Shown here piece after piece: positions 1 through 64,000 of a stretch of DNA of 64,000 nt (position 1 is the stretch's first letter; every line of letters starts with the position of its first letter). The position numbers and the translations under genes were made by a program. The stretch lies in the NCBI GenBank assembly GCA_017849585.1, contig JAFIGT010000042.1, positions 62,001 through 126,000 on the forward strand, given 5' to 3'. Under the pieces are notes generated by a model, which did no database searches, was not told the DNA's origin, and saw nothing but the letters and a program-made list of their open reading frames with translations. This stretch comes from Verrucomicrobium sp. GTDB lineage: Bacteria > Verrucomicrobiota > Verrucomicrobiia > Methylacidiphilales > UBA1321.

Positions 1-228
1 GAAAAGACCGCAGAAAACGCGCGGCAGACGAATCGTCCACAGCAACGCCCCTTCGCTCGGTTCGTAAGAAACCGGCAAAGATAACCCCAGCTTGCTCGCG
101 AGGATCGCAGCGATTTCCAACGGCCGGATCTCCACCGCTCCCAGCGACAGCGAGATCACGCCAATGACCAGCACGGCCCCGAGCAATAGCAGCACGGGAC
201 CCGCCGCTTTGGAAGAAGAGAGAGTCAC
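1..228 (-). CDS. hmuU: Heme/iron ABC transporter permease, FecCD family (partial, N-terminus only)
   Basis: The reverse strand reads from a GTG at 228 to the window edge without a stop (76 codons). It shows a hydrophobic first membrane segment (about residues 11-30) and the RLPR motif at residues 67-70 that precedes the second membrane segment in FecCD/BtuC-type permeases. The GTG lies one base after the hmuT stop codon, so translational coupling with hmuT is likely. The family forms the inner-membrane channel that moves heme delivered by the periplasmic binding protein. The rest of the gene, and presumably the ATPase hmuV, lie outside the window. The substrate is inferred from the neighbours. 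Confidence 0.82.
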   Translation of the reverse strand, partial: MTLSSSKAAGPVLLLLGAVLVIGVISLSLGAVEIRPLEIAAILASKLGLSLPVSYEPSEGALLWTIRLPRVFCGLF

Positions 229-229
229 T

Positions 230-1102
230 TTATTTCGAGTTGGCAAGAGAAGGATGCAACGCCTTGGAGAGCTGATCCACCGCATCACCCAATCGCGGAC
301 TAAAGCCGAGCAGCAGCAAATCGTCCATCGCCACGATGCGACCGTTCTTCGCTGCCGGAGTCAAGGCCACGCCCGGCTGTTTCAGCAATCCTTCGCGTCC
401 ACCGATGCTTTCCAAACCGCGATCCGGGATCAGAATTACATCCGGTGCCGCCGCCGCCAACGCCTCGGGCGTCATCGGCTTGTAGCCGTCGTAACCGCTC
501 ACTGCATTCACACCGCCCGCGAGAGCAATCACCGCATCAGCCGCCGTGTTTGCACCAGCGATGTTCATGGTGCCCGCGCCGCGCGCGTAAATGAAGAGTA
601 CCCTCGGCTTGCGCTCGGTCGCGGGCAACCGAGAGGCCACCGTTGCGATCTTCTTATCCAGTTCCGCGCACAGCGCCGCTCCTTCTTTATCCTTCCCCAA
701 CGCCTTGGCCACCGCCTCGATTTTCGCTTTCGCGCCGGCCACCGTATGATCCGCCGGAGCTTGCACGAACGGAATGCCGGACGCTTTCAACTGCGCCACC
801 ACGGGAGGCGGCCCCGCCTCCGTCGACGCGACAATCAGGGTCGGCTTCACGCTGAGCACCCCTTCCGCCGACAACGCGCGCTGATATCCCACCTGCGGCA
901 ATTTCGTTGCCGCTTCGGGATAGACACTCGACGAATCGACCGCGACCAGTTGTGCTCCCGCGCCCAGCGCGTAGACAATTTCCGTCACAGGTCCGCCGAT
1001 CGCCACGAGGCGCTCGGTTTTCTCCGCGGCTAACGCGGGCATCCAAAGCAGGGCGACTGCCGCCGGAAGAACCAGCGGCAGTTTCCAATGGGCGATGTTC
1101 AT
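230..1102 (-). CDS. hmuT: Periplasmic heme-binding protein HmuT (ABC transporter substrate-binding)
   Basis: The 290-residue protein has a clear signal peptide (positively charged start, hydrophobic run, cleavage near ALAA at about residue 26). This is followed by a two-lobed periplasmic binding fold of the TroA/BtuF class, with the opening RLVAIGGPVTEIVYALGAG that is typical of HmuT/ShuT. It would bind heme in the periplasm and pass it to HmuU. It starts four bases after the hmuS stop and ends one base before the permease start, so the three genes form a tight operon. Length and motifs match the family. Heme rather than siderophore specificity is supported by the adjacent HemS-type gene. Confidence 0.88.
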   Translation of the reverse strand: MNIAHWKLPLVLPAAVALLWMPALAAEKTERLVAIGGPVTEIVYALGAGAQLVAVDSSSVYPEAATKLPQVGYQRALSAEGVLSVKPTLIVASTEAGPPPVVAQLKASGIPFVQAPADHTVAGAKAKIEAVAKALGKDKEGAALCAELDKKIATVASRLPATERKPRVLFIYARGAGTMNIAGANTAADAVIALAGGVNAVSGYDGYKPMTPEALAAAAPDVILIPDRGLESIGGREGLLKQPGVALTPAAKNGRIVAMDDLLLLGFSPRLGDAVDQLSKALHPSLANSK

Positions 1103-1106
1103 CGTC

Positions 1107-2159
1107 TTAAGCCTTTGGCAGGTTCAGGACGATCAAGCGCCACGCCTCGTCCTCGGCCTGACCGGGCTTGCGCTTACCGAAGAAGAGCACCACGTTCTCG
1201 CCCTGCTTGTCGAAGAGCTCCAGCGAGGTGACAAAGCCGTCCTTCGTCGCCTTCTTGACCACCCAGGCCGTCGCGATGTCGGTCTCGCGCAGGTGCATGT
1301 TGAAGTCATCATCGAGCACGTTCAGCCACTCCGCGCCAAACGGCTTGATATTATGCACCGGGCCGGTGTGAATCTGGATGCAACCGGGGCTGCCGATGAA
1401 CACCATGATCGGTGTCTGCGCCGCCGCGGCCCGTTCCAGCATCAACTTGGTCGCTTCCAGTTTCACCTGCCACGCGTAACCTTCCGGGGCAAGACGCAAC
1501 GCCTGCTCGCGCGAGACGCTGAATTTCTTCATCAAGCCAAAGAACTCGTGAGTGTCCTTCGTCGTCTTCCAGCCTTCCTGAAAACCAGCCACGTCGATTT
1601 CGCTGTCCGGCTTTTCCGGAGCGGCTTTTTCGACGGGACCCGTCACCTGCTCAGTCGATTGATTCGACGAGGTGTACTTCGTCACCAACTCGGAATACAC
1701 CGCGTGATCGCTGCCTTCCGTGAGGAAGAGCTTAAACACCGCTGTGCCATCAAAATCGAAAAACTGCAGGCTATGGCGCAAACGACCTTCCTTGTCCGTC
1801 TCGCCAACGGCGAATCCGACATGCCAGTGGCTCATGAACAAACGCAGGTCGATATCCGCGCCCACCACCTGGCCCATGCCGTGGAAGAAGGCGATCTCGT
1901 TCGTGAAAACACCATAGCGCTCGTGCACAGCCGATTCATTACGCGTTAGGCACATCACGCGACCCAGTCGCGGAAATTCCTTGATCAGAGCCGTCCAGTC
2001 CCCCTCGAGGCGGGAGACATGACGACCACAATCGGTCGCCAGCAATTCCGCTTCGCTCACGCCCAACGCGCGGGCCGCATCGCGGATGCGCAGCTTGGGG
2101 TTTTGGGTCAACAACTCGCTCCAGCGAGTCTTCAGGTTTTCGTTACTTTCGGTTTTCAT
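1107..2159 (-). CDS. hmuS: Hemin-degrading/heme-chaperone protein HmuS (HemS family)
   Basis: A 350-residue cytoplasmic protein without a signal peptide, of the normal HemS/HmuS/ChuS length. It shows the family's internal duplication: an N-terminal half with the helical start 'NPKLRIRDAARALGVSEAELLAT' type pattern and a C-terminal half with a second copy (IQIHTGPVHNIKPFGAEWLN, DFNMHLRE). Family members bind imported heme and either store it or open the ring to release iron. A purine-rich AAGGAA lies just upstream of the ATG. It is followed by hmuT after four bases and preceded by the receptor gene after 22 bases. Confidence 0.9.
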   Translation of the reverse strand: MKTESNENLKTRWSELLTQNPKLRIRDAARALGVSEAELLATDCGRHVSRLEGDWTALIKEFPRLGRVMCLTRNESAVHERYGVFTNEIAFFHGMGQVVGADIDLRLFMSHWHVGFAVGETDKEGRLRHSLQFFDFDGTAVFKLFLTEGSDHAVYSELVTKYTSSNQSTEQVTGPVEKAAPEKPDSEIDVAGFQEGWKTTKDTHEFFGLMKKFSVSREQALRLAPEGYAWQVKLEATKLMLERAAAAQTPIMVFIGSPGCIQIHTGPVHNIKPFGAEWLNVLDDDFNMHLRETDIATAWVVKKATKDGFVTSLELFDKQGENVVLFFGKRKPGQAEDEAWRLIVLNLPKA

Positions 2160-2181
2160 TGCATGTTCCTTTTTTAGGGGG

Positions 2182-4626
2182 TTAGAAATTGATGGTCAGA
2201 CTCGTGCGCACGGTGAAGCCGGGTTGCGTGAACATATCGATCTGGCTGGGAGAATTGACTCCGCCCGAAGGCAAACTGCCGTTACTGCTCACGTTGCGCA
2301 CATCCTGCCAGAGCCAGTACTGCTGGTTTGTAAGATTATAGAGACCCAGAGAGAACTTCGCGTGCTTGGTGATATCCACATAGCTCACCAGATCGATCGT
2401 GTTGTATTGTGGCGGGCGAAACTGCGTCGGCATGGTCTCCGAGACACTATTCTTCGCGCCCACAAACGTGTTCGTCAGGTCCACACCGAACTTGCCGTTG
2501 CGATAACGCAAGCCGGTGCGCAGCTTCCACGGGTCGACCGAGTCCAGCGGTTGATTGTTCTGCAAATCGTCACCCCACGCGAACGCCGTGCCAAAGAGGA
2601 AGGATAGTCCTTCCAGATCGGGATTGTAGATCACCAGCGGCCATTCGGTGCTCAGTGTCGTGCCGTAGATCTGCGCTTCATCGATATTAGTCGACTGGAA
2701 AACCTGCTGCCCGGCGGAATTGAATCCCACAAAGGTCTGCTGGTTGATGAAGTCCTGGTAGTAATTGTAGTAACCCGCCAGGCTCGCCTTCACCACCGGG
2801 TAATCCACCCGAATGCCGGTCTCAAAGTTGTAGCTCGTCTCCGACTTCAGATTGGGATTCGCCACCACTTGGTAATTCTCTGCAAAGTTATTGAACACCG
2901 CGTTCAACTCTTCTGTCGTTGGCGAACGGAAACCCTGTGCAAATTGGGAGTAGACCATAATCTCCTTTTCCGGCCGCCCGATCAGCGCCATCTTCGGAGA
3001 GATCGCCCATTCGCTGTAGCTCGTTCCATCCTTACCCGTCACCTTGGTGTAGAGCCGGTCGTTATCGACACCGAGATCGTAGTAATCCACACGCAAGCCG
3101 GGCACGAGTGAGAACACCTTTTCCGAGCCAAGATCAATTTCATCCTGCGCAAAAAAACCCAAACGGACGACGTCCGAATCCGGAATTTCCTTGTATGGCA
3201 TGAAGTATGGCCCGAAGGCGCTGGGTTGCGACCCGAAGCTCTGGGACTCGACTCCCGTCGTGAGATTCTTGATCGAACCCGTCACATTGCGTTCGAGTTG
3301 CGAATAGGAAAGCTCCGTGCCGTAGGTCAGCAAATGCGACCAGGCACCCGTATCGAAACGCTTTTCAAACTGGATAGAACCGCCACCAATATTATCGCTG
3401 AAATCACGCTGGAAGCTGCGCAGATATGGAACCGTATTCTGCCGGATATATCGCTCCGCAATATCCTCATTGTTCGATGTCGGCTGATAATAGCCCTGCC
3501 ACGTAAACGCATCGAAAACCGGTGTCGCCTCGGGCCGTTCGAAGCGATGATTCAAGCTGACACGCCAACGCTCTGATGTCGTATCCTGCGTCAGCGAGCT
3601 GCGATTGATGTTCACACCGCCATTCGTAAAGGAACCGAGCTGGTTATTCAGGGCCGAGTTATTGTCACGATTGAAATATTCCCCGGTCAGCACGAGACGG
3701 TTGAACTCATTCGCCTGCCACGCCACCTTGGCGAGCACATTATTGCTGTGATAATTCAGAGGATTGGCGCCGTAGCTGCCCATGTTCTGCGTTTCGTTGC
3801 CATCGCGGCGTGTGTACACGCCCAGTAATTCCACGTCCTTGCCCGCGCGCAGCGCCATCGTGCCGGTCTCCGCATACTCCATGCTCGCACTGTCGAACGC
3901 GGACGTGACGTCGAAGTAATACGGCTCCGCCTTGCCCGTAAGATAATCCGACGGATCTTTCGTGATGTACGTCACCACGCCACCAATGGCATCACTGCCG
4001 TACAGACTGGAGGCCGAACCCTTCAGAATTTCCACCCGCTTGAGCGAGTCAATGTCCTGATAGTTGCGGCCAATGCTGTACGTGTTGCCAAAGGTGTACT
4101 GATCCGCCTGACGAATGCCGTCGGTCTGGATCAGGATACGGTTTCCGTCGATACCGCGAATATTATATCCCTGCAGTCCAGCGCCGCTACGGCCACCCGC
4201 TCCCTTGCCGCCCACATTATTCGTGGTGCTGACGTCGAGTTCGTCGGAAACGAGATCGCGGAAATTCGGTGCCAGTTCCATCTGCACGCTGTCATCGGTA
4301 TAGGTGGAAACACTGCCCGCCACATCGTTCTTCGACTTCTCCGTGCGCGTTGCCGTCACCACCACTTCATCCAGGCGCACCGGCTTTTTGATTCCCTCAT
4401 CCAGAATCGGTTTCTTCAACCGGTCTGCCGCCGCTTGCTCTTGCGCGGTCGGCTTGTGCGCCACCTCGCCGGCGTTTTCCTGTTGCACGGTGGTGGTCGT
4501 GGTCGAAGCCGTGCTGGTCGCCGTTTGTGCCTGTACACCCGGCCGGCCCATCGCCAAAAAGGCCAGGCATAACCCGATCAAAAAGAATCCGCGGAATCGT
4601 ACCGCCCACCCAAAGCTATCGTTCAT
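2182..4626 (-). CDS. hmuR: TonB-dependent heme/hemoglobin outer-membrane receptor
   Basis: The 814-residue protein has a signal peptide ending near residue 34, a Thr/Gln-rich linker, a TonB-box-like segment (LDEVVVTATRTEKS, about residue 84), a plug domain with RGIDGNRILIQTDGIRQ, and a long beta-barrel ending in a phenylalanine (SLTINF). The FRAP/NPNL signature region of heme receptors is present as FRSP (about residue 565) and NPNL (about residue 590). The histidine usually found between these two motifs is not seen. Location at the head of the heme operon downstream of an AraC regulator supports heme or heme-protein uptake across the outer membrane. Confidence 0.87.
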   Translation of the reverse strand: MNDSFGWAVRFRGFFLIGLCLAFLAMGRPGVQAQTATSTASTTTTTVQQENAGEVAHKPTAQEQAAADRLKKPILDEGIKKPVRLDEVVVTATRTEKSKNDVAGSVSTYTDDSVQMELAPNFRDLVSDELDVSTTNNVGGKGAGGRSGAGLQGYNIRGIDGNRILIQTDGIRQADQYTFGNTYSIGRNYQDIDSLKRVEILKGSASSLYGSDAIGGVVTYITKDPSDYLTGKAEPYYFDVTSAFDSASMEYAETGTMALRAGKDVELLGVYTRRDGNETQNMGSYGANPLNYHSNNVLAKVAWQANEFNRLVLTGEYFNRDNNSALNNQLGSFTNGGVNINRSSLTQDTTSERWRVSLNHRFERPEATPVFDAFTWQGYYQPTSNNEDIAERYIRQNTVPYLRSFQRDFSDNIGGGSIQFEKRFDTGAWSHLLTYGTELSYSQLERNVTGSIKNLTTGVESQSFGSQPSAFGPYFMPYKEIPDSDVVRLGFFAQDEIDLGSEKVFSLVPGLRVDYYDLGVDNDRLYTKVTGKDGTSYSEWAISPKMALIGRPEKEIMVYSQFAQGFRSPTTEELNAVFNNFAENYQVVANPNLKSETSYNFETGIRVDYPVVKASLAGYYNYYQDFINQQTFVGFNSAGQQVFQSTNIDEAQIYGTTLSTEWPLVIYNPDLEGLSFLFGTAFAWGDDLQNNQPLDSVDPWKLRTGLRYRNGKFGVDLTNTFVGAKNSVSETMPTQFRPPQYNTIDLVSYVDITKHAKFSLGLYNLTNQQYWLWQDVRNVSSNGSLPSGGVNSPSQIDMFTQPGFTVRTSLTINF

Positions 4627-4761
4627 GGGGGCGGAGTATTTCAGAACTCGCCAGATCGTGCTTTGGCTGGATTGCTATTTATTTCTCTCTAATTGCACTT
4701 AGTAGACCACCTAATCATTGCCAGCCAGAAAGGCGCGAGACAACTGACTTGGAAACGGCGC

Positions 4762-5709
4762 TCACGCTGGCTTCGCGAAAATCGTCTTCGGTCGCCCCTC
4801 CAGCTCCACGTACGACCGCTCCACGCTACGCCGATAATCCTGCGGGGTCTTGAATGTCACCTGCTTGAACACCTGGCTGAAATAGGCGGGGCTCTCGAAG
4901 CCCACGCCGAACGCGATTTCCGAAATCGTGAGCGCCGACGTTTTCAATAATTCCATTGCCGCATCCACCCGCTGTCGGTTGATGTACGACGCCAGATACT
5001 CCTGCGTCTCGATGTGAAAAAGGTGCGACAGGTAATCCGGCGAGCAATGCATCAGCTCCGCCAGCCACCGCACGCTCAGCGACGAGGAACCGAGATGCTC
5101 CTGCACCAACTTTTTCACCTGACTGATCTTCAGCTTCTCGATCGTCGGTGCCTTGCGCGACTGGATGATGATCGAGCGCAACGTATCGAGATAAGCGAGC
5201 AACAATCCCTTGATACCGAGCGGTTGCTCGGTGCCATGCGGATTATGGAACTCCGCCATCTCGTTGAGGTACGCCGCCAGCAAGGCAAATTTTGGAGAAT
5301 CGAGATAACATTGATCCACCTGCATGCCTTCACGCGTGCTGTGCTGACTCTGCAATTGCAAGCAGACCGTCTGGTTGTACACACTCACCACCACATTCTG
5401 AAAAACACCCGCGCTGATACGAGGCACTTCCCGGTGCGGAATTCCCGCCGGAATCACCGCCATCTCGCAAGCCCCCAACGAAAATTCGTCATGAATGAAA
5501 TGAAAGTGGCTCGCCCCGGTAAGACCAATGACAAACTCCGGGCTGAAATGAAAATGTAACCCGGCGGCTTCCATGACGTAATCCCGGAGGGGCGGAAACC
5601 GCAAAACATAGGTTGATCGCTCAATCTGTTGCAGCTGTAGCAGTAGCACCTCCTCGATCAAAGCGATGGTCGACGCCGCAGCCCGCAATTTCAGACGCTT
5701 GGGAGGCAT
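4762..5709 (-). CDS. AraC-family transcriptional regulator
   Basis: A 315-residue protein with an N-terminal cupin-like sensing region (about residues 50-110, 'GLHFHFSPEFVIGLTG' pattern) and a C-terminal double helix-turn-helix domain (about residues 200-300). The latter contains LSVRWLAELMHCSPDYLSHLF and the AraC signature around ISEIAFGVGFESPAYFSQVFK. It is transcribed in the same direction as the heme genes and ends 135 bases upstream of the receptor gene, so it is the likely activator of that operon. It is also divergent from the glycerol operon that starts 200 bases away, so control of that operon cannot be excluded. The ligand is unknown. Confidence 0.85.
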   Translation of the reverse strand: MPPKRLKLRAAASTIALIEEVLLLQLQQIERSTYVLRFPPLRDYVMEAAGLHFHFSPEFVIGLTGASHFHFIHDEFSLGACEMAVIPAGIPHREVPRISAGVFQNVVVSVYNQTVCLQLQSQHSTREGMQVDQCYLDSPKFALLAAYLNEMAEFHNPHGTEQPLGIKGLLLAYLDTLRSIIIQSRKAPTIEKLKISQVKKLVQEHLGSSSLSVRWLAELMHCSPDYLSHLFHIETQEYLASYINRQRVDAAMELLKTSALTISEIAFGVGFESPAYFSQVFKQVTFKTPQDYRRSVERSYVELEGRPKTIFAKPA

Positions 5710-5873
5710 ACCTAAGTTTTTTTATACTATTCCAAGGTTTTTTACCAGTATTTGATTCGCTTACACCTCAAATAGTGCGATGATAGTTCTCACATTCGAA
5801 ACGCGTAATTAAGTCTCCCTAAAATAATTGAGAGTCTACGCGACAGCCCAGATCCGCTTTAAATGAGCGAATT

Positions 5874-5905
5874 ATTGAAATCATCTAAAAACTGAGATTT
5901 TCAAT
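5874..5905. promoter_or_regulatory. Near-perfect inverted repeat upstream of the glycerol/DHA operon
   Basis: ATTGAAATC at 5874-5882 and GATTTTCAAT at 5896-5905 form an inverted repeat with one extra base in the right arm, ending three bases before the ATG at 5909. The position between the divergent AraC gene and the operon makes an operator plausible. No clear Shine-Dalgarno sequence precedes the ATG. The rest of 5710-5908 is AT-rich and holds no gene; exact promoters are not assignable by eye. Confidence 0.35.
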
Positions 5906-5908
5906 ACC

Positions 5909-6672
5909 ATGGCAGCTCCCCACCCAGCTACCCGTCAGGTCAAGACGCCCGGCGTAACCCATAACGAGACCAACGCACCCCAGAATACGCTTGCCTCGAG
6001 CCCCACTCTGCTCTTGAATTGGATCAGCGCTTATCACAAGGCCATTGTAGCCAATGAACATTGGCTGACAGAGCTCGATAGTGCGATTGGGGATGGCGAT
6101 CACGGGGCCAATATGCGGCGGGGCGTGGAACGAATCATGGAGCATCGGGGCGATCTAAAAGGGGCGGATCTCAGCACTCAACTACGCATGATTTCCGGAC
6201 ATCTCACAGCCAGCGTTGGCGGAGCCAGCGGCCCTCTTTATGGGGCCTTCTTCCTGCACGCCTCCTGCGTCGTCTCACCCCGGCACGAAACACGCATTCG
6301 CAATTTCGCCACCTGCCTCGAAGCCGGCTTGCAGGGCGTCGTCGGCCTCGGCCATGCCGTCGCGGGAGACAAGACGATGGTCGATGTCCTCATCCCCGTC
6401 GTCACTGCCTACAAATCGATCGTGCGGCGTCACATCAGCCCCGCCCAATTCTTTTCGGAGACCATCCAAATCGCCGAAGCGGCGATGAAATCCACCATCA
6501 GCATGCAGGCCCGCAAGGGCCGGGCCAGTTACCTCGGCGCGCGCAGCATTGGTCATCAGGACCCCGGCGCGACCTCGATGTTTCTGCTGATGCGAACCCT
6601 TGCGGAGGCGGCAACCAAGGACCCCGCCTTCACCGTACAAACCCAGAAGTCAACCACCAGGAAACTCATACC

Positions 6673-6676
<4 letters not shown>
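5909..6676 (+). CDS. DhaL-type dihydroxyacetone kinase ADP-binding subunit (orphan copy)
   Basis: A 255-residue protein of the DAK2/DhaL family with all diagnostic segments: [13 protein letters not shown] (Mg-nucleotide-binding aspartates), [12 protein letters not shown], and [20 protein letters not shown]. In PTS-dependent dihydroxyacetone kinases DhaL holds the ADP that is rephosphorylated by DhaM and passes phosphate to DHA bound on DhaK. Unlike the second dhaL at 13149 it has an N-terminal extension of about 34 residues and a 25-residue tail, and it is not beside a dhaK. It overlaps glpK by four bases (ATGA), so it leads the glycerol operon. Whether it is a second kinase subunit or a regulator is open. 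Confidence 0.85.
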
Positions 6677-8148
<1,472 letters not shown>

Positions 8149-8175
8149 AAGTCCTCAGAGAAAGAGTCGTAGAAT

Positions 8176-9732
8176 ATGAATCGTAAAGCCTTACTCAACC
8201 GCATCGCCTCGGAAAAACAACCGTGGGACGTGATCGTGATCGGTGGCGGTGCCACCGGTCTCGGCGTCGCCCTGGACTCCGTCTCGCGCGGCTACCGCAC
8301 AGTCCTGCTCGAACAGCATGACTTCGCCAAAGCCACGTCGAGCCGCAGCACGAAAATCGCGCACGGCGGCGTGCGCTATATGCAACAGGCCGACTTCGCC
8401 CTCGTGTACGAAGCGCTGCATGAGCGGGGTCGCATGATTCAGAACGCACCCCACCTAGTCTATCCGCTGAAGTACATCATTCCCACCGCGCATTATTGGG
8501 AACTGCCCTTCTTCGGCATCGGCCTCAAATTCTACGACGCTCTCTCCGGACGATCCAGCCTCGGACCCTCGCTCATCCTGAGCAAGAAACAGACCCTGGA
8601 GCACCTGCCGACGTTGAACCCCGATAAACTCGTCGGCGGGATTCTCTACATGGACGGACAGTTCGACGACGCCCGCCTCGCCCTCACCCTGGCCCTCACC
8701 ACGGCGGACCTCGGCGGCGTGCCGTTGAACTACTGTCCGGTCGATTCCCTGCTCAAGACCAATGGACGCGTCGACGGCGTCGTCGCGCACGACGCCTTCA
8801 CCGGGGAAAAATTCGAACTCCGCGCCAAGATCGTCATCAACGCCACCGGCATCTTCACCGACTTCATCCGTCGCATGGATGAACCGCACGCCGAACAGAT
8901 GCTCAGCGTCAGCCAAGGCACCCACATCGTCGTGGACGGCTCCTTCCTGCCGAGCACAACCGCCTTGATGATTCCGAAAACCGACGACGGTCGACTCCTC
9001 TTCGGCATCCCGTGGTATGGCAAGCTCGTCATTGGCACCACCGATATTCCGATGAAGGACATTCCGATCGAACCCAAACCGCTCAAGGAGGAAATCGACT
9101 TCCTCGTGAAGCACTCCAGCCGTTACCTCACCCGCCCCATCCGCCACGAGGACATCCTCAGCGTCTTCGCCGGACTGCGTCCGCTCGTGCGCGCCAAGGG
9201 CGCTTCGACCACCTCAAAGCTCTCGCGCACGCACCGCATCGAGGTGTCCGATGCCAAACTGTTGACCATCACGGGGGGCAAGTGGACCACCTACCGCCGC
9301 ATGGCACAGGACACGATGGACGAAGCCATCAAGGTCGCCGGACTCGCCCACAAGCCGACCGGCACAAAAGACCTGCCCCTCCACGGAGCGATGGAAACAC
9401 CGGATCGCTCACCCAATTCCGTTTACGGTTCCGACATCGCCAAGATCGAACAACTCGGCGATCAGGAACCCGGCCTCAACGAAAAAATCCACCCCAACCT
9501 CCCCTACACCTACGCCGAATGCCTCTGGTCGATCCGCGAGGAAATGGGCGCCACGCTGGAGGACGTCCTCTCGCGCCGCACCCGCAGCCTGCTGCTCGAC
9601 GCCCGCGCCAGCATGGAAGCCGCGCCGAAAGTCGCCCGCCTCATTGCCCGCGAACTCGGCCACGATGCCAAATGGGAACAGGAGCAAGTCGCCGAATACC
9701 TTGAACTCGCCAAAGCCTATTTACCTGCCTGA
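8176..9732 (+). CDS. glpD: Aerobic glycerol-3-phosphate dehydrogenase
   Basis: A 518-residue FAD enzyme oxidising glycerol 3-phosphate to dihydroxyacetone phosphate and feeding electrons to quinone at the membrane. The N-terminal Rossmann motif VIVIGGGATGLGVALDS is followed by the family block ATSSRSTKIAHGGVRYM. The C-terminal third matches the DAO_C domain (YAECLWSIREEMGATLEDVL, RRTRSLLLDA). Length is as expected. It sits between glpK and the porin gene and completes the conversion of glycerol to a glycolytic intermediate. Confidence 0.95.
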   Translation: MNRKALLNRIASEKQPWDVIVIGGGATGLGVALDSVSRGYRTVLLEQHDFAKATSSRSTKIAHGGVRYMQQADFALVYEALHERGRMIQNAPHLVYPLKYIIPTAHYWELPFFGIGLKFYDALSGRSSLGPSLILSKKQTLEHLPTLNPDKLVGGILYMDGQFDDARLALTLALTTADLGGVPLNYCPVDSLLKTNGRVDGVVAHDAFTGEKFELRAKIVINATGIFTDFIRRMDEPHAEQMLSVSQGTHIVVDGSFLPSTTALMIPKTDDGRLLFGIPWYGKLVIGTTDIPMKDIPIEPKPLKEEIDFLVKHSSRYLTRPIRHEDILSVFAGLRPLVRAKGASTTSKLSRTHRIEVSDAKLLTITGGKWTTYRRMAQDTMDEAIKVAGLAHKPTGTKDLPLHGAMETPDRSPNSVYGSDIAKIEQLGDQEPGLNEKIHPNLPYTYAECLWSIREEMGATLEDVLSRRTRSLLLDARASMEAAPKVARLIARELGHDAKWEQEQVAEYLELAKAYLPA

Positions 9733-9811
9733 AGACAGCGCGGAATCCCTTAAACCTGGTTCCGCGCGGCCCCAAGACAGCACTAGAAACCAAAAGGAGA
9801 ACACAAAACAC

Positions 9812-11158
9812 ATGAAACCAGTCCACAAGCCGTTTCACCTCTTCCGCGCCGCCGGAGCACTCTGCGCCGCGGGAATGCTGACGGCATCCACACTAAGCGT
9901 CATGGCAGGGACCGCCAGCGATCCCAAGGCCGTCGACAACAAAGCAATGGATCCCAAAGCCATGGTCGTCGAGAAAAAGTCGACCTCGATCTGGGACCAA
10001 CAAGAGCTAACCGGCGATTGGGGCGGGGAACGCACCAAGCTGCGCGAACAGGGAATTGATTTTACCTTCAATAACATTGGAGATTTCCTGACCGACGTCA
10101 CCGGCAGCCAAACCCATCATGCAACCTACTTCGGTCGTTTCCGTGGCAACATGGATATCGACTTCAAGAAGCTTGCCGATGTGGACGGCCGCCTGTTTGT
10201 CAGCGGTATCTATCAATACGGCCGAAACCTCTCGGGCCAGTATCTGGACGTCTTCACCTCCACCAGCAGCATCGCCGGTGAGGAAAGCCTCCGTCTGGAT
10301 GAAGCCTGGTACGAGCAGGGATTCATCGACAGCAAGGTGAAGTTGAAGTTTGGTCAAATCGCCGCAGTCAATGACTTCGGCTCGACCGGCTTCTTCGACA
10401 TCTTCATGAACGATGAAACCGGCTACGCCGCCAATATCCTGTTCCGCCCGAACCAGCCGTTCAGCCCGGCCGGCAAACCCGGTGTGGAATTGACCGTTGA
10501 CCTCTCGGACATCACCAAGGGACTCTACGTCAAGGCGGGTGGATTCACCGCGTATCGCGATGCCTATCACCCCGATGACACCGGCCTGAACTGGGGCAAT
10601 GACTTCAAGAACGGCGCCGTGATCGCCTCGGAAATCGGCTACGTCGAGCAAAACACCAAATATGCCGGCACCTACAAGCTCGGCATGACGGCCAACGACC
10701 TCGACGGCCGCTACAACAAGCTCTCCAACGGCGAATCCGTGCAGGGCAACGTGGTGGCGTACTTCTCCATGGAAAAGTCCGTCTATCACCCCACCGAAAA
10801 CGGGAAGCTGAATACGGACAAGGGTCTCGACATTCTCTTCCAGGCTCTCGGCGCCCCGCACGACCGCAACCCGGTTGGTTTCGAAAGCCTCATCGGCTTC
10901 CGCTACACCGGCTTGATCGAGGGCCGCGACACCGATGTCACCGGTCTGGGGATCATCTATGCCGATGCCAGCCCCGATCTGACCAATCGCACGAACAGCT
11001 CGCTCGAGGGCGAAACCGCCGTGGAATTGACCCACAAGTTCCGCCTGACTCCGTGGTTTGCCGTTCAGCCGAACATGCAGTTCATCTTCGACCCGAAGGG
11101 CAACACGAATCGCTCGGATATCGTGGTGCTTGGCCTGCGCACGATCGTGAACTTCTAA
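9812..11158 (+). CDS. OprB-family carbohydrate-selective porin
   Basis: The protein (448 residues from the ATG at 9812) has a signal peptide ending near the VMAG segment and the OprB hallmark LTGDWGGERTKLREQGIDF close to the mature N-terminus. A beta-rich body follows, ending in an aromatic residue (IVNF) as outer-membrane barrels do. The start at 9812 was chosen because AAAAGGAGA lies 12 bases upstream; the reading frame is open further upstream but has no such site. OprB porins admit sugars and polyols. The placement between glpD and glpF suggests a role in bringing glycerol across the outer membrane. Confidence 0.88.
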   Translation: MKPVHKPFHLFRAAGALCAAGMLTASTLSVMAGTASDPKAVDNKAMDPKAMVVEKKSTSIWDQQELTGDWGGERTKLREQGIDFTFNNIGDFLTDVTGSQTHHATYFGRFRGNMDIDFKKLADVDGRLFVSGIYQYGRNLSGQYLDVFTSTSSIAGEESLRLDEAWYEQGFIDSKVKLKFGQIAAVNDFGSTGFFDIFMNDETGYAANILFRPNQPFSPAGKPGVELTVDLSDITKGLYVKAGGFTAYRDAYHPDDTGLNWGNDFKNGAVIASEIGYVEQNTKYAGTYKLGMTANDLDGRYNKLSNGESVQGNVVAYFSMEKSVYHPTENGKLNTDKGLDILFQALGAPHDRNPVGFESLIGFRYTGLIEGRDTDVTGLGIIYADASPDLTNRTNSSLEGETAVELTHKFRLTPWFAVQPNMQFIFDPKGNTNRSDIVVLGLRTIVNF

Positions 11159-11193
11159 GAAAAATAGCAGCGTTAAAATCGATACACTTCAAT

Positions 11194-11218
11194 CGGGCGT
11201 CCGCTCAACGGGCGCCCG
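11194..11218 (+). other. GC-rich stem-loop between porin gene and glpF
   Basis: CGGGCGTCC at 11194-11202 can pair with GGGCGCCCG at 11210-11218 (one G-U pair), leaving a 7-base loop. No T-run follows, so it may slow or process transcription between the porin and glpF rather than end it. Confidence 0.45.
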
Positions 11219-11247
11219 GTTAACAACCCAAACAAAGGAATCTATAT

Positions 11248-11970
11248 ATGTGTCCATTCTTAGGTGAATTCATGGGTACGCTCATACTCATCCTGCTCGG
11301 TGACGGGGTCGTTGCCAATGTGCTGCTCAAACAATCCAAGGGCGAAAACTCCGGGTGGATCGTGATCACCGCGGGGTGGGGCTTCGCCGTCATGGCCGGT
11401 GTCTACACCAGCATTGCCTTTGGCGGACCGGATGCCCATTTGAACCCTGCCGTCACGGTTGGTTTTGCCGCGCTCAGTGGTGACTGGAGCAAGTTGTCCA
11501 CCTATATCCCGGCACAGTTCCTTGGAGCTTTTGTCGGCGCCATTCTGGTCTGGCTGCACTATCTGCCGCACTGGAAAGAAACCGAAAACCCCGGCCTCAA
11601 GCTCGCGGTCTTCAGCACGGGTCCGGCCATCCGCAATACCTGCACGAACTTCATCAGTGAGTTCATCGGTACGGCCGTCCTGATCATCGGCATCGCCGCG
11701 ATCTTCTCCAAGGCTGTCTCGGCCACAGGCCCTGTCCCCGGATCAGGCCCCTTCATCGTTGGCTTCCTGATCTGGTCGATCGGTCTCTCCCTCGGTGGCC
11801 CCACTGGATACGCCATCAACCCCGCTCGTGACCTCGGCCCCCGCATCGCCAATGCCATTCTCCCGATCGCAGGCAAAGGCGGTTCGGATTGGGGTTACTC
11901 ATGGATTCCCGTTGTCGCTCCGATTGCTGGCGCTCTTGTGGCCGCCTTCATTCTCAAAGCGATTGCCTGA
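11248..11970 (+). CDS. glpF: Glycerol facilitator / aquaglyceroporin (MIP family)
   Basis: A 240-residue inner-membrane channel with six predicted membrane segments and the two NPA half-helices: HLNPAVTV in the first half and INPARDLGPR in the second. The Asp after the second NPA (NPARD) and the following GPR are typical of glycerol-conducting members rather than pure water channels. An AAAGGAA is present about ten bases before the ATG. It lies inside the glycerol island, between the porin and dhaK, and would carry glycerol (or dihydroxyacetone) passively into the cell. Confidence 0.93.
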   Translation: MCPFLGEFMGTLILILLGDGVVANVLLKQSKGENSGWIVITAGWGFAVMAGVYTSIAFGGPDAHLNPAVTVGFAALSGDWSKLSTYIPAQFLGAFVGAILVWLHYLPHWKETENPGLKLAVFSTGPAIRNTCTNFISEFIGTAVLIIGIAAIFSKAVSATGPVPGSGPFIVGFLIWSIGLSLGGPTGYAINPARDLGPRIANAILPIAGKGGSDWGYSWIPVVAPIAGALVAAFILKAIA

Positions 11971-11994
11971 TCCGATCAAACCGTAAAACCCAAA

Positions 11995-12046
11995 ACACGT
12001 TCAGGACGAATCTTCCGCTCTCCTTCTCTCCTCGTCCTGAACGTGT
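11995..12046 (+). terminator. Perfect 15-bp inverted repeat between glpF and dhaK
   Basis: ACACGTTCAGGACGA (11995-12009) is exactly complementary to TCGTCCTGAACGTGT (12032-12046) with a 22-base pyrimidine-rich loop. Outer CCCAAA/TTTGGG bases extend the stem. No uninterrupted T-run follows (CTTTGGGCTTCTCTC). It could terminate or attenuate glp transcription before the dhaKLM genes, or protect an mRNA end. Confidence 0.55.
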
Positions 12047-12121
12047 CTTTGGGCTTCTCTCTCCTCCCTTCCCGCTTTCCTTTCCTCTCCATTCTCCAAC
12101 CTCATATTGCAGAACTATCGT

Positions 12122-13123
12122 ATGAAAAAGCTAATCAACTCTCCCGAAAATCTCGTCGTTGAAGCCCTCCACGGTATGGAAGCGGCCCACGGCGACCTCG
12201 TAAAAGCCCACTTCGAACCCAACTATCTCGTTCGTGCCGACGGCCCGGTGAAAAACAAAGTCGCCCTCCTCTCCGGCGGCGGCAGCGGTCACGAACCGAT
12301 GCACGGCGGATTCGTCGGCAAGGGCATGCTCGACGCGGCTTGTCCCGGCGCAGTCTTCACCAGCCCCACTCCAGACCAAATGTATGAGGCAGGCAAAGCG
12401 GCCAACGGCGGCAAAGGCGTTCTTCTCATCGTGAAGAACTACACCGGCGACGTCATGAATTTTGAACTCGCCTCCGACCTGCTCAAGGCCGACGGCATTG
12501 ATGTGGAAAGCGTCATCATCGACGACGACGTCGCCGTGAAGGACAGCACATGGACCGCCGGACGTCGCGGCGTGGGCACCACCGTCATTGCGGAAAAAAT
12601 CTGCGGCGGTGCAGCCGAGGACGGTCTCTCGCTCAAAGATGTGGCCAACCTCTGCCGCAAGGTCAATGCGCAAGGCCGCAGCATGGGCCTCGCCCTCACC
12701 TCGTGTACCGTGCCACATGTCGGCAAGCCCACCTTCGAACTCCCCGAGGGTGAAATCGAAATGGGCGTCGGCATTCACGGTGAGCCGGGCCGCACCCGCA
12801 TGAAACTCAAGTCCGCCGACGAACTCACCGCCATGCTGATGGAACCGATCATCAGCGACATCCCGTATAAATCCGGCGATGAAGTCCTCCTCTTCGTCAA
12901 CGGCCTCGGCGGCACGCCGCTCCTGGAACTCTATGTCATCTATCGCAAGGCGGCGGAAATCGCCCAGGCGCATGGACTCAAGGTCGTCCGTAATCTCGTG
13001 GGCTCCTACATCACCAGCTTGGAAATGGCAGGAACGTCGATTACCATGCTGAAACTCGACCACGACATGAAAAAATATTGGGACGCCCCCGTCAAAACTC
13101 CCGCACTGCGCTGGGGCCTCTAG
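12122..13123 (+). CDS. dhaK: Dihydroxyacetone kinase DHA-binding subunit
   Basis: The protein (333 residues from the ATG at 12122) belongs to the DAK1/DhaK family. It contains [20 protein letters not shown] with the substrate-contacting histidine at position 57, and [14 protein letters not shown], whose histidine (position 219) forms the covalent hemiaminal with dihydroxyacetone in known enzymes. The length (about 333-356 in PTS-type DhaK) and the absence of a fused DAK2 domain indicate the PTS-dependent type. This matches the following dhaL and dhaM-like genes. The shorter start was chosen because [12 protein letters not shown] aligns with the usual family N-terminus. Confidence 0.94.
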
Positions 13124-13148
13124 TCGCAATCAAAAAGGACACACTATT

Positions 13149-13778
13149 ATGACCGAGCTGGACTCCAAATCCGTCATCGCCTGGCTTCGCCTCCTCGGCG
13201 AAGTCTATGGCCAAAAGAAGGATTACCTGACCGATCTGGATGCGGCCATCGGCGACGCCGATCACGGTGCCAACATGGCCCGCGGCTTCGCCGCCGTCGC
13301 GACAAAACTCGACGCCCTGGAGGGCAAGGACATCGGCACGATCTTCAAGACCGCCGCCATGACCCTGCTCTCCACCGTCGGCGGCGCCAGCGGCCCACTC
13401 TATGGCAGCTTCTTCCTCCAAGCCGCCACCGTGGCCAATGGCAAGAATGCGCTCACTGCCGCCGATGTCGGAGCGGCGCTTGATGCCGGAATCAAAGCCG
13501 TCGTCTCGCGCGGCAAGGCACAAGTCGGAGACAAAACCATGCTCGACGCCCTCCTGCCCGCGCTCGCCGCGTATCAGGAAGCCGTCGTAAATGGACTTGT
13601 CCCCGCGCTGCAAAAAGCGGTCGAAGCCGCCAAGGCCGGATCTGCCTCCACCCAACCACTCATCGCCAAGAAAGGACGCGCCAGTTATCTCGGCGAACGC
13701 AGCGCCGGGCACCTCGATCCCGGAGCCGAATCCTCTGCCTTCCTGCTCGACGCCTTGCTGACCACCGCCAGCAAATAG
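13149..13778 (+). CDS. dhaL: Dihydroxyacetone kinase ADP-binding subunit DhaL
   Basis: A 209-residue DAK2-family protein with DAAIGDADHGANMARG (metal-binding aspartates), [16 protein letters not shown] and [20 protein letters not shown]. It carries the ADP cofactor that is phosphorylated by DhaM and donates phosphate to dihydroxyacetone on DhaK. It lies 25 bases after dhaK and 77 bases before the DhaM-EI fusion gene. The size is canonical, unlike the longer orphan copy at the head of the glycerol operon. Confidence 0.94.
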   Translation: MTELDSKSVIAWLRLLGEVYGQKKDYLTDLDAAIGDADHGANMARGFAAVATKLDALEGKDIGTIFKTAAMTLLSTVGGASGPLYGSFFLQAATVANGKNALTAADVGAALDAGIKAVVSRGKAQVGDKTMLDALLPALAAYQEAVVNGLVPALQKAVEAAKAGSASTQPLIAKKGRASYLGERSAGHLDPGAESSAFLLDALLTTASK

Positions 13779-13796
13779 ACAGCTCCTTTGCAAAAC

Positions 13797-13826
13797 AAGC
13801 CAGTCGGGGTGGCATGGGACTGGCTT
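13797..13826 (+). other. Intercistronic stem-loop between dhaL and dhaM
   Basis: AAGCCAGTC (13797-13805) and GACTGGCTT (13818-13826) are perfect complements around a 12-base loop, followed only by AAATT. This may tune the relative amounts of DhaL and the phosphotransfer fusion. Confidence 0.45.
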
Positions 13827-13855
13827 AAATTCTACCTCTTTAAATACCATCCACC

Positions 13856-16255
13856 ATGGTCGGAATCGTCCTCGTCTCCCATAGTCGCGCCCTCGCCGAA
13901 GCAGCACGCCAACTCGTTCTTGCCATGACCGGCAATGAACTTCCTCTCGCCGTCGCTGCAGGCACCGGCGACAATCGCGACGAACTCGGCACCGACGCGA
14001 CCGAAATTCTCGCTGCCATCCAAACCGTCGAAACCGGCGACGGCGCGCTCGTGCTCATGGACATGGGCAGCGCGATCCTCAGCGCCGAGACCGCGCTCGA
14101 CTTCCTCGACGAAGACCAACGCCAGCGCATCCGCCTCTGCTCGGCACCCTTCATCGAAGGTGCCGTCGCCGCCGGAGTTTCCGCCAAGCTCGGCAATCCG
14201 CTCGACGACATTCTCCGCGAAGCGATGGGCGCTCTGCGCCAGAAGCAAGATCACCTCCACGACACCGAACCGACCGCTCCTGCGTCTGCACCAGCTCCCG
14301 AACTACAAAGTGACATCCTCACCCTCCGCATCGCCCTGCCCAATCCGCTCGGTCTCCACGCCCGGCCCGCCGCGCGACTTGCCCAGGAAGCCGCCGCGTT
14401 CAAGGCCGACATCCGCCTCCGCAATCTCACTTCGGGCAAAGGTCCCATCTCCGCCCGCAGCCTCACCGGTCTCGTCACCCTCGAAGCCCGCAATCGGCAC
14501 GAACTCGAAATCGCCGCCAGCGGTCCCGAAGCTCAGGCGGCGCTCGATCGTTTGAAAGCCTTCATCGACGCCGGGCTCGGCGATCCCCTCGATGAAACCG
14601 TTCCCACGCCCGTCGAGAAAGCCACCGGCCCCGCCCGCACCATCGGCATCTCCTCCGGTCTCGCGGTGGGCCGACTTTTCTTCCCGGGCGAATCGGCCAT
14701 CGAACCGCCTGCACACGCGATTGAAGATGTAAAAGCCGAATACAAACGGCTGCATGACGCACTCACGCAAACCCGCACCCGCATGCAGCAGGAGATGGCC
14801 GCCCTCACCCGCCAACTCGGCAAGGCGAAGGCGGAAATTTTCTCGGCACAAATGCTCGTCCTCGACGATCCGCAGCTCATCGAAAAAGCGGAGAGCCGTA
14901 TGGCCTGTCGGAAAGAAAACGCCGCGCGCGCCTGGTGGTTCGCCATCTCGGAAGCCGTTCAATCCTATCTGCAGCTCAGCGACGAACTCCTCCGTCAACG
15001 CGCCGCCGATCTGCACGATGTCGGCCTCGCCGTGCTGCGTTCGCTCGGCGTGGCCACGAACGAAAAAATCGAAATACCCGAGCCGGGTCTCATCGTCGTG
15101 CGCGATCTCACGCCTGGCCAGGTCACCCAGCTTGATTCAGAAAAAATCCGCGGTGTGATCTGCCTCGAAGGCGGCAAGACCTCCCACAGCGCGATTCTCC
15201 TCCGCTCGCGCGGCATTCCTGCCATCGCGCAAGCTGGCTCGCTGATGCCGCCTTTGCGCCCGTCCGCCACGCCGATGATGGCGATCATTAATGGCGCATC
15301 GGGCGAGGTTCAACTCGATCCCAACAAAGCGACGATCGAGAAGATTGAAGCGGAACAAGCCGCGCAACGCGAACGCGCCGCGCTCGAGAAAAAGGAAAGC
15401 GCCAAACCGGCCATCACGCCCGACGGCCGTCACATCGAAGTCGCCGCCAATGTCGGCTCCCTCGCTGATGCGCAAGCGGCCTACGAAAACGGCGCGGACG
15501 GAATTGGCCTGCTCCGCACGGAATTTCTCTTCATGGATCGCGACTCCGCTCCGAGCGAAGACGAGCAGACCGAAAGTCTCCGCGCCATTGTGGAAGCGAT
15601 GCACGGCAAGCCGGTCGTGGTCCGCACTCTCGATGCGGGTGGCGACAAGGATCTCCCCTACCTCAATCTCCCGAAGGAAGAGAATCCGTTCCTCGGTGTT
15701 CGCGCGATTCGCCTTTGTCTGCGCCGCCGCGAACTTTTCCACACGCAACTGCGCGCCATTCTCCGCGCCGCGACGGCGGGTGACCTGCGCATCATGTTCC
15801 CGATGATCGCCACCATGGGCGAGTTACAGGAAGCGAAAGCGGAACTCGCCAAAGCGCACGAATCCTTGCTCGCAGATAAAATCGATCATCCGTGGCCCGT
15901 CCCAGTCGGCATGATGATGGAGGTTCCCTCCGCCGCGATGCTCGCCGCCGACTTTGCTCCCGAAGTGAGATTCTTCAGCATCGGCACGAACGACCTCACC
16001 CAATACACCCTCGCCGTGGATCGCGGCAATACCGCATTGCAGGATCTCAGCGATCCGATGAATCCCGCCGTGCTGTCGTTGATCGAACGCATCATCCAAG
16101 CTGCGCACGCGCATCAACTCCCCGTGGCCATTTGCGGAGAGGCGGGTTCCGACCCGGCATGCGCCGCCAAATTCCTTGCCCTCGGCATTGATGAACTCAG
16201 CATGAATGCCCGCGCCATCCCCGGCATGAAGCACTTCATCCGCCAGCCAGCGTGA
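13856..16255 (+). CDS. dhaM: DhaM-HPr-Enzyme I fusion (PEP-dependent phosphotransferase for DHA kinase)
   Basis: A 799-residue cytoplasmic protein with three phosphotransfer domains in order. Residues 1-130 are a mannose-type EIIA/DhaM domain with His9 in VLVSHSRALAE. Residues about 153-245 are an HPr domain with His168 in LGLHARPAARLA. Residues about 262-799 are a complete Enzyme I, with the active His444 in GGKTSHSAILLRSRGIPA, the PEP-binding core LLRTEFLFMDR and TLDAGGDKDLPY, and CGEAGSDP near the end. E. coli DhaM carries a truncated EI-like part; here the PEP-binding domain is present, so the protein may draw phosphate directly from PEP and pass it down to DhaL-ADP. The gene closes the dha cluster. 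Confidence 0.92.
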   Translation: MVGIVLVSHSRALAEAARQLVLAMTGNELPLAVAAGTGDNRDELGTDATEILAAIQTVETGDGALVLMDMGSAILSAETALDFLDEDQRQRIRLCSAPFIEGAVAAGVSAKLGNPLDDILREAMGALRQKQDHLHDTEPTAPASAPAPELQSDILTLRIALPNPLGLHARPAARLAQEAAAFKADIRLRNLTSGKGPISARSLTGLVTLEARNRHELEIAASGPEAQAALDRLKAFIDAGLGDPLDETVPTPVEKATGPARTIGISSGLAVGRLFFPGESAIEPPAHAIEDVKAEYKRLHDALTQTRTRMQQEMAALTRQLGKAKAEIFSAQMLVLDDPQLIEKAESRMACRKENAARAWWFAISEAVQSYLQLSDELLRQRAADLHDVGLAVLRSLGVATNEKIEIPEPGLIVVRDLTPGQVTQLDSEKIRGVICLEGGKTSHSAILLRSRGIPAIAQAGSLMPPLRPSATPMMAIINGASGEVQLDPNKATIEKIEAEQAAQRERAALEKKESAKPAITPDGRHIEVAANVGSLADAQAAYENGADGIGLLRTEFLFMDRDSAPSEDEQTESLRAIVEAMHGKPVVVRTLDAGGDKDLPYLNLPKEENPFLGVRAIRLCLRRRELFHTQLRAILRAATAGDLRIMFPMIATMGELQEAKAELAKAHESLLADKIDHPWPVPVGMMMEVPSAAMLAADFAPEVRFFSIGTNDLTQYTLAVDRGNTALQDLSDPMNPAVLSLIERIIQAAHAHQLPVAICGEAGSDPACAAKFLALGIDELSMNARAIPGMKHFIRQPA

Positions 16256-16270
16256 CGCTGGCCTGGTCGT

Positions 16271-17902
16271 TTACGCGCTGATCATCTCCGTCAGGAACGG
16301 CTTGCGGCTGATCTCCCACTTCGGATTTTGGTCCGTGAAATAATGCAGCGACCACTCGTTCGGCAGGAACGCCACATCGCTGCCAAAGCCATCCTTCGCC
16401 AGCTTGCCACCGGTCGGCAACACAATGCTGCTCAGCTCGGCCGTTTGACCTTCCTTCAAGCGCAACCAGCAGGCCATGCACCACGAACTCATCTCGATGC
16501 GCGACTCCGCGCCATATTCGCTCGAGAGGCGATACTGCAACACCTCGAACTGAAGCGGTCCCACCGCGCCGAGCAGCGGCACCCGCTGCACCGCATGCGG
16601 CAATTCGAACGGCTGAGCGAGACCTTCCTTCAACAACTGGCTCAAGCCCTCCGAGTAGCGCTTGAACTTGGCCGTGTTCGTATTGTGCAAAAAGGCGAAG
16701 CATTCCGGCGCGAAGCGCGGAATCACCTCATACTTGATCGTCTCGTCTTCCGCCAGCGTATCGCCGATCAGAAAATCGTAATTCCCCACGATACCGACCA
16801 CATCGCCCGCCCACGCCGTATCGACCGTTTCCCGGTCGCGCGCAAAGAGACGCTGCGAGTTCGACAAGCGAATCCGCTTGCCCGTGCGCGTATGCACCAC
16901 GTTCATGTCGCGGCTGAACCGACCCGACACGATGCGGATGAATGACACGCGATCGCGATGCTTCGGATTCATGTTCGCCTGAATTTTGAATACAAAGCCG
17001 GAGAATTCCGGCGACTCCGGCTCGATCACCTGGGCACCGCTCATACGCGAAGCCGGTGCCGGTGCAAACTCCAAAAACCGGTCGAGCAACAACTGCACCC
17101 CGAAATTATTCGCAGCACTACCGAAGAAAACCGGCGTCAACTTCCCGGCGCGCACCGTCTCCAGATCGAAATCCGTTCCCGCGCCCTCGAGCAATTCCAT
17201 CTCCTCGCACACCCGCGCGTAGACGGCCTCCGGCAACGCCTCTCGCACCATGTCATCCTGGAGACCCGAAACTTTCACCGGCGTCTTGTACGCGCCCGCG
17301 GGCACTTTTTCAAACAGGTGCACCTGCAAATGTTCCCGGTCGTAAATGCCCTTGAAATCAGGCCCATCGCCCAGCGGCCAGTTCAACGGGCACGCCCGGA
17401 TACCGAGCACCCGCTCCAGCTCGTCGCACAATTCCAGCGGCGAACGGGCCGGACGATCCAGCTTGTTCATGAACGTGAAAATCGGCACCCCGCGCTGGCG
17501 GCACACCTCGAACAATTTGCGCGTCTGGTTTTCGATACCTTTACCCGCATCGATCACCATGATCGCCGCATCCACCGCGCTCAACACGCGATACGTATCT
17601 TCCGAGAAATCCTTGTGGCCCGGCGTATCGAGCAGGTTCACCACGCAATCCTTGTACTCGAACTGCAGCACCGTCGAGCTCACCGAGATCCCGCGCTGCT
17701 TTTCCAATTCCATCCAGTCGCTCGTCGTCGCGCGCTGATTCTTGCGCGCCGTCACGCTGCCCGCCAGCTGTACCGCGCCGCCGTAGAGCAGGAATTTTTC
17801 CGTCAACGTCGTCTTACCGGCGTCCGGGTGCGAGATAATGGCAAAGGTGCGGCGGCGCGACACTTCGCTGTGAATGGTCTTGGCATCAATCGGTGTATCC
17901 AT
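16271..17902 (-). CDS. prfC: Peptide chain release factor 3 (RF3 GTPase)
   Basis: A 543-residue translational GTPase. It has the P-loop SHPDAGKTTLTEKFL, the switch region QRGISVSSTVLQFEY, DTPGHKDFSEDTYR (G3), and NKLDRPA (G4), followed by the RF3-specific C-terminal domains. RF3 removes RF1 and RF2 from the ribosome after termination. The gene converges on dhaM with only 15 bases between stops and stands alone with no operon partner. The length is normal. Confidence 0.95.
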   Translation of the reverse strand: MDTPIDAKTIHSEVSRRRTFAIISHPDAGKTTLTEKFLLYGGAVQLAGSVTARKNQRATTSDWMELEKQRGISVSSTVLQFEYKDCVVNLLDTPGHKDFSEDTYRVLSAVDAAIMVIDAGKGIENQTRKLFEVCRQRGVPIFTFMNKLDRPARSPLELCDELERVLGIRACPLNWPLGDGPDFKGIYDREHLQVHLFEKVPAGAYKTPVKVSGLQDDMVREALPEAVYARVCEEMELLEGAGTDFDLETVRAGKLTPVFFGSAANNFGVQLLLDRFLEFAPAPASRMSGAQVIEPESPEFSGFVFKIQANMNPKHRDRVSFIRIVSGRFSRDMNVVHTRTGKRIRLSNSQRLFARDRETVDTAWAGDVVGIVGNYDFLIGDTLAEDETIKYEVIPRFAPECFAFLHNTNTAKFKRYSEGLSQLLKEGLAQPFELPHAVQRVPLLGAVGPLQFEVLQYRLSSEYGAESRIEMSSWCMACWLRLKEGQTAELSSIVLPTGGKLAKDGFGSDVAFLPNEWSLHYFTDQNPKWEISRKPFLTEMISA

Positions 17903-17977
17903 GGGGCAATGAGAGTAAGCGGCAAGGTATAGCAGGACTCCCTGCGCCTGACCAGCCCCGCGTATCGGCGGTGTATC

Positions 17978-18352
17978 TCATGTCGCCGCAGCCGCCGCCG
18001 TCAGCAACTTGATCCGCTCCACCAGCTTCGCATTGCTCCACGGTTTGCCCATGATCTCAAACGTCCCGAACGTCTGATTCCCCAGCTTCAACTCGGGACT
18101 GTCGTAATACCCCGTCAGGACGATGATCGGCATCGACAACTGCCGTTCCCGCACCGTCTTGATCAACTCCAACCCGTTCATACCCGGCATGAAATAATCC
18201 GTGATCAGGAGCGACACCGGATCGCCCGCCAGAATCTCCAGCGCCTCATGCGGTGAGTTCGTCGTCACCACGCGCGCATCGAGATATAACGACAGCATCA
18301 TCTTGATGACATCCGTCATCATTGGCTCATCGTCGACCACCAGAATGGACAT
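17978..18352 (-). CDS. Single-domain response regulator (CheY-like)
   Basis: A 124-residue receiver domain without an output domain: ILVVDDEP with the acidic pair at positions 7-8, phosphoacceptor Asp52 in LLITDYFMPG, the conserved Thr80 in IIVLTG, and Lys103 in MGKPWS. The ATG at 18352 gives the canonical MSILVVDDEP start. A GTG at 18361 overlapping the upstream kinase stop (GTGA) is a possible translationally coupled alternative. It is surely the partner of the histidine kinase directly upstream. Output is likely through protein contacts. Confidence 0.88.
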   Translation of the reverse strand: MSILVVDDEPMMTDVIKMMLSLYLDARVVTTNSPHEALEILAGDPVSLLITDYFMPGMNGLELIKTVRERQLSMPIIVLTGYYDSPELKLGNQTFGTFEIMGKPWSNAKLVERIKLLTAAAAAT

Positions 18353-18357
18353 CTTCT

Positions 18358-19704
18358 TCACGATACAGAAAGGAGCTGAGCCCGGTCGGTGCGCGCAAGC
18401 GCGGGAACGCCGGACGGAAGTTGAATACGAAACACGGCCCCACCCTCGGGATGATTCTCCGCCTCGATCTTGCCGCCGTGATTGATCTCGATGATCTTGC
18501 GCGAAATGGAAAGTCCCAGCCCTGTCCCCACGCCCACTCCTTTGGTCGTGAACCCGGGGTCGAAGATCCGCTCCCGGATCTCGCGCGGAATGCCCGGTCC
18601 GGTGTCGCGAATCGAAATCTCCCAGTTCGTTCCCCGCGCCATAACGCGAATCTGCAACGTCCCCTTCCCGCGCATCGCCTGCACCGCGTTCGTCAGGATA
18701 TGGACAAACACCTGGCTCAGTTGACCGGGAAAACAATTCTCTAGAATGATATCTTCCGGCGGAAACTCCCGCTCCACCGTCACGCTGCCGTTGATCTGAT
18801 TCGCCAGCAGCACCAGAGCGCTTTCCAAGAGCCCCAGCAACTCCACCGCCTGACGCCCATCGCGATCGCCCTGGCCGAAGGTCCGCAACGACTCCACGAT
18901 CCGCGAGATGCGTCCGCCCGATTCGCGGCCCAGTTGAATCTGCGCATCGATCAGGCCCGACATCCTCCGGATCGGCTCCGGCGTACTGGTTTCGTTCAGC
19001 CACTGGTGAAAAATCATCTCCACCATCTCCTGCGTACTCAACAGCACCCCTAGCGGCGTATTCATCTCGTGCGCGATCCCGCCCACCAGTTCACCCAATG
19101 CCGCCATCTTCGCCGCCTGCACCAGTTCGCCCTGCGTGCGGGAGAGTTCGTCGAGCGTCTTCTGCAACGCCTCGTTGCGCTGCACCAATTCCGCCTCCTG
19201 CCAGAGCAACATCTGGTGCTGCAGACGGTTAAACTCCCGCACCGGGATCATCCCCGCGTAGCGCGACGACGCATCCACCAGCACGATGTCATCGAAATGA
19301 TTGCCCTCCGGACGCTGACCGTATTTTCGTTGCGCCTCGAAAAAGTCGTCCTGCGGATGCAGCACCATCGCATGCTCGATCGGCGTCACCACCGCCAGAT
19401 AATCATCCTCCTCCGGTCGCGACCGCGCCGGACCGACGATCTTGCTATGCACCCGCGTTTGGCCCAGCCGCCGCCGCGAAAAAAGCGCCTGCCCATACTT
19501 TGCACTCAACACCGCCGCCAGCCGCTTGAACGACGCCAACGCCAGCACGTGCCGCCGGGAATCCAGCACCACCGCAAAGTCACTCCCCAATCGCAACATC
19601 TCCTGATGCGCCTCCTCCAACGTCACATCCTGCCCCAAGGCCAGGCCCGGCTGGGCATAACCCGCCCAATCGATGGCGTGACTCGGCGACTGCTTTTCGA
19701 ACAT
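18358..19704 (-). CDS. Sensor histidine kinase with N-terminal CBS-like region
   Basis: A 448-residue kinase without convincing membrane segments. Residues about 20-165 resemble a CBS pair (VTLEEAHQEMLRLGSDFAVV; DIVLVDASSRYAGMIPVREF). A coiled stretch leads to the dimerisation domain with His212 in ELVGGIAHEMNTPLG. The ATPase domain holds ILTNAVQAM, DTGPGI and GTGLGLSIS. This arrangement suggests a soluble sensor, perhaps responding to a nucleotide. Its stop codon overlaps or abuts the response regulator start, so the two form a bicistronic two-component system. Confidence 0.86.
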   Translation of the reverse strand: MFEKQSPSHAIDWAGYAQPGLALGQDVTLEEAHQEMLRLGSDFAVVLDSRRHVLALASFKRLAAVLSAKYGQALFSRRRLGQTRVHSKIVGPARSRPEEDDYLAVVTPIEHAMVLHPQDDFFEAQRKYGQRPEGNHFDDIVLVDASSRYAGMIPVREFNRLQHQMLLWQEAELVQRNEALQKTLDELSRTQGELVQAAKMAALGELVGGIAHEMNTPLGVLLSTQEMVEMIFHQWLNETSTPEPIRRMSGLIDAQIQLGRESGGRISRIVESLRTFGQGDRDGRQAVELLGLLESALVLLANQINGSVTVEREFPPEDIILENCFPGQLSQVFVHILTNAVQAMRGKGTLQIRVMARGTNWEISIRDTGPGIPREIRERIFDPGFTTKGVGVGTGLGLSISRKIIEINHGGKIEAENHPEGGAVFRIQLPSGVPALARTDRAQLLSVS

Positions 19705-20064
19705 AACCTAATAGTTCACCTCCAATACCCCACTTCTGACAAGTGACGTTTGGGTGACAAGCCTCCCGGAAGCGAAAAATCTCGCACACGCAGCTCACGT
19801 AGCAAACCTAAGCCTAACGCTTCGGCCCTTTCCCATGCTTAAATAGCCGCATGCGTTGCCTCGGCTCATTTGTGATCTCGAATCTCAAAGTTAAAATCCA
19901 CCCTGCCAGCTCGTCGACATCGCCTCTCCACCCAACAGAGACGGTTGACGATTGTAGCCGCTTGTCGACGCGTTTTTTTAGCGCCCCGGCAACGACACCA
20001 TCCCTGTCAATCTTCATACAAGCTGTCTTGACCGTTCCGCCCCAGACCTTTACTTTCGCCAAAC
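19705..20064. other. Divergent intergenic region without a recognisable gene
   Basis: This 360-base stretch separates the minus-strand histidine kinase from the plus-strand TPR membrane-protein gene. Short reading frames on both strands have no family features. A sigma70-like pair, TTGACC (20028-20033) and TACTTT (20051-20056) with 17-base spacing, lies so close to the ATG at 20065 that the transcript would be nearly leaderless. This is suggestive only. Confidence 0.4.
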
Positions 20065-22323
20065 ATGGGTAAACGCAAATCGTCCGTCCGAAAGACTCCC
20101 GTTTCCACCGCCGCCAACGAGGCCAAGCCGCCCGCCGTCATGAGCGACCCGCATCAACTCTGGATGCGCATCGCCCTCGGCACACTCCTCCTGATCGCCC
20201 TGCTGACGACCTACTCGAACTCCTTCGAAGGCGCCTTCCTCCTCGATAACCAGCAGATCATCCTGCTCGATCCCCGGCTCCGCTCCTCGGACTGGAACCC
20301 CAACATCATCAATATCTTCACCAAGGACTACTGGTGGCCCACCCTCGCCTCCGACCTGTATCGTCCGCTCACCACCTTCAGCTACATGGTGAACTGGACC
20401 ATCCTCGGCAATGGCAGTAATTCCGAAGGCTACCACTGGGTGAACTTCATCCTGCATGCCATCAATGTTTTCCTCGTCTACCGGCTCCTCCGCCAGATCG
20501 GCACCCGCGAGATCGTCGGCTACTGGGCCGCCGCGCTCTATGGACTCCACCCCGTCGCGACGGAAGGCGTCACCAACATCGTCGGACGCGCGGATCTTCT
20601 CTCCACCTTCTGCGTTCTCTCCGCCACATTATGTTACGCCCGCAGCGCCAAAAGCCGCGGCAACGCCAAAGCCGGCTGGCTCTTCGGTCTCGGCCTGCTC
20701 GCGCTGACCGGCGTACTCTGCAAGGAGAACGGCGTCATGATCCTCCCCGCCATGTTCTTCTATGACTGGCTCTACCGCAGTCATTCCGACCAAGCCCCCC
20801 TCCCCAGCGGTTGGCGCGCCCGCCTGCAAGTCCTCTACCCCGGCTATCTGGCGGTACTCCCGGCACTCGTCACTTTCGTTTCCGCCCGCATCTGGATGAT
20901 GCGCACCTCGCCGACCTACGGAAATCCCTTCGTCGATAATCCCATCGAACTCGCCGGATTTTTCTCCGGCCGCATGACCGCCTTCAAAGTGCTCGGCCAA
21001 TACATCTGGATGCTCGTCTGGCCCGAGAAACTCTCCTGCGACTGGTCCTACAACCAGATTCCGCTCTATGGACCCGATGCCCCCTGGCATGAGAATATCC
21101 AGTCATGGGTTTCCATCGTCCTCGTCATTGCGCTCCTCGCCATGGCGTGGATTCAGCGCAAGCGGCATCCCTTGATGACCTTCGGCATCCTCTGGTTTTT
21201 CGTCGCCATCTTCCCCACCTCGAACATCCCGATCACCATCGGCAGCATCAAGGGCGAACGCCTGCTCTACATGCCCTACCTCGGCTTCGCCCTCATTGCC
21301 GCCATGGTTCTGGAGTGGATTCGCGGCGGACTGGCCAACCTCCTGCGCCGCGTCAACCCCTCCATCGCCTGGGCCAGTTACACGCTGCCACTCGTCATTT
21401 TCTTTGCCTTCGCCGTGCGCACCCACCTGCGCAATGCGGACTGGCACGATGAATTCTCCCTCTGGTCCAGCGCCGTGCAGACCTGCCCAAACAGCTTCAA
21501 GACCTACAAGGGCTTCTCCAATTGCTTCATCACGAAGAACACCGAAGAAGGTGCCGACCAGGCCATCGCCGTCGCAGAACGCGGTGTCGCCATCTTGGAA
21601 AATCCCCCGCTCCCCATCGAGCGCAAGGACAACACCCTCTACATCAACATCGCCTTCCACTACGCCCGCAAAGCGGAATATTGCATGAACCGCAAGGACC
21701 CCGCCGAAGCGATGAAGTACTACAACAAGGCACTCGGTGCGCTGGAAAAAGCCATGGAGGTGGACCGCTACGCCAACGCCACCTCACGCGCCAAGTTCGT
21801 GCGCCAAGGCAAGAAACCGGAGGAAGTCCGCAACGTGGGCAACCCTACCATTTACGAACTCCTCACCGCCGTCTACATCGGCATGGGCAACTATCCCGCC
21901 GCCGAAAAAGCCGCGCTCTACAACCTCAATCTCAACCCCTACGCCAACCGCGCCAACGTCATGCTCGGCGAAATCAACGCCCGGCAGAAGAACTACGAAC
22001 GCGCGGTGATCTATTGGATTCGACAACTGCTCTTCGATCCGGCCTCCCGCGACACGTGGGAAAACGTCTCGCGCATCTATAATCTCCTCAGCCCCGACCG
22101 GCCCGCCGTTCGCGCCTTGGGCGATGGCAATTACACACTGCTCAAGGATCACCCGATGGCGCGTCAGCACCTCACCCAAGCCTGCATCGAAACGTACCGC
22201 CTCCTCATCGAAACGATCCACTACGACGACGCCCTCAATTTCCGCAAGAAAGCCATTGAGCTCTACGGCTGTCCGCCGGATTTATTTCCGCTTCCGCCCG
22301 GCACCGACCCGACGAAAACGTAA
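20065..22323 (+). CDS. Multi-pass membrane protein with C-terminal TPRs (TMTC/GT-C glycosyltransferase-like)
   Basis: A 752-residue protein. The first segment (about residues 33-52) is followed by a large extracytoplasmic loop with GAFLLDNQQIILLDPRL and by WPTLASDLYRPLTTFSYMVNW. Roughly nine further membrane segments reach about residue 450, and TPR-like helical pairs occupy about 470-720 (AMKYYNKALGALEKAMEV; YPAAEKAALYNLNLNPYANRA). This architecture is that of TMTC/DUF1736-type GT-C glycosyltransferases, which transfer mannose or similar sugars from lipid-linked donors; the acidic residue in the first loop would be the catalytic candidate. The acceptor is unknown. It is a single-gene unit ending before the convergent tyrS. 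Confidence 0.72.
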   Translation: MGKRKSSVRKTPVSTAANEAKPPAVMSDPHQLWMRIALGTLLLIALLTTYSNSFEGAFLLDNQQIILLDPRLRSSDWNPNIINIFTKDYWWPTLASDLYRPLTTFSYMVNWTILGNGSNSEGYHWVNFILHAINVFLVYRLLRQIGTREIVGYWAAALYGLHPVATEGVTNIVGRADLLSTFCVLSATLCYARSAKSRGNAKAGWLFGLGLLALTGVLCKENGVMILPAMFFYDWLYRSHSDQAPLPSGWRARLQVLYPGYLAVLPALVTFVSARIWMMRTSPTYGNPFVDNPIELAGFFSGRMTAFKVLGQYIWMLVWPEKLSCDWSYNQIPLYGPDAPWHENIQSWVSIVLVIALLAMAWIQRKRHPLMTFGILWFFVAIFPTSNIPITIGSIKGERLLYMPYLGFALIAAMVLEWIRGGLANLLRRVNPSIAWASYTLPLVIFFAFAVRTHLRNADWHDEFSLWSSAVQTCPNSFKTYKGFSNCFITKNTEEGADQAIAVAERGVAILENPPLPIERKDNTLYINIAFHYARKAEYCMNRKDPAEAMKYYNKALGALEKAMEVDRYANATSRAKFVRQGKKPEEVRNVGNPTIYELLTAVYIGMGNYPAAEKAALYNLNLNPYANRANVMLGEINARQKNYERAVIYWIRQLLFDPASRDTWENVSRIYNLLSPDRPAVRALGDGNYTLLKDHPMARQHLTQACIETYRLLIETIHYDDALNFRKKAIELYGCPPDLFPLPPGTDPTKT

Positions 22324-22327
22324 GCGT

Positions 22328-22366
22328 AAAAAAAGAGGCTCTCGGAAACGATACGTTCCGAGAGCC
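22328..22366 (-). terminator. Rho-independent terminator for tyrS
   Basis: GGCTCTCGGAA (22337-22347) pairs perfectly with TTCCGAGAGCC (22356-22366). On the minus strand the stem is followed by TCTTTTTTT (22334-22328), the classic signal for ending tyrS. The same stem lies just after the plus-strand gene's stop and may work in both directions. Confidence 0.85.
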
Positions 22367-22397
22367 GAAATCCCCGATCAAGGACAGTGAGGCAGCC

Positions 22398-23678
22398 TCA
22401 CACCGCCTCAATCACCACGTAATTCCGCTTCCCCTTGCGCAGCAACAGATGCTTGCCGAAAAGCAATGCGGCGGAAGTCACCTTGCGCCCGACATCGGAT
22501 TGCCGCTCGTTATTCAGGTAAATGCCTCCCGCCTCCAAATCCTTCCGGGCCTGACCGCGCGACGGGCACAAACCCGAAACCAGTAACAGATCAATGAGAG
22601 ACGTTCCCTCACCTCCGAGTGAGGCAACCTCCACCGTCTTGGTCGGCACTTCACCCACCACATCCTTGAAGATCGCTTCCGTCACGCCATCCAATCCGCC
22701 ACCGAACAGAATCTCGCTCGCACGGATCGCATCATGCACCGCCTGCTCACCATGAATCAGCTTCGTCACTTCCCGCGCCAACGCCTTGTGCGCGTCCCGC
22801 GCTTCCGGCCGCGCGGCGTGCTGCGCTTCGAGCGCTTCGATTTCCTCCTTCGGGAGGAAGGTGAAAAACTTCAGGCACTTGATCACGTTGCGATCATCGG
22901 TCTGAATCCAGAACTGGTAGAAGCGGTACACGCTCGTCTTCTTCGGATCGAGCCAGATCGCACCGGCCACCGACTTGCCGAACTTGGACCCATCTGCGTT
23001 GGTCAAAAGCGGCAACGTCAACCCAAAGGTTTTCGTCCGCGCCTTCTTATGGCACAACTCAATGCCCGCCGTGATGTTGCCCCACTGGTCGGAACCACCG
23101 ATTTCCAACTCGCACTTCAGCGACTGGTTCAGATGGTAGAAATCATAAGCCTGCAGCAGCATGTAACTGAATTCGGTGAAGCTGATGCCGACATCGCGAT
23201 CCTCCATGCGCGCGCGCACGCTTTCCTTCGCGACCATGTGATTGACCGTGAAATGCTTTCCGACATCGCGGAGAAAATCGAGGAATGTGATCGGCGTGAA
23301 CCACGAAGCATTGTCCAACAGTCGCGCCGGATTGTCCTTCGCCTCGAAATCGAGCAACCGCGCGAGCTGAGATTTCACGCTCGCGATATTGGACGCCAAC
23401 ACTTCCGCCGTGAGCAACTGCCGCTCCACCGTCTTCCCGCTCGGGTCGCCGATGCGTCCGGTCGCGCCACCCGCGAGGGCGATGGAATGATGGCCCGCCA
23501 GTTGAAACCGACGCAGCGCCAGTAACGGCACCAGATTGCCCACGTGCAGACTGTCCGCCGTCGGGTCGAACCCGCAATAGAGCGTGATGGGCCCCTGAGC
23601 AAGCCGCACCGTTAAGGCCTCTTTGTCAGTGCAATCCGACAACAGGCCCCGCCATTGGAGGTCATCTAGAATAGTCAT
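22398..23678 (-). CDS. tyrS: Tyrosyl-tRNA synthetase
   Basis: A 426-residue class I synthetase that charges tRNA-Tyr. Visible motifs are the HIGH variant HVGN in DPTADSLHVGNLVPLLALRR, the tyrosine pocket GGSDQWGNITAG, and the KMSKS-equivalent loop KFGKSVAGA. A C-terminal S4 RNA-binding region follows (about residues 355-420, SGLCPSRGQARKDLEAGGIYLN). The length matches bacterial TyrS. It is monocistronic, with its own terminator. Confidence 0.96.
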   Translation of the reverse strand: MTILDDLQWRGLLSDCTDKEALTVRLAQGPITLYCGFDPTADSLHVGNLVPLLALRRFQLAGHHSIALAGGATGRIGDPSGKTVERQLLTAEVLASNIASVKSQLARLLDFEAKDNPARLLDNASWFTPITFLDFLRDVGKHFTVNHMVAKESVRARMEDRDVGISFTEFSYMLLQAYDFYHLNQSLKCELEIGGSDQWGNITAGIELCHKKARTKTFGLTLPLLTNADGSKFGKSVAGAIWLDPKKTSVYRFYQFWIQTDDRNVIKCLKFFTFLPKEEIEALEAQHAARPEARDAHKALAREVTKLIHGEQAVHDAIRASEILFGGGLDGVTEAIFKDVVGEVPTKTVEVASLGGEGTSLIDLLLVSGLCPSRGQARKDLEAGGIYLNNERQSDVGRKVTSAALLFGKHLLLRKGKRNYVVIEAV

Positions 23679-23759
23679 GGTAAAGGGTCATTTATCGCCA
23701 GAATACGCTCTCGCGACAAGGTGAAATTGCAGGCACCGCAAAGCCTCGAAAAGTGAGCG

Positions 23760-24161
23760 TTACCGCGATTCCGACAACGTGCTCGGCACGGTATAGTACG
23801 TCTCTCCCGGCTGCACCACCTGCCCGTTCTCGATCACGGGCGGTTGCTCACGAATAAAGAATGTCGGTTTCCAGTTTTGCATCGCCTTCAGCGCCGCCCA
23901 ATCGGTGCGCGGCACGGCAGGTAAATCCTTCACCGCCCACAGCACGGACAAGGTAATCACCGTCACCACACTGCCAATCATCCAAAAGGTGCGATCCCGG
24001 GCGAATTGAAACCATTGCTGCAACGACGCGGAACTCCGCATCATCGCCATGTGCCGCGAGCGCGGCTTGCGCCCCATCACGGCGGGCGCAAGTTGACGCG
24101 GTCCCTCCGCCGTCGAAAACGGGTGGCGTGACGTATGGTGTGAGTGAGATCCGGACTTCAT
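23760..24161 (-). CDS. Small single-pass membrane protein, function unknown
   Basis: A 133-residue protein not recognised as a known family. The first 57 residues are basic and histidine-rich. One strong membrane helix lies at about residues 60-78 (FWMIGSVVTVITLSVLWAV), followed by a 55-residue extracytoplasmic tail rich in proline. No signal-peptidase site or catalytic motif is seen. It stands alone between tyrS and the toxin-like gene. Confidence 0.55.
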   Translation of the reverse strand: MKSGSHSHHTSRHPFSTAEGPRQLAPAVMGRKPRSRHMAMMRSSASLQQWFQFARDRTFWMIGSVVTVITLSVLWAVKDLPAVPRTDWAALKAMQNWKPTFFIREQPPVIENGQVVQPGETYYTVPSTLSESR

Positions 24162-24261
24162 GACAACAGTCCTACCCTACACGCAAACCGGGAAAAGTCA
24201 CTCCGGCACGTCACGCTCGCTCTCTTCTTTAGGAGCAATTCCAGTCGCCATTTTAATAAGC

Positions 24262-24278
24262 GGCGCGCATCGCGCGCC
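24262..24278 (-). terminator. GC-rich hairpin downstream of the RelE-like gene
   Basis: GGCGCGC (24262-24268) pairs with GCGCGCC (24272-24278) over a 3-base loop. On the minus strand it is followed by GCTTATTAAAAT, a weak terminator-like tail after the gene ending at 24308. Confidence 0.4.
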
Positions 24279-24307
24279 AGCTATTGGGTGCAGGGCTCAG
24301 CCGCTGC

Positions 24308-24655
24308 CTAGCGCCGACCGTCGATCATGTCCCAGAACTCGGGAGTCTTCTGCAAGGCTTCATCTTCGCCCAGCGGCAGCTTTGAACGATAGAGGAAATC
24401 CTTCAGCGAATTCTTGTGCAGCACCCGATGAACGCACAGCCCCTTTTCCGTCAGCTCGAAATAGATGCGATAATCCGTCGCGCGATACCGGAACAACTTC
24501 CGGCCCTCACGGGCCAAGCGACCGAATTTCTCCGGATCGATCTTGTCGAGATCCTCCGGCAGAAAATTAAACTCGCTCAGGATCTGCAATTGCAGCGGCT
24601 TCGGCAGGGCCGACATTTCAGCGGCACTCGTATCGTTGAAGATGACTTGGAACAT
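24308..24655 (-). CDS. RelE/ParE-like toxin-fold protein (no adjacent antitoxin seen)
   Basis: A 115-residue protein with the RelE/ParE fold pattern: an N-terminal strand (FQVIFNDTSAAEMSAL), two helices, then strands containing GRKLFRYRATDYRIYFELTE and VHRVLHKNSLKDFLYR. The YRI-F and basic residues resemble mRNA-interferase or gyrase-toxin members. No small antitoxin gene flanks it: the gene 14 bases upstream is the NamZ-like gene, and downstream is non-coding. It may be an orphan toxin or a domesticated fold with another role. Confidence 0.62.
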   Translation of the reverse strand: MFQVIFNDTSAAEMSALPKPLQLQILSEFNFLPEDLDKIDPEKFGRLAREGRKLFRYRATDYRIYFELTEKGLCVHRVLHKNSLKDFLYRSKLPLGEDEALQKTPEFWDMIDGRR

Positions 24656-24669
24656 GCGTAGGGGGAGGG

Positions 24670-26115
24670 TCAGGGTGTCGTATTCGGAGCGGGGGTGGAA
24701 GTGGTCGGAGCTGGCGTCGCTACCGGCTTGGGGGCGGCAGGTTTCACGGCTGGCTTCTCCGTCTTCTTGGTTTTGGGTTCGGCTTTCGGTGTTGGCTTCG
24801 GTTCAATGTTGGGTTTGGTCGACGCGCTCGGAGTCGGGGCCGGAACCGAAACGACTGTCGGCCGGTTCTGATAAATCAGATACGGTTCCCGCAATTGCCG
24901 GAACGCCGCCAGATGGGGCTGCCAAGTCGCTATCAGGGCGGCAGCGGATTTGCCCGACGTGAAGTGCAACCGCAGGTCATCGCCACCCGCCACCTTGTCA
25001 AACAGGCTCGGTCCCTTGGTCGTGGGCGCCACTTCCTTGCTGAAGAAACGGCCCCCGGTGTATTTCTGAAGTTGCTCCAGCAAAAGCACCGAAAGATTCG
25101 TCAGGTTCACCTGATCGGGGTCCGTCAGAATAATCTGTACGCCCTGACACATCTTGTCCTTGAGCCCTCCATAAAACGGCTTGTAAAAGGCGGGACGAAA
25201 ATAGACGCCCGGCAACTTGAGCCCGTTAAGCTGATCCGCCAACGTGAACGCGTGAAAGTCGTCCCGCCCGAGCAGTTGGAACGGTAGCGTGTAACCAATG
25301 CCATGATTGACCGGCATCCCCTCGCCGACCAAACCGGTGATTACGTAAAAGAGCGATGTGTCCGCCGTCGGAATGTGCGGCGAAGTCGGCACCCAGCTCA
25401 GGCCGGTGTCTTCCCAATACATATTGCGGTACCAACCGCGCATCGGAACAATCGTTAGCTTGGGTCGCGCCGTGATCCACTTCTGCGCATTGATCATGCG
25501 GGCCAATTCGCCCGGAGTGAGACCGTACACATACGGAATGTCCCATTGCCCGACGAACGAACGGAACTTCGGATCGAGCGGCATCCCTTCGACGCGATTG
25601 CCATTGAGCGGATTCGGCCGGTCCAGCACGTAGAATTCAATTCCCGCCTCGCCCGCCGCTTCCATCGCGAGCCCCATCGTGCTGATGTAGGTATAGCTGC
25701 GGCAGCCGATGTCCTGAATGTCGTAAACCAGCACATCGATGTCCTTGAGCATCGCCGGAGTCGGCTTGCGGCTCGGCCCATAGAGAGAAAAGACCGGCAG
25801 CCCCGTGCGCGCATCCTTCGTCGACGCCACGTAATCGCCCGCCAGTTCCGCCCCGTAGACACCATGCTCGGGCGCATACAATGCCACGAGATTCACATTG
25901 GGCGCATCCTTCAAAATATCCACCGTACTGCGGCCCGAAGCAGAAACACCAGTTTGGTTCGTGATCAACCCGACACGTTTACCCTCAAGTCCACGAAATT
26001 GGTTGGCGGCCAGAACATCGATCCCCAGCTCAACTTTGGGCTTGGCGTGCGCCACGCCCCCTGCCCAGCCGACAATGGCGGCGAGAACGATCGCAAAAGT
26101 GTGGAAAAATCTCAT
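24670..26115 (-). CDS. Secreted DUF1343 protein, NamZ-like exo-beta-N-acetylmuramidase
   Basis: The protein (481 residues from the ATG at 26115) has a signal peptide ending near AHAK (about residue 24). A full DUF1343 domain follows, with KRVGLITNQTGVSASG, LYAPEHGVYGAELAG, DVLVYDIQDIGCRSYTYIS and RPNPLNG. NamZ of this family removes terminal N-acetylmuramic acid from peptidoglycan fragments, so a role in cell-wall recycling is expected. The last 65 residues are an unusual Pro/Lys/Thr-rich tail (24670 to about 24866) absent from typical members. The in-frame sequence upstream of 26115 lacks family features, so this ATG, placed before the signal peptide, was chosen. Confidence 0.85.
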   Translation of the reverse strand: MRFFHTFAIVLAAIVGWAGGVAHAKPKVELGIDVLAANQFRGLEGKRVGLITNQTGVSASGRSTVDILKDAPNVNLVALYAPEHGVYGAELAGDYVASTKDARTGLPVFSLYGPSRKPTPAMLKDIDVLVYDIQDIGCRSYTYISTMGLAMEAAGEAGIEFYVLDRPNPLNGNRVEGMPLDPKFRSFVGQWDIPYVYGLTPGELARMINAQKWITARPKLTIVPMRGWYRNMYWEDTGLSWVPTSPHIPTADTSLFYVITGLVGEGMPVNHGIGYTLPFQLLGRDDFHAFTLADQLNGLKLPGVYFRPAFYKPFYGGLKDKMCQGVQIILTDPDQVNLTNLSVLLLEQLQKYTGGRFFSKEVAPTTKGPSLFDKVAGGDDLRLHFTSGKSAAALIATWQPHLAAFRQLREPYLIYQNRPTVVSVPAPTPSASTKPNIEPKPTPKAEPKTKKTEKPAVKPAAPKPVATPAPTTSTPAPNTTP

Positions 26116-26223
26116 GATGTGAATCCACCAGTGTATATATCCCTTGTCTGCAAATGACAAGCAGCAGCATCGTTCCACGCTTGCAGTCGAGCCTATTTGC
26201 CCCGACAATGAACTCTTTACATT

Positions 26224-26847
26224 ATGACCGGCGAATTTCTCCAGAAACTGACGTACTTCCTGATGTTCATTCCGATCCTCACGTTCCATGAGGCGGCCCA
26301 CGCGTGGGTGGCCCATCGGCTCGGTGATGACACGGCGCGCAGTCAGGGACGCCTCACTCTCAATCCTCTCTCCCACATTGACCCCATCGGCACACTGCTC
26401 ATTCCCGCCCTCAGCTTGTTCCTGGGCGGCTTCGGCCTGATCGGCTGGGGCAAGCCAGTACCCATCGACTCCACCCAGTTCCGCAACTGGCGCCGCGACG
26501 AAATTCTCGTCGCCCTCGCCGGCCCCCTTTCCAATCTCATCCTCGCCGCCTTCGTTCTCCTCGCCTGCCGCTGGCTGCCGCCGGAAGATGGACTGCGCGG
26601 ACTCGCCCTGAACTTCACCTTCCTCGCGGTCTTCCTTGCCGTCTTCAACATGCTGCCGATTCCCCCGCTCGACGGCTGGTACCCACTCAAGCATCTTTTC
26701 CGCTTGCCGGAAGATCTCATCTATCGTCTCGGCATGTGGGGCTTCCTTTTACTGTTGGTTCTGATCAATCTCCCGCCTGTGCAATTTGCCCTGATTACTG
26801 CCACGAAATTCATCACGAACCTGCTTCGACTTATCACAGCCTATTAA
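26224..26847 (+). CDS. Site-2 protease family membrane metallopeptidase (M50)
   Basis: A 207-residue multi-pass membrane protein. The zinc motif HEAAH is at residues 22-26 in FHEAAHAWVAHRLGD, followed by the substrate-loop pattern SQGRLTLNPLSHIDPIGTLL and the second metal-ligand motif with Asp in NMLPIPPLDGW. The small size, with no PDZ or CBS domain, fits the compact S2P subgroup. Such enzymes cleave proteins within the membrane, for example anti-sigma factors, but no substrate is suggested by its neighbours. It is divergent from the NamZ-like gene. Confidence 0.9.
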   Translation: MTGEFLQKLTYFLMFIPILTFHEAAHAWVAHRLGDDTARSQGRLTLNPLSHIDPIGTLLIPALSLFLGGFGLIGWGKPVPIDSTQFRNWRRDEILVALAGPLSNLILAAFVLLACRWLPPEDGLRGLALNFTFLAVFLAVFNMLPIPPLDGWYPLKHLFRLPEDLIYRLGMWGFLLLLVLINLPPVQFALITATKFITNLLRLITAY

Positions 26848-26929
26848 CCTGATTTGCAGATACTTAGAGTTTTCTCAAAAGGAATTTTGAACATTCCCGC
26901 CATGAATAGCGTCTATTTATCTGACGCCT

Positions 26930-27340
26930 ATGAAAAAACTCCTTTGGGTTGCCTTGGTTTTAATTGCTTTCACTTCCGTCCCCGCCTTCGCGGGAGGCGG
27001 GTTTTCTGTAAGCGTCGGATACAATAGCGGCTACTGCGGCCCCCGCTATGGCGGCGGTCCGTGGCGTGGCGGTGGATATGGCTACTATGGAGGTGGCCCG
27101 CGCTACTACGGCGCTTACTATCGTCCCTACTATTGCCCGCCGCCCGTGGTGTACTATCGCCCGGCCCCGGTGATTTATGTGCAGCCAGCCCCCGTTGTCG
27201 TGGCCGCTCCGGCCCCGGCTCCGACCGTGATTTATAGCAATGGCAATACGACAACGACCACTACCACGGAAGTAACCACTTCCAATGGACCGGTCTATAC
27301 GTCGTCTTCCTCCGCTTATCGCTACTACCCGAACTGGTAA
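26930..27340 (+). CDS. Small secreted Gly/Tyr/Pro-rich low-complexity protein
   Basis: A 136-residue protein with a clear signal peptide (KKLLWVALVLIAFTSVPAFA, about residues 2-21). A Gly/Tyr-rich zone (about 22-75) follows, then a Pro/Val zone with repeated PAPV units (about 76-105), and a Thr-run before the C-terminus. No catalytic motif is visible. Such proteins are often matrix- or envelope-associated. It has its own strong terminator, so it is monocistronic. Confidence 0.7.
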   Translation: MKKLLWVALVLIAFTSVPAFAGGGFSVSVGYNSGYCGPRYGGGPWRGGGYGYYGGGPRYYGAYYRPYYCPPPVVYYRPAPVIYVQPAPVVVAAPAPAPTVIYSNGNTTTTTTTEVTTSNGPVYTSSSSAYRYYPNW

Positions 27341-27361
27341 GCAGCGGAACAGATCCAGACA

Positions 27362-27393
27362 GGCGGCACTCCCAGTGCCGCCTTTTTCGTTTT
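27362..27393 (+). terminator. Rho-independent terminator
   Basis: GGCGGCACT (27362-27370), a CCC loop, and AGTGCCGCC (27374-27382) form a perfect 9-bp stem followed by TTTTTCGTTTT. It ends the small secreted protein gene and lies just beyond the stop of the opposing gene. Confidence 0.9.
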
Positions 27394-27955
27394 AGTAAAC
27401 GAAAGCGCCCAAGATAAGCAGCACCACTCCGAACGCCACACCCGCAGCGCTCAGAATCCGGCAACGTTGCGGCGTCTTCAAGGCCACTTCCAGTGCATCG
27501 CGCAAGTAGAAAGGCGACGCCACCAAAATCATTCCGACAACCGCCCAGACATAGGCCAGCACCGTCAGCAAATACTTCGCATCGTTATCGACCAGAAAGG
27601 CCGAACTCAAAATCACCTCGGTCCCGAGCAGCAACAGAAACGCCAACCCGCGCACCGCCAAAAACGTCGGCACAAAGATAATCAACAACACGGCTCCGAC
27701 GGCCCAGGCCGTTACTAGGATATGGCGCATCCCGGACATCTCACCCAGATCGGTCGTCGCCGTGAGCCAGCAGAACCAGACACCCGCCACAAATGTGAGC
27801 ACCACTCCGGCAGCATAATTCCGCGGAAACGATTTCACCCAGCGACCGAACGCCTCCGGCCAGATCACACCCGGCAAATGTCCCAGCAAATACAGCGCTC
27901 CGATTACCAGCGCCACGCCGCTCAGTGGCAAATCATACGTCAAGGCATTGATCAT
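27392..27955 (-). CDS. Polytopic membrane protein, function unknown
   Basis: A 187-residue protein with about five to six hydrophobic helices (for example VALVIGALYLLGHLPGVIW, NYAAGVVLTFVAGVWFCWL, ILVTAWAVGAVLLIIFVPTF) and few polar loops. No family was recognised. Its ATG overlaps the miaB stop by four bases (ATGA), so the two are translationally coupled, though a functional link to tRNA modification is not evident. Confidence 0.7.
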   Translation of the reverse strand: MINALTYDLPLSGVALVIGALYLLGHLPGVIWPEAFGRWVKSFPRNYAAGVVLTFVAGVWFCWLTATTDLGEMSGMRHILVTAWAVGAVLLIIFVPTFLAVRGLAFLLLLGTEVILSSAFLVDNDAKYLLTVLAYVWAVVGMILVASPFYLRDALEVALKTPQRCRILSAAGVAFGVVLLILGAFVY

Positions 27956-29316
27956 ACAGTCGTCATTTCCAAAGTATCCGGCGTCAGTACCGGTTCCGCG
28001 TAATAAGTAAATCCCGTGGTCGAGGTGATCTTCACGTTCAGCAATTGCCCGAGCCAGCGCGGGTTCGCCTCGATCAATACCAACCGGTTCGACCGCGTGC
28101 GTCCCGCATAGCGCAAGGGATTATTCTTGCTCTCGCCTTCCACCAGAATTTCCACGTCGCTGCCGACTATGGACTGATTTTTCCGCAAGGCAATGTCATC
28201 CAGCAACGCGAGCAAATCCTGATTGCGCGCCATCTTCGCGTCCTCGCTGAGCTGATCCTCCATCGTCGCAGCGGGCGTATCGCTGCGTGGGGAATAACGG
28301 AAAATGAAGGCGTTGTCGAAATCGGCCTTTGCCACCGCGTCGCGTGTCGCCAGATAATCCGCTTCCGTCTCGCCGGGAAATCCCACGATGATGTCGGACG
28401 TCAAACCAATGTCCGGCCGCGCCTCGCGCAGATCGTCCACCAGTTTTAAATATTGCTCCACGGTGTACGCGCGATGCATCGCCTTGAGAATGCGGTTGCT
28501 GCCCGATTGCATCGGCAGATGCACATGCTCGCACAGTTGCGGCAACTCGCGAAACGCCTGCACGAGATCCTTCTTGAAACCGATCGGATGCGGTGAGGTA
28601 AATCGGACGCGTTCGATTCCCGGCACGGCGCACACCGCATGCAGCAATTGCACGAACGGCGAGCGGCCATCGACCGCTGGAAATTCATGACGACCGTACA
28701 AATTCACAATCTGCCCCAACAACGTCACTTCGCGAATGCCCTGCGCCGCGATCTGCCGGACTTCCGCCACAATATCCGCAATGGGGCGTGACCGTTCTGC
28801 GCCGCGTGTCGACGGTACGATGCAAAACGTGCAATGCATGTTGCAGCCTTGCATAATCGAGACAAAGGCCGTGACCTGCTTCGCCTCCAGCGTGTGCTCG
28901 CGGATCGTATTCTGCGAACCCGCCTGTTCCGCCACATCGACGAGTGGATCATGCTTCGGCTCCGCGCGAAGTCGGTCCACGTAATCGGCTACTTCGTGAA
29001 ATTTCTGCGTCCCGACAATCAAATCGACATCGGGAAGCTTATCCAGTAATTCCGGTCCGAGCCGCTGCGCCATGCACCCCAGCACTCCGAGGACGAGACC
29101 CGGTTTGCGCTTCTTCAGGCCGCTCAGTGACTTCATGCGACCGATGGCTTTTTGCTCCGCCATCTCGCGCACACTGCAGGTGTTCAAGAGAATCACATCG
29201 GCCTCCTCCTCGGAATGACAGAGCGTGTAGCCACGCGCTTCCAGTTGACGCACGACCTGTTCGGAGTCGCGCTCATTCATCTGGCAGCCGTATGTCTTGA
29301 TGTAAACTGCGGGCAT
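27952..29316 (-). CDS. miaB: tRNA-2-methylthio-N6-dimethylallyladenosine synthase MiaB
   Basis: The protein (454 residues from the ATG at 29316) is a radical-SAM methylthiotransferase acting on A37 of tRNAs reading UNN codons. The N-terminal UPF0004 domain carries the cluster cysteines 11, 47 and 81 (KTYGCQMN, LNTCSVRE, GVLGCMAQ). The radical-SAM core has C158, C162 and C165 in QGCNMHCTFC. A C-terminal TRAM region follows (about 375-440). The start chosen gives the usual family N-terminus; an in-frame GTG at 29337 would add seven residues. It is followed by a coupled membrane-protein gene. Confidence 0.95.
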   Translation of the reverse strand: MPAVYIKTYGCQMNERDSEQVVRQLEARGYTLCHSEEEADVILLNTCSVREMAEQKAIGRMKSLSGLKKRKPGLVLGVLGCMAQRLGPELLDKLPDVDLIVGTQKFHEVADYVDRLRAEPKHDPLVDVAEQAGSQNTIREHTLEAKQVTAFVSIMQGCNMHCTFCIVPSTRGAERSRPIADIVAEVRQIAAQGIREVTLLGQIVNLYGRHEFPAVDGRSPFVQLLHAVCAVPGIERVRFTSPHPIGFKKDLVQAFRELPQLCEHVHLPMQSGSNRILKAMHRAYTVEQYLKLVDDLREARPDIGLTSDIIVGFPGETEADYLATRDAVAKADFDNAFIFRYSPRSDTPAATMEDQLSEDAKMARNQDLLALLDDIALRKNQSIVGSDVEILVEGESKNNPLRYAGRTRSNRLVLIEANPRWLGQLLNVKITSTTGFTYYAEPVLTPDTLEMTTV

Positions 29317-29408
29317 GGGGAGTGGCAACCCTACCACAGCCGTCTACAAATGAAAAGCCGTACGATCCGTAGATCGTCGAACGCTGGCGTCTACAGGATG
29401 CGGACCGA

Positions 29409-30194
29409 CTACAGACCGGACTGGGGATTCCAGTTTCCGTTATTTTCTTCGGGGCCAAACCAGCCGATTTTATTCTTGGCGTTATTCCCGCCGTAATAAT
29501 TCACCCCACCAAGCTTCGAAGGGAGCTCCTCCGTGACATGGCCATCGCACCAAGCCACCAAGGCTTTGCCATTGACGCGAAAATGCACGCTGGGCTGCAA
29601 ATCGCCAAGCAAGCGGCCCTGATTATCCACAAACTTATATGGCTCGCAGTAGGCGTATTCCTGCAAGCCTGAACTTCGGGCAAAAGCAGTCGTCGTGAAC
29701 ATCACCGTATTTACCGGATTGGGAATTGAGGGGATCATGGCCCCCGAATATATGCTTGCGGGTGTACCGCCCACATAAACCGCATTGTAGCCGTAGCCAC
29801 CCGTGCTCACCTCAAAACTATTCCCCTCACCTAAGGCATTTTGAAACAAGGGGCACTTTTTAACCAATCCATCATTGCCAAGATAGGGCGCAAGGTATCC
29901 CTTGTGCGGATCAAACGCAGCGCTAGACGAACTACGCGCACCGTGCCAGCGCGTATTATTATATCTATCCTGCGCCGGGCAAAATTGCCCGCCATTATCC
30001 GCAGCGTAAGCTGTATTAGCTTGAACTAGCTCGCGCAAATTGGAGCATGATTTGATCGCCAATGACCGCGTATGCGCGTTTTTAAGACCGGGCAAGGCGA
30101 GGCAAGTCAGCACCGCAACAACGCCCAGGCACACCATGATTTCCACCATGGTGAAGCCGCTACGAGAGCTGCGCATGAAAACTTGCTTCGTCAT
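29409..30194 (-). CDS. Type II secretion/pilin-like pseudopilin (riboswitch operon 1)
   Basis: A 261-residue protein with a class III signal sequence: a short basic leader, the prepilin peptidase site G|FTMVE with Glu5, then a hydrophobic helix (MVEIMVCLGVVAVLTCLALPG). The body contains ELVQANTAYAADNGG, a GGYGYNAVYVGG block, and the H-X-DG-type end ALVAWCDGHVTEEL...WFGPEENNGNWNP. It is the last gene of the operon behind the first cobalamin riboswitch, 17 bases after the DUF4465-like gene. It is clearly paralogous to the protein at 32560-33369. Pseudopilins of this kind are abundant in Verrucomicrobiota and Planctomycetota and their roles are mostly unknown. Confidence 0.85.
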   Translation of the reverse strand: MTKQVFMRSSRSGFTMVEIMVCLGVVAVLTCLALPGLKNAHTRSLAIKSCSNLRELVQANTAYAADNGGQFCPAQDRYNNTRWHGARSSSSAAFDPHKGYLAPYLGNDGLVKKCPLFQNALGEGNSFEVSTGGYGYNAVYVGGTPASIYSGAMIPSIPNPVNTVMFTTTAFARSSGLQEYAYCEPYKFVDNQGRLLGDLQPSVHFRVNGKALVAWCDGHVTEELPSKLGGVNYYGGNNAKNKIGWFGPEENNGNWNPQSGL

Positions 30195-30211
30195 CGGTCA
30201 ATTCTCCGCAA

Positions 30212-31036
30212 CTAGGACTGCTTACGACGACGCCACACGCCAAAAGCCGCAGAGCCCATCAGCAAAAGTGCCAAGCTGGAAGGCTCAGGGACAGTGGTAA
30301 TATTACCCACAGCAAAATACGACGGCGTACCGTAGGTATCCGATGAAGACGTGGTAATCTGCAGGCTGGTCGTATCGCTTCCAAATGATGACAAATCCAC
30401 GGTTTCCCATGTCGCAAGAATGTAATCCTGCGCATTGTCGGAAAAACGGTAATCCGCCAGATAGACATTGATCACACCGGTCTGACCGCTGAGCGAATTA
30501 TACCCAGTGATGGTCAGCAGGAACCAATCCTGATCGTTACCAGTAGCTCCACCAAACTTCTTGGAGAACGTATCGCCATTGAGCATGGCATAGTACGCAT
30601 AGGCCGTGTTGGTGACCTCGAGTGACAAGGGTCGTTGATCTGCTGCAAACGTAATCGTCGGTATGGTGGGAGTATAGGAATCGTAGTAGGCCACCGCATA
30701 GGCAGACCCGCTACCACTTACACCGCCACCCGTAATGGCGCTATATTGATTAGCGTAGCCTCCGGTCGCAGCATTGGTCGTATTGGAATAAGCCCAACCA
30801 CCCCATGAGCCATAAGTTGTATTATAGTTGTTGTTAAATGTCGCGCTACCACTGGTAAAACTACCAGCGCTATCCGAGCCATTATAGTAACGTCCACCAC
30901 CCGCTCCGGTATAAGCTTGTGAGGGCGATGTTGTGATATTGAGGTCGGAAAAATCAATGACCGCCGACTGAACGGCAGAGTTTCCAGCCAGTAGAGCGAC
31001 GATACCAACAATCAGGTACAGAGAGATTTTTTTCAT
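30212..31036 (-). CDS. PEP-CTERM-sorted DUF4465-like surface protein (riboswitch operon 1)
   Basis: A 274-residue protein with a signal peptide (about residues 1-24), a beta-rich body and a C-terminal PEP-CTERM sorting signal (VPEPSSLALLLMGSAAFG then WRRRKQ). The body resembles DUF4465: a Tyr-Tyr-Asn-Gly-Ser-Asp block early on, YGSWGGWAYSNTT, NQYSAITGGG, NTAYAYYAMLNGD, and GNDQDWFLLTITGY. DUF4465-type proteins occur in vitamin B12-regulated loci of Bacteroidetes (recalled, not searched). It lies six bases after the preceding PEP-CTERM gene, downstream of the first cobalamin riboswitch. A corrinoid-binding role is an inference. Confidence 0.78.
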   Translation of the reverse strand: MKKISLYLIVGIVALLAGNSAVQSAVIDFSDLNITTSPSQAYTGAGGGRYYNGSDSAGSFTSGSATFNNNYNTTYGSWGGWAYSNTTNAATGGYANQYSAITGGGVSGSGSAYAVAYYDSYTPTIPTITFAADQRPLSLEVTNTAYAYYAMLNGDTFSKKFGGATGNDQDWFLLTITGYNSLSGQTGVINVYLADYRFSDNAQDYILATWETVDLSSFGSDTTSLQITTSSSDTYGTPSYFAVGNITTVPEPSSLALLLMGSAAFGVWRRRKQS

Positions 31037-31042
31037 AATAAG

Positions 31043-31831
31043 TTAAGAATGGTTTTGTGTAGGTTTACGAACAAAAACAAACATGAGAATCGACAGAAGC
31101 ACGAGAGCGTAGGTACCCGGCTCGGGAACCGCATTCATGACACCAATGGCATCGAGATCGAATCCACCCGATCCATACGTTGTGTAGGGGTCGTAAATGG
31201 GATTGCCAGCAGAATCCTGACAAGAACCATCCCCGGTAATATCAATTAGCCGGATGTAGTTGATCTCCGTGATTCCGTACTGCGATAGATTCAGTACCGA
31301 CAAGTCAAAAGGCGTTCCGTAACCCTGCATGTACTTGCCAGCCAGCCCATCAATGTTGGTTGCATCCATCGGGTTTGTTAACGCGTAGGAATCGACCGAT
31401 GTGGCCGTGAGCGATGAACTCGGGAATCGATAGAACGTCGTGCCATCATAGGACACCTCCACATAGGCAAGCTCCAGAAACGTACTATTGACCGAATTCT
31501 CAAAAACACAGAAATCAGCTCCCACGCCATCCACAATGGCATGGTCAAACGTCAACGTAATCGATCCGCCATCACCGAGCGAAACAATGTCATAACTATC
31601 CCCTACCGCACTCCCCAAAGCCAAACTCGGGGTCTGCCACTCGCTGTCCACATTAGAACCCACCTGATAATTGGTATAGCCCGTGGCCCAACCGACAATG
31701 GATGAATCACCCATCGACACAGCCGTACTACCCGGGGATCCTGCCTCGGGCGCATAGGGACCTGCCAACGCTGGTGCGATTAAAAAGACCGCCGCAAATG
31801 TTTGCAGCAGCCACCTTAAACAGCGACTCAT
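31043..31831 (-). CDS. PEP-CTERM surface protein with 'GADF-VFEN' domain (riboswitch operon 1)
   Basis: A 262-residue protein with a signal peptide ending at about residue 23 (ALAG) and one domain of a family that recurs three times in this region. Its landmarks are GADFCVFENSV, ELAYVEVSYDGTTFYRFPS, LAGKYMQGYGTPFDLS, INYIRLIDI and GSGGFDLDAIGVMN. The C-terminus is a PEP-CTERM tripartite signal with a weak basic end (VPEPGTYALVLLSILMFVFV-RK). It is the first gene after riboswitch 1, with AAGGAG eight bases before the ATG. The family is known as an uncharacterised cell-surface protein type; B12-linked function is inferred from the riboswitch. Confidence 0.8.
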   Translation of the reverse strand: MSRCLRWLLQTFAAVFLIAPALAGPYAPEAGSPGSTAVSMGDSSIVGWATGYTNYQVGSNVDSEWQTPSLALGSAVGDSYDIVSLGDGGSITLTFDHAIVDGVGADFCVFENSVNSTFLELAYVEVSYDGTTFYRFPSSSLTATSVDSYALTNPMDATNIDGLAGKYMQGYGTPFDLSVLNLSQYGITEINYIRLIDITGDGSCQDSAGNPIYDPYTTYGSGGFDLDAIGVMNAVPEPGTYALVLLSILMFVFVRKPTQNHS

Positions 31832-31889
31832 AGATTACTCCTTTTGCAAAGAGCCGAGTCTCTGTTTTCCTGACAGAAGATAGTCCGGC

Positions 31890-32150
31890 TCCCACGCTTC
31901 ATTAATACGATGAAGTTTTTCAAACGATGCCACAAAGCACCGTTTGCATGAGCTCTTGCACAGGTGGTATTCGGACTCCGGGTTTAGCCTTGCCCCTAGC
32001 CTTCGTCGGCGGAAACCGACTGGCGTTTTCTCCACTCCCACTTAAGGAGTTTTGACGGGGGCTTGTAACCCGTTACCGCAGCGTCACTGTCGCCGGATTT
32101 CACGGCATTCCCAACACTCTGCAAGGTTTTTCAGCCATTCACCCCGATAG
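31890..32150 (-). promoter_or_regulatory. Cobalamin riboswitch 1, upstream of PEP-CTERM/pseudopilin operon
   Basis: On the minus strand the core elements of a cobalamin aptamer appear in order. GGGAA is at 32112-32108, then CCGTGAAATCCGGCGACAG with GCTGCGGTAA, a helical middle section (31985-32060), and the B12-box end AGTCCGAATACC at 31977-31966. The second copy at 36.3-36.5 kb shares the same core nearly base for base. A short stem CTTCAT/ATGAAG (31915-31897) lies in the downstream expression platform in both. No T-run follows, so control of translation through the AAGGAG site of the 31831 gene is more likely than termination. Corrinoid binding would be expected to repress. Confidence 0.88.
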
Positions 32151-32278
32151 GGCAATGACCGACTCAACTAATCTTCCAAAGAACAACAATCGATGTTTTG
32201 ATAGAGGGAGCGCCGACTTTAGTCAATCTGATTTAACCCCGGCGCACCTAAGCCCCCATGAGCAAAGGGCTTGTATTT

Positions 32279-32539
32279 TCACTCCCAACGTCGATTAGCC
32301 AAATGGCGAATGCTTTCCGGAATCAAATCAAAATGGCGGCGGCGAAATTCCCAATCTTCGAGACATTTTCGGCAAACGCAGGCGTGGCCTCGTGCCTTCT
32401 CCGGAATAAGCTCCAGTAAATCCCGGGGGAACTTTTGCGTAGCGCACCAGCATGGGCCTTTTCTCGGTTCGGTGGAAAGACGCTCGCAGCGATTAGGTTT
32501 GCCACAGATCGGACACAGAGCGGGATCGATTTCGGACAT
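32279..32539 (-). CDS. Cysteine-rich CWC-type small protein (riboswitch operon 2)
   Basis: The protein (86 residues from the ATG at 32539) matches the Cys-rich CWC pattern: CPICGKPNRC near the start, GPCWC in the middle, and ACVCRKCLEDW near the end. Paired cysteines suggest a small metal-binding (zinc) fold. No enzymatic function is known for the family. An ATG at 32578 would overlap the preceding pseudopilin stop and add 13 non-conserved residues. It is the last gene of the operon behind riboswitch 2 and ends directly before the riboswitch 1 leader. Confidence 0.75.
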   Translation of the reverse strand: MSEIDPALCPICGKPNRCERLSTEPRKGPCWCATQKFPRDLLELIPEKARGHACVCRKCLEDWEFRRRHFDLIPESIRHLANRRWE

Positions 32540-32559
32540 AAGAATAGGGTGATTTTTAG

Positions 32560-33369
32560 TTATTTCAGGGGATTCCAATAACCATTATTTTCGTCGGGCC
32601 CAAACCATCCCAGATGTTGCTTGCGCGCATCGCCCCCATACGGGTTGTAACCCGCTCCACGGTCGTCGGAAATTTCAAAACTGACATGCCCATCGCACCA
32701 CGAGACAATCGCTTGTCCGTTGAATCGAAAATGCAAACTCGGCGTAGGCCGCGAACCATTCGTCGATCCGTCCGCATTCACCCAGAAGGGAGGCTCCAGA
32801 TAAGGGTACTCCTGCACCCGATCGCCATAAGCAAGCGCAGCCGTCCCAAACATGATCGTCTCCACGGGACTCGCCACCCGCGTGGCAGGCAACGACACAC
32901 GCAGGCGTTGTACCGAGCCATCATACTCTCCCGGTACCGAGCCCCCGATGTACGCGTTGTATCCATAGCCACCCGAACCATATTCGAACGACTTGATTGG
33001 CTGCCGCTGCAACATCTGGGTGAAGAGCGGGCACGGCGTCACGCGCCGCGATTTGCCGAGATATTCGGCGAGCAAGCCCTTCGTCGGATCGTACGAATTT
33101 CCCGTCGAGAGGCGCGCTCCGCACCAGCGGCGATTATTCCACCAATCGTCCGCCGGAACAAAGCGTCCATTGTCCGCCGCGTAAGCGATGTTCGCCTCGG
33201 TCAATTGCCGCAGATTACTCGCGCTCGCCATCTTCCACGCCTGCAGACGCGCGGATTGAAATCCCGGCAAAGAGAGGGCAATCAAGGTCACCAAGACACC
33301 CACCACCACGAGTAATTCGAGGACAGTGAAGGCGCGTCGCTCTGTTGCGGAAGACGAAAACGACTTCAT
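32560..33369 (-). CDS. Type II secretion/pilin-like pseudopilin (riboswitch operon 2)
   Basis: A 269-residue protein with a prepilin leader and processing site (RRA|FTVLE, Glu5), a hydrophobic helix (LELLVVVGVLVTLIALSLPG), and a body closely similar to the pseudopilin at 29409. Shared blocks are YAADNGRFVPADDWWNNRRWCGAR, a GGYGYNAYIGG block, LHFRFNGQAIVSWCDGHVSFE and LGWFGPDENNGYWNP. The residue before the cleavage site is Ala rather than Gly. Its ATG overlaps the stop of the upstream PEP-CTERM gene by one base, so they are translationally coupled. A pseudopilin in each riboswitch operon suggests a joint function. Confidence 0.85.
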   Translation of the reverse strand: MKSFSSSATERRAFTVLELLVVVGVLVTLIALSLPGFQSARLQAWKMASASNLRQLTEANIAYAADNGRFVPADDWWNNRRWCGARLSTGNSYDPTKGLLAEYLGKSRRVTPCPLFTQMLQRQPIKSFEYGSGGYGYNAYIGGSVPGEYDGSVQRLRVSLPATRVASPVETIMFGTAALAYGDRVQEYPYLEPPFWVNADGSTNGSRPTPSLHFRFNGQAIVSWCDGHVSFEISDDRGAGYNPYGGDARKQHLGWFGPDENNGYWNPLK

Positions 33370-34349
33370 CAGGAAACCTCTTCGACGCGACCTCGCCGCC
33401 AGTACAGACTCCCCAGCCCCACGAGGAGCAACGCCATCGCGGAAGGTTCCGGCACGACGTTGATCGCGCCGATCGCTTCCAGATCGAAACCACCCGAACC
33501 GGTGGTGACGGAGGCGTCGTAAATCGGATTGCCGAGACTATCGAGGTACGTGCCGGTGCCGGGAATATCGACGATGCGGATGTAGTTAATCTCATCGAGA
33601 TTCACCAGCCCGAGTTGCACCAGCGAATCGTTCACGAGGCTGTCCAGATCGAACGCCGTGCCCCAACTGTCCCCATCGTTATTCACGCTTTTCCCCGCGA
33701 GATTGTAGATGTTCGTGGGATCAACCGTGCCGTACTGACCGACCGCACTAGGGGTTAACGACACGCTCGGCATGCGCGCGAAGTTGAGCCCATCCGTGGA
33801 AACCTCCACGAAGGCCAACTCCGCAAACGTCTGCCCGGCCACTCCGGCACCGCCGCTCGACACGAGTGCATTCTCGAACACCGCGAAGTCCGTGCCGATC
33901 CCGTTGCAGATCGCCTGGGAAAACCCGAGCGTAATCGATCCCGGTTTCGCGCCGCTCGCGATTTGCGCTGCAGTCAAATCCCCGAGCGACACCACATGCG
34001 TGTAATCACCCGTCACTTCGCCAAGCGCCTGACTCGCATTGCGCCATTGCGAGTCCACATTCGAGGCGGGACTGTAATCCACCACGGTTGTGGCCCAGCC
34101 CTTGAAGACCGGGTTCACATAATTGTTCGTGTTGATGTAGATCGGCTGCTCCGTCTCCAGATCAATTCCACTCTGGATGTTCGCCTTCCCCTCACCATCC
34201 GGGCCGACGAATCCCGCAATCGGCGCATCATATGCGTTGCCGGAATCATTCGAGCTCGCGGCGTAGGGCCCGGCCTTCAACGTCAGCAGGCCAGTCGACC
34301 ACACGAACATGGCTATGCGAAAAATTCGCAAGGAATGCATGATCGTCAC
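33369..34349 (-). CDS. PEP-CTERM surface protein with 'GADF-VFEN' domain (riboswitch operon 2)
   Basis: A 326-residue protein with a signal peptide ending near LKAG (about residue 26). An insertion-rich first part is followed by the recurring domain: GTDFAVFENALVSS, ELAFVEVSTDGLNF, YNLAGKSVNN, INYIRIVDIPGTG and GSGGFDLEAIGAIN. The C-terminus is VPEPSAMALLLVGLGSLYW-RRGR, a PEP-CTERM signal. It overlaps the upstream fusion gene by four bases (ATGA) and the downstream pseudopilin by one base. It would be exported, processed by an exosortase not present in this window, and displayed on the surface. Confidence 0.82.
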   Translation of the reverse strand: MTIMHSLRIFRIAMFVWSTGLLTLKAGPYAASSNDSGNAYDAPIAGFVGPDGEGKANIQSGIDLETEQPIYINTNNYVNPVFKGWATTVVDYSPASNVDSQWRNASQALGEVTGDYTHVVSLGDLTAAQIASGAKPGSITLGFSQAICNGIGTDFAVFENALVSSGGAGVAGQTFAELAFVEVSTDGLNFARMPSVSLTPSAVGQYGTVDPTNIYNLAGKSVNNDGDSWGTAFDLDSLVNDSLVQLGLVNLDEINYIRIVDIPGTGTYLDSLGNPIYDASVTTGSGGFDLEAIGAINVVPEPSAMALLLVGLGSLYWRRGRVEEVS

Positions 34350-36196
34350 GCGCCCCTCGACCGCCGCAAGCGATGGCCCAGGATTGCGACCATGCCCGTC
34401 GTCAACAAGGTGACCGTTCCCGGCTCAGGCGCAGCATGAACCACCCCCACTCCGGTCAGATCAAATCCTGCCGTGTTTCCATAAGCGGAGTTGGAATCGT
34501 TGATCGCGTTACCGGCAGAATCGAGCGTCTGCTGTCCCGCGAGACTTCCCACCACGTCGGTCACGCGCACGTATTGAATGTTATCGAGATCAAGAAACGA
34601 ACCATCCGCATTCGCCACATCGAGCAAATCATCAAGATCGAATGGAGTGCCGTAGCCGGAGAGATCTTTACCCGCAAGATTATAGACATCGCTCGGATCG
34701 ATCGTGCCGTAAGCGCCCACCTGCGTGGTCGTCTGCGTCAACGAAATCGACGGGAACGTATAGAAATGCTCACCGTCCGAACTCACCGCGATCATCGCCA
34801 GTTCCGCAAAAACCTTGCCGCTGCTGAGCATGGCGTTTTCGAACACAGCGAAGTCGGCTCCCGCGCCATTCATAATCGCTTGACTGAATGTCAACGTGAT
34901 CGTCCCGCCATTACCGAGACTGATCAATCCGCCGTACCCGCCGAGGATACTTTCCGGCGTGCCGTAGGATGCCGCCGCACCCGAGAGCGCGCCCGTGGCA
35001 GTCGTATAGGTCACCGGTCCGCGCACGAGATCCTGATACCCCGCCGCCCACTCGACGATGGATGTCGAATCCGACTTGATCGCCGTGCTGCCGGCGTCCG
35101 TCGAAATCCCCGAGTAAGGCCCCGCCCATGCGACCGTCGAGACACTCACCACAATCGCCGCCGCGCCCAACGCGCGACGGAGTTGACGCCGCCGCATCAC
35201 CAGCGGCACGAGCAAACCCGTCAGCAACAGTGCCACGGTGGATGGTTCCGGCACCGCACTGACCTGATAGATCCCGCTGCCGCTCGAGACGTAAATACTG
35301 CCATCCTTCTCCCGCACCTCGCCGAGACGATCGCTGTCCGTCAACACCGTCGTGGCCGCGCTCGCATCCGCTGTAATTTCCACCAGCACCGACGGAGCGG
35401 TCCAACTCGTCAGCGTGAGATAGATGTTGCCGTCTTCGCCAATCACCATCGAGGTCGCACCGCCGTTATTGCCCGTTTGATCTGCGTACTCCGCGCCAAA
35501 CGTGAACCACGCGGACGACGCCACGAGCGCATTATTCACCGGATCGGCCAACGCCAGCGACACCTCCGCTGCGGTCCACCGATAGATGCTGTCGCTGCCC
35601 CAGCCCGGCGCATAATACAGATTCCCCGCCGCGTCAAAGGCCAGCGGCCCTGAGGCGATTCCCGGCGTGGCCGCCGTGAAAGCGGTGATCGCTCCGCTGT
35701 TGGGCAAACTTCCATCCGCCACCGGCGTCGCGTAACCAAGCTTGTTCGCATCGCCCACGTTTCCCGCACCGCAAACGTAAAGACTACCGTTATAGGCGTA
35801 GAGACCGTAGTTCGCCGCCGTGGATGTCAGCGTCTTGGTGCCACCCACCACATCATAGCGATAGATCTTCTGCGTGGAACCCGCCGACGTGTTGTAGTAG
35901 ACGTAGCCATTGAGGTAGACTGCGCTCGCGCCGACATAATCAGTCGAACCCGCCACCACGGTGGTCGTGGTGCTTCCGTTGAATTGGTAGAGCCCCCCGA
36001 AAGTATACGAGGACGTTCCCGCCATGTAGTAGAGATTCCCCGAGGAATCCCAGTCATAGCTGACAATACCATCCCCGGTACTATTGTTGTAGTAGGACGA
36101 ATAGGTGAAGCCGGAATCAATTCCGGTGACGGCGGCACGAACCGGTACGATCAGTCCGGCCAAAAGCACTGCGGCCAGTGCAAGGCGATATTTCAT
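34346..36196 (-). CDS. Double PEP-CTERM protein: beta-propeller-like domain fused to 'GADF-VFEN' domain
   Basis: A 616-residue open frame that reads as two complete surface proteins joined in frame. Residues 1-21 are a signal peptide. Residues about 25-313 hold six or so blade-like repeats (SSGNLYYMAG, YNGSLYVCGAG, DAAGNLYYAPGWGSDSIYRW, EDGNIYLTL, KDGSIYVSSGSGIYQV). Residues 315-343 are a full PEP-CTERM signal (VPEPSTVALLLTG... RRRQLRR). Residues 334-358 look like a second signal peptide starting at Met334 (codon at 35197) and ending WAG. Residues 360-587 are the recurring domain (GADFAVFENAM, GYGTPFDLDDL), followed by a second PEP-CTERM signal from 590. It is the first gene after riboswitch 2. 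The propeller recalls BtuG-type B12-binding lipoproteins, but that assignment is inference. Confidence 0.78.
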   Translation of the reverse strand: MKYRLALAAVLLAGLIVPVRAAVTGIDSGFTYSSYYNNSTGDGIVSYDWDSSGNLYYMAGTSSYTFGGLYQFNGSTTTTVVAGSTDYVGASAVYLNGYVYYNTSAGSTQKIYRYDVVGGTKTLTSTAANYGLYAYNGSLYVCGAGNVGDANKLGYATPVADGSLPNSGAITAFTAATPGIASGPLAFDAAGNLYYAPGWGSDSIYRWTAAEVSLALADPVNNALVASSAWFTFGAEYADQTGNNGGATSMVIGEDGNIYLTLTSWTAPSVLVEITADASAATTVLTDSDRLGEVREKDGSIYVSSGSGIYQVSAVPEPSTVALLLTGLLVPLVMRRRQLRRALGAAAIVVSVSTVAWAGPYSGISTDAGSTAIKSDSTSIVEWAAGYQDLVRGPVTYTTATGALSGAAASYGTPESILGGYGGLISLGNGGTITLTFSQAIMNGAGADFAVFENAMLSSGKVFAELAMIAVSSDGEHFYTFPSISLTQTTTQVGAYGTIDPSDVYNLAGKDLSGYGTPFDLDDLLDVANADGSFLDLDNIQYVRVTDVVGSLAGQQTLDSAGNAINDSNSAYGNTAGFDLTGVGVVHAAPEPGTVTLLTTGMVAILGHRLRRSRGA

Positions 36197-36274
36197 TTAC
36201 TGCTCCAGTTTTAAGGCAAGAGCAGAAATGCCGTGGGAAGTTTATTGGTGTTCTCAGGGCGGAAATCCGCTCTC

Positions 36275-36530
36275 ACGCTTCATTGATTACGATGAAGTTT
36301 TTCAAGTGATGCCCCAAGGCACCACCAGCATGAGCTCACGCAAAGGAGGTATTCGGACTTCGGGTTTAGCCTCGCCCCTGGCCTTCATCGGTCGAAACCG
36401 AATGGCTTTGTTCGCCACTCCCTTGTGAGGAGTTTTGATGGGGGTCTGTAACCCGTTACCGCAGCGTCACTGTCGCCGATTTTCACGGCATTCCCTAAAC
36501 ACTCTGCGAGGTTCGCAGCCATCTTGCGAC
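36275..36530 (-). promoter_or_regulatory. Cobalamin riboswitch 2, upstream of the PEP-CTERM fusion operon
   Basis: Minus-strand elements in order: GGGAA at 36495-36491, GCCGTGAAAATCGGCGACAG with GCTGCGGTAA, a paired middle section ending in CTAAACCCGA, and the B12-box AGTCCGAATACC at 36359-36348. The conserved expression-platform stem CTTCAT/ATGAAG recurs at 36297-36278. The first gene starts at 36196 with GGAG nine bases upstream of the ATG. As in copy 1 there is no terminator-like T-run, favouring translational control. Similarity to copy 1 extends well past the aptamer, pointing to duplication of the whole leader. Confidence 0.88.
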
Positions 36531-36803
36531 GGCTGACTCAATAATCTTCCAAAGAACGACGACTTGGGCGTGGTTATAGAAAAAGCGCGTCGAAGCGTCA
36601 ACGCTTAATCTTTTCTTCATACTCAACTCCCTCATTATTAGGGATATTGATCATTGAATCGGTCAATATTCTATCACGGAATCTTGTATTCACAAATTTG
36701 TGACATGTTTACTTTTTTGTCGCTATCGCAATAAACTACTTGATTTCAGTGAATTATCTTCATATTTCTAGGTTCGCATATTAATTTTTTTTGGGGGGAA
36801 TGG
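36531..36803. other. AT-rich divergent promoter region
   Basis: The stretch between riboswitch 2 and the autotransporter gene is strongly AT-rich compared with its surroundings and holds no gene. It must contain the promoter for the minus-strand riboswitch transcript and that of the plus-strand autotransporter. A run of G (GGGGGGAATGG, 36793-36803) just before the ATG at 36804 may serve as the ribosome-binding site. Specific promoter boxes could not be fixed by eye. Confidence 0.5.
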
Positions 36804-39800
36804 ATGTCTCATACATTGCTAAAGTCGCTGAAACAGTCGGCTTTTTTTTCGGTTAAGGGTGTTACAATTTTAATGCTGTGCTTCACGGCGTCGCCACTTC
36901 GCTCTCAGACGTGGACCGGCACCACCGGCAGTTGGTTTACCGGCAGCAATTGGACGGGCGGAGCTCAACCGAGCGGCTCCTCCACGACGTACATCAACAA
37001 CACCGGCACGGCACAGATCTCAACGAATTCCGGAACAACCGGCACCCTCTACGTCGGCGATACCACCACAGGCTCCCTGATCATTCAAAACGGCGGCTCT
37101 CTCTATAATCAATATACCTCGATTGGTGATTCCAGCGGTGGCGTTGGCGTTGTGACCGTAACCGGATCTAGCGCGATTCTATCCTCCTCCATCAGCAGCA
37201 CTACAAGTACGGGCATCATTTACATTGGCAGAAACGGCAACGGCACCCTCAACGTGAGCAATGGCGCTACCGTCCTCACCGAGGCCATGTATATCGCCTC
37301 CAATTCCGGTTCGGTAGGAACACTCACGGTCAATGGAGCGGGATCTACCGTAACCGTTGCCGGTTACCTCGGCATCGGCGAATACGGTAACGGCACCATG
37401 ACCGTCTCAGGTGGTGGCAAGGTATATAGTGGCACCACCACCTATGCCAGTGTGATTGCCGATTGGCACGGATCGCAAAGCACGGTTACCGTCACCGGAG
37501 CAGGCTCTCTGTGGAGCACCCAAACTCTCTGGGTTGGCTGGGGATATACCGCCGGCACCTCGTCTGGCACCCTCAATATCAATAGCTCGGGAGCCGTCAC
37601 TAGCACCACAGTAAACGTGGGTACGTACACCACATCCACCGGCACGATCAACGTGAATGGTGGCGCTTGGACCATCACCAATAGCCTGAATCTCGGTCAA
37701 GCCGGAACCGGCAGTCTTAATATCAGTGGCGCCGGCTCCGTCACAGCAAGCTCGGTCTATCTGGCTACCGCCAGCACCGGCACGGGCATTCTCACAGTGA
37801 GCGGTTCGAATTCTCTCTTGACCACGGGTACTCTCTCCGTCGGACAATACGGCACAGGTATCGTCACCATCAGTAATGGCGGCGACATTACAAGCTCCAC
37901 CGGTACTATTGGCGACAATAGCGGCTCCAATGGCACGGTCACCATCAATGGCACAGGCTCTACCTGGACAGTTTCCGGTGCCGTCGCGGTTGGCAACAGC
38001 GGCACCGGCACTATGAACATCGCCAATGGCGGCCAACTCGCCACCAGCACCGTGAGCATCGGCGTTAACTCCGGCTCCACCGGCACGCTGAATGTAAATG
38101 GCACCACTGCCAACACGTGGAGCGCCCTCACCGTCGGCGCAGCAGGCACCGGCAATCTGCTCGTCAATAATAGCGCGGTACTCACCACCTCCACGGCCAT
38201 CATCGGCTCCTCCTCCACTGGCATCGGTACTGCCACCATCAGCGGCGCCGGCTCGCGGTTGGTCGTCTCGAGTAATAATTTAGTCGTCGGCTCCAGCGGC
38301 CGGGGTTCCCTCATTCTCGAGAATGGCGGCACCGTCACCAGTAGCACCGTCACAGCGGGTTCTGCTTCCGGATCGATTGGCAACATCACCCTCAGCGGTA
38401 GCACCACCGCCGCTGGCTGGACCAACCTGGCCCTCGGTGTCAATGGCACCGGTACTGTGACCGTAACGAACGGCGCAGATTTGACCACCACCACCACCAC
38501 TCTCGGCAGCACCGTCAGCTCCACTGGCAGCGCTCTAATCTCGGGAGCAGGCTCCAATATGACCGTTTCAGGCAATCTCATTGTCGGCAGCTCAGGCACC
38601 GGCACCGTTCGCATTGATAATCAAGGAGCTCTCCGTGGCGGCGCGATTGTGCTGGGTAGCGCGGTAGGCTCCACCGGGACCATCGTCCTCAGCGGCGCAG
38701 GCTCCACCCTCACCTATAGCTCGATCACCGTGGGCGGTTCGGGCTCGGGCGTGATCACGGTGGCCGACGGCGCGACCCTAACCCCTGGAGCAACCCTCAC
38801 CCTTAGCTCGACATCACTCGGCTCAGGCACTCTCAACATCGGCGCGGCGGCCGGAGAAACCGCCACCGGCGCGGGCATTATTGATGCCACCAACATCTCC
38901 ACCGCAGCCGGCGGCACAGGCACCATCCAATTCAAGCACACCTCCACCGCCTATTATCTCACCAACGACGGCACCAGCGGCGGCACCTCTGTCAACATTC
39001 GCGCTGGCACGGCCGTCACCCAGAATGGCGGTGTCACTATTATCTCTGGCGGCACGAACGATTACACCGGCGCTACCACAGTCAATGGCGGCACCCTCAG
39101 TGTCGCGGGCAACATCACCAACACCAACCGGGTAGTCGTCACCGGCGGCTCCCTGCTTGATGGTGGCACCATTGTCACGACCAATACGACCATCAGCGGT
39201 GGAGCACTCAGCGTCTCGGGCACCTTCACCACCACGAACATGGATATCACTGGTGGCACGGTCAGCGCCTCGGGCACCTTGAACTCCACCAATACTCGGA
39301 TCAACGGCGGTACGCTCTTCCTCGATACCAATTTAACCTCCACAGTTACCGTCACGAGCGGTCAATTGATCATGAAAACGGGCCGCACCCTCACCGGCAA
39401 CGTTGGCGTGAGCAATGGCACCTTCGGCACAGCCGCCTACTACGACAATACGCTTCCCGCGGGGATCGTCACCGTCAGCGGCAATCTCACCCTCGGCTCC
39501 GGCTCCACCACGGGAGTGCGCGTGACCAATACGACCCCTGGTAGTTTCGATGTCGTACAGGTCACCGGCACGGCCACGCTCGCAGGCACGCTCGCGGTGA
39601 ATTTCAACAATAACAACGGCTACATTCCGCAAACCGGCGATTCCTTTGTCATCATGAACGCGGGTGCTTTTGACGGCAACTACACCAACTACTCGAACGT
39701 GATGCAGAATTACTTCATCTTCACCACGGGAACCTATTCAGGGAACGATTACACGCTCACCGTTTCCATGGCGCAAAAGTCATTCACCACATCGGCAGTG

Positions 39801-40982
39801 ACGGGCAACCAAATGGCCGTCGCCCAAGCACTGAATAACGAAATTCGCCCCGGCAGTACGATGCAACCCGCCATCGACTACCTGAATACCCTTCCCGAAT
39901 CCTCCTGGGGCCAAGCCTTCGACCGCATCGCCCCCGAAGAACTCATCTCCGCACCAAGCTCGGGCCTCGCCAATGCCAGCTCGCTCTACAACATGCTCGG
40001 CAACCGCTTCAACGAAGTCCGCTCCGGACAACGCTTCTCGGATAGCGGCCTCGTCATGTGGGACCCCAGCCGCGAGTTTAATCGCAACAGTCTGCTCGCC
40101 AGCAATGGTCCCCTTCCCGAAGGATACCAGACCGCCAACCCTTCGATCTTTAACGACTCCCGCTTCGGCATGTTTGTCTCCGGACAAGGCACCTTCGGCG
40201 ACGTCAACGGCGACAACAGCACCGACGGTTACAATTTCAATGCGGGCGGCCTGATTCTCGGCTGCGACTACCGCGTCGCCGAACACACCGCCATCGGCAT
40301 CTACGGCGGCTACCAAGGCACTGACACCGACCTCAGCAACAGCGGCAACGCGAAGACAGACAGCGGCAAGTTCGGCGTGTACGTCACCCAATGGTGGGAT
40401 CAAGGCGCTTGGATCAATGCCTCCATCGGCGGCGGCTACAACAGCTACACCAACAAACGCGCCGCACTCGGAGATTTCGCCAACAGCACCACCACTGGCA
40501 TGGAATTCAACTTCCAGGCCCAACAAGGCTACGACTTCCACATCGGTCGCTGGACCTTCGGCCCCACGCTGCAAGTGGACTACACCAACCTCTCCATTGA
40601 CGGCTACACCGAATCCGGCTCGCTGGCACCGCTGAAAATCAACTCTCAGACTGCCGAATCGCTGCAAGGCACCATTGGCGGACGCGTCACCACCAGCATC
40701 GACGTCAACCACAACCAATGGAAGGTCCAGCCCTACGCCAACGTCGGTCTGCGCCACGAATTCCTAGATACCCAGCAAGCCATCACCGCCGCCTTCGCTA
40801 ATGGTTCTGGCGGTACCTTCAGTGTCGACGGCCCCAAGACCGATGCCAATAGCATCGTCGCTGGATTCGGCGTGACGCTGCAGCTCAGCCCCCGCTGGAG
40901 CGGACAGCTCGGCTACTTCGCCCAAGCAAATGAAGACTACCTGATCCAAAGCATCACCGGCTCAGTTGTCTTCAGTTTCTAG
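36804..40982 (+). CDS. Giant autotransporter with serine/threonine/glycine-rich beta-helix repeats
   Basis: A 1392-residue type V secreted protein. A signal peptide is at about residues 1-34. A passenger of about 960 residues is built of repeated short beta units with motifs such as GTLNVSNGA, VGSSGTGT, ITVSGAGS-x-L/W and STGTATISG, typical of parallel beta-helix passengers. An autophagic-looking linker with NNEIRPGSTMQPAIDYLNTLPESSWGQAF-type sequence follows, then a C-terminal barrel domain (about 1120-1392) ending in VVFSF, the expected aromatic terminus. The passenger is extremely rich in Thr, Ser and Gly and almost free of Cys. It probably serves adhesion or surface coating. It is a single-gene unit. 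Confidence 0.88.
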   Translation: MSHTLLKSLKQSAFFSVKGVTILMLCFTASPLRSQTWTGTTGSWFTGSNWTGGAQPSGSSTTYINNTGTAQISTNSGTTGTLYVGDTTTGSLIIQNGGSLYNQYTSIGDSSGGVGVVTVTGSSAILSSSISSTTSTGIIYIGRNGNGTLNVSNGATVLTEAMYIASNSGSVGTLTVNGAGSTVTVAGYLGIGEYGNGTMTVSGGGKVYSGTTTYASVIADWHGSQSTVTVTGAGSLWSTQTLWVGWGYTAGTSSGTLNINSSGAVTSTTVNVGTYTTSTGTINVNGGAWTITNSLNLGQAGTGSLNISGAGSVTASSVYLATASTGTGILTVSGSNSLLTTGTLSVGQYGTGIVTISNGGDITSSTGTIGDNSGSNGTVTINGTGSTWTVSGAVAVGNSGTGTMNIANGGQLATSTVSIGVNSGSTGTLNVNGTTANTWSALTVGAAGTGNLLVNNSAVLTTSTAIIGSSSTGIGTATISGAGSRLVVSSNNLVVGSSGRGSLILENGGTVTSSTVTAGSASGSIGNITLSGSTTAAGWTNLALGVNGTGTVTVTNGADLTTTTTTLGSTVSSTGSALISGAGSNMTVSGNLIVGSSGTGTVRIDNQGALRGGAIVLGSAVGSTGTIVLSGAGSTLTYSSITVGGSGSGVITVADGATLTPGATLTLSSTSLGSGTLNIGAAAGETATGAGIIDATNISTAAGGTGTIQFKHTSTAYYLTNDGTSGGTSVNIRAGTAVTQNGGVTIISGGTNDYTGATTVNGGTLSVAGNITNTNRVVVTGGSLLDGGTIVTTNTTISGGALSVSGTFTTTNMDITGGTVSASGTLNSTNTRINGGTLFLDTNLTSTVTVTSGQLIMKTGRTLTGNVGVSNGTFGTAAYYDNTLPAGIVTVSGNLTLGSGSTTGVRVTNTTPGSFDVVQVTGTATLAGTLAVNFNNNNGYIPQTGDSFVIMNAGAFDGNYTNYSNVMQNYFIFTTGTYSGNDYTLTVSMAQKSFTTSAVTGNQMAVAQALNNEIRPGSTMQPAIDYLNTLPESSWGQAFDRIAPEELISAPSSGLANASSLYNMLGNRFNEVRSGQRFSDSGLVMWDPSREFNRNSLLASNGPLPEGYQTANPSIFNDSRFGMFVSGQGTFGDVNGDNSTDGYNFNAGGLILGCDYRVAEHTAIGIYGGYQGTDTDLSNSGNAKTDSGKFGVYVTQWWDQGAWINASIGGGYNSYTNKRAALGDFANSTTTGMEFNFQAQQGYDFHIGRWTFGPTLQVDYTNLSIDGYTESGSLAPLKINSQTAESLQGTIGGRVTTSIDVNHNQWKVQPYANVGLRHEFLDTQQAITAAFANGSGGTFSVDGPKTDANSIVAGFGVTLQLSPRWSGQLGYFAQANEDYLIQSITGSVVFSF

Positions 40983-41164
40983 TCGGACTGAAAACTGCTT
41001 TTAAGAGGTGGATAGCGTTCCAACCGGCGTCCACCTCCTCACCAATCCTGCCTAACCTCAACTCCACCAACTTTTAATCACATCCGTTCCCACCTTTAAA
41101 ACTGCAATCTACACTGCAATCCCTCTTGCCGAATCCCCGATTTTGTGAGAGAAGCATCCCAGCT

Positions 41165-41581
41165 ATGAAGCAATATCCATTTTTTCTCCTTTGCATCGTT
41201 GCCTTGTCTTTTGCCGCCTGCTCCACGAGTTCTCCCCCTCCCTCAACCTCCAGCACCATGGATTCCGGTGCGACCACTACGACCACAACCACTTCAACAA
41301 CCGTAGCCCCCGCCGACACCACCACTCCGAGCAATACTTCACAAACCACCACGCCGACTCCCAATGCCCAGGCACAGCCCAAGCCTTGGACTCCCCCGGC
41401 TGACAACACAGCATCCAACGCTGCGGCACCCAAGTATCCCACCGCCATCGCCATTCCCGGCAAAAAGGGTTTCGTTAAGAGCCCCTATGCCCAGTATGCC
41501 GCCCCAGTTGATGTCCGTGGTTTTTCCAGCGGCACCATTGTTCGCTGCCCCTACACGAACAAAAAGTTCATCGTTCCCTAA
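41165..41581 (+). CDS. Small Thr/Pro-rich lipoprotein
   Basis: The protein (138 residues from the ATG at 41165) has a lipoprotein signal peptide with lipobox LSFAAC (Cys at about residue 19). A disordered Thr/Ser/Pro-rich linker runs to about residue 95. The C-terminal 40 residues (KKGFVKSPYAQYAAPVDVRG, then GTIVRCPYTNKKFIVP) look structured and conserved-like. No known function was recognised. It is followed by a strong terminator. An upstream in-frame ATG at 41126 would disrupt the signal peptide and was rejected. Confidence 0.75.
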   Translation: MKQYPFFLLCIVALSFAACSTSSPPPSTSSTMDSGATTTTTTTSTTVAPADTTTPSNTSQTTTPTPNAQAQPKPWTPPADNTASNAAAPKYPTAIAIPGKKGFVKSPYAQYAAPVDVRGFSSGTIVRCPYTNKKFIVP

Positions 41582-41622
41582 GAACGCAAGGCTTCGCTCC
41601 CATGTTAGCGAAGCGAAAATCC

Positions 41623-41652
41623 GAGCGGGACTAAACCTCCCGCTCTTTTTTT
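41623..41652 (+). terminator. Rho-independent terminator
   Basis: GAGCGGGA (41623-41630) pairs with TCCCGCTC (41638-41645) over a 7-base loop, followed by seven T. A second hairpin GCTTCGCT/AGCGAAGC (41591-41614) precedes it. Ends the lipoprotein transcript before thyA. Confidence 0.9.
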
Positions 41653-41745
41653 GCCCTGAACCCGTCGCCAGTTCCCACGAAACTCTTTCTTTCGCCGTGG
41701 CGTGGTGTACTGTCGTGTATTAAATAATTCCCTCTTCCGTCGCCC

Positions 41746-42540
41746 ATGCAACAATACCTCGACCTCCTCCGCCTCGTCCTCGACAAGGGCCAAAGCAAAA
41801 GCGATCGCACTGGCACCGGCACCCTCTCCTATTTCGGCGCTCAGGCTCGTTACGATCTTCGCGAAGGGTTCCCGCTCCTCACGACCAAGAAAGTTCACCT
41901 CAAGTCCATTACGTACGAACTCCTCTGGTTCCTGCGCGGCGAAACGAACATCCAGTTCCTCAAGGATCACGGCGTCACCATCTGGGACGAATGGGCCGAC
42001 AAGGACGGCAACCTTGGTCGTGTCTACGGCGCGCAATGGTGCGACTGGAAAACGACCGATGGCCGCTCCATCAACCAGATTGACCAGGTTATCGCGCAGA
42101 TCAAAAAAAATCCCGACAGCCGCCGCCACATCGTCACCGCGTGGAATCCCGGCGAAGTCGACGGCATGGCCCTCCCACCCTGCCACGCGCTCTTCCAGTT
42201 CTTCGTCATCAATGGAACACTTAGTTGCCAACTCTACCAGCGTAGCGCCGACCTCTTCCTAGGCGTTCCCTTTAACATCGCTTCCTACGCCATCCTGACC
42301 CATATGGTCGCACAAGTCTGCGGCCTGCAAGTCGGCGATTTCGTCCACACCTTTGGCGACCTGCACCTCTACAAAAATCACCTCGACCAGGTGACTGAGC
42401 AGCTCTCCCGTTCCACGCGCCCCCTGCCACGACTGGAACTGAATCCCGCCATCACCGATATCCACGACTTCACCTACGAGGATATCAAAGTCGTCGGCTA
42501 CGATCCCCATCCCGCGATCAAAGCTCCGATCGCGGTCTAG
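41746..42540 (+). CDS. thyA: Thymidylate synthase ThyA
   Basis: A 264-residue enzyme making dTMP from dUMP with methylene-tetrahydrofolate. The active-site cysteine is Cys146 in [11 protein letters not shown], the same number as in E. coli. Other signature blocks are [55 protein letters not shown] and [18 protein letters not shown]. The length is identical to E. coli ThyA. It is apparently monocistronic, with no adjacent folA. It shows that this organism does not rely solely on ThyX. Confidence 0.97.
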
Positions 42541-42561
42541 CCCTCCCCTACCACACTCTTT

Positions 42562-42588
42562 CGCGAGCAATCTACTCGCGCCATTTTT
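42562..42588 (+). terminator. Probable terminator after thyA
   Basis: CGCGAG (42562-42567) and CTCGCG (42575-42580) pair around a 7-base loop and are followed by CCATTTTT. The 260-base interval to the next gene is otherwise AT-rich and empty. Confidence 0.6.
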
Positions 42589-42801
42589 CGCCCGCACGCG
42601 AAAATCATGTTTATTATAGATTAACATTAATGCGTTAGACTATACTAAACGCTTTCGAAATTTATATTAACCTATAAGCAAGGCATTTACATTTAAATAA
42701 ATGCAGGCCCTCCAATTAAATTGCACTGATCATACTCTCGTTATACACTAATTCTTGCAATCGCATTACCCGAGACTGATTATTCAGTCTAAACGGAAAA
42801 T

Positions 42802-45800
42802 ATGACTCCCACTACGTTTCTCTGTCGGCTTATGACTCGATCACTTATCGGCATGGTCACCACAGTACTCAGTTTAGGGTCAGGACTTCTGAGTCTAACG
42901 ACGATCACCGCAGTGCCAACTTCCGCGCAGATTCCCATTTTTGTCGATAACTTTGCGAACGGGGTGGTCTCCAACAGCGATACGATCACGGCATTTTGGA
43001 CGCCGATTACAAACACCTATAGCTCCATCACCGAAAGCGGCAAACTGATCATGACAGCGGGCGATACCTCCACCTATGGAGGCGTCGTGGCACCGCGGCT
43101 GTACTCGGGTAATCCGTCGGACGAGTATAATTTCTTCAAGCGCAAGCTTCGCTTCTCCGCCGATGTGAACCTGACCGGGGCCGTCCTAAGTCAAAGCAAC
43201 CTCCGCTTCGCACTTTCGGGCGGACCTGGTAGTATCTATTACGAGGAAGATGCGCTCGCTGTACTCTTCACCGGCGATCAGAAGGTGACATTAAGCTACA
43301 AACTGGACAAGTCTTACACGGGCGTCGAAAGCGGGACCAAGCTGGTGAATGCCGTCGCGCTCAGCGGCCCGGCGACTGGCTTTGAGCTGACATTGGATGC
43401 GAGCACGTACACCCTCGTTGTCCGCTATCAAGGAGGTACCGGGGCGTCCACATTTAGCGGCACGCACGCGATGTCCGCCGTGGTATGGGGCGTGGATGGT
43501 AAGGCGACCATGCAATTCGAAACCGTGCGCAATTCATCCGCCGGAGCAGGACAGGTCACCACCGCCACGGCCTCCAATTTTCTCGTGTCCAATATGGATC
43601 CTCCGGGACTTTTTCAGGATGCCTTCGGGAATAATAACACCACCAATAGTGATGTGGAGGCAGGTATCTGGAGCTCCACGATTCCGTTCACCAGCACGGT
43701 CACCGAAGCGAATGGAGTTCTCCTGCAAAAAGCGACCTCTGCGGCGGTGGATTATACCCTCGTTACCACCACGACACCGGCACAGTCGCGATTCAATTTT
43801 TTTGATCAACAGTTGCGCTTCCGCATGACCAATACGATCAGCGGCACAACCTCGCAAACCTACGTGGCACGTTCACGTTTCGCCTTGACGTCTCAAGCGG
43901 GTTCAGCCACGGCCGCCAATGACGCACTGGTGATCGCCGCCCGTGGGGATAACAATATTACCCTCGCCGCAAAGATGGACGCCTCCGGCATCAACCCCGA
44001 AGACACCTGGCAGGCCGCCAACAAGTATATTTATAACGGCACCACCGCCGATGCCTCCGTCTATTTTGGCAGCGTGCGCTTCAATAACATCGATCTCTCG
44101 ATCAACAGCAAACGCTATCAACTCATCGGCTCCTGCGAAGATCCGCCCAATAACAGCAATACGCGCGGCAGCAATGTCATGCGTTTCACCGGTGCCCATC
44201 AACTCGACCGAAGCAAATGGGGTACCACGGGAGATTCCGCGGTGGTTCTGGAAACAGTTCGCACCGGAGAGACCACTGCCGGCACGGCGGCAACAACCTC
44301 ATGGGATAATCTGCGCGTGAACGCCGACTCCACCAAGCTGTTGGCCGAACCCTACTGGACCTTTACCGCCACCTACAGCAATACTTCCGGCGGCTCAGAA
44401 TCTGGCAGCTTCCGACTCTGGCTTCCAACGACCGAACCGATCATTCGCGGCATCATCTTCATTGGCCCCGGCGATGGCGGGAACTTCCAGTTTTTGGCGC
44501 ATGATCTCGCCGCCCAGGAAGCCGCTCGATCCATGGGCTTCGGACTGATCGGATACACCTCCTCGGCGCGTATGAATTTAGCGGCGGGAGATTATCCCAT
44601 ACAAATCAAGGCCGCGATACAGGAGGTACTTAACCGAGCCGCCTCCGTTTCCGGACATCCCGAAATTTCCAATGCCCCTCTCTGCATCACAGGATTTTCT
44701 CGCGGAGCGTTCGACTCCGGATACCTCGCCCACAACTGGCCGGAACGTGTAATTACCTTCGTGCCCTTCTGCGGCGGCGAGTGGTCCAGCCCCACCCTGA
44801 CCGCCGCCGCCAAAAAAGTACCCGGTCTATTCCTACCCGGTTCAGTCGATACAAATGGATTGACCAGCCCGCTAAAAGTGCAGGATATGTTTACGTGGTG
44901 GCGCAGTCAGGGAGGGCAGGTGGCCTATTGCGTGAACTGGAATATCTCCCACAACACGGGCGGCAATCAAGGATGGGAAGCCATGTTAAGCTGGATGGTC
45001 GAAGTCACCAAGCTACGCTATCCGCGCCCCATGGTGCCCTCGACCACCGCACCAGCTGGCACCTTCCCCACCTTGCTGAACATCAATGATGCTTCCGGTT
45101 GGTTGGGCGAGCGCACGACGTTCGTTGGGGCCAACACCCCCGGCGTCACGAGCGTCTTTGCGCCCATTTCCCCCTATGCGAGTTATTCCGGAACGGTCAG
45201 CACCGCTTCCTGGCTGCCCAACGAAACCACCGCCCGACTTTACCGAGCCGTGACCTCAACCGATCTCGTTTCCCGCGCGGCCATTCCCACCCACTCCGCT
45301 TTACGCATCGTCTCTCCCAAGCAGTTTGCCGAACCGGTACTGGCAGGAACCTCGGTGGTCATCGAAGTGGACCCGCGTGATTTCGACAACACCAACGCCC
45401 TCGCCTCCATGGATTTCTATGATGGCGAAACCTGGCTGGGAGCCCTCACCTCGGGTCCCGTCTGGAAGTGGACCTTTGTTCCAAGCGCAGGCTGGCATTC
45501 GCTTACCGTCGTCGCCACGGACATACTCGGCAACAAGCGCGACGCTTTCCGCTCACTGAATGTCATCCCCGCCAACTTCCCGCCACTGTCCTACGGTAAA
45601 ACCATCACCGCAATTTCCAACACCGACACCGCCGGCACCGTCACAGGTTCCGATCCCGAAGGCAACGCAATCACCTTCGCTCTCGCACAAGCCCCCGACC
45701 ACGGCTCGGTCACGATCAACCCCGCCACGGGAGCCTATACCTATCGCTCCGCGCCCGGTTACGGCGGAAACGATTCGTTCTCCTTCACGACCTATGACGG

Positions 45801-46581
45801 GGCCGTCACCAGTGCTCCCGGTGTCGTCGCCGTCACGGTCAACGTCGATCCCGTGGGGGCCATTGCCAGTCTGAATGCCGCCACCGGCCCGCAAGCAGCC
45901 ACGATTACACTCACCTGGAGCGCCGTGACAAATGCGGAAAAATATCTCATCGAACGTTCCACCGCATCCAACAGCGGCTTCCTGACCGTGGCCACGATCA
46001 GCGCGCCGACCCTGTTCTATACCGATGGCAACTTGACCCGCGACACACTCTACTATTACCGACTCAAGGCAACCAACCCCGTCAGCGCTTCCGCCTATAG
46101 TGCCACGGCCTCCACCACGCCCTACGTCCCGCCCACCAGCGACGGCTGGCGCTACATCCAGTTTGGATCGCCGCAGATTGTACCCGGCGTCAGCGGTGAC
46201 CTCGATACACCGCATCGCGACGGCATTACGAACCTCATGAAATGCGCGCTGGGTCTCGGCATCTACGACACCCAGGGGCAACCCATCGTCGTCTCGCCCA
46301 CCAGCATGCCCTACGTTCAGGAGCAGACCCTCGACAACAGCCAGTATCTCACCTGCACATTCACACACAATAAAAGCGCGACTGATCTCGTCGTGCGCAT
46401 TCAAGTCGCCAGCGATCCCAATGGTCCCTGGACCGACATGGACCCGTTCAACGCGACCAATCAAGTCAGCGTGACGGACAACACACCAACGGTCGGCACG
46501 GAAACTATCGTAGTGAAGGATTCGCAACCCATCGGCACCACCAGCAAGCGCTTCATGCGCGTGCGCGTTACGCGACCGTAA
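42802..46581 (+). CDS. Large secreted multidomain hydrolase (alpha/beta-hydrolase, cadherin-like and FN3 modules)
   Basis: A 1259-residue protein with an N-terminal signal sequence (cleavage near SAQ, about residue 45). Two related all-beta segments come first (about 46-270 and 271-510). An alpha/beta-hydrolase domain follows (about 520-750), with IIFIGPGDGGNF as a possible oxyanion loop and GFSRG at 631-635 placing a nucleophilic Ser633. Then come a bacterial Ig-like part, a cadherin/VCBS-like module (GSDPEGNAITFALAQAPDHG), a fibronectin type III module (about 1025-1115) and a C-terminal domain with GDLDTPHRDGITNLMKCALG. It is likely an extracellular esterase acting on a polymer. The substrate is not deducible. 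Confidence 0.78.
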   Translation: MTPTTFLCRLMTRSLIGMVTTVLSLGSGLLSLTTITAVPTSAQIPIFVDNFANGVVSNSDTITAFWTPITNTYSSITESGKLIMTAGDTSTYGGVVAPRLYSGNPSDEYNFFKRKLRFSADVNLTGAVLSQSNLRFALSGGPGSIYYEEDALAVLFTGDQKVTLSYKLDKSYTGVESGTKLVNAVALSGPATGFELTLDASTYTLVVRYQGGTGASTFSGTHAMSAVVWGVDGKATMQFETVRNSSAGAGQVTTATASNFLVSNMDPPGLFQDAFGNNNTTNSDVEAGIWSSTIPFTSTVTEANGVLLQKATSAAVDYTLVTTTTPAQSRFNFFDQQLRFRMTNTISGTTSQTYVARSRFALTSQAGSATAANDALVIAARGDNNITLAAKMDASGINPEDTWQAANKYIYNGTTADASVYFGSVRFNNIDLSINSKRYQLIGSCEDPPNNSNTRGSNVMRFTGAHQLDRSKWGTTGDSAVVLETVRTGETTAGTAATTSWDNLRVNADSTKLLAEPYWTFTATYSNTSGGSESGSFRLWLPTTEPIIRGIIFIGPGDGGNFQFLAHDLAAQEAARSMGFGLIGYTSSARMNLAAGDYPIQIKAAIQEVLNRAASVSGHPEISNAPLCITGFSRGAFDSGYLAHNWPERVITFVPFCGGEWSSPTLTAAAKKVPGLFLPGSVDTNGLTSPLKVQDMFTWWRSQGGQVAYCVNWNISHNTGGNQGWEAMLSWMVEVTKLRYPRPMVPSTTAPAGTFPTLLNINDASGWLGERTTFVGANTPGVTSVFAPISPYASYSGTVSTASWLPNETTARLYRAVTSTDLVSRAAIPTHSALRIVSPKQFAEPVLAGTSVVIEVDPRDFDNTNALASMDFYDGETWLGALTSGPVWKWTFVPSAGWHSLTVVATDILGNKRDAFRSLNVIPANFPPLSYGKTITAISNTDTAGTVTGSDPEGNAITFALAQAPDHGSVTINPATGAYTYRSAPGYGGNDSFSFTTYDGAVTSAPGVVAVTVNVDPVGAIASLNAATGPQAATITLTWSAVTNAEKYLIERSTASNSGFLTVATISAPTLFYTDGNLTRDTLYYYRLKATNPVSASAYSATASTTPYVPPTSDGWRYIQFGSPQIVPGVSGDLDTPHRDGITNLMKCALGLGIYDTQGQPIVVSPTSMPYVQEQTLDNSQYLTCTFTHNKSATDLVVRIQVASDPNGPWTDMDPFNATNQVSVTDNTPTVGTETIVVKDSQPIGTTSKRFMRVRVTRP

Positions 46582-46595
46582 GCAGTCCGACCTCT

Positions 46596-48449
46596 CTAAA
46601 TACTCTCCCAGAGATCGCGCCACTTCACGGCACCCGCCGAAGGTATCGGACGGCGACGGGACTCCCGGTTCTCCCGCTGCGGAGCGCTATCGTCGGCCTC
46701 CGAAAGAATCACGTATTTATACGCGATCGACTTGCCCGCGCTCTCATCGAGAACGATTTCTCCAAACCATGTCGTGCTATTCAGATACTCCAGATGAAAG
46801 GCCTTCCGAATGTCCCACTCCCCCAATTCCGGACAATCTCCAATCATCGCAATCACCTCCCCCGGCTTGGTCACGACACCGTTCACCTGCGCCCGAATTA
46901 CTACCTGCCCTTGCACAGGAACACCACAAAGGGAAATCACACAGGCTGCCTTGCAGCCCAAAGTCAATTGGCGAATCCTCCCTTCCTTCACCGTCAATTC
47001 CCGCCCAGATAAAAGACAAAAATAGGTTCCGTCTGGAAAATCCGTTTGCACCTCGGGAATACAAAACTCTGCGCCACGATTAAGCGCCACGAAGCAGCGA
47101 TGGTCACGATATACTCTCGCAAAGCAGTAGACATCCGCATTTAGAATATACGGAACCTGCCTTCCATATTGTATGGCCGCATTCCGGCGTCGCTCCCTAG
47201 CCAGCACGCGAATAGCCGTGTAAATGGGGGTCTCCATACTCCACGATTCCATCGCAGGGCGATTGTACGGATCCTGCCCTCCTTCGGTCTCATTATGGAG
47301 ATATTGCTCGCAGCCATAGTAAAGACACGGCGTTCCACGGCCGCAGAGCAGCAGAATAACCGCCAACCGAAGAGATTCATTATCGGCACCGATCGATTGC
47401 AGCCGGGGCATGTCATGATTTTCGAAAAACGTCACCAATTCCGTCGCATTGCGATAATTGCCATCCTTATCATAAATCGCCTGAACTCCCTCAAAACCGC
47501 GCGGATCGTTCTGCCCCAGGCACGCGCGGATGGCATGACACAAACCAAAATCCAACATCGACATTCCAGAGCGGTTTGCGAAATCAACCGAAGTCGCATT
47601 ATCCGGGTGACTGCCAAACCATTCCCCAAAGATAAATAGATCCGGACGATTGCTTTTCAAATCCGAGGTAATTTCCTGCCAAAACCACAACGGCATATGC
47701 TTGACCGTGTCGACCCGCAACGCATCGACACCCTTGGCAATCCACATTTTCAGCGCATCTTTGATATAACGACGATAGAGAATATTATTCTCATTGAACG
47801 TGGCCAATCCCTCCAGTTCGCAATTTTGAATCTGCCATTCATCCTCCCAATTCTGGGTCGCGCCATAATGATGGTACCAATTCGCCACATCATGATCGAA
47901 ATCGGCGACCAATCGGCCGTCGTCATAGATTCGTCCCTTTCCCCGGTCGGATTGCGGCGAACTGTGATTGCACACGACATCGAGCACGAACTTCATGCCG
48001 CGCCGATGCATTTCCGCGAGGAGACAATCGAAAATAGTATCATCCCGCTCAAAGAGTCGCACCTCGCTCGGATCATTGACCCAACGTGCATTGATTCTTT
48101 TGAAGTCTCGCGTCCAATATCCATGAATTGGTGCCCGATTCTCGGAGAGCGATTCAATCTGCTCGAAAAGTGGCGTAAGCCATGTCGCCGAAATGCCCAT
48201 GCCCTGGATGTAATCCATCTTGTCGAGAATTCCCTGCAAATCTCCTCCCCAATATTTATCCCAGTCCTGATGAGCCAGATCATTGAGCTGAGGATCGCCC
48301 ACCAAGTTATGAATGTTTCCATCATGAAAACGGTCGACAATGATGAAATAGAGAGTCTCCGCCCGGAAATCAATATCAGATAAATAGAGCGTTCCGATCG
48401 GGTCGTTCTCAGGCACCTGCACGACCGCGGAAGGATTGGAGTATGTCAT
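46596..48449 (-). CDS. GH13 alpha-amylase-family enzyme with C-terminal CBM20 starch-binding domain
   Basis: A 617-residue protein without a signal peptide, so probably cytoplasmic. The TIM-barrel motifs are LDVVCNHSSP (region I), VDALRVDTVKH with nucleophile Asp247 (II), FIFGEWFG with acid Glu276 (III), and FFENHD with Asp346 (IV). After the barrel and an all-beta C domain, residues about 510-610 resemble CBM20 (GDCPELGEWDIRKAFHLEYL). This set matches cyclomaltodextrin glucanotransferase or maltogenic-amylase relatives. An intracellular enzyme with CBM20 may work on glycogen. It is convergent with the large hydrolase gene, and malQ lies 2 kb away. Confidence 0.87.
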   Translation of the reverse strand: MTYSNPSAVVQVPENDPIGTLYLSDIDFRAETLYFIIVDRFHDGNIHNLVGDPQLNDLAHQDWDKYWGGDLQGILDKMDYIQGMGISATWLTPLFEQIESLSENRAPIHGYWTRDFKRINARWVNDPSEVRLFERDDTIFDCLLAEMHRRGMKFVLDVVCNHSSPQSDRGKGRIYDDGRLVADFDHDVANWYHHYGATQNWEDEWQIQNCELEGLATFNENNILYRRYIKDALKMWIAKGVDALRVDTVKHMPLWFWQEITSDLKSNRPDLFIFGEWFGSHPDNATSVDFANRSGMSMLDFGLCHAIRACLGQNDPRGFEGVQAIYDKDGNYRNATELVTFFENHDMPRLQSIGADNESLRLAVILLLCGRGTPCLYYGCEQYLHNETEGGQDPYNRPAMESWSMETPIYTAIRVLARERRRNAAIQYGRQVPYILNADVYCFARVYRDHRCFVALNRGAEFCIPEVQTDFPDGTYFCLLSGRELTVKEGRIRQLTLGCKAACVISLCGVPVQGQVVIRAQVNGVVTKPGEVIAMIGDCPELGEWDIRKAFHLEYLNSTTWFGEIVLDESAGKSIAYKYVILSEADDSAPQRENRESRRRPIPSAGAVKWRDLWESI

Positions 48450-48792
48450 ACGCTACAGGATAATTGCAGAGATTATGCCAACGCCATTCACACTACGATG
48501 GCTGCCCTGACACCACCGCAAGCCGAAGTTCTGATTCGCTGCAATATGCAAAGCCCTTGGGAATATACCGAGGCGAAACGCAAGAGGCGGGGATTGATGC
48601 CATCCTCCGATTCATAAGAATCAAACCCAACATACACTTACTCTGCAGAGCGTTGCGTCCGCGCCGGATTCGCTGGCATCGACACTGCTCCATTCAGATC
48701 AAGCGGGAAGTACCGAAGTTTTGCGGACAGACTTCGCCACCTCCTGCGCATAAACAGTCAACCCATCAACCGTAATAAGAAAGATACATTCT
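48450..48792. other. Intergenic region without a convincing gene
   Basis: This divergent interval between the GH13 gene and the DUF892 gene contains a reading frame of about 100 codons on the plus strand. Its product is rich in Arg/His/Ser/Cys without a family pattern or ribosome-binding site and is unlikely to be real. Promoters for both flanking genes should lie here. Confidence 0.5.
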
Positions 48793-49299
48793 ATGTCGAA
48801 ACTTAGCACATTGCAGGAACTGCTCGTTCACGAACTCAAAGATCTCTACAGCGCTGAAACCCAATTGATCAAGGCACTGCCGAAGATGGCGAAAGCAGCA
48901 ACATCCGAAGAGCTCAAAGCCGGATTCGAAGAACATCTCGTACAAACCAAGGTGCATGCGGAGCGAATTGAAGCGATCATGAAGTCGCTCGATGAAAGCC
49001 CGCGCGGGAAAACCTGCAAAGCAATGCAAGGCCTGATCGAGGAAGGCGAAGAAACGATCAAAGAAAAAGCCGAAGATCCGGTCAAGGACGCGGCGCTCAT
49101 CGTTGCCGCTCAAAAAGTCGAGCACTACGAAATCGCCGGCTATGGATCCGCCCGAAATTTCGCCAAGCTTTTGGGCATGGATGAGGTGGCTGGCACCTTG
49201 CAGGAAACTTTGGACGAAGAAGGCGCTACTGACAAGAAACTCACACAAATGTCTCGCAATGTGAATGTAGAAGCCTGTGAACTCGGCTCCCCGTCTTGA
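48793..49299 (+). CDS. DUF892 (YciE/YciF-like) ferritin-like stress protein
   Basis: A 168-residue all-helical protein opening with LSTLQELLVHELKDLYSAETQLIKALPKMA, the hallmark of the DUF892 family. The metal-ligand-type Glu and His residues of a ferritin-like bundle follow (HELKDLYSAE, HAERIE, KVEHYEIAGYGSA). Family members are induced by osmotic and general stress, but their reaction is unknown. An 11-bp hairpin follows the stop. The surrounding genes (DJ-1/PfpI, glycine-zipper protein) fit a stress-response context. Confidence 0.9.
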   Translation: MSKLSTLQELLVHELKDLYSAETQLIKALPKMAKAATSEELKAGFEEHLVQTKVHAERIEAIMKSLDESPRGKTCKAMQGLIEEGEETIKEKAEDPVKDAALIVAAQKVEHYEIAGYGSARNFAKLLGMDEVAGTLQETLDEEGATDKKLTQMSRNVNVEACELGSPS

Positions 49300-49313
49300 A
49301 CCTCGTCCAGAAC

Positions 49314-49338
49314 GGGGATGCTGCAACGCAGCATCCCC
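49314..49338 (+). terminator. Strong hairpin after the DUF892 gene
   Basis: GGGGATGCTGC (49314-49324) and GCAGCATCCCC (49328-49338) form a perfect 11-bp stem with an AAC loop. The following sequence is CT-rich without a long T-run. Confidence 0.7.
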
Positions 49339-49803
49339 CTCTCCTGCTACTCCTTCCTGCTTTGAGCGTGAAGCTGACCTGCACCCGCTAGTGAGGCCGC
49401 AGTTCGGGTTATTATCGGCGGGCGCTATGAGTTGTTGACCACTGTGTATAGTTCTGACTTACACCCGCAGCCCGATCTTCCCGTTTCAACAACGCGGTGA
49501 ATCGACAGTAATCGTAGCAGCGTACGCGCAATCCGGCCGCCTGCAGCAGCAGATAGCAATTCGCTCTTAGGTGTCTCTTTTTCCTTTGCTGCCCATCGCT
49601 CGCTTTTCCTTTTCCACGAACCCTTCCATCCTCGCCAATTCCTAGCTCTCCTCTGGCCTCGTTCTACGGGAGCAGGCCATTAGTCACTAATCATTCTTGA
49701 ATCTAGAACCGCACATCTCGCTTCTGGTGAAATGCAAAACGCACCAGACGTTCTCAACCATCTTGCATTTCGTAATTGCCAAAATTGGAAATGAGAGAGC
49801 GTC
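49339..49803. other. Intergenic region, possibly holding a degraded coding remnant
   Basis: No intact gene is recognisable. On the minus strand an open stretch from about 49567 to 49412 reads with a protein-like composition (RANCYLLLQAAGLRVRC type) but lacks a start codon in frame. A short ATG frame on the same strand stops just before it, so a frameshifted remnant is possible. The family could not be identified. Confidence 0.35.
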
Positions 49804-50505
49804 ATGTTTTCTAATTCATTCACGGCAATTGTCTTCGAACAAGCCGCGCCTAAGTGGCATACGCATCGCTCCATAATGCATATGATTCTTATGAATACTC
49901 AAAAAAACGACCTACTCCATGGGAAACGTGTTGCCTTGCTGGCTACCGACGGCTTCGAACAAAGTGAACTCATGGATCCACTCCATGCTCTTGAAGATGC
50001 GGGAGCTACTGTTGAAGTCCTCTCTCTCAAAAAAGCCAACATTCGTGGATGGAAAGAGGATGATTTTGGCGATACGGTTCAAATCGATCGCTTGGTCTCT
50101 GAAGCTAATCCAGGAGATTATGAAGCGCTCGTACTACCGGGCGGAGTGATGAATCCCGATAAGCTACGCCAAGATAAAAATGCAGTGAACTTTGTCCGGA
50201 TCTTCATGTCCTCCGGTCGACTCGTGGCCGCCATCTGCCATGGCCCTCAACTTCTCATCGAGGCAGATACTGTGCGCGGTCGCAAGCTTACTTCTTACAA
50301 TTCCATACGTACTGACGTCATCAATGCCGGAGGCACGTGGGAAAACAAGCCGGTCGTCATTGATGAAAACCTGATTACCAGCCGCCAACCGTCAGACCTC
50401 CCACAATTCAATCAGGCTATCATCGACCATCTCAGCCATTCTTTCGATCGCACCCCCAAGCCTCAGGCGCTTGATCTGGTTGATGTAGATCCACAGACCG
50501 TTTGA
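49804..50505 (+). CDS. DJ-1/PfpI family protein (type 1 glutamine amidotransferase-like)
   Basis: A PfpI/YhbO-type protein: GKRVALLATDGFEQSELMDP opens the fold, YEALVLPGGVMNPD is the central strand and turn, and the nucleophilic-elbow cysteine lies in VAAICHGPQLLIEA. The C-terminal part includes GRKLTSYNSIRTDVINAGG and ENLITSRQPSDLP. Members act as stress-induced deglycase/chaperone-type proteins or proteases, and the exact activity is debated. The start is uncertain: the ATG at 49804 has GAGAG upstream, while in-frame ATGs at 49876 and 49891 give a length closer to the family norm (about 200 residues). A short gap separates it from malQ. Confidence 0.88.
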   Translation: MFSNSFTAIVFEQAAPKWHTHRSIMHMILMNTQKNDLLHGKRVALLATDGFEQSELMDPLHALEDAGATVEVLSLKKANIRGWKEDDFGDTVQIDRLVSEANPGDYEALVLPGGVMNPDKLRQDKNAVNFVRIFMSSGRLVAAICHGPQLLIEADTVRGRKLTSYNSIRTDVINAGGTWENKPVVIDENLITSRQPSDLPQFNQAIIDHLSHSFDRTPKPQALDLVDVDPQTV

Positions 50506-50606
50506 GTCGACGATAATGTCGGGATCGCGTGCGTCATAAAAAACGAACGGATGAGTACGCTTGCAAAAGTCGCGGACGTGCGAACCTATCGAAATGGAGG
50601 AGCTCG

Positions 50607-52322
50607 ATGAGTGCCATCACGATGACATCAGCAACTCGCTGCGCTGGCCTCCTCGTCCCCGTCTACGCCATTCGGCATGACAACGATTTTGGAATCGGCG
50701 ACACCCTGGCGGTTCGTAGGGCCATCGATTTCTGCGCCGCCCATCAGATTGCCGTCCTTCAGATACTGCCCATTCACGAAACCATCGGAGATTTCAGTCC
50801 CTACAATCCAATCAGCTCGCGCGCCCTATCTCCGGCTCTTCTCACCCTTAATGAAGATGAGGTTCCAGGAATCTCCATGAGTGAGATCAAAAGATCCGCG
50901 CCTGATTCCTGGCTCGCACGCCTGCGTGAAGGCAAGGTGAAATACAATTCGGTGCAACCGCTCAAGATCCAACTACTCCTAGGCGCCTACCGGAATTTCA
51001 CCGGAATTTTCCCCCAAGTCGACCCGCTTCGTAAAAATTTCGAGGAGTTCAAAGTGGCCCAGGACGAATGGCTCGCTCCCTATACCCTCTTTCGCTTGCT
51101 TGTTCGCGAGTATGAAGGCAATGCCAACTGGATGGAGTGGCGCCCCGAACACCAGAGCCGCGGCACGGCGGAAGCCTGGTTCACCCGGACCAAGGAACGC
51201 GAAGAGTTCTCCGAACTCCGAGATGGATACGCCTACATTCAATGGGTCGCCTGGAGGCAATGGAGAGCTGTTCGTCAATATGCCGAGGAACACAACGTCA
51301 TGCTCATGGGTGAAATGTGCTTCGGTGTCGCCAAAACGAGCGTTGATTCATGGACTTGGCCCGAGCTATTCGATCTCGATTGGAGCATGGGAACCCGACC
51401 CATTTCTTATTTCGATACCAATAAAGATTCCGAACGTTGGGGGCAGAATTGGGGACTGCCTCCCTATCGCTGGGAAAACCATCGCACCACCGGGTTTTCC
51501 TGGCTCAATGCCCGCGTTCAATTGGAGCGGAAATTCTTTCACATCTGCCGCCTTGATCATCTGCGCGGGTACTTCCGCGCATATATGTTTCCATGGAACG
51601 GTGGCCCGCTGCACGCCGAGTTCGCTCAGCTCACTGAAGAGGAGGTCAAAAAACGCACCGGAGGAAAATTGCCTCGCTTTGTCCCCGGCCCTGACGAAGA
51701 CCCGATCACCGCGCAAATGAACTATCTACAGGGGCACGAAGTTATTTCCACTATACGCAAGGCAGCCGGAGACATGTACCTGTTCGCGGAAATCATGGGC
51801 AATATGCCGGACTACATGCAAAAAACATTAGAAGAGCTACAGATTCCGCATTTGATCTTTCCCCAGCTGGAGCGAAATCCTGACCGTTCGCTCCAACCAA
51901 TAGAATCCTACCGCACACTTAGTTTAGCTAGCTACGCTAATCACGATCACGCTCCCCTCGCATCCTTTTACGATCATTTGATCGAGGAGGCCAAACTGCA
52001 TCCCGACGGCACTGCAAAGATTGATCTTCACCACCTCCTCGCCTTCGTCGGATGGACACAACTGCCTCCGGACGTATTCAATGATGAATTATTGCGCGCG
52101 CTCCAGCAGAAGCTTTTTCAAAGCCCTTCTCAACTCGCCGTCCTGATGGTCAGCGATCTCTTCGGCATTCCACTTCGCTTCAACCTGCCTGGCAGTTACG
52201 GCAACGACACATGGTCAGACCGATTGGAGTTTGCTTTTGACGAATATGAAAAGCATCCCGTCTATAACCGCCGGGTACAAGCCTCTCAGCTATTAATTCA
52301 GGAAACCGGCCGTAATTTGTAA
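50607..52322 (+). CDS. malQ: 4-alpha-glucanotransferase (amylomaltase, GH77)
   Basis: The protein (571 residues from the ATG at 50607, preceded by GGAGGAGC) belongs to GH77. Visible regions are FGIGDTLAVRRAIDFCAAHQIAVLQILPIHE near the start, SPYNPISSRALSPALL, ICRLDHLRGYFRAYMFPW containing the catalytic Asp region, and MYLFAEIMGNMPDYM with the acid/base Glu. It disproportionates maltodextrins, transferring glucan segments. With the GH13/CBM20 enzyme nearby it points to intracellular glucan remodelling. The in-frame sequence before 50607 has no family similarity. Confidence 0.9.
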   Translation: MSAITMTSATRCAGLLVPVYAIRHDNDFGIGDTLAVRRAIDFCAAHQIAVLQILPIHETIGDFSPYNPISSRALSPALLTLNEDEVPGISMSEIKRSAPDSWLARLREGKVKYNSVQPLKIQLLLGAYRNFTGIFPQVDPLRKNFEEFKVAQDEWLAPYTLFRLLVREYEGNANWMEWRPEHQSRGTAEAWFTRTKEREEFSELRDGYAYIQWVAWRQWRAVRQYAEEHNVMLMGEMCFGVAKTSVDSWTWPELFDLDWSMGTRPISYFDTNKDSERWGQNWGLPPYRWENHRTTGFSWLNARVQLERKFFHICRLDHLRGYFRAYMFPWNGGPLHAEFAQLTEEEVKKRTGGKLPRFVPGPDEDPITAQMNYLQGHEVISTIRKAAGDMYLFAEIMGNMPDYMQKTLEELQIPHLIFPQLERNPDRSLQPIESYRTLSLASYANHDHAPLASFYDHLIEEAKLHPDGTAKIDLHHLLAFVGWTQLPPDVFNDELLRALQQKLFQSPSQLAVLMVSDLFGIPLRFNLPGSYGNDTWSDRLEFAFDEYEKHPVYNRRVQASQLLIQETGRNL

Positions 52323-52504
52323 GGGTCATGCGACATTCTTCGCTTTAAATGAATCAATGCAGGGAGCGTGCAAATTGCATCGCAAAGAGTGACCGTCAGT
52401 TCTCGCGACCCTCGCAATTAACGTCTTCGCAGCACCTAACAAGCGGTCTCTCACTTTGGCATGGAAGCAGCCCATCAATTATTAAACACAAGAAAGGCAA
52501 CACT

Positions 52505-53002
52505 ATGGCTATCTCCCATCAAACAATCGCTAATAATCGACAGGTTGGAGCGCTCTTCGACAATACGGGCGATGCCAACATGGCCGTAAAGGCACTAAAG
52601 GAACAAGGATTTTCGTCCCGTAACATCCGCATGACTATTCTTGATGACCGACAGAAGCCATTAATAGTACCGGAAGATCTCTTTCGCCATTCCGGCTATT
52701 CCGCACGTCACATACGCTACTTTAAAGATGGATTGCTGGGTGGAAAAGTAATGGTGACCATCTTCAATGTCCCCGAAGATCTGACCGGTGTCGCCATTCA
52801 CATTCTCAACGAGAATGGCTCGCAATATGACCCCGATGGTTCGCGCAATGTTCGTGACGACGTTCTTGGAATGACTACCGGAGCACTCGCCGGAGCTGCC
52901 CTGGGAGCGCTGGTAGCTGGTCCTATCGGTGCCGCCGCTGGCGAAGTGGGCGGCGGCATAATTGGTAGTGCACTCGGCACCATGAAAGAAGAGTCGGAGT
53001 AG
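52505..53002 (+). CDS. Glycine-zipper general stress-like protein
   Basis: The protein (165 residues from the ATG at 52505, with AAAGG upstream). Residues about 13-100 form a ferredoxin-like domain resembling general-stress YflT-type proteins (GALFDNTGDANMAVKALKEQGFSSRNIRMTI). The C-terminal portion is a glycine-zipper membrane-like helix (GALAGAALGALVAGPIGAAAGEVGGGIIGSALG pattern, about 122-158). No enzymatic motif. It sits in the stress-type gene group. The 182 bases before it contain no gene. Confidence 0.75.
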   Translation: MAISHQTIANNRQVGALFDNTGDANMAVKALKEQGFSSRNIRMTILDDRQKPLIVPEDLFRHSGYSARHIRYFKDGLLGGKVMVTIFNVPEDLTGVAIHILNENGSQYDPDGSRNVRDDVLGMTTGALAGAALGALVAGPIGAAAGEVGGGIIGSALGTMKEESE

Positions 53003-53640
53003 AAAGTCTCGTCATGCAGAACGCCTGATCTCTTCTGAAATTTCCGCATTTCGCAAGACGATATCAAACCGCCATGAACAAGCTCTCCTAAAAAAATCCT
53101 TACGGATTAATACGTTGCAAATTTTTACAGAACGAGGAATGAATCCTGCACTTTTTACCAAAACATATGATGCCGACCACAATTAAAAAACACACAGTTC
53201 GAAGCCGAGGAACCTTGTCCGATATGCGGCCCAAATTAATTGAAAAAGTGGTTTCAGCTAAGCCCGTTCCGACCAAGGCAATTCCGAAGAATGAGGTTCT
53301 TTCAGCTCCACAAATCAGCGAGCATACCTTTTGTGATTTCGTACATCACAATGGTAATCTCCATGTCTTCGGGCTACTCCCCATGTGTGCCTAAGCGTGT
53401 CATTCGGTTATTTTCCTCCTGCGCGATCTCCCTTCAAAAGCTAGTTCCGACATGGCGTTGTGGTCGATGGCGCTTCTCGTTCTTGTAACTCTTTCGGAAA
53501 CGATTCTTGATTCACAGGGAGTCCGATCGCAACCATGGCTCCGATCTGTAGCGACCAGCGGTCTAAAAACGCATGCAGCGCGTTCGTTTTTTTTGAAATT
53601 TACCGCCAGTTACCATGCGGTTGCCTTGCTTCTTCCGGTT
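53003..53640. other. Low-GC gap without a recognisable gene
   Basis: A 638-base interval between the glycine-zipper gene and the convergent MlaD-like gene. Two plus-strand frames (53167-53394 and from 53452, the latter running into mlaD in antisense) lack family features and convincing ribosome-binding sites. Base composition is lower in GC than the flanking genes, as for degraded or regulatory DNA. No RNA gene was recognised. Confidence 0.45.
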
Positions 53641-54309
53641 TTACTTTTTCTTTTTAACCTGCGTTTTTTCATCCCCTGGATATGTTTTCGTGCTCGGCCA
53701 AATCAATCGCCATGGCTCATGCTTCAGCGTGTCAGTCAGTTGCTCGGCATTCTTGATAACTGAGGGCAGTTGAGAGCGGTTGACTGTATCGGTTAAGGTC
53801 CGGATATTTTGGATTGTGTGAGCCAAATCCGAATCTGGCCCGGTAAGTCGATTCATTTGTTGCCCTACCGATTCGGAAATATCCAGCACCCGCAGCCCAA
53901 CAAATTCCGCGCCATTTTCTGCCAGACCGGAACTCTCCTCGCCCTGAACAAAATCAATAATCTGCTGCCCCATCAGTCCCTGCTGCGTCAGTTTCACCGT
54001 CACATTCCGATAGATTCTGGCTTCGCGCTCCACTTGCACCGAGATTATGACCTCGTAGGTCTCGTATCCGGAAGGTCGTTGACTCGTCGGCACCGGAGAT
54101 TCAAGCGCTTTTACCTTTCCGATCTCGCGCCCTCCCAGCAATACCGGAGCGCCTGGACGAATTCCATTCGCATTATCGTAGTAAACGTGAAATGTATGGA
54201 GTGGTCGAATCACTCCAGGCATGCCCACAATGACCAGCACCAGGATGAAAATTCCGAATGTCACCAGAACAAGGATCCCGGTGGTAATTTCATTCTTCCT
54301 AATTTTCAT
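53641..54309 (-). CDS. mlaD: MlaD-like MCE-domain lipid transport protein
   Basis: A 222-residue protein with an N-terminal membrane anchor (about residues 9-30, ITTGILVLVTFGIFILVLVI) and one MCE domain (about 38-115, VYYDNANGIRPGAPVLLGG followed by IGKVKAL). A helical C-terminal region and a Lys-rich tail (QVKKKK) follow. MlaD forms the periplasmic hexameric ring of the Mla phospholipid transporter. It is the last gene of a cfa-mlaE-mlaF-mlaD operon, six bases after mlaF. Confidence 0.9.
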   Translation of the reverse strand: MKIRKNEITTGILVLVTFGIFILVLVIVGMPGVIRPLHTFHVYYDNANGIRPGAPVLLGGREIGKVKALESPVPTSQRPSGYETYEVIISVQVEREARIYRNVTVKLTQQGLMGQQIIDFVQGEESSGLAENGAEFVGLRVLDISESVGQQMNRLTGPDSDLAHTIQNIRTLTDTVNRSQLPSVIKNAEQLTDTLKHEPWRLIWPSTKTYPGDEKTQVKKKK

Positions 54310-54315
54310 GATCCC

Positions 54316-55077
54316 TCATTTCCGGGCCCGGTCAGTGTATGCTGAGATAAATTCGCGCACGATTTTGTTGTCTGACTTCTTGAAGTCATCCGGAGTGGCA
54401 TCCAAAATGACTTGGCCCTCATGTAAAAAAACCATTCTCGTCGCCACGGCAAATGCGCTTTCCATTTCATGCGTAACAACAATGGAGGTGACCTTTTGCT
54501 TGTCCCTCAACTGAATGATCAGGTCATCGATTAATTTGCTATTTATGGGGTCGAGTCCTGCCGACGGCTCATCAAACAGCACCAATTCAGGCTCCAACGC
54601 CAAGGCGCGCGCCAGACCGGCGCGCTTTTGCATGCCTCCACTCAATTCCGACGGAAGTTTCTCCTGGGCATCACGCAATCCCACCAACTCAAGCTTGCTG
54701 TCAATAATGGCATTAATTTCGCCATCACTCTTCTCCGTCAATTCCCTTAAAGGCATTCCGATATTATCGTGAACATTAAAAGAGCTGATCAGGGCCGCAT
54801 TCTGGTAGACCATACCGAAATGCGTTCTGATCTCATTCGACTCTTTGCGGGCAAGATGTGTCAGCTCCTTGTCCTTAAATAAAACGCCCCCGCTCGTTGG
54901 CTCCAGCAGCCCCATGATGATATTCAGCACGGTGCTTTTTCCGCAGCCGCTCAATCCCATGATCACCAGCACTTCCTGTTTGCAAATAGAAAAACTCACC
55001 CCATTGAGCACGACCTTATCGCCAAATTGCAACTTTAGATCACGCACTTGCAGAAGAATTTCAGTTGAATCACTCAT
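54316..55077 (-). CDS. mlaF: MlaF-like ABC transporter ATPase
   Basis: A 253-residue ATPase with Walker A in MGLSGCGKSTVLNI, the Q-loop, signature LPSELSGGMQKRAGLARAL, Walker B ELVLFDEPSAGLDP and the H-loop VVTHEMESA. It resembles MlaF, which powers phospholipid movement between membranes. It overlaps mlaE by four bases (ATGA) and precedes mlaD. Substrate assignment rests on the operon. Confidence 0.92.
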   Translation of the reverse strand: MSDSTEILLQVRDLKLQFGDKVVLNGVSFSICKQEVLVIMGLSGCGKSTVLNIIMGLLEPTSGGVLFKDKELTHLARKESNEIRTHFGMVYQNAALISSFNVHDNIGMPLRELTEKSDGEINAIIDSKLELVGLRDAQEKLPSELSGGMQKRAGLARALALEPELVLFDEPSAGLDPINSKLIDDLIIQLRDKQKVTSIVVTHEMESAFAVATRMVFLHEGQVILDATPDDFKKSDNKIVREFISAYTDRARK

Positions 55078-55865
55078 GGGAAAAAAGTGACGAGAAAAAT
55101 ATTACATAACGAATCGCAAGCGATCACAGAACTCACAGCCGTAACCACGCTCGATGTCGTGGCGGTCCCAACTTCAACAGCCCCCTTTTCCACCAGCAGC
55201 CCCTTATAACAGGAAATCATCCCAATAATGGCCCCGAAAAGCAGACTTTTCACCACACCCGACATCAAGTCCTTCACCAGCAGGCTGCTCATAACTTGAT
55301 CGAAAAAAAAGCTATAGCCAATTTGCAGTAGCAGATTGGAAATGAATGCGGCTCCGACAATTCCGGATATTACAGAAATAATGGTTAAGCTCGGTGTCAG
55401 CAAAAAGATCGCCAGAAAGCGCGGCGTAACCAAATAGCGCAATGCGCCTATCCCCATGCCTTCAATCGCCTTGACTTCACCTCCGGCTGACATGGCCCCC
55501 AGCTCGGCGGTATAGGCCGCCCCAATTCGGGAAGCCAAAACGATGCCCGTAAATAAGGGCCCCATTTCCCGCGTAAATGAGATTGAAACAACCGCAGGCA
55601 CTATCGTCACAATACCAAAGCGCTGGAGCTGGTAACCAGTGAGCAATGCCATCGTCAGTCCGACAAAAATCGACAACAGCATTACCATGGGCACCGAACC
55701 CACTCCCGCTCGATAACACTGATAGAAGAAATGCTCCAGACGAAAGGGCGACCGACCTGTCGACACCCGTTCCAAAACCTCCGCCAACGTCTCCCGCCCC
55801 AGCCAGGCCAGACTGCTGATTTCCTGCAAAGAGTGTATCGCATAGGTTCCAATTTTTGAGCTCAT
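55074..55865 (-). CDS. mlaE: MlaE-like ABC transporter permease
   Basis: The protein (263 residues from the ATG at 55865) is an MlaE-family integral permease with about five to six membrane segments. It contains the conserved FTREMGPLFTGIVLASRIGAAYTAELGAM and IEGMGIGALRYLVTPRFLA blocks typical of the family. A longer start at 55898 would overlap cfa by 22 bases and adds residues without similarity. It forms the inner-membrane channel of the Mla complex with MlaF and MlaD, which follow directly. Confidence 0.92.
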   Translation of the reverse strand: MSSKIGTYAIHSLQEISSLAWLGRETLAEVLERVSTGRSPFRLEHFFYQCYRAGVGSVPMVMLLSIFVGLTMALLTGYQLQRFGIVTIVPAVVSISFTREMGPLFTGIVLASRIGAAYTAELGAMSAGGEVKAIEGMGIGALRYLVTPRFLAIFLLTPSLTIISVISGIVGAAFISNLLLQIGYSFFFDQVMSSLLVKDLMSGVVKSLLFGAIIGMISCYKGLLVEKGAVEVGTATTSSVVTAVSSVIACDSLCNIFLVTFFP

Positions 55866-55876
55866 ACGCCCCCTAG

Positions 55877-57229
55877 CTATCGATCTTCCTGATACCATCG
55901 AGAACGCACCATTGGTGCCGCGGATTTTCCTTCGCTAGTCAATTTGGCAAGCAATGTTTGATAGATGCTCAATCTTCCAGATTGAAAGTGATGAGCGCAT
56001 CCCACCATATACAGGCGCCAAGTGCGATATGTATACTCGTCAACAAATTCGAGCGCATCGGCATGATGCGCTTTTAGGCGATTTTCCCAATGACTCAAGG
56101 TCATCGCATAGTGTTCCCGCAAACTCTCTACGTCCAGTATTTCCCAACCGCATTCTTCAGCATCTTGAAGCATCCGATTAATGAGAAGAATATCTGAGTC
56201 CGGAAATACATATTTACCAATGAATGAACCGCTCTTTCCGGGAAATTTAATCGGGCCTAATCCAATGCCATGGTTTAAAAAAAGACCTCCTGGTTTCAAC
56301 AGGAGCATGACCTTCTCAAAATAATTCATCAACTGCTCACGCCCCACGTGCACGACCATTCCCACGCTAACGACCGCATCATAAAGTCCCTCGGCAACGA
56401 GCTCTCGATAGTCCAGCATGCACACCGATGCGCGACCATTTAGACCCTCTGATTCGATTCGCTCTTGAACATAGTCATACCGCTCTTTACTCAATGTAAT
56501 TCCAACCGCTTCAACTCCATAATAACGCACAGCATGCAGCAGCAATCCTCCCCAACCACAGCTTATATCCAGCAAGCGCTGATTTATCTTTAAGTCCAAC
56601 TTACGGCATATGTGATCGTACTTATTTTGCTGTGCCTCTTCCAGGCTATCTGCCGGGCTATTAAAGTAGGCGCAGGAATACGCCATACTTTTATCCAGCC
56701 AGAGCATATAGAACTGGTTGGATATGCTATAATGAAATTGAATAGCCTCGCGATCACGCTCCAACGAATGACGCTCGCCATGCAATCGCGCTTGTCGGTC
56801 CTGACTTTTTTGGGAAAAGCAATTCTCCGGAAGCTGCCACAAAAGATGCCCGAGTTGAAGCGGCCAGATCCAACCATTCGTCTTTACCATTAAGAAGTCA
56901 GTAAGTTCAAAAGCGGCTTCGATGTCTCCCTCGATATCAAATGCCCCCTCCAGATAGGCTTCACCCAAGCCACTTTCAGTTCCCGGCAACAACATTTCAC
57001 GTAATGCACTTGGACGATTCAATACCACTGTCGCGGCACGTGGAGCCGATGTCGGCCAGGAATTGCCATCCCACATACGCACATTCACATTTTGGAGTAA
57101 TTGAATGGGGAACACCACTTCCAATAGCCTGAGAGTAATTTCTCGCGCGTCGCCCCCCTTGGACCATGGTTGAGGTAGATCCGTATCTTTCAAGCGACGT
57201 TGGCCAATTAAATACTCCATAACGGACAT
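55877..57229 (-). CDS. cfa: Cyclopropane-fatty-acyl-phospholipid synthase
   Basis: A 450-residue SAM-dependent enzyme that adds a methylene group to unsaturated phospholipid acyl chains. The N-terminal domain precedes the catalytic Rossmann domain with motif I LLDISCGWGGLLLHAV. Further on are GVEAVGITLSKERYDYVQER, YDAVVSVGMVVHVG and FLNHGIG. The family block HYSISNQFYMLWLDKSMAYSCAYF is present. GGAGGAA precedes the ATG. It starts the operon that continues with mlaE, tying membrane-lipid modification to lipid transport. Confidence 0.92.
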   Translation of the reverse strand: MSVMEYLIGQRRLKDTDLPQPWSKGGDAREITLRLLEVVFPIQLLQNVNVRMWDGNSWPTSAPRAATVVLNRPSALREMLLPGTESGLGEAYLEGAFDIEGDIEAAFELTDFLMVKTNGWIWPLQLGHLLWQLPENCFSQKSQDRQARLHGERHSLERDREAIQFHYSISNQFYMLWLDKSMAYSCAYFNSPADSLEEAQQNKYDHICRKLDLKINQRLLDISCGWGGLLLHAVRYYGVEAVGITLSKERYDYVQERIESEGLNGRASVCMLDYRELVAEGLYDAVVSVGMVVHVGREQLMNYFEKVMLLLKPGGLFLNHGIGLGPIKFPGKSGSFIGKYVFPDSDILLINRMLQDAEECGWEILDVESLREHYAMTLSHWENRLKAHHADALEFVDEYTYRTWRLYMVGCAHHFQSGRLSIYQTLLAKLTSEGKSAAPMVRSRWYQEDR

Positions 57230-57524
57230 AGTTAGTTCCTCCGGGTGCGCAAACTCTCACATCGCATCAATGCAAAGGCCATGCCACTAACGACAGGCTC
57301 GTTAAATCCGCGGGGGGCAGTGAGTTGGAAAGGTGGATCTTCTCACTTCCGTTGCATTCCGCCTGATTCCATATTTGATTTTTCGCTAAATGCAGAAAAA
57401 TCGACTTAGCTTCCCCTCTAACGCAGCCGCGGCTCGTAGAAGCGGTTTACTCTTAGTGAAATAGCCCCAGACACTTGTCCAAAAGAGAAAACTTGCGGCA
57501 CAACTTGTGCGTCATTTCAGAAAT
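57230..57524. other. Divergent promoter region between cfa and a small basic protein gene
   Basis: About 295 bases with no recognisable gene or RNA. Promoters for both directions must lie here, but no single -35/-10 pair stands out. Confidence 0.4.
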
Positions 57525-57818
57525 ATGCCGCGAGGATCCAAGGCCAAGTATACAGCCAAGCAAAAGCGACAGGCTGAACATATAGAGAAAAGCTACGAAA
57601 AACGAGGCCTGTCCAAACGAACCGCCGAAAAGCGCGCGTGGCAGACAGTGAATAAACAAAGTGGCGGCGGTGAAAAATCAGGAAGCGGAAAACTCACTCG
57701 TACACGAGCCAAGAAGGGCGCACGCAAAGAATCCGGCGAAAGAGCCGCACGCGCCCGCAAAATTGGCTCTTACCGTGTACAACGGACACCTACTCGCAAG
57801 CGGGCAGCTGCAGCCTAA
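57525..57818 (+). CDS. Small basic 'plasmid stabilization protein'-like protein
   Basis: The protein (97 residues from the ATG at 57525) starts MPRGSKAKYTAKQKRQAEHI and continues ESYEKRGLSKRTAEKRAWQTVNKQSGGG. Small proteins with this beginning are common in soil bacteria and often labelled plasmid stabilization protein, without proof. The C-terminal half is a Lys/Arg/Ala-rich tail suggesting nucleic-acid binding. An ATG at 57507 would add six residues. It is followed after 21 bases by another small gene. A stress role is plausible from the neighbourhood only. Confidence 0.72.
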   Translation: MPRGSKAKYTAKQKRQAEHIEKSYEKRGLSKRTAEKRAWQTVNKQSGGGEKSGSGKLTRTRAKKGARKESGERAARARKIGSYRVQRTPTRKRAAAA

Positions 57819-57839
57819 AATTACACAACCATACGTCTT

Positions 57840-58199
57840 ATGAGCACCAAAAGTAAAAGGCATCGTCAGAATCAAAAGAAGGAATCCTATCTTCTCGATC
57901 ATGACCCCATCGAACAACGAGCTTTGCAAATAGCGCGCAATGAAGGCCAGCACATGATTTCACAAGATGACAGGATACGAGCACAACTGGAGCTGAATTC
58001 TCCAAATGCCATTCCCACTGAACCAGAATTCACACCAGGCATGGAACTCGAACTCACTGTCTGGAACGAAGCTCCTGCCTCGACAGGGCGACAAACACCC
58101 AAAGTAGAGCCCGAAGACGAAAAAAACGTGGTTCAGGAACTGATCGAAAATGGCCTCCGCATGCCGCGACGTTCCCGTGCCAAACACCCCAATGCGTAG
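57840..58199 (+). CDS. Hypothetical small hydrophilic protein
   Basis: A 119-residue protein not confidently recognised. It is basic at the start (KSKRHRQNQKKE). A helical segment (IEQRALQIARNEGQHM, about residues 24-40) faintly recalls DUF2934. A Pro/Glu-rich middle and a helical end follow. No signal peptide or membrane segment. Co-directional with the preceding small basic protein, so probably in one transcript, and convergent with the response regulator gene seven bases away. Confidence 0.55.
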   Translation: MSTKSKRHRQNQKKESYLLDHDPIEQRALQIARNEGQHMISQDDRIRAQLELNSPNAIPTEPEFTPGMELELTVWNEAPASTGRQTPKVEPEDEKNVVQELIENGLRMPRRSRAKHPNA

Positions 58200-58206
58200 A
58201 GCAAAG

Positions 58207-58641
58207 TCATATCTTAGGTGGTCGCTTTTCCAACAACATTTCAATTTCAGCGATCATTTTCAGCTGCTCTTCTTTTTCAGAGGATTTTTTAAAATAGGCA
58301 TGAGCTCCGAGTGACCTGCTTTTGGAAATATCCTCCGCAAGCCATGATCCCGACATTACGGCAACCGTCAGGTCATTCATTTTTTCCGTCATCAGCCATT
58401 CCAGCACATCGAATCCGGTTTTCCCGGGCATCTTCAGATCGATCAACATAATATCCGGAAATGGGTACTTTAGCCGATTGCCAAATTTCCCCTCTCCTTT
58501 CAGATACGACATCGATTCATCGCCATCTTGCAGTTCGCCAATTACGACCAGCTTCTCACTTCGCTTCAGTGCGATTCGAAGAAAAAAACGATCATCGGAC
58601 GAATCATCCACCAACAACACTTTGAATATGTCACCATTCAT
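58207..58641 (-). CDS. Single-domain response regulator (Rcp1-like)
   Basis: A 144-residue receiver domain: VLLVDDSSDDRFFLRIAL with the acidic pair, phosphoacceptor Asp68 in IMLIDLKMPGKTGFDVL, and the Thr/Ser-type VAVMSGSW and AYFKKSS segment with the conserved Lys. The DDSSDDRFFLRIAL start is typical of Rcp1-like regulators paired with phytochrome-type kinases. The ATG at 58641 has a perfect GGGAGGG 5-11 bases upstream; an upstream TTG at 58656 is less likely. It is the last gene of the three-gene signalling cluster. Confidence 0.9.
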   Translation of the reverse strand: MNGDIFKVLLVDDSSDDRFFLRIALKRSEKLVVIGELQDGDESMSYLKGEGKFGNRLKYPFPDIMLIDLKMPGKTGFDVLEWLMTEKMNDLTVAVMSGSWLAEDISKSRSLGAHAYFKKSSEKEEQLKMIAEIEMLLEKRPPKI

Positions 58642-58665
58642 TTTTCCCTCCCCCAAAAATAATCG

Positions 58666-59994
58666 TTATCCAAGCGTGAAATAGAAAGTAGCTCCTTTAT
58701 CTACCATTCCTTCCGCCCAGATCCGCCCGCCGTGTTTGCGTATGATCCGTGAGGCCAACGCCAAGCCAACGCCGGTTCCTTCAAACTCTTCAGAGCGATG
58801 CAATCTCTGAAAGACTCCAAATAGTCGATCTACGGCCTTCATATCAAACCCCACACCATTGTCGCGTATGAAGCAGATTTCCTCTCCATTCTCGCAAAAA
58901 CTTCCCAGCTCGATATGGGCTGGACGCCGCGGTCGCGTATACTTGACCGCGTTCGCTATGAGATTGTCCAAAACTTGTCGAATCAGCACATAGTTACACT
59001 TCAATATGGGAAGAGGGCCGATCTTCCAGACTATATCACGATCGCCTATATCCCCCTTGATATCTGAGATCACCTTTTGCACAAGATCGTCAAGCTCGAC
59101 GGGTGTACGATCAAATTTGTCGCGCGCCACAGAGAAAAGATTCAATAAATCATCCACCATCTGCCCCATTTCCCTCGATTTTGTACCAATTCGAGTCAGG
59201 TAGGCTCTCGCCTCCGGAGCCAATCCTCCCGCATATTCCTCCAGCAATAACTCGGCATAGCTATGAATATGCCTGAATGGTGCCCGCAAATCGTGGGCGA
59301 TGGAGTAAGCAAAAGCCTCCAATTCCTGATTCGCCAGTCGTAATTCCGACGTGCGATCCGATACGCGTTGTTCCAAGTCGAGATTTAGTTGAAGCAGGCT
59401 CTCTTCGGCGCGTTGGCGTTCCCGCACCTCAACCTGCAAAGCCTCATTGGCTGCAGCTAATTGCTCCGTCCGCTGCTTGACACGTGCTTCGAGACCATTG
59501 TGAGCCTGCCGCAAATCCTCTGCCTGGGTACGGACCTGCTCAGTGATCTTGTACAGCTCAACAAACACAGACACCTTAGTCCGCAAAATCTCCGGGACAA
59601 TAGGCGCGAGTATATAATCTACCGCTCCAAGAGAATAGCCGCGCGAAACATGCGTATCGGCATCGCTAATGGCCGAAATGAAAATGATCGGCACATTCTC
59701 CAACCGTCGCCGCTGGCGAATGAGGACAGCAGTTTCAAAACCATCCATTCCAGGCATATTGACATCCAGCAGGATGACCGCGAACTCCTGATGAAGCAAA
59801 CACCTGAGCGCTTCGCGTCCCGATGTGGCCGTAACAATATTTTGTCCAAGCTCCTCAATGATTGTGACCATGGCCAAAAGCTTATCCGGTCGGTCATCCA
59901 CAATCAGAATATTGGCTTTTCTCGACAATGGAGAAAGCATGTCGCTTTTATCAGCTACTTGCCTCGACATTGTCGTTGAAGAGTTTTTTTCCAC
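58666..59994 (-). CDS. Receiver-histidine kinase hybrid (REC-HisKA-HATPase)
   Basis: The protein (442 residues from a GTG at 59994) has GAGGG eight bases upstream. An ATG at 59970 is an alternative start. An N-terminal receiver domain (ILIVDDRPDKLLAMV, phospho-Asp in VILLDVNMPGMDG) is followed by a long coiled coil (about residues 145-215), a dimerisation domain with His in AFAYSIAHDLRAPFRH, and an ATPase domain (LDNLIANAVKYTRP, DNGVGFDM, GTGVGLALA). The kinase type matches phytochrome-like soluble kinases. It stands between the HAMP-array kinase and a single-domain response regulator on one transcript, suggesting a phosphorelay. Confidence 0.88.
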   Translation of the reverse strand: MEKNSSTTMSRQVADKSDMLSPLSRKANILIVDDRPDKLLAMVTIIEELGQNIVTATSGREALRCLLHQEFAVILLDVNMPGMDGFETAVLIRQRRRLENVPIIFISAISDADTHVSRGYSLGAVDYILAPIVPEILRTKVSVFVELYKITEQVRTQAEDLRQAHNGLEARVKQRTEQLAAANEALQVEVRERQRAEESLLQLNLDLEQRVSDRTSELRLANQELEAFAYSIAHDLRAPFRHIHSYAELLLEEYAGGLAPEARAYLTRIGTKSREMGQMVDDLLNLFSVARDKFDRTPVELDDLVQKVISDIKGDIGDRDIVWKIGPLPILKCNYVLIRQVLDNLIANAVKYTRPRRPAHIELGSFCENGEEICFIRDNGVGFDMKAVDRLFGVFQRLHRSEEFEGTGVGLALASRIIRKHGGRIWAEGMVDKGATFYFTLG

Positions 59995-60010
59995 GTGAGT
60001 TTCCCTCAAC

Positions 60011-63000
60011 CTACCGATGCAGCCACAAACGCAGCATGGATAACAGTTCGGTACTGTCGACCGGCTTCGCAATATAGTCCGAAGCTCCCGCATCGATACA
60101 CTTCTCCCGATCGCCCTTCATCGCCTTGGCCGTGACTGCGATGATGGGTAGCATGCGGAATTTGGCGAATTTTCGAATGGCCCGCATGGTATCATAGCCA
60201 TCCATATCGGGCATCATGATGTCCATCAGGACGGCATCGATCCCTGATTGTGACTGCAGTTGCTCCAGGGCAATTTTTCCTGTCTCGGCAGAGAGGACCC
60301 CCATCTCGTAGCGCTCGAGAAGGCTGGTCATGGCAAAAATATTGCGAATATCATCATCAACAATAAGAATCTTCTTCCCCTTGAGTACAGTTTCCGCCTG
60401 ATAAAGATGATGGATCATCTCGCGCTTGAACTCCCTGATCTTGCTGATGTCCTGATGCAGAAATAGCGCACACTCGTCGATCAAACGCTCTTCGGAGTGT
60501 ACTTCCTTTAAGTTCATCGCTTGCCCGAGACGCTTCAAATGCAGTTCCTCCTTTTTGGAGAGTGCATTTGGCACGTAAACCACAATCGCAATATCCTGTA
60601 AAGCCGGTTCCTTCTTGATCTCTTCAATCAACTCAATCGCTGGCATATCAGAGAGTTCACAATCCATGATGAGCCCAGAAAACACATCATTCTGAATCCG
60701 CTTGAGGGCATTTCTTCCTGATTTCTCCTGTTCGATACTCACGCCGGATTCCTCCAATAAATAGGACATCCGTTTTCTTGACTCTTCGCTTTTCGAAACG
60801 AGGAGTAACTTCTTAACCGGTGTCTTGGCGAGATCATCAATCTTCGCGAAAACGTCCTTGAGTTCCTCTCTCGACTTCAGTGGCTTGGGCAAAACACCAA
60901 TGGCCCCGGCGCGGAGCCCTCGGGACGTCGCCTCCTCTGTTGTAATCAAATGGACTGGAATGTGACGCGTCCGAATATCATCCTTCAACCGAGCCAGAAT
61001 ACGCCATCCATCCAGGTCGTGCAGATTGATATCGAGAGTAATCGCATCGATTCGACGCTCCGTGGCAAGTGCTAACGCATTCGAGCCACGAGGCGAAATC
61101 AGCGCCTTAAATCCTGACTCATGCGCGGTCTCCATAATCAGATTCGCAAAACCGGTGTCATTCTCCACGATTAAGACAACCTTATCATCGGGCCCAATAT
61201 CATCGCCATCGTCCAGAAAACGATCACTCATGGCCCCTTCCTCGACACTCGGGGGAATCTCCACCTCAATCGGAATATCCATGAGATTTGGATTTGATGG
61301 AATCTGAGCCTGGCGTTTTGCCGGCTTCACGGGAGTATAATTCTGCGGCAGGAACAAGGTGAAGGTACTTCCTTCTCCCGGAATGCTTGCCAGGCGTATT
61401 TCGCCGCCCAACAGCCGTGTAATTTCACGACTGATCGCCAAACCAAGCCCCGTTCCACCATACTTGCGACTGGTACTGCCGTCCGCCTGTTGAAACGCTT
61501 CGAAGATAATGTGTTGTTTATCCGCAGGAATGCCGATGCCGGTATCCGTAACCGAGAAGACCAGAACCGATTTGGCCCGATTCAACGTTTCGTTTTCAGG
61601 ATGCCATCCTTCCGTCGCAGTGCCAATGGTAAGGGACACCTTCCCCCGTTCAGTAAACTTAAAGGCATTGGAAAGCAGATTCTTGAGAATCTGCTGCAGA
61701 CGCTTTGAATCTGTCTGAATTGTTCTTGGCAAATTGGGGGCACGCACCACTTCAAATTCCAGCTTTTTGCTGTCCGCAAAGTGACGGAAGCCCCGCTCCA
61801 CATAATCCTGCAGCTCGCGCAGGGTCACCTCGCCCACATCAACAATCACCGTTCCGGATTCGATCTTCGAGAGATCGAGAATATCGTTGATCAACGCAAG
61901 CAAGTCATTGCCAGCGGCATGAATCGTCTTGGCGAATTCCACCTGTTTGGCGGACAGATTTTGATCCTTGTTCTTGGAAAGGTCATCCGAAAGAATCAGC
62001 AAGCTGTTCAAGGGCGTCCGCAACTCGTGCGACATGTTCGCAAGAAATTCCGATTTGTACTTGGAGGTTAACGCCAGTTGCTTTGCCTTTTCTTCGAGAG
62101 CCTGACGAGCCTGCTCCACCTCGGAATTTTTGCGTTCCACCTCGACATTTTGATCTGCCAGCAGCTTCGCCTTTTCTCCCAACTGCTGATTGGTTTGCTG
62201 CAATTCGAGCTGCTGGCTCTGCAACTCCTTGGCAAGCGATTGAGATTGCTTGAGCAAATCCTCGGTTCGCGTATTGGCTTCGATCGTGTTGAATACGATC
62301 CCGATACTTTCCGTCAACTGATCCAGGAAGGCATGGTGCGTGGGACTAAACCGATCAAAGGACGCCAGTTCAATAACCCCTTTTACCTGCCCTTCAAACA
62401 CCACTGGCAAAACCAGAATGTTGACCGGACTCGCCTTGCCCAGTCCGGAGCTGATTGTCATGTAATTTTTTGGCGCGTTTGTAATGACAATTTTCTCCTT
62501 CTCTAAGGCACATTGCCCCACCAAACCTTCTCCCAACTTGAAAGTGTTGTCGGGATTGCCCCGCTCCCGGTGCGCATAGCTCGCCAGCAATTTCAGATAG
62601 AGCTCTCCATCGTCCTTGGATGAATCAATTGTATAGAAAACGCCCTGTTGCGCCGAAACGACCGGTGCCAGCTCTGACAAAATCAATTTCCCCACGGCCA
62701 GCAGATCCTTCTGTCCCTGCAACATTCGGGAGAATTTCGCCAGATTGGTCTTCAACCAGTCCTGCTCACTGTTCTTCAATGTTGTATCCTTAAGGTTTCG
62801 AATCATCTCATTGATATTGTCCTTCAAGGCCGCCACCTCACCCAGCGCCTCCACGGTGATGGAGCGGGTCAAATCGCCTTTCGTCACGGCCGTGGCCACC
62901 TCGGCAATCGCTCGCACCTGCGTCGTCAGATTCGCGGCTAGCTGATTGACATTGTCCGTAAGATCCTTCCACGTTCCCGCTGCGCCGGGTACGCTGGCCT

Positions 63001-64000
63001 GACCACCCAGCTTGCCTTCGACCCCTACTTCGCGGGCTACTGATGTCACTTGATCCGCAAAGATAGCCAGCGTATCGGTCATTCCGTTAATGGTGTCAGC
63101 CAAAGCGGCAATTTCACCCTTCGCCTCCACAGTCAGCTTTTGCTTGAGATTGCCGTTGGCGACTGCTGTGACGACGAGCGCAATACCACGCACCTGATTC
63201 GTCAGGTTGCCCGCCATCAGATTCACATTGTCCGTTAAGTCCTTCCACGTACCAGCAACGCCCTTCACATCGGCTTGACCGCCCAGCTTGCCTTCCGTGC
63301 CCACCTCGCGCGCCACGCGCGTTACTTCCGACGCAAAGGAACTCAATTGATCCACCATCGTGTTGATCGTGTTTTTCAGCTCGAGAATCTCGCCCTTTAC
63401 GTCGACCGTGATCTTCTTCGACAGATCGCCTCGCGCCACGGCTGTGGTCACCGCGGCGATGTTGCGCACCTGACCCGTCAAATTACCCGCCATAAAATTC
63501 ACATTATCGGTCAGATCCTTCCACGTACCGGCAACCCCTCGCACATCGGCCTGACCACCGAGCTTGCCCTCCGTACCCACCTCGCGCGCCACGCGCGTCA
63601 CTTCTGAGGCAAAGGAGTTCAACTGATCCACCATCGTGTTGATCGTGTTTTTCAACTCGAGAATCTCCCCCTTCACATCGACCGTGATCTTCTTCGACAA
63701 ATCCCCCGTCGCCACCGCCGTGGTCACCGCGGCAATATTGCGCACCTGACCCGTCAAATTACCCGCCATCGAATTCACACTATCCGTCAAATCTTTCCAC
63801 GTACCGGCAACGCCCTTCACATCGGCCTGACCACCGAGCTTGCCCTCTGTACCCACCTCGCGCGCCACGCGCGTCACTTCCGCCGCAAACGAGCTGAGTT
63901 GATCGACCATCGTGTTGATCGTGTTTTTCAATTCCAGAATTTCGCCCTTCACGTCAACCGTGATCTTCTTAGACAAATCGCCTCGTGCCACCGCCGTGGT
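60011..64000 (-). CDS. Giant HAMP-array hybrid histidine kinase (N-terminus beyond window)
   Basis: At least 1329 residues; the frame stays open through the right edge. From the edge inward come about five tandem 92-residue HAMP-like units (each with [15 protein letters not shown] and [20 protein letters not shown]), a GAF domain, a coiled coil rich in Gln/Glu/Leu, HisKA ([16 protein letters not shown]) and the ATPase domain (GTGLGLAIS). Three receiver domains follow, the last with [14 protein letters not shown] and Asp in [12 protein letters not shown]; the second is degenerate. This architecture resembles group III (Nik1-like) hybrid kinases linked to osmotic stress. No membrane segment is visible in the part shown. 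Confidence 0.9.
62900..64000 (-). repeat. Tandem 276-bp coding repeats (HAMP units)
   Basis: The coding strand of the kinase repeats every 276 bases (92 codons). Units nearest the window edge are nearly identical in DNA, while those closer to the GAF domain diverge (for example [18 protein letters not shown]). High DNA identity among edge-proximal units implies recent duplication or gene conversion. More units probably continue outside the window. Confidence 0.85.

Follow-up and report, generated by a model that had tools for sequence, protein, structure and literature searches.

A single open reading frame of 616 codons, located on the minus strand at positions 34346–36196 of the window (the whole 64,000-nt stretch of DNA that was analysed), encodes in this order a β-propeller domain, a PEP-CTERM sorting signal, an internal signal peptide, a BtuH-type domain and a second PEP-CTERM signal. 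On balance, it is probable that a stop codon was lost between two operon-neighbour surface-protein genes of a vitamin B12 capture locus, and that the product is a membrane-processed polyprotein which would give rise to two B12-related proteins.

The frame, hereafter the fused ORF, is read without a stop from 36196 to 34346, and all parts listed below lie on the minus strand; the signal-peptide and transmembrane calls derive from hydropathy and motif reading. A hydrophobic stretch and an A-x-A-like site suggest an N-terminal signal peptide (residues 1–22, 36131–36196), followed by the β-propeller domain (residues 23–314, 35255–36130), which was assigned from an AlphaFold2 model and fold matches. 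The PEP motif (residues 316–318) and hydrophobic helix of the first PEP-CTERM signal occupy residues 315–333 (35198–35254; hydropathy 2.65), and the TIGR02595 match, which covers about residues 315–338, scored 27.3 bits, above the cut-off of 16 bits. The basic end of this signal falls within the next part (residues 334–358, 35123–35197), which comprises the basic loop RRRQLRR and the internal signal peptide ending in AWA; Met334 is the codon 35197–35195, and the second signal peptide reads MRRRQLRRALGAAAIVVSVSTVAWA with its cleavage site before GPYSG. Together these elements form a hairpin between the domains, composed of a hydrophobic stretch, a 9-residue loop with five Arg and no acidic residue, a second hydrophobic stretch (hydropathy 2.14), and A-W-A preceding the G of the cleavage site. 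The BtuH-type domain (residues 359–588, 34433–35122), assigned by profile and fold matches, and the second PEP-CTERM signal (residues 589–616, 34349–34432) complete the protein; the TIGR02595 match to the latter, at about residues 589–611, is barely over the cut-off at 16.6 bits and reaches 23.7 bits in the sister species. The C-terminal half, with its signal at the C-terminus, is thus unremarkable as a PEP-CTERM protein, while the first signal, which has about 280 residues of chain behind it and is not at the extreme C-terminus, is the exception to the C-terminal rule. The sequence-only reading had placed the first signal mid-protein at residues 315–343 and had the frame running on from Met334 at 35197 through a signal-peptide-like segment to another surface domain with a PEP-CTERM signal of its own; this was borne out and its coordinates were correct, with the minus strand, missing there, now supplied.

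To place the mid-protein signal in its genomic setting, PEP-CTERM signals with E ≤ 0.05 were counted in this one genome, a list outside which the weaker second signal of the fused ORF falls. In total, 67 signals were detected. For 65 of them a stop comes 23–36 codons past the PEP motif, and the frame goes on beyond the other two, the one in the fused ORF and one on contig 15. Since nearly all end shortly after the motif, a PEP-CTERM signal in the middle of an ORF is exceptional in this genome beyond chance. The genome also encodes two exosortases above the cut-off (TIGR04178). With the known PEP-CTERM/exosortase system the first signal of the fused ORF thus shares the PEP motif, hydrophobic helix and basic end, but differs in lying mid-protein, whereas the usual signal is near the C-terminus. 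PEP-CTERM has been described as virtually always near the C-terminus, and longer-tailed or mid-protein cases as perhaps non-functional (Haft et al., 2006, PMC1569441). Such signals are taken to function at protein ends only. The one in the middle of the fused ORF belongs to a frame that is conserved and under purifying selection, and several lineages share its layout, which opens to direct test the question of whether exosortase requires a free C-terminus.

Both the identity of the two halves and their vitamin B12 context had gone unrecognized in the sequence-only reading. Searching the PDB with the whole fused protein by sequence gave no match, but a profile of 30 C-half sequences matched one sequence, 8blw_B (residues 390–476, E 1.2e-4), and the matched region is the BtuH domain of BtuG1 (PMC10404256). 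The AlphaFold2 model of the C half (pLDDT 89.7, pTM 0.91) had BtuH2 as its best structural match in VIA (7biz_A; Z 12.8, 3.2 Å, 158 residues), followed by the BtuG1 H-domain (8blw_B; Z 12.2, 3.2 Å, 165 residues) and then CBM32-type folds (Z 9.2), and Foldseek with the same model ranked 8blw_B first (E 1.1e-4). By sequence and predicted fold, the C half is a BtuH-type domain. The Asn of its FEN motif is invariant in 30/30 C-domains and is aligned with the Asn of YDFRILGNA in BtuG1 and of YDFCVQGNA in BtuH2; it probably lies at or within about two residues of the B12-contacting Asn399, and the contact Asn would then be conserved. We infer that the domains of the fused ORF bind B12. BtuH2 (PDB 7BIZ), a B12-binding surface lipoprotein, has the same domain fold and the aligned Asn, but carries Ig-like PKD domains and a lipid anchor, whereas the C half is without PKD domains and has a PEP-CTERM signal instead. 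The BtuH-type B12-binding domain, known from lipoproteins of gut Bacteroidetes, thereby extends to predicted exosortase-sorted proteins of Verrucomicrobia and relatives.

The N half, as modelled by AlphaFold2 (pLDDT 84, pTM 0.82), is clearly a β-propeller and in this respect propeller-like as BtuG, with Z-scores of 22–25 to many β-propellers in VIA. Its matches to PF16819/DUF5074, the family of BtuG as a YncE-like β-propeller lid of BtuB, were weak and below the cut-off, and a profile search against the PDB returned nothing significant; BtuG was not among the structural matches listed, and Foldseek and VIA rank many unrelated propellers together. Given a BtuH-type C half, a β-propeller N half and an upstream cobalamin riboswitch, the fused ORF resembles the BtuG–BtuH fusion of Bacteroides. 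BtuG1/BtuGH of Bacteroides thetaiotaomicron (BT_1490, PDB 8BLW) is a natural propeller–BtuH fusion encoded in a cobalamin-riboswitch locus, with the same domain order in one ORF and with both parts binding B12 (PMC12751083, PMC10404256). It is, in contrast, one lipoprotein with no sorting signals described between its domains, whereas the fused ORF has two PEP-CTERM signals and an internal signal peptide; moreover, the propeller of BtuG1 is BtuG, while that of the fused ORF is a BtuG candidate. The fused ORF may represent a PEP-CTERM form of the BtuG–BtuH pairing in which a putative processing hairpin separates the two domains.

The surrounding genes and regulatory elements, all on the minus strand, point to B12 as well. 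A cobalamin riboswitch (RF00174; 36327–36541, 49.3 bits, E 2.6e-9; gathering score 31.5) lies about 130 nt before the start codon of the fused ORF. Downstream, a second BtuH-type PEP-CTERM gene (33369–34349; 49% identity to the C half; Shine-Dalgarno −7.2 kcal/mol) overlaps the fused ORF by 4 nt (GTGA), and a prepilin-like gene (32560–33369) is the last of this first operon. A second cobalamin riboswitch (31946–32155, 41.5 bits) is followed by a third BtuH-type PEP-CTERM gene (31043–31831; 47% identity to the C half), a DUF4465 gene with PEP-CTERM (30212–31036; PF14717, E 7.8e-45) that belongs to the second transcription unit of the window, and a second prepilin-like gene (29409–30194; TIGR02532). 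These are the only two cobalamin riboswitches of the genome. DUF4465 is the BtuJ-type family, B12 binding of which has been demonstrated in eight members (PMC13398666); the protein encoded here has a PEP-CTERM signal in place of the lipoprotein anchor. A B12-dependent methionine synthase (MetH) is present in the genome. The relatives G002, G010 (117 bits), G006, G001, G159 and G277 also have the riboswitch ahead of the propeller gene, and it occurs at more distant loci too, including those of Pirellulales, Pseudomonadales and Hydrogenedentes. At the Pseudomonadales locus, genes like BtuF, BtuC and BtuD precede the propeller gene; after it come a TonB receptor, matched best by the B12-receptor equivalog at a score below the cut-off, and then a BtuH-type gene. 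The order propeller, BtuH-like, prepilin recurs at five loci (L032, L034, L037, L136 and L142). The locus suggests how Verrucomicrobia and relatives capture B12 at the cell surface.

Several further features were observed around this locus. The two prepilin-like genes share a C-terminal pattern and, in several families of the class, such genes stand last in B12-riboswitch operons. The genome yielded no clear BtuB; the TonB receptor at 4626–2182 was considered for this role and rejected, as it scored above the haemoglobin-family cut-off and far below the TonB-B12 cut-off. Region 230–4626 holds this haemoglobin/haem-type receptor and a substrate-binding protein, with a FecCD permease just outside the window, and these genes probably serve haem uptake. 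Divergent from the first riboswitch operon, an autotransporter of 1392 aa with repeats is encoded at 36804–40982.

The sequence-only reading had suggested asking whether orthologues carry the two halves as separate genes. Mostly they do: in most relatives, including G001, G006, G305, G170, G166, G376 and G175, the halves are two adjacent genes, but a fused frame is present in the sister species G002 and in five further genomes. In G010, from another genus of the family, a single frame aligns over residues 4–611 with 44% identity, and both PEP-CTERM signals, the basic loop and the second hydrophobic stretch recur in it; Chthoniobacteraceae RYN_612 (G366) has a fused frame as well, and G020, G030 and G033, from another family of the order, are fused through longer, partly repeat-like loops of 45–104 residues. 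The hydrophobic–basic–hydrophobic hairpin with a net positive loop was kept in all fused homologues, and their second helix is likewise followed by the small residues expected at a signal-peptidase site; the loops of G002, G010 and G366 carry 3–5 positive charges in 9–10 residues. In G159 and G277, only one TGA interrupts a frame common to both halves, and beyond a further stop this frame goes on into the prepilin gene. Split orthologues, and above all these two, support well the proposal that the fused ORF originated as a gene fusion after stop loss. At the same two loci, the only in-frame start of the BtuH-like gene is a GTG about 40 nt past the TGA, so that stop readthrough or an unusual reinitiation is possible there. 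Mapping fused and split states on the C-domain tree needed six changes, at least four of them forced by well-supported branches, while the propeller tree (18 rows) needed three and is compatible with a single origin. For the window and G010, one fusion with later fission and two fusions would both fit the trees and cannot be told apart by them. The simplest origin would be that neighbouring genes repeatedly lost the stop that separated them, and where split genes overlap or abut such a fusion may simply be neutral.

Cutting of a polyprotein at the membrane, another of the three accounts offered in the sequence-only reading, is the most likely way in which the fused ORF works, and the topology and cleavage motifs of the hairpin fit this reading. 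The propeller would cross to the outside of the inner membrane, the first PEP-CTERM helix would pass inward, the short arginine-rich loop would stay inside, and the signal-peptide helix would pass outward again, leaving the BtuH-type domain outside and the last PEP-CTERM helix closing the chain. By the positive-inside rule, the loop is expected to be cytoplasmic, and both cutting sites would face the periplasm. The first PEP site would then be where the exosortase sorts the propeller, and signal peptidase I would release the BtuH-type domain between AWA and GPYSG, so that the signal peptide of the second protein is in effect built on the basic end of the first PEP-CTERM; the freed domain would in turn be sorted at its own PEP-CTERM, and two B12-related surface proteins would be produced in equal amounts under riboswitch control. 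The fuller proposal, in which an exosortase acting on a mid-chain PEP-CTERM and signal peptidase I jointly deliver two B12-scavenging proteins at a fixed ratio from a layout that arose repeatedly, because stops behind PEP-CTERM can be lost without harm, is a serious possibility that we rate just short of probable. Against the polyprotein, signal peptidase must act on a signal behind a transmembrane helix. No exosortase is known to accept a PEP-CTERM signal with the chain continuing behind it. In the cytochrome b/c1 precursor FbcH of Bradyrhizobium, also a single chain, signal peptidase cuts at an internal signal peptide located behind a membrane segment; FbcH is unrelated to the fused ORF and without an exosortase signal. 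Viral glycoprotein precursors such as bunyavirus Gn/Gc work on the same principle, with a membrane segment and then an internal signal peptide as the signal-peptidase site in one chain, but the proteins are unrelated and have no exosortase signal (PMC5113920). The open literature searched held nothing relevant on PEP-CTERM polyproteins or on PEP-CTERM together with B12.

The sequence-only reading had also offered translation from two starts. On this account, Met334 would initiate the second protein alone and the through-translated product would be a tolerated by-product. The segment MRRRQLRRALGAAAIVVSVSTVAWA alone would indeed make a good signal peptide, and ATG334 is kept in G002, with a TTG at the matching place in G366. 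Met334, however, has no Shine-Dalgarno (−2.8 kcal/mol, compared with a mean of −3.8 and s.d. of 2.2 at random ORF positions), whereas six of the seven other scored start codons in the locus reach −5.6 to −8.2 kcal/mol, the DUF4465 start being the exception, and termination–reinitiation coupling is precluded because there is no stop. Neither G010 nor G366 has an ATG at the place of Met334; the candidates in G010 are limited to a TTG inside the first helix, a GTG lacking a basic n-region and an ATG inside the hydrophobic core, and two of the long-loop loci (L011 and L025) lack an ATG near the second signal. Two starts are therefore unlikely, and weaker as an account than fusion and polyprotein processing.

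Alternatively, the hairpin could stay in the membrane and tether the propeller and the BtuH-type domain as a single protein working like BtuG1/BtuGH, whose domain order and B12 binding by both parts speak for such a pairing. Both sorting signals and the A-x-A site have nevertheless been kept, no such hairpin has been described between domains in B. thetaiotaomicron, and an inner-membrane anchor would hold both domains away from the outer surface, which makes a single tethered protein quite unlikely.

It is very unlikely that the stop disappeared recently and almost neutrally, leaving a C-terminal half that is on the way out, or that the fusion is a curiosity of annotation that means nothing functionally. 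Whatever follows a PEP-CTERM helix is discarded, and constraint on stops in that position may therefore be weak; in one genus of another family (L011, L021, L022, L023, L025 and L030) PEP-CTERM genes often extend into repeat-derived tails of 40–100 residues, as if their stops were under weak constraint. Against this, the frame is conserved between species and genera, and purifying selection is strong in both domains: comparison with Verrucomicrobia bacterium Tous-C9LFEB (G002), a second species whose same 616-codon frame is 96% identical, gave a dN/dS of 0.055 overall, 0.038 in the propeller domain and 0.024 in the C domain, with dS about 0.3 in both domains (0.32 in the C domain). Higher values were found in the hairpin (0.33), in the basic loop plus second signal (0.79, from few sites) and in the second PEP-CTERM (0.37); the looser selection on the hairpin is what sorting signals would lead one to expect. 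Although the genome is a multi-contig draft, and every genome with the fused form is a draft or metagenome assembly, an error of assembly or sequencing concealing a stop or frameshift near 35200, the outcome by which the sequence-only reading would have given way to two ordinary genes, is contradicted and ruled out by the independent Tous-C9LFEB genome, which keeps the whole open frame despite 139 nucleotide differences over 1851, and by similar fusions elsewhere. The layout recurring across species looks like a rare natural bacterial polyprotein, not a sequencing error.

Two other frames join a membrane helix to a prepilin leader. On contig 15 of the same genome (locus L124, 5129–6586, minus strand), a frame of 485 aa runs from a PEP-CTERM protein straight into a type IV prepilin leader, with WWSRLRSKKSRTTHG directly followed by FTLMELLLAVTIV at the junction, where the basic end doubles as the prepilin leader. 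On contig 184 of G006 (locus L165, 1022–3004), a frame of 661 aa links a protein that ends in a transmembrane helix and a basic stretch with a prepilin leader, and is a further hairpin-type fusion, without PEP-CTERM.
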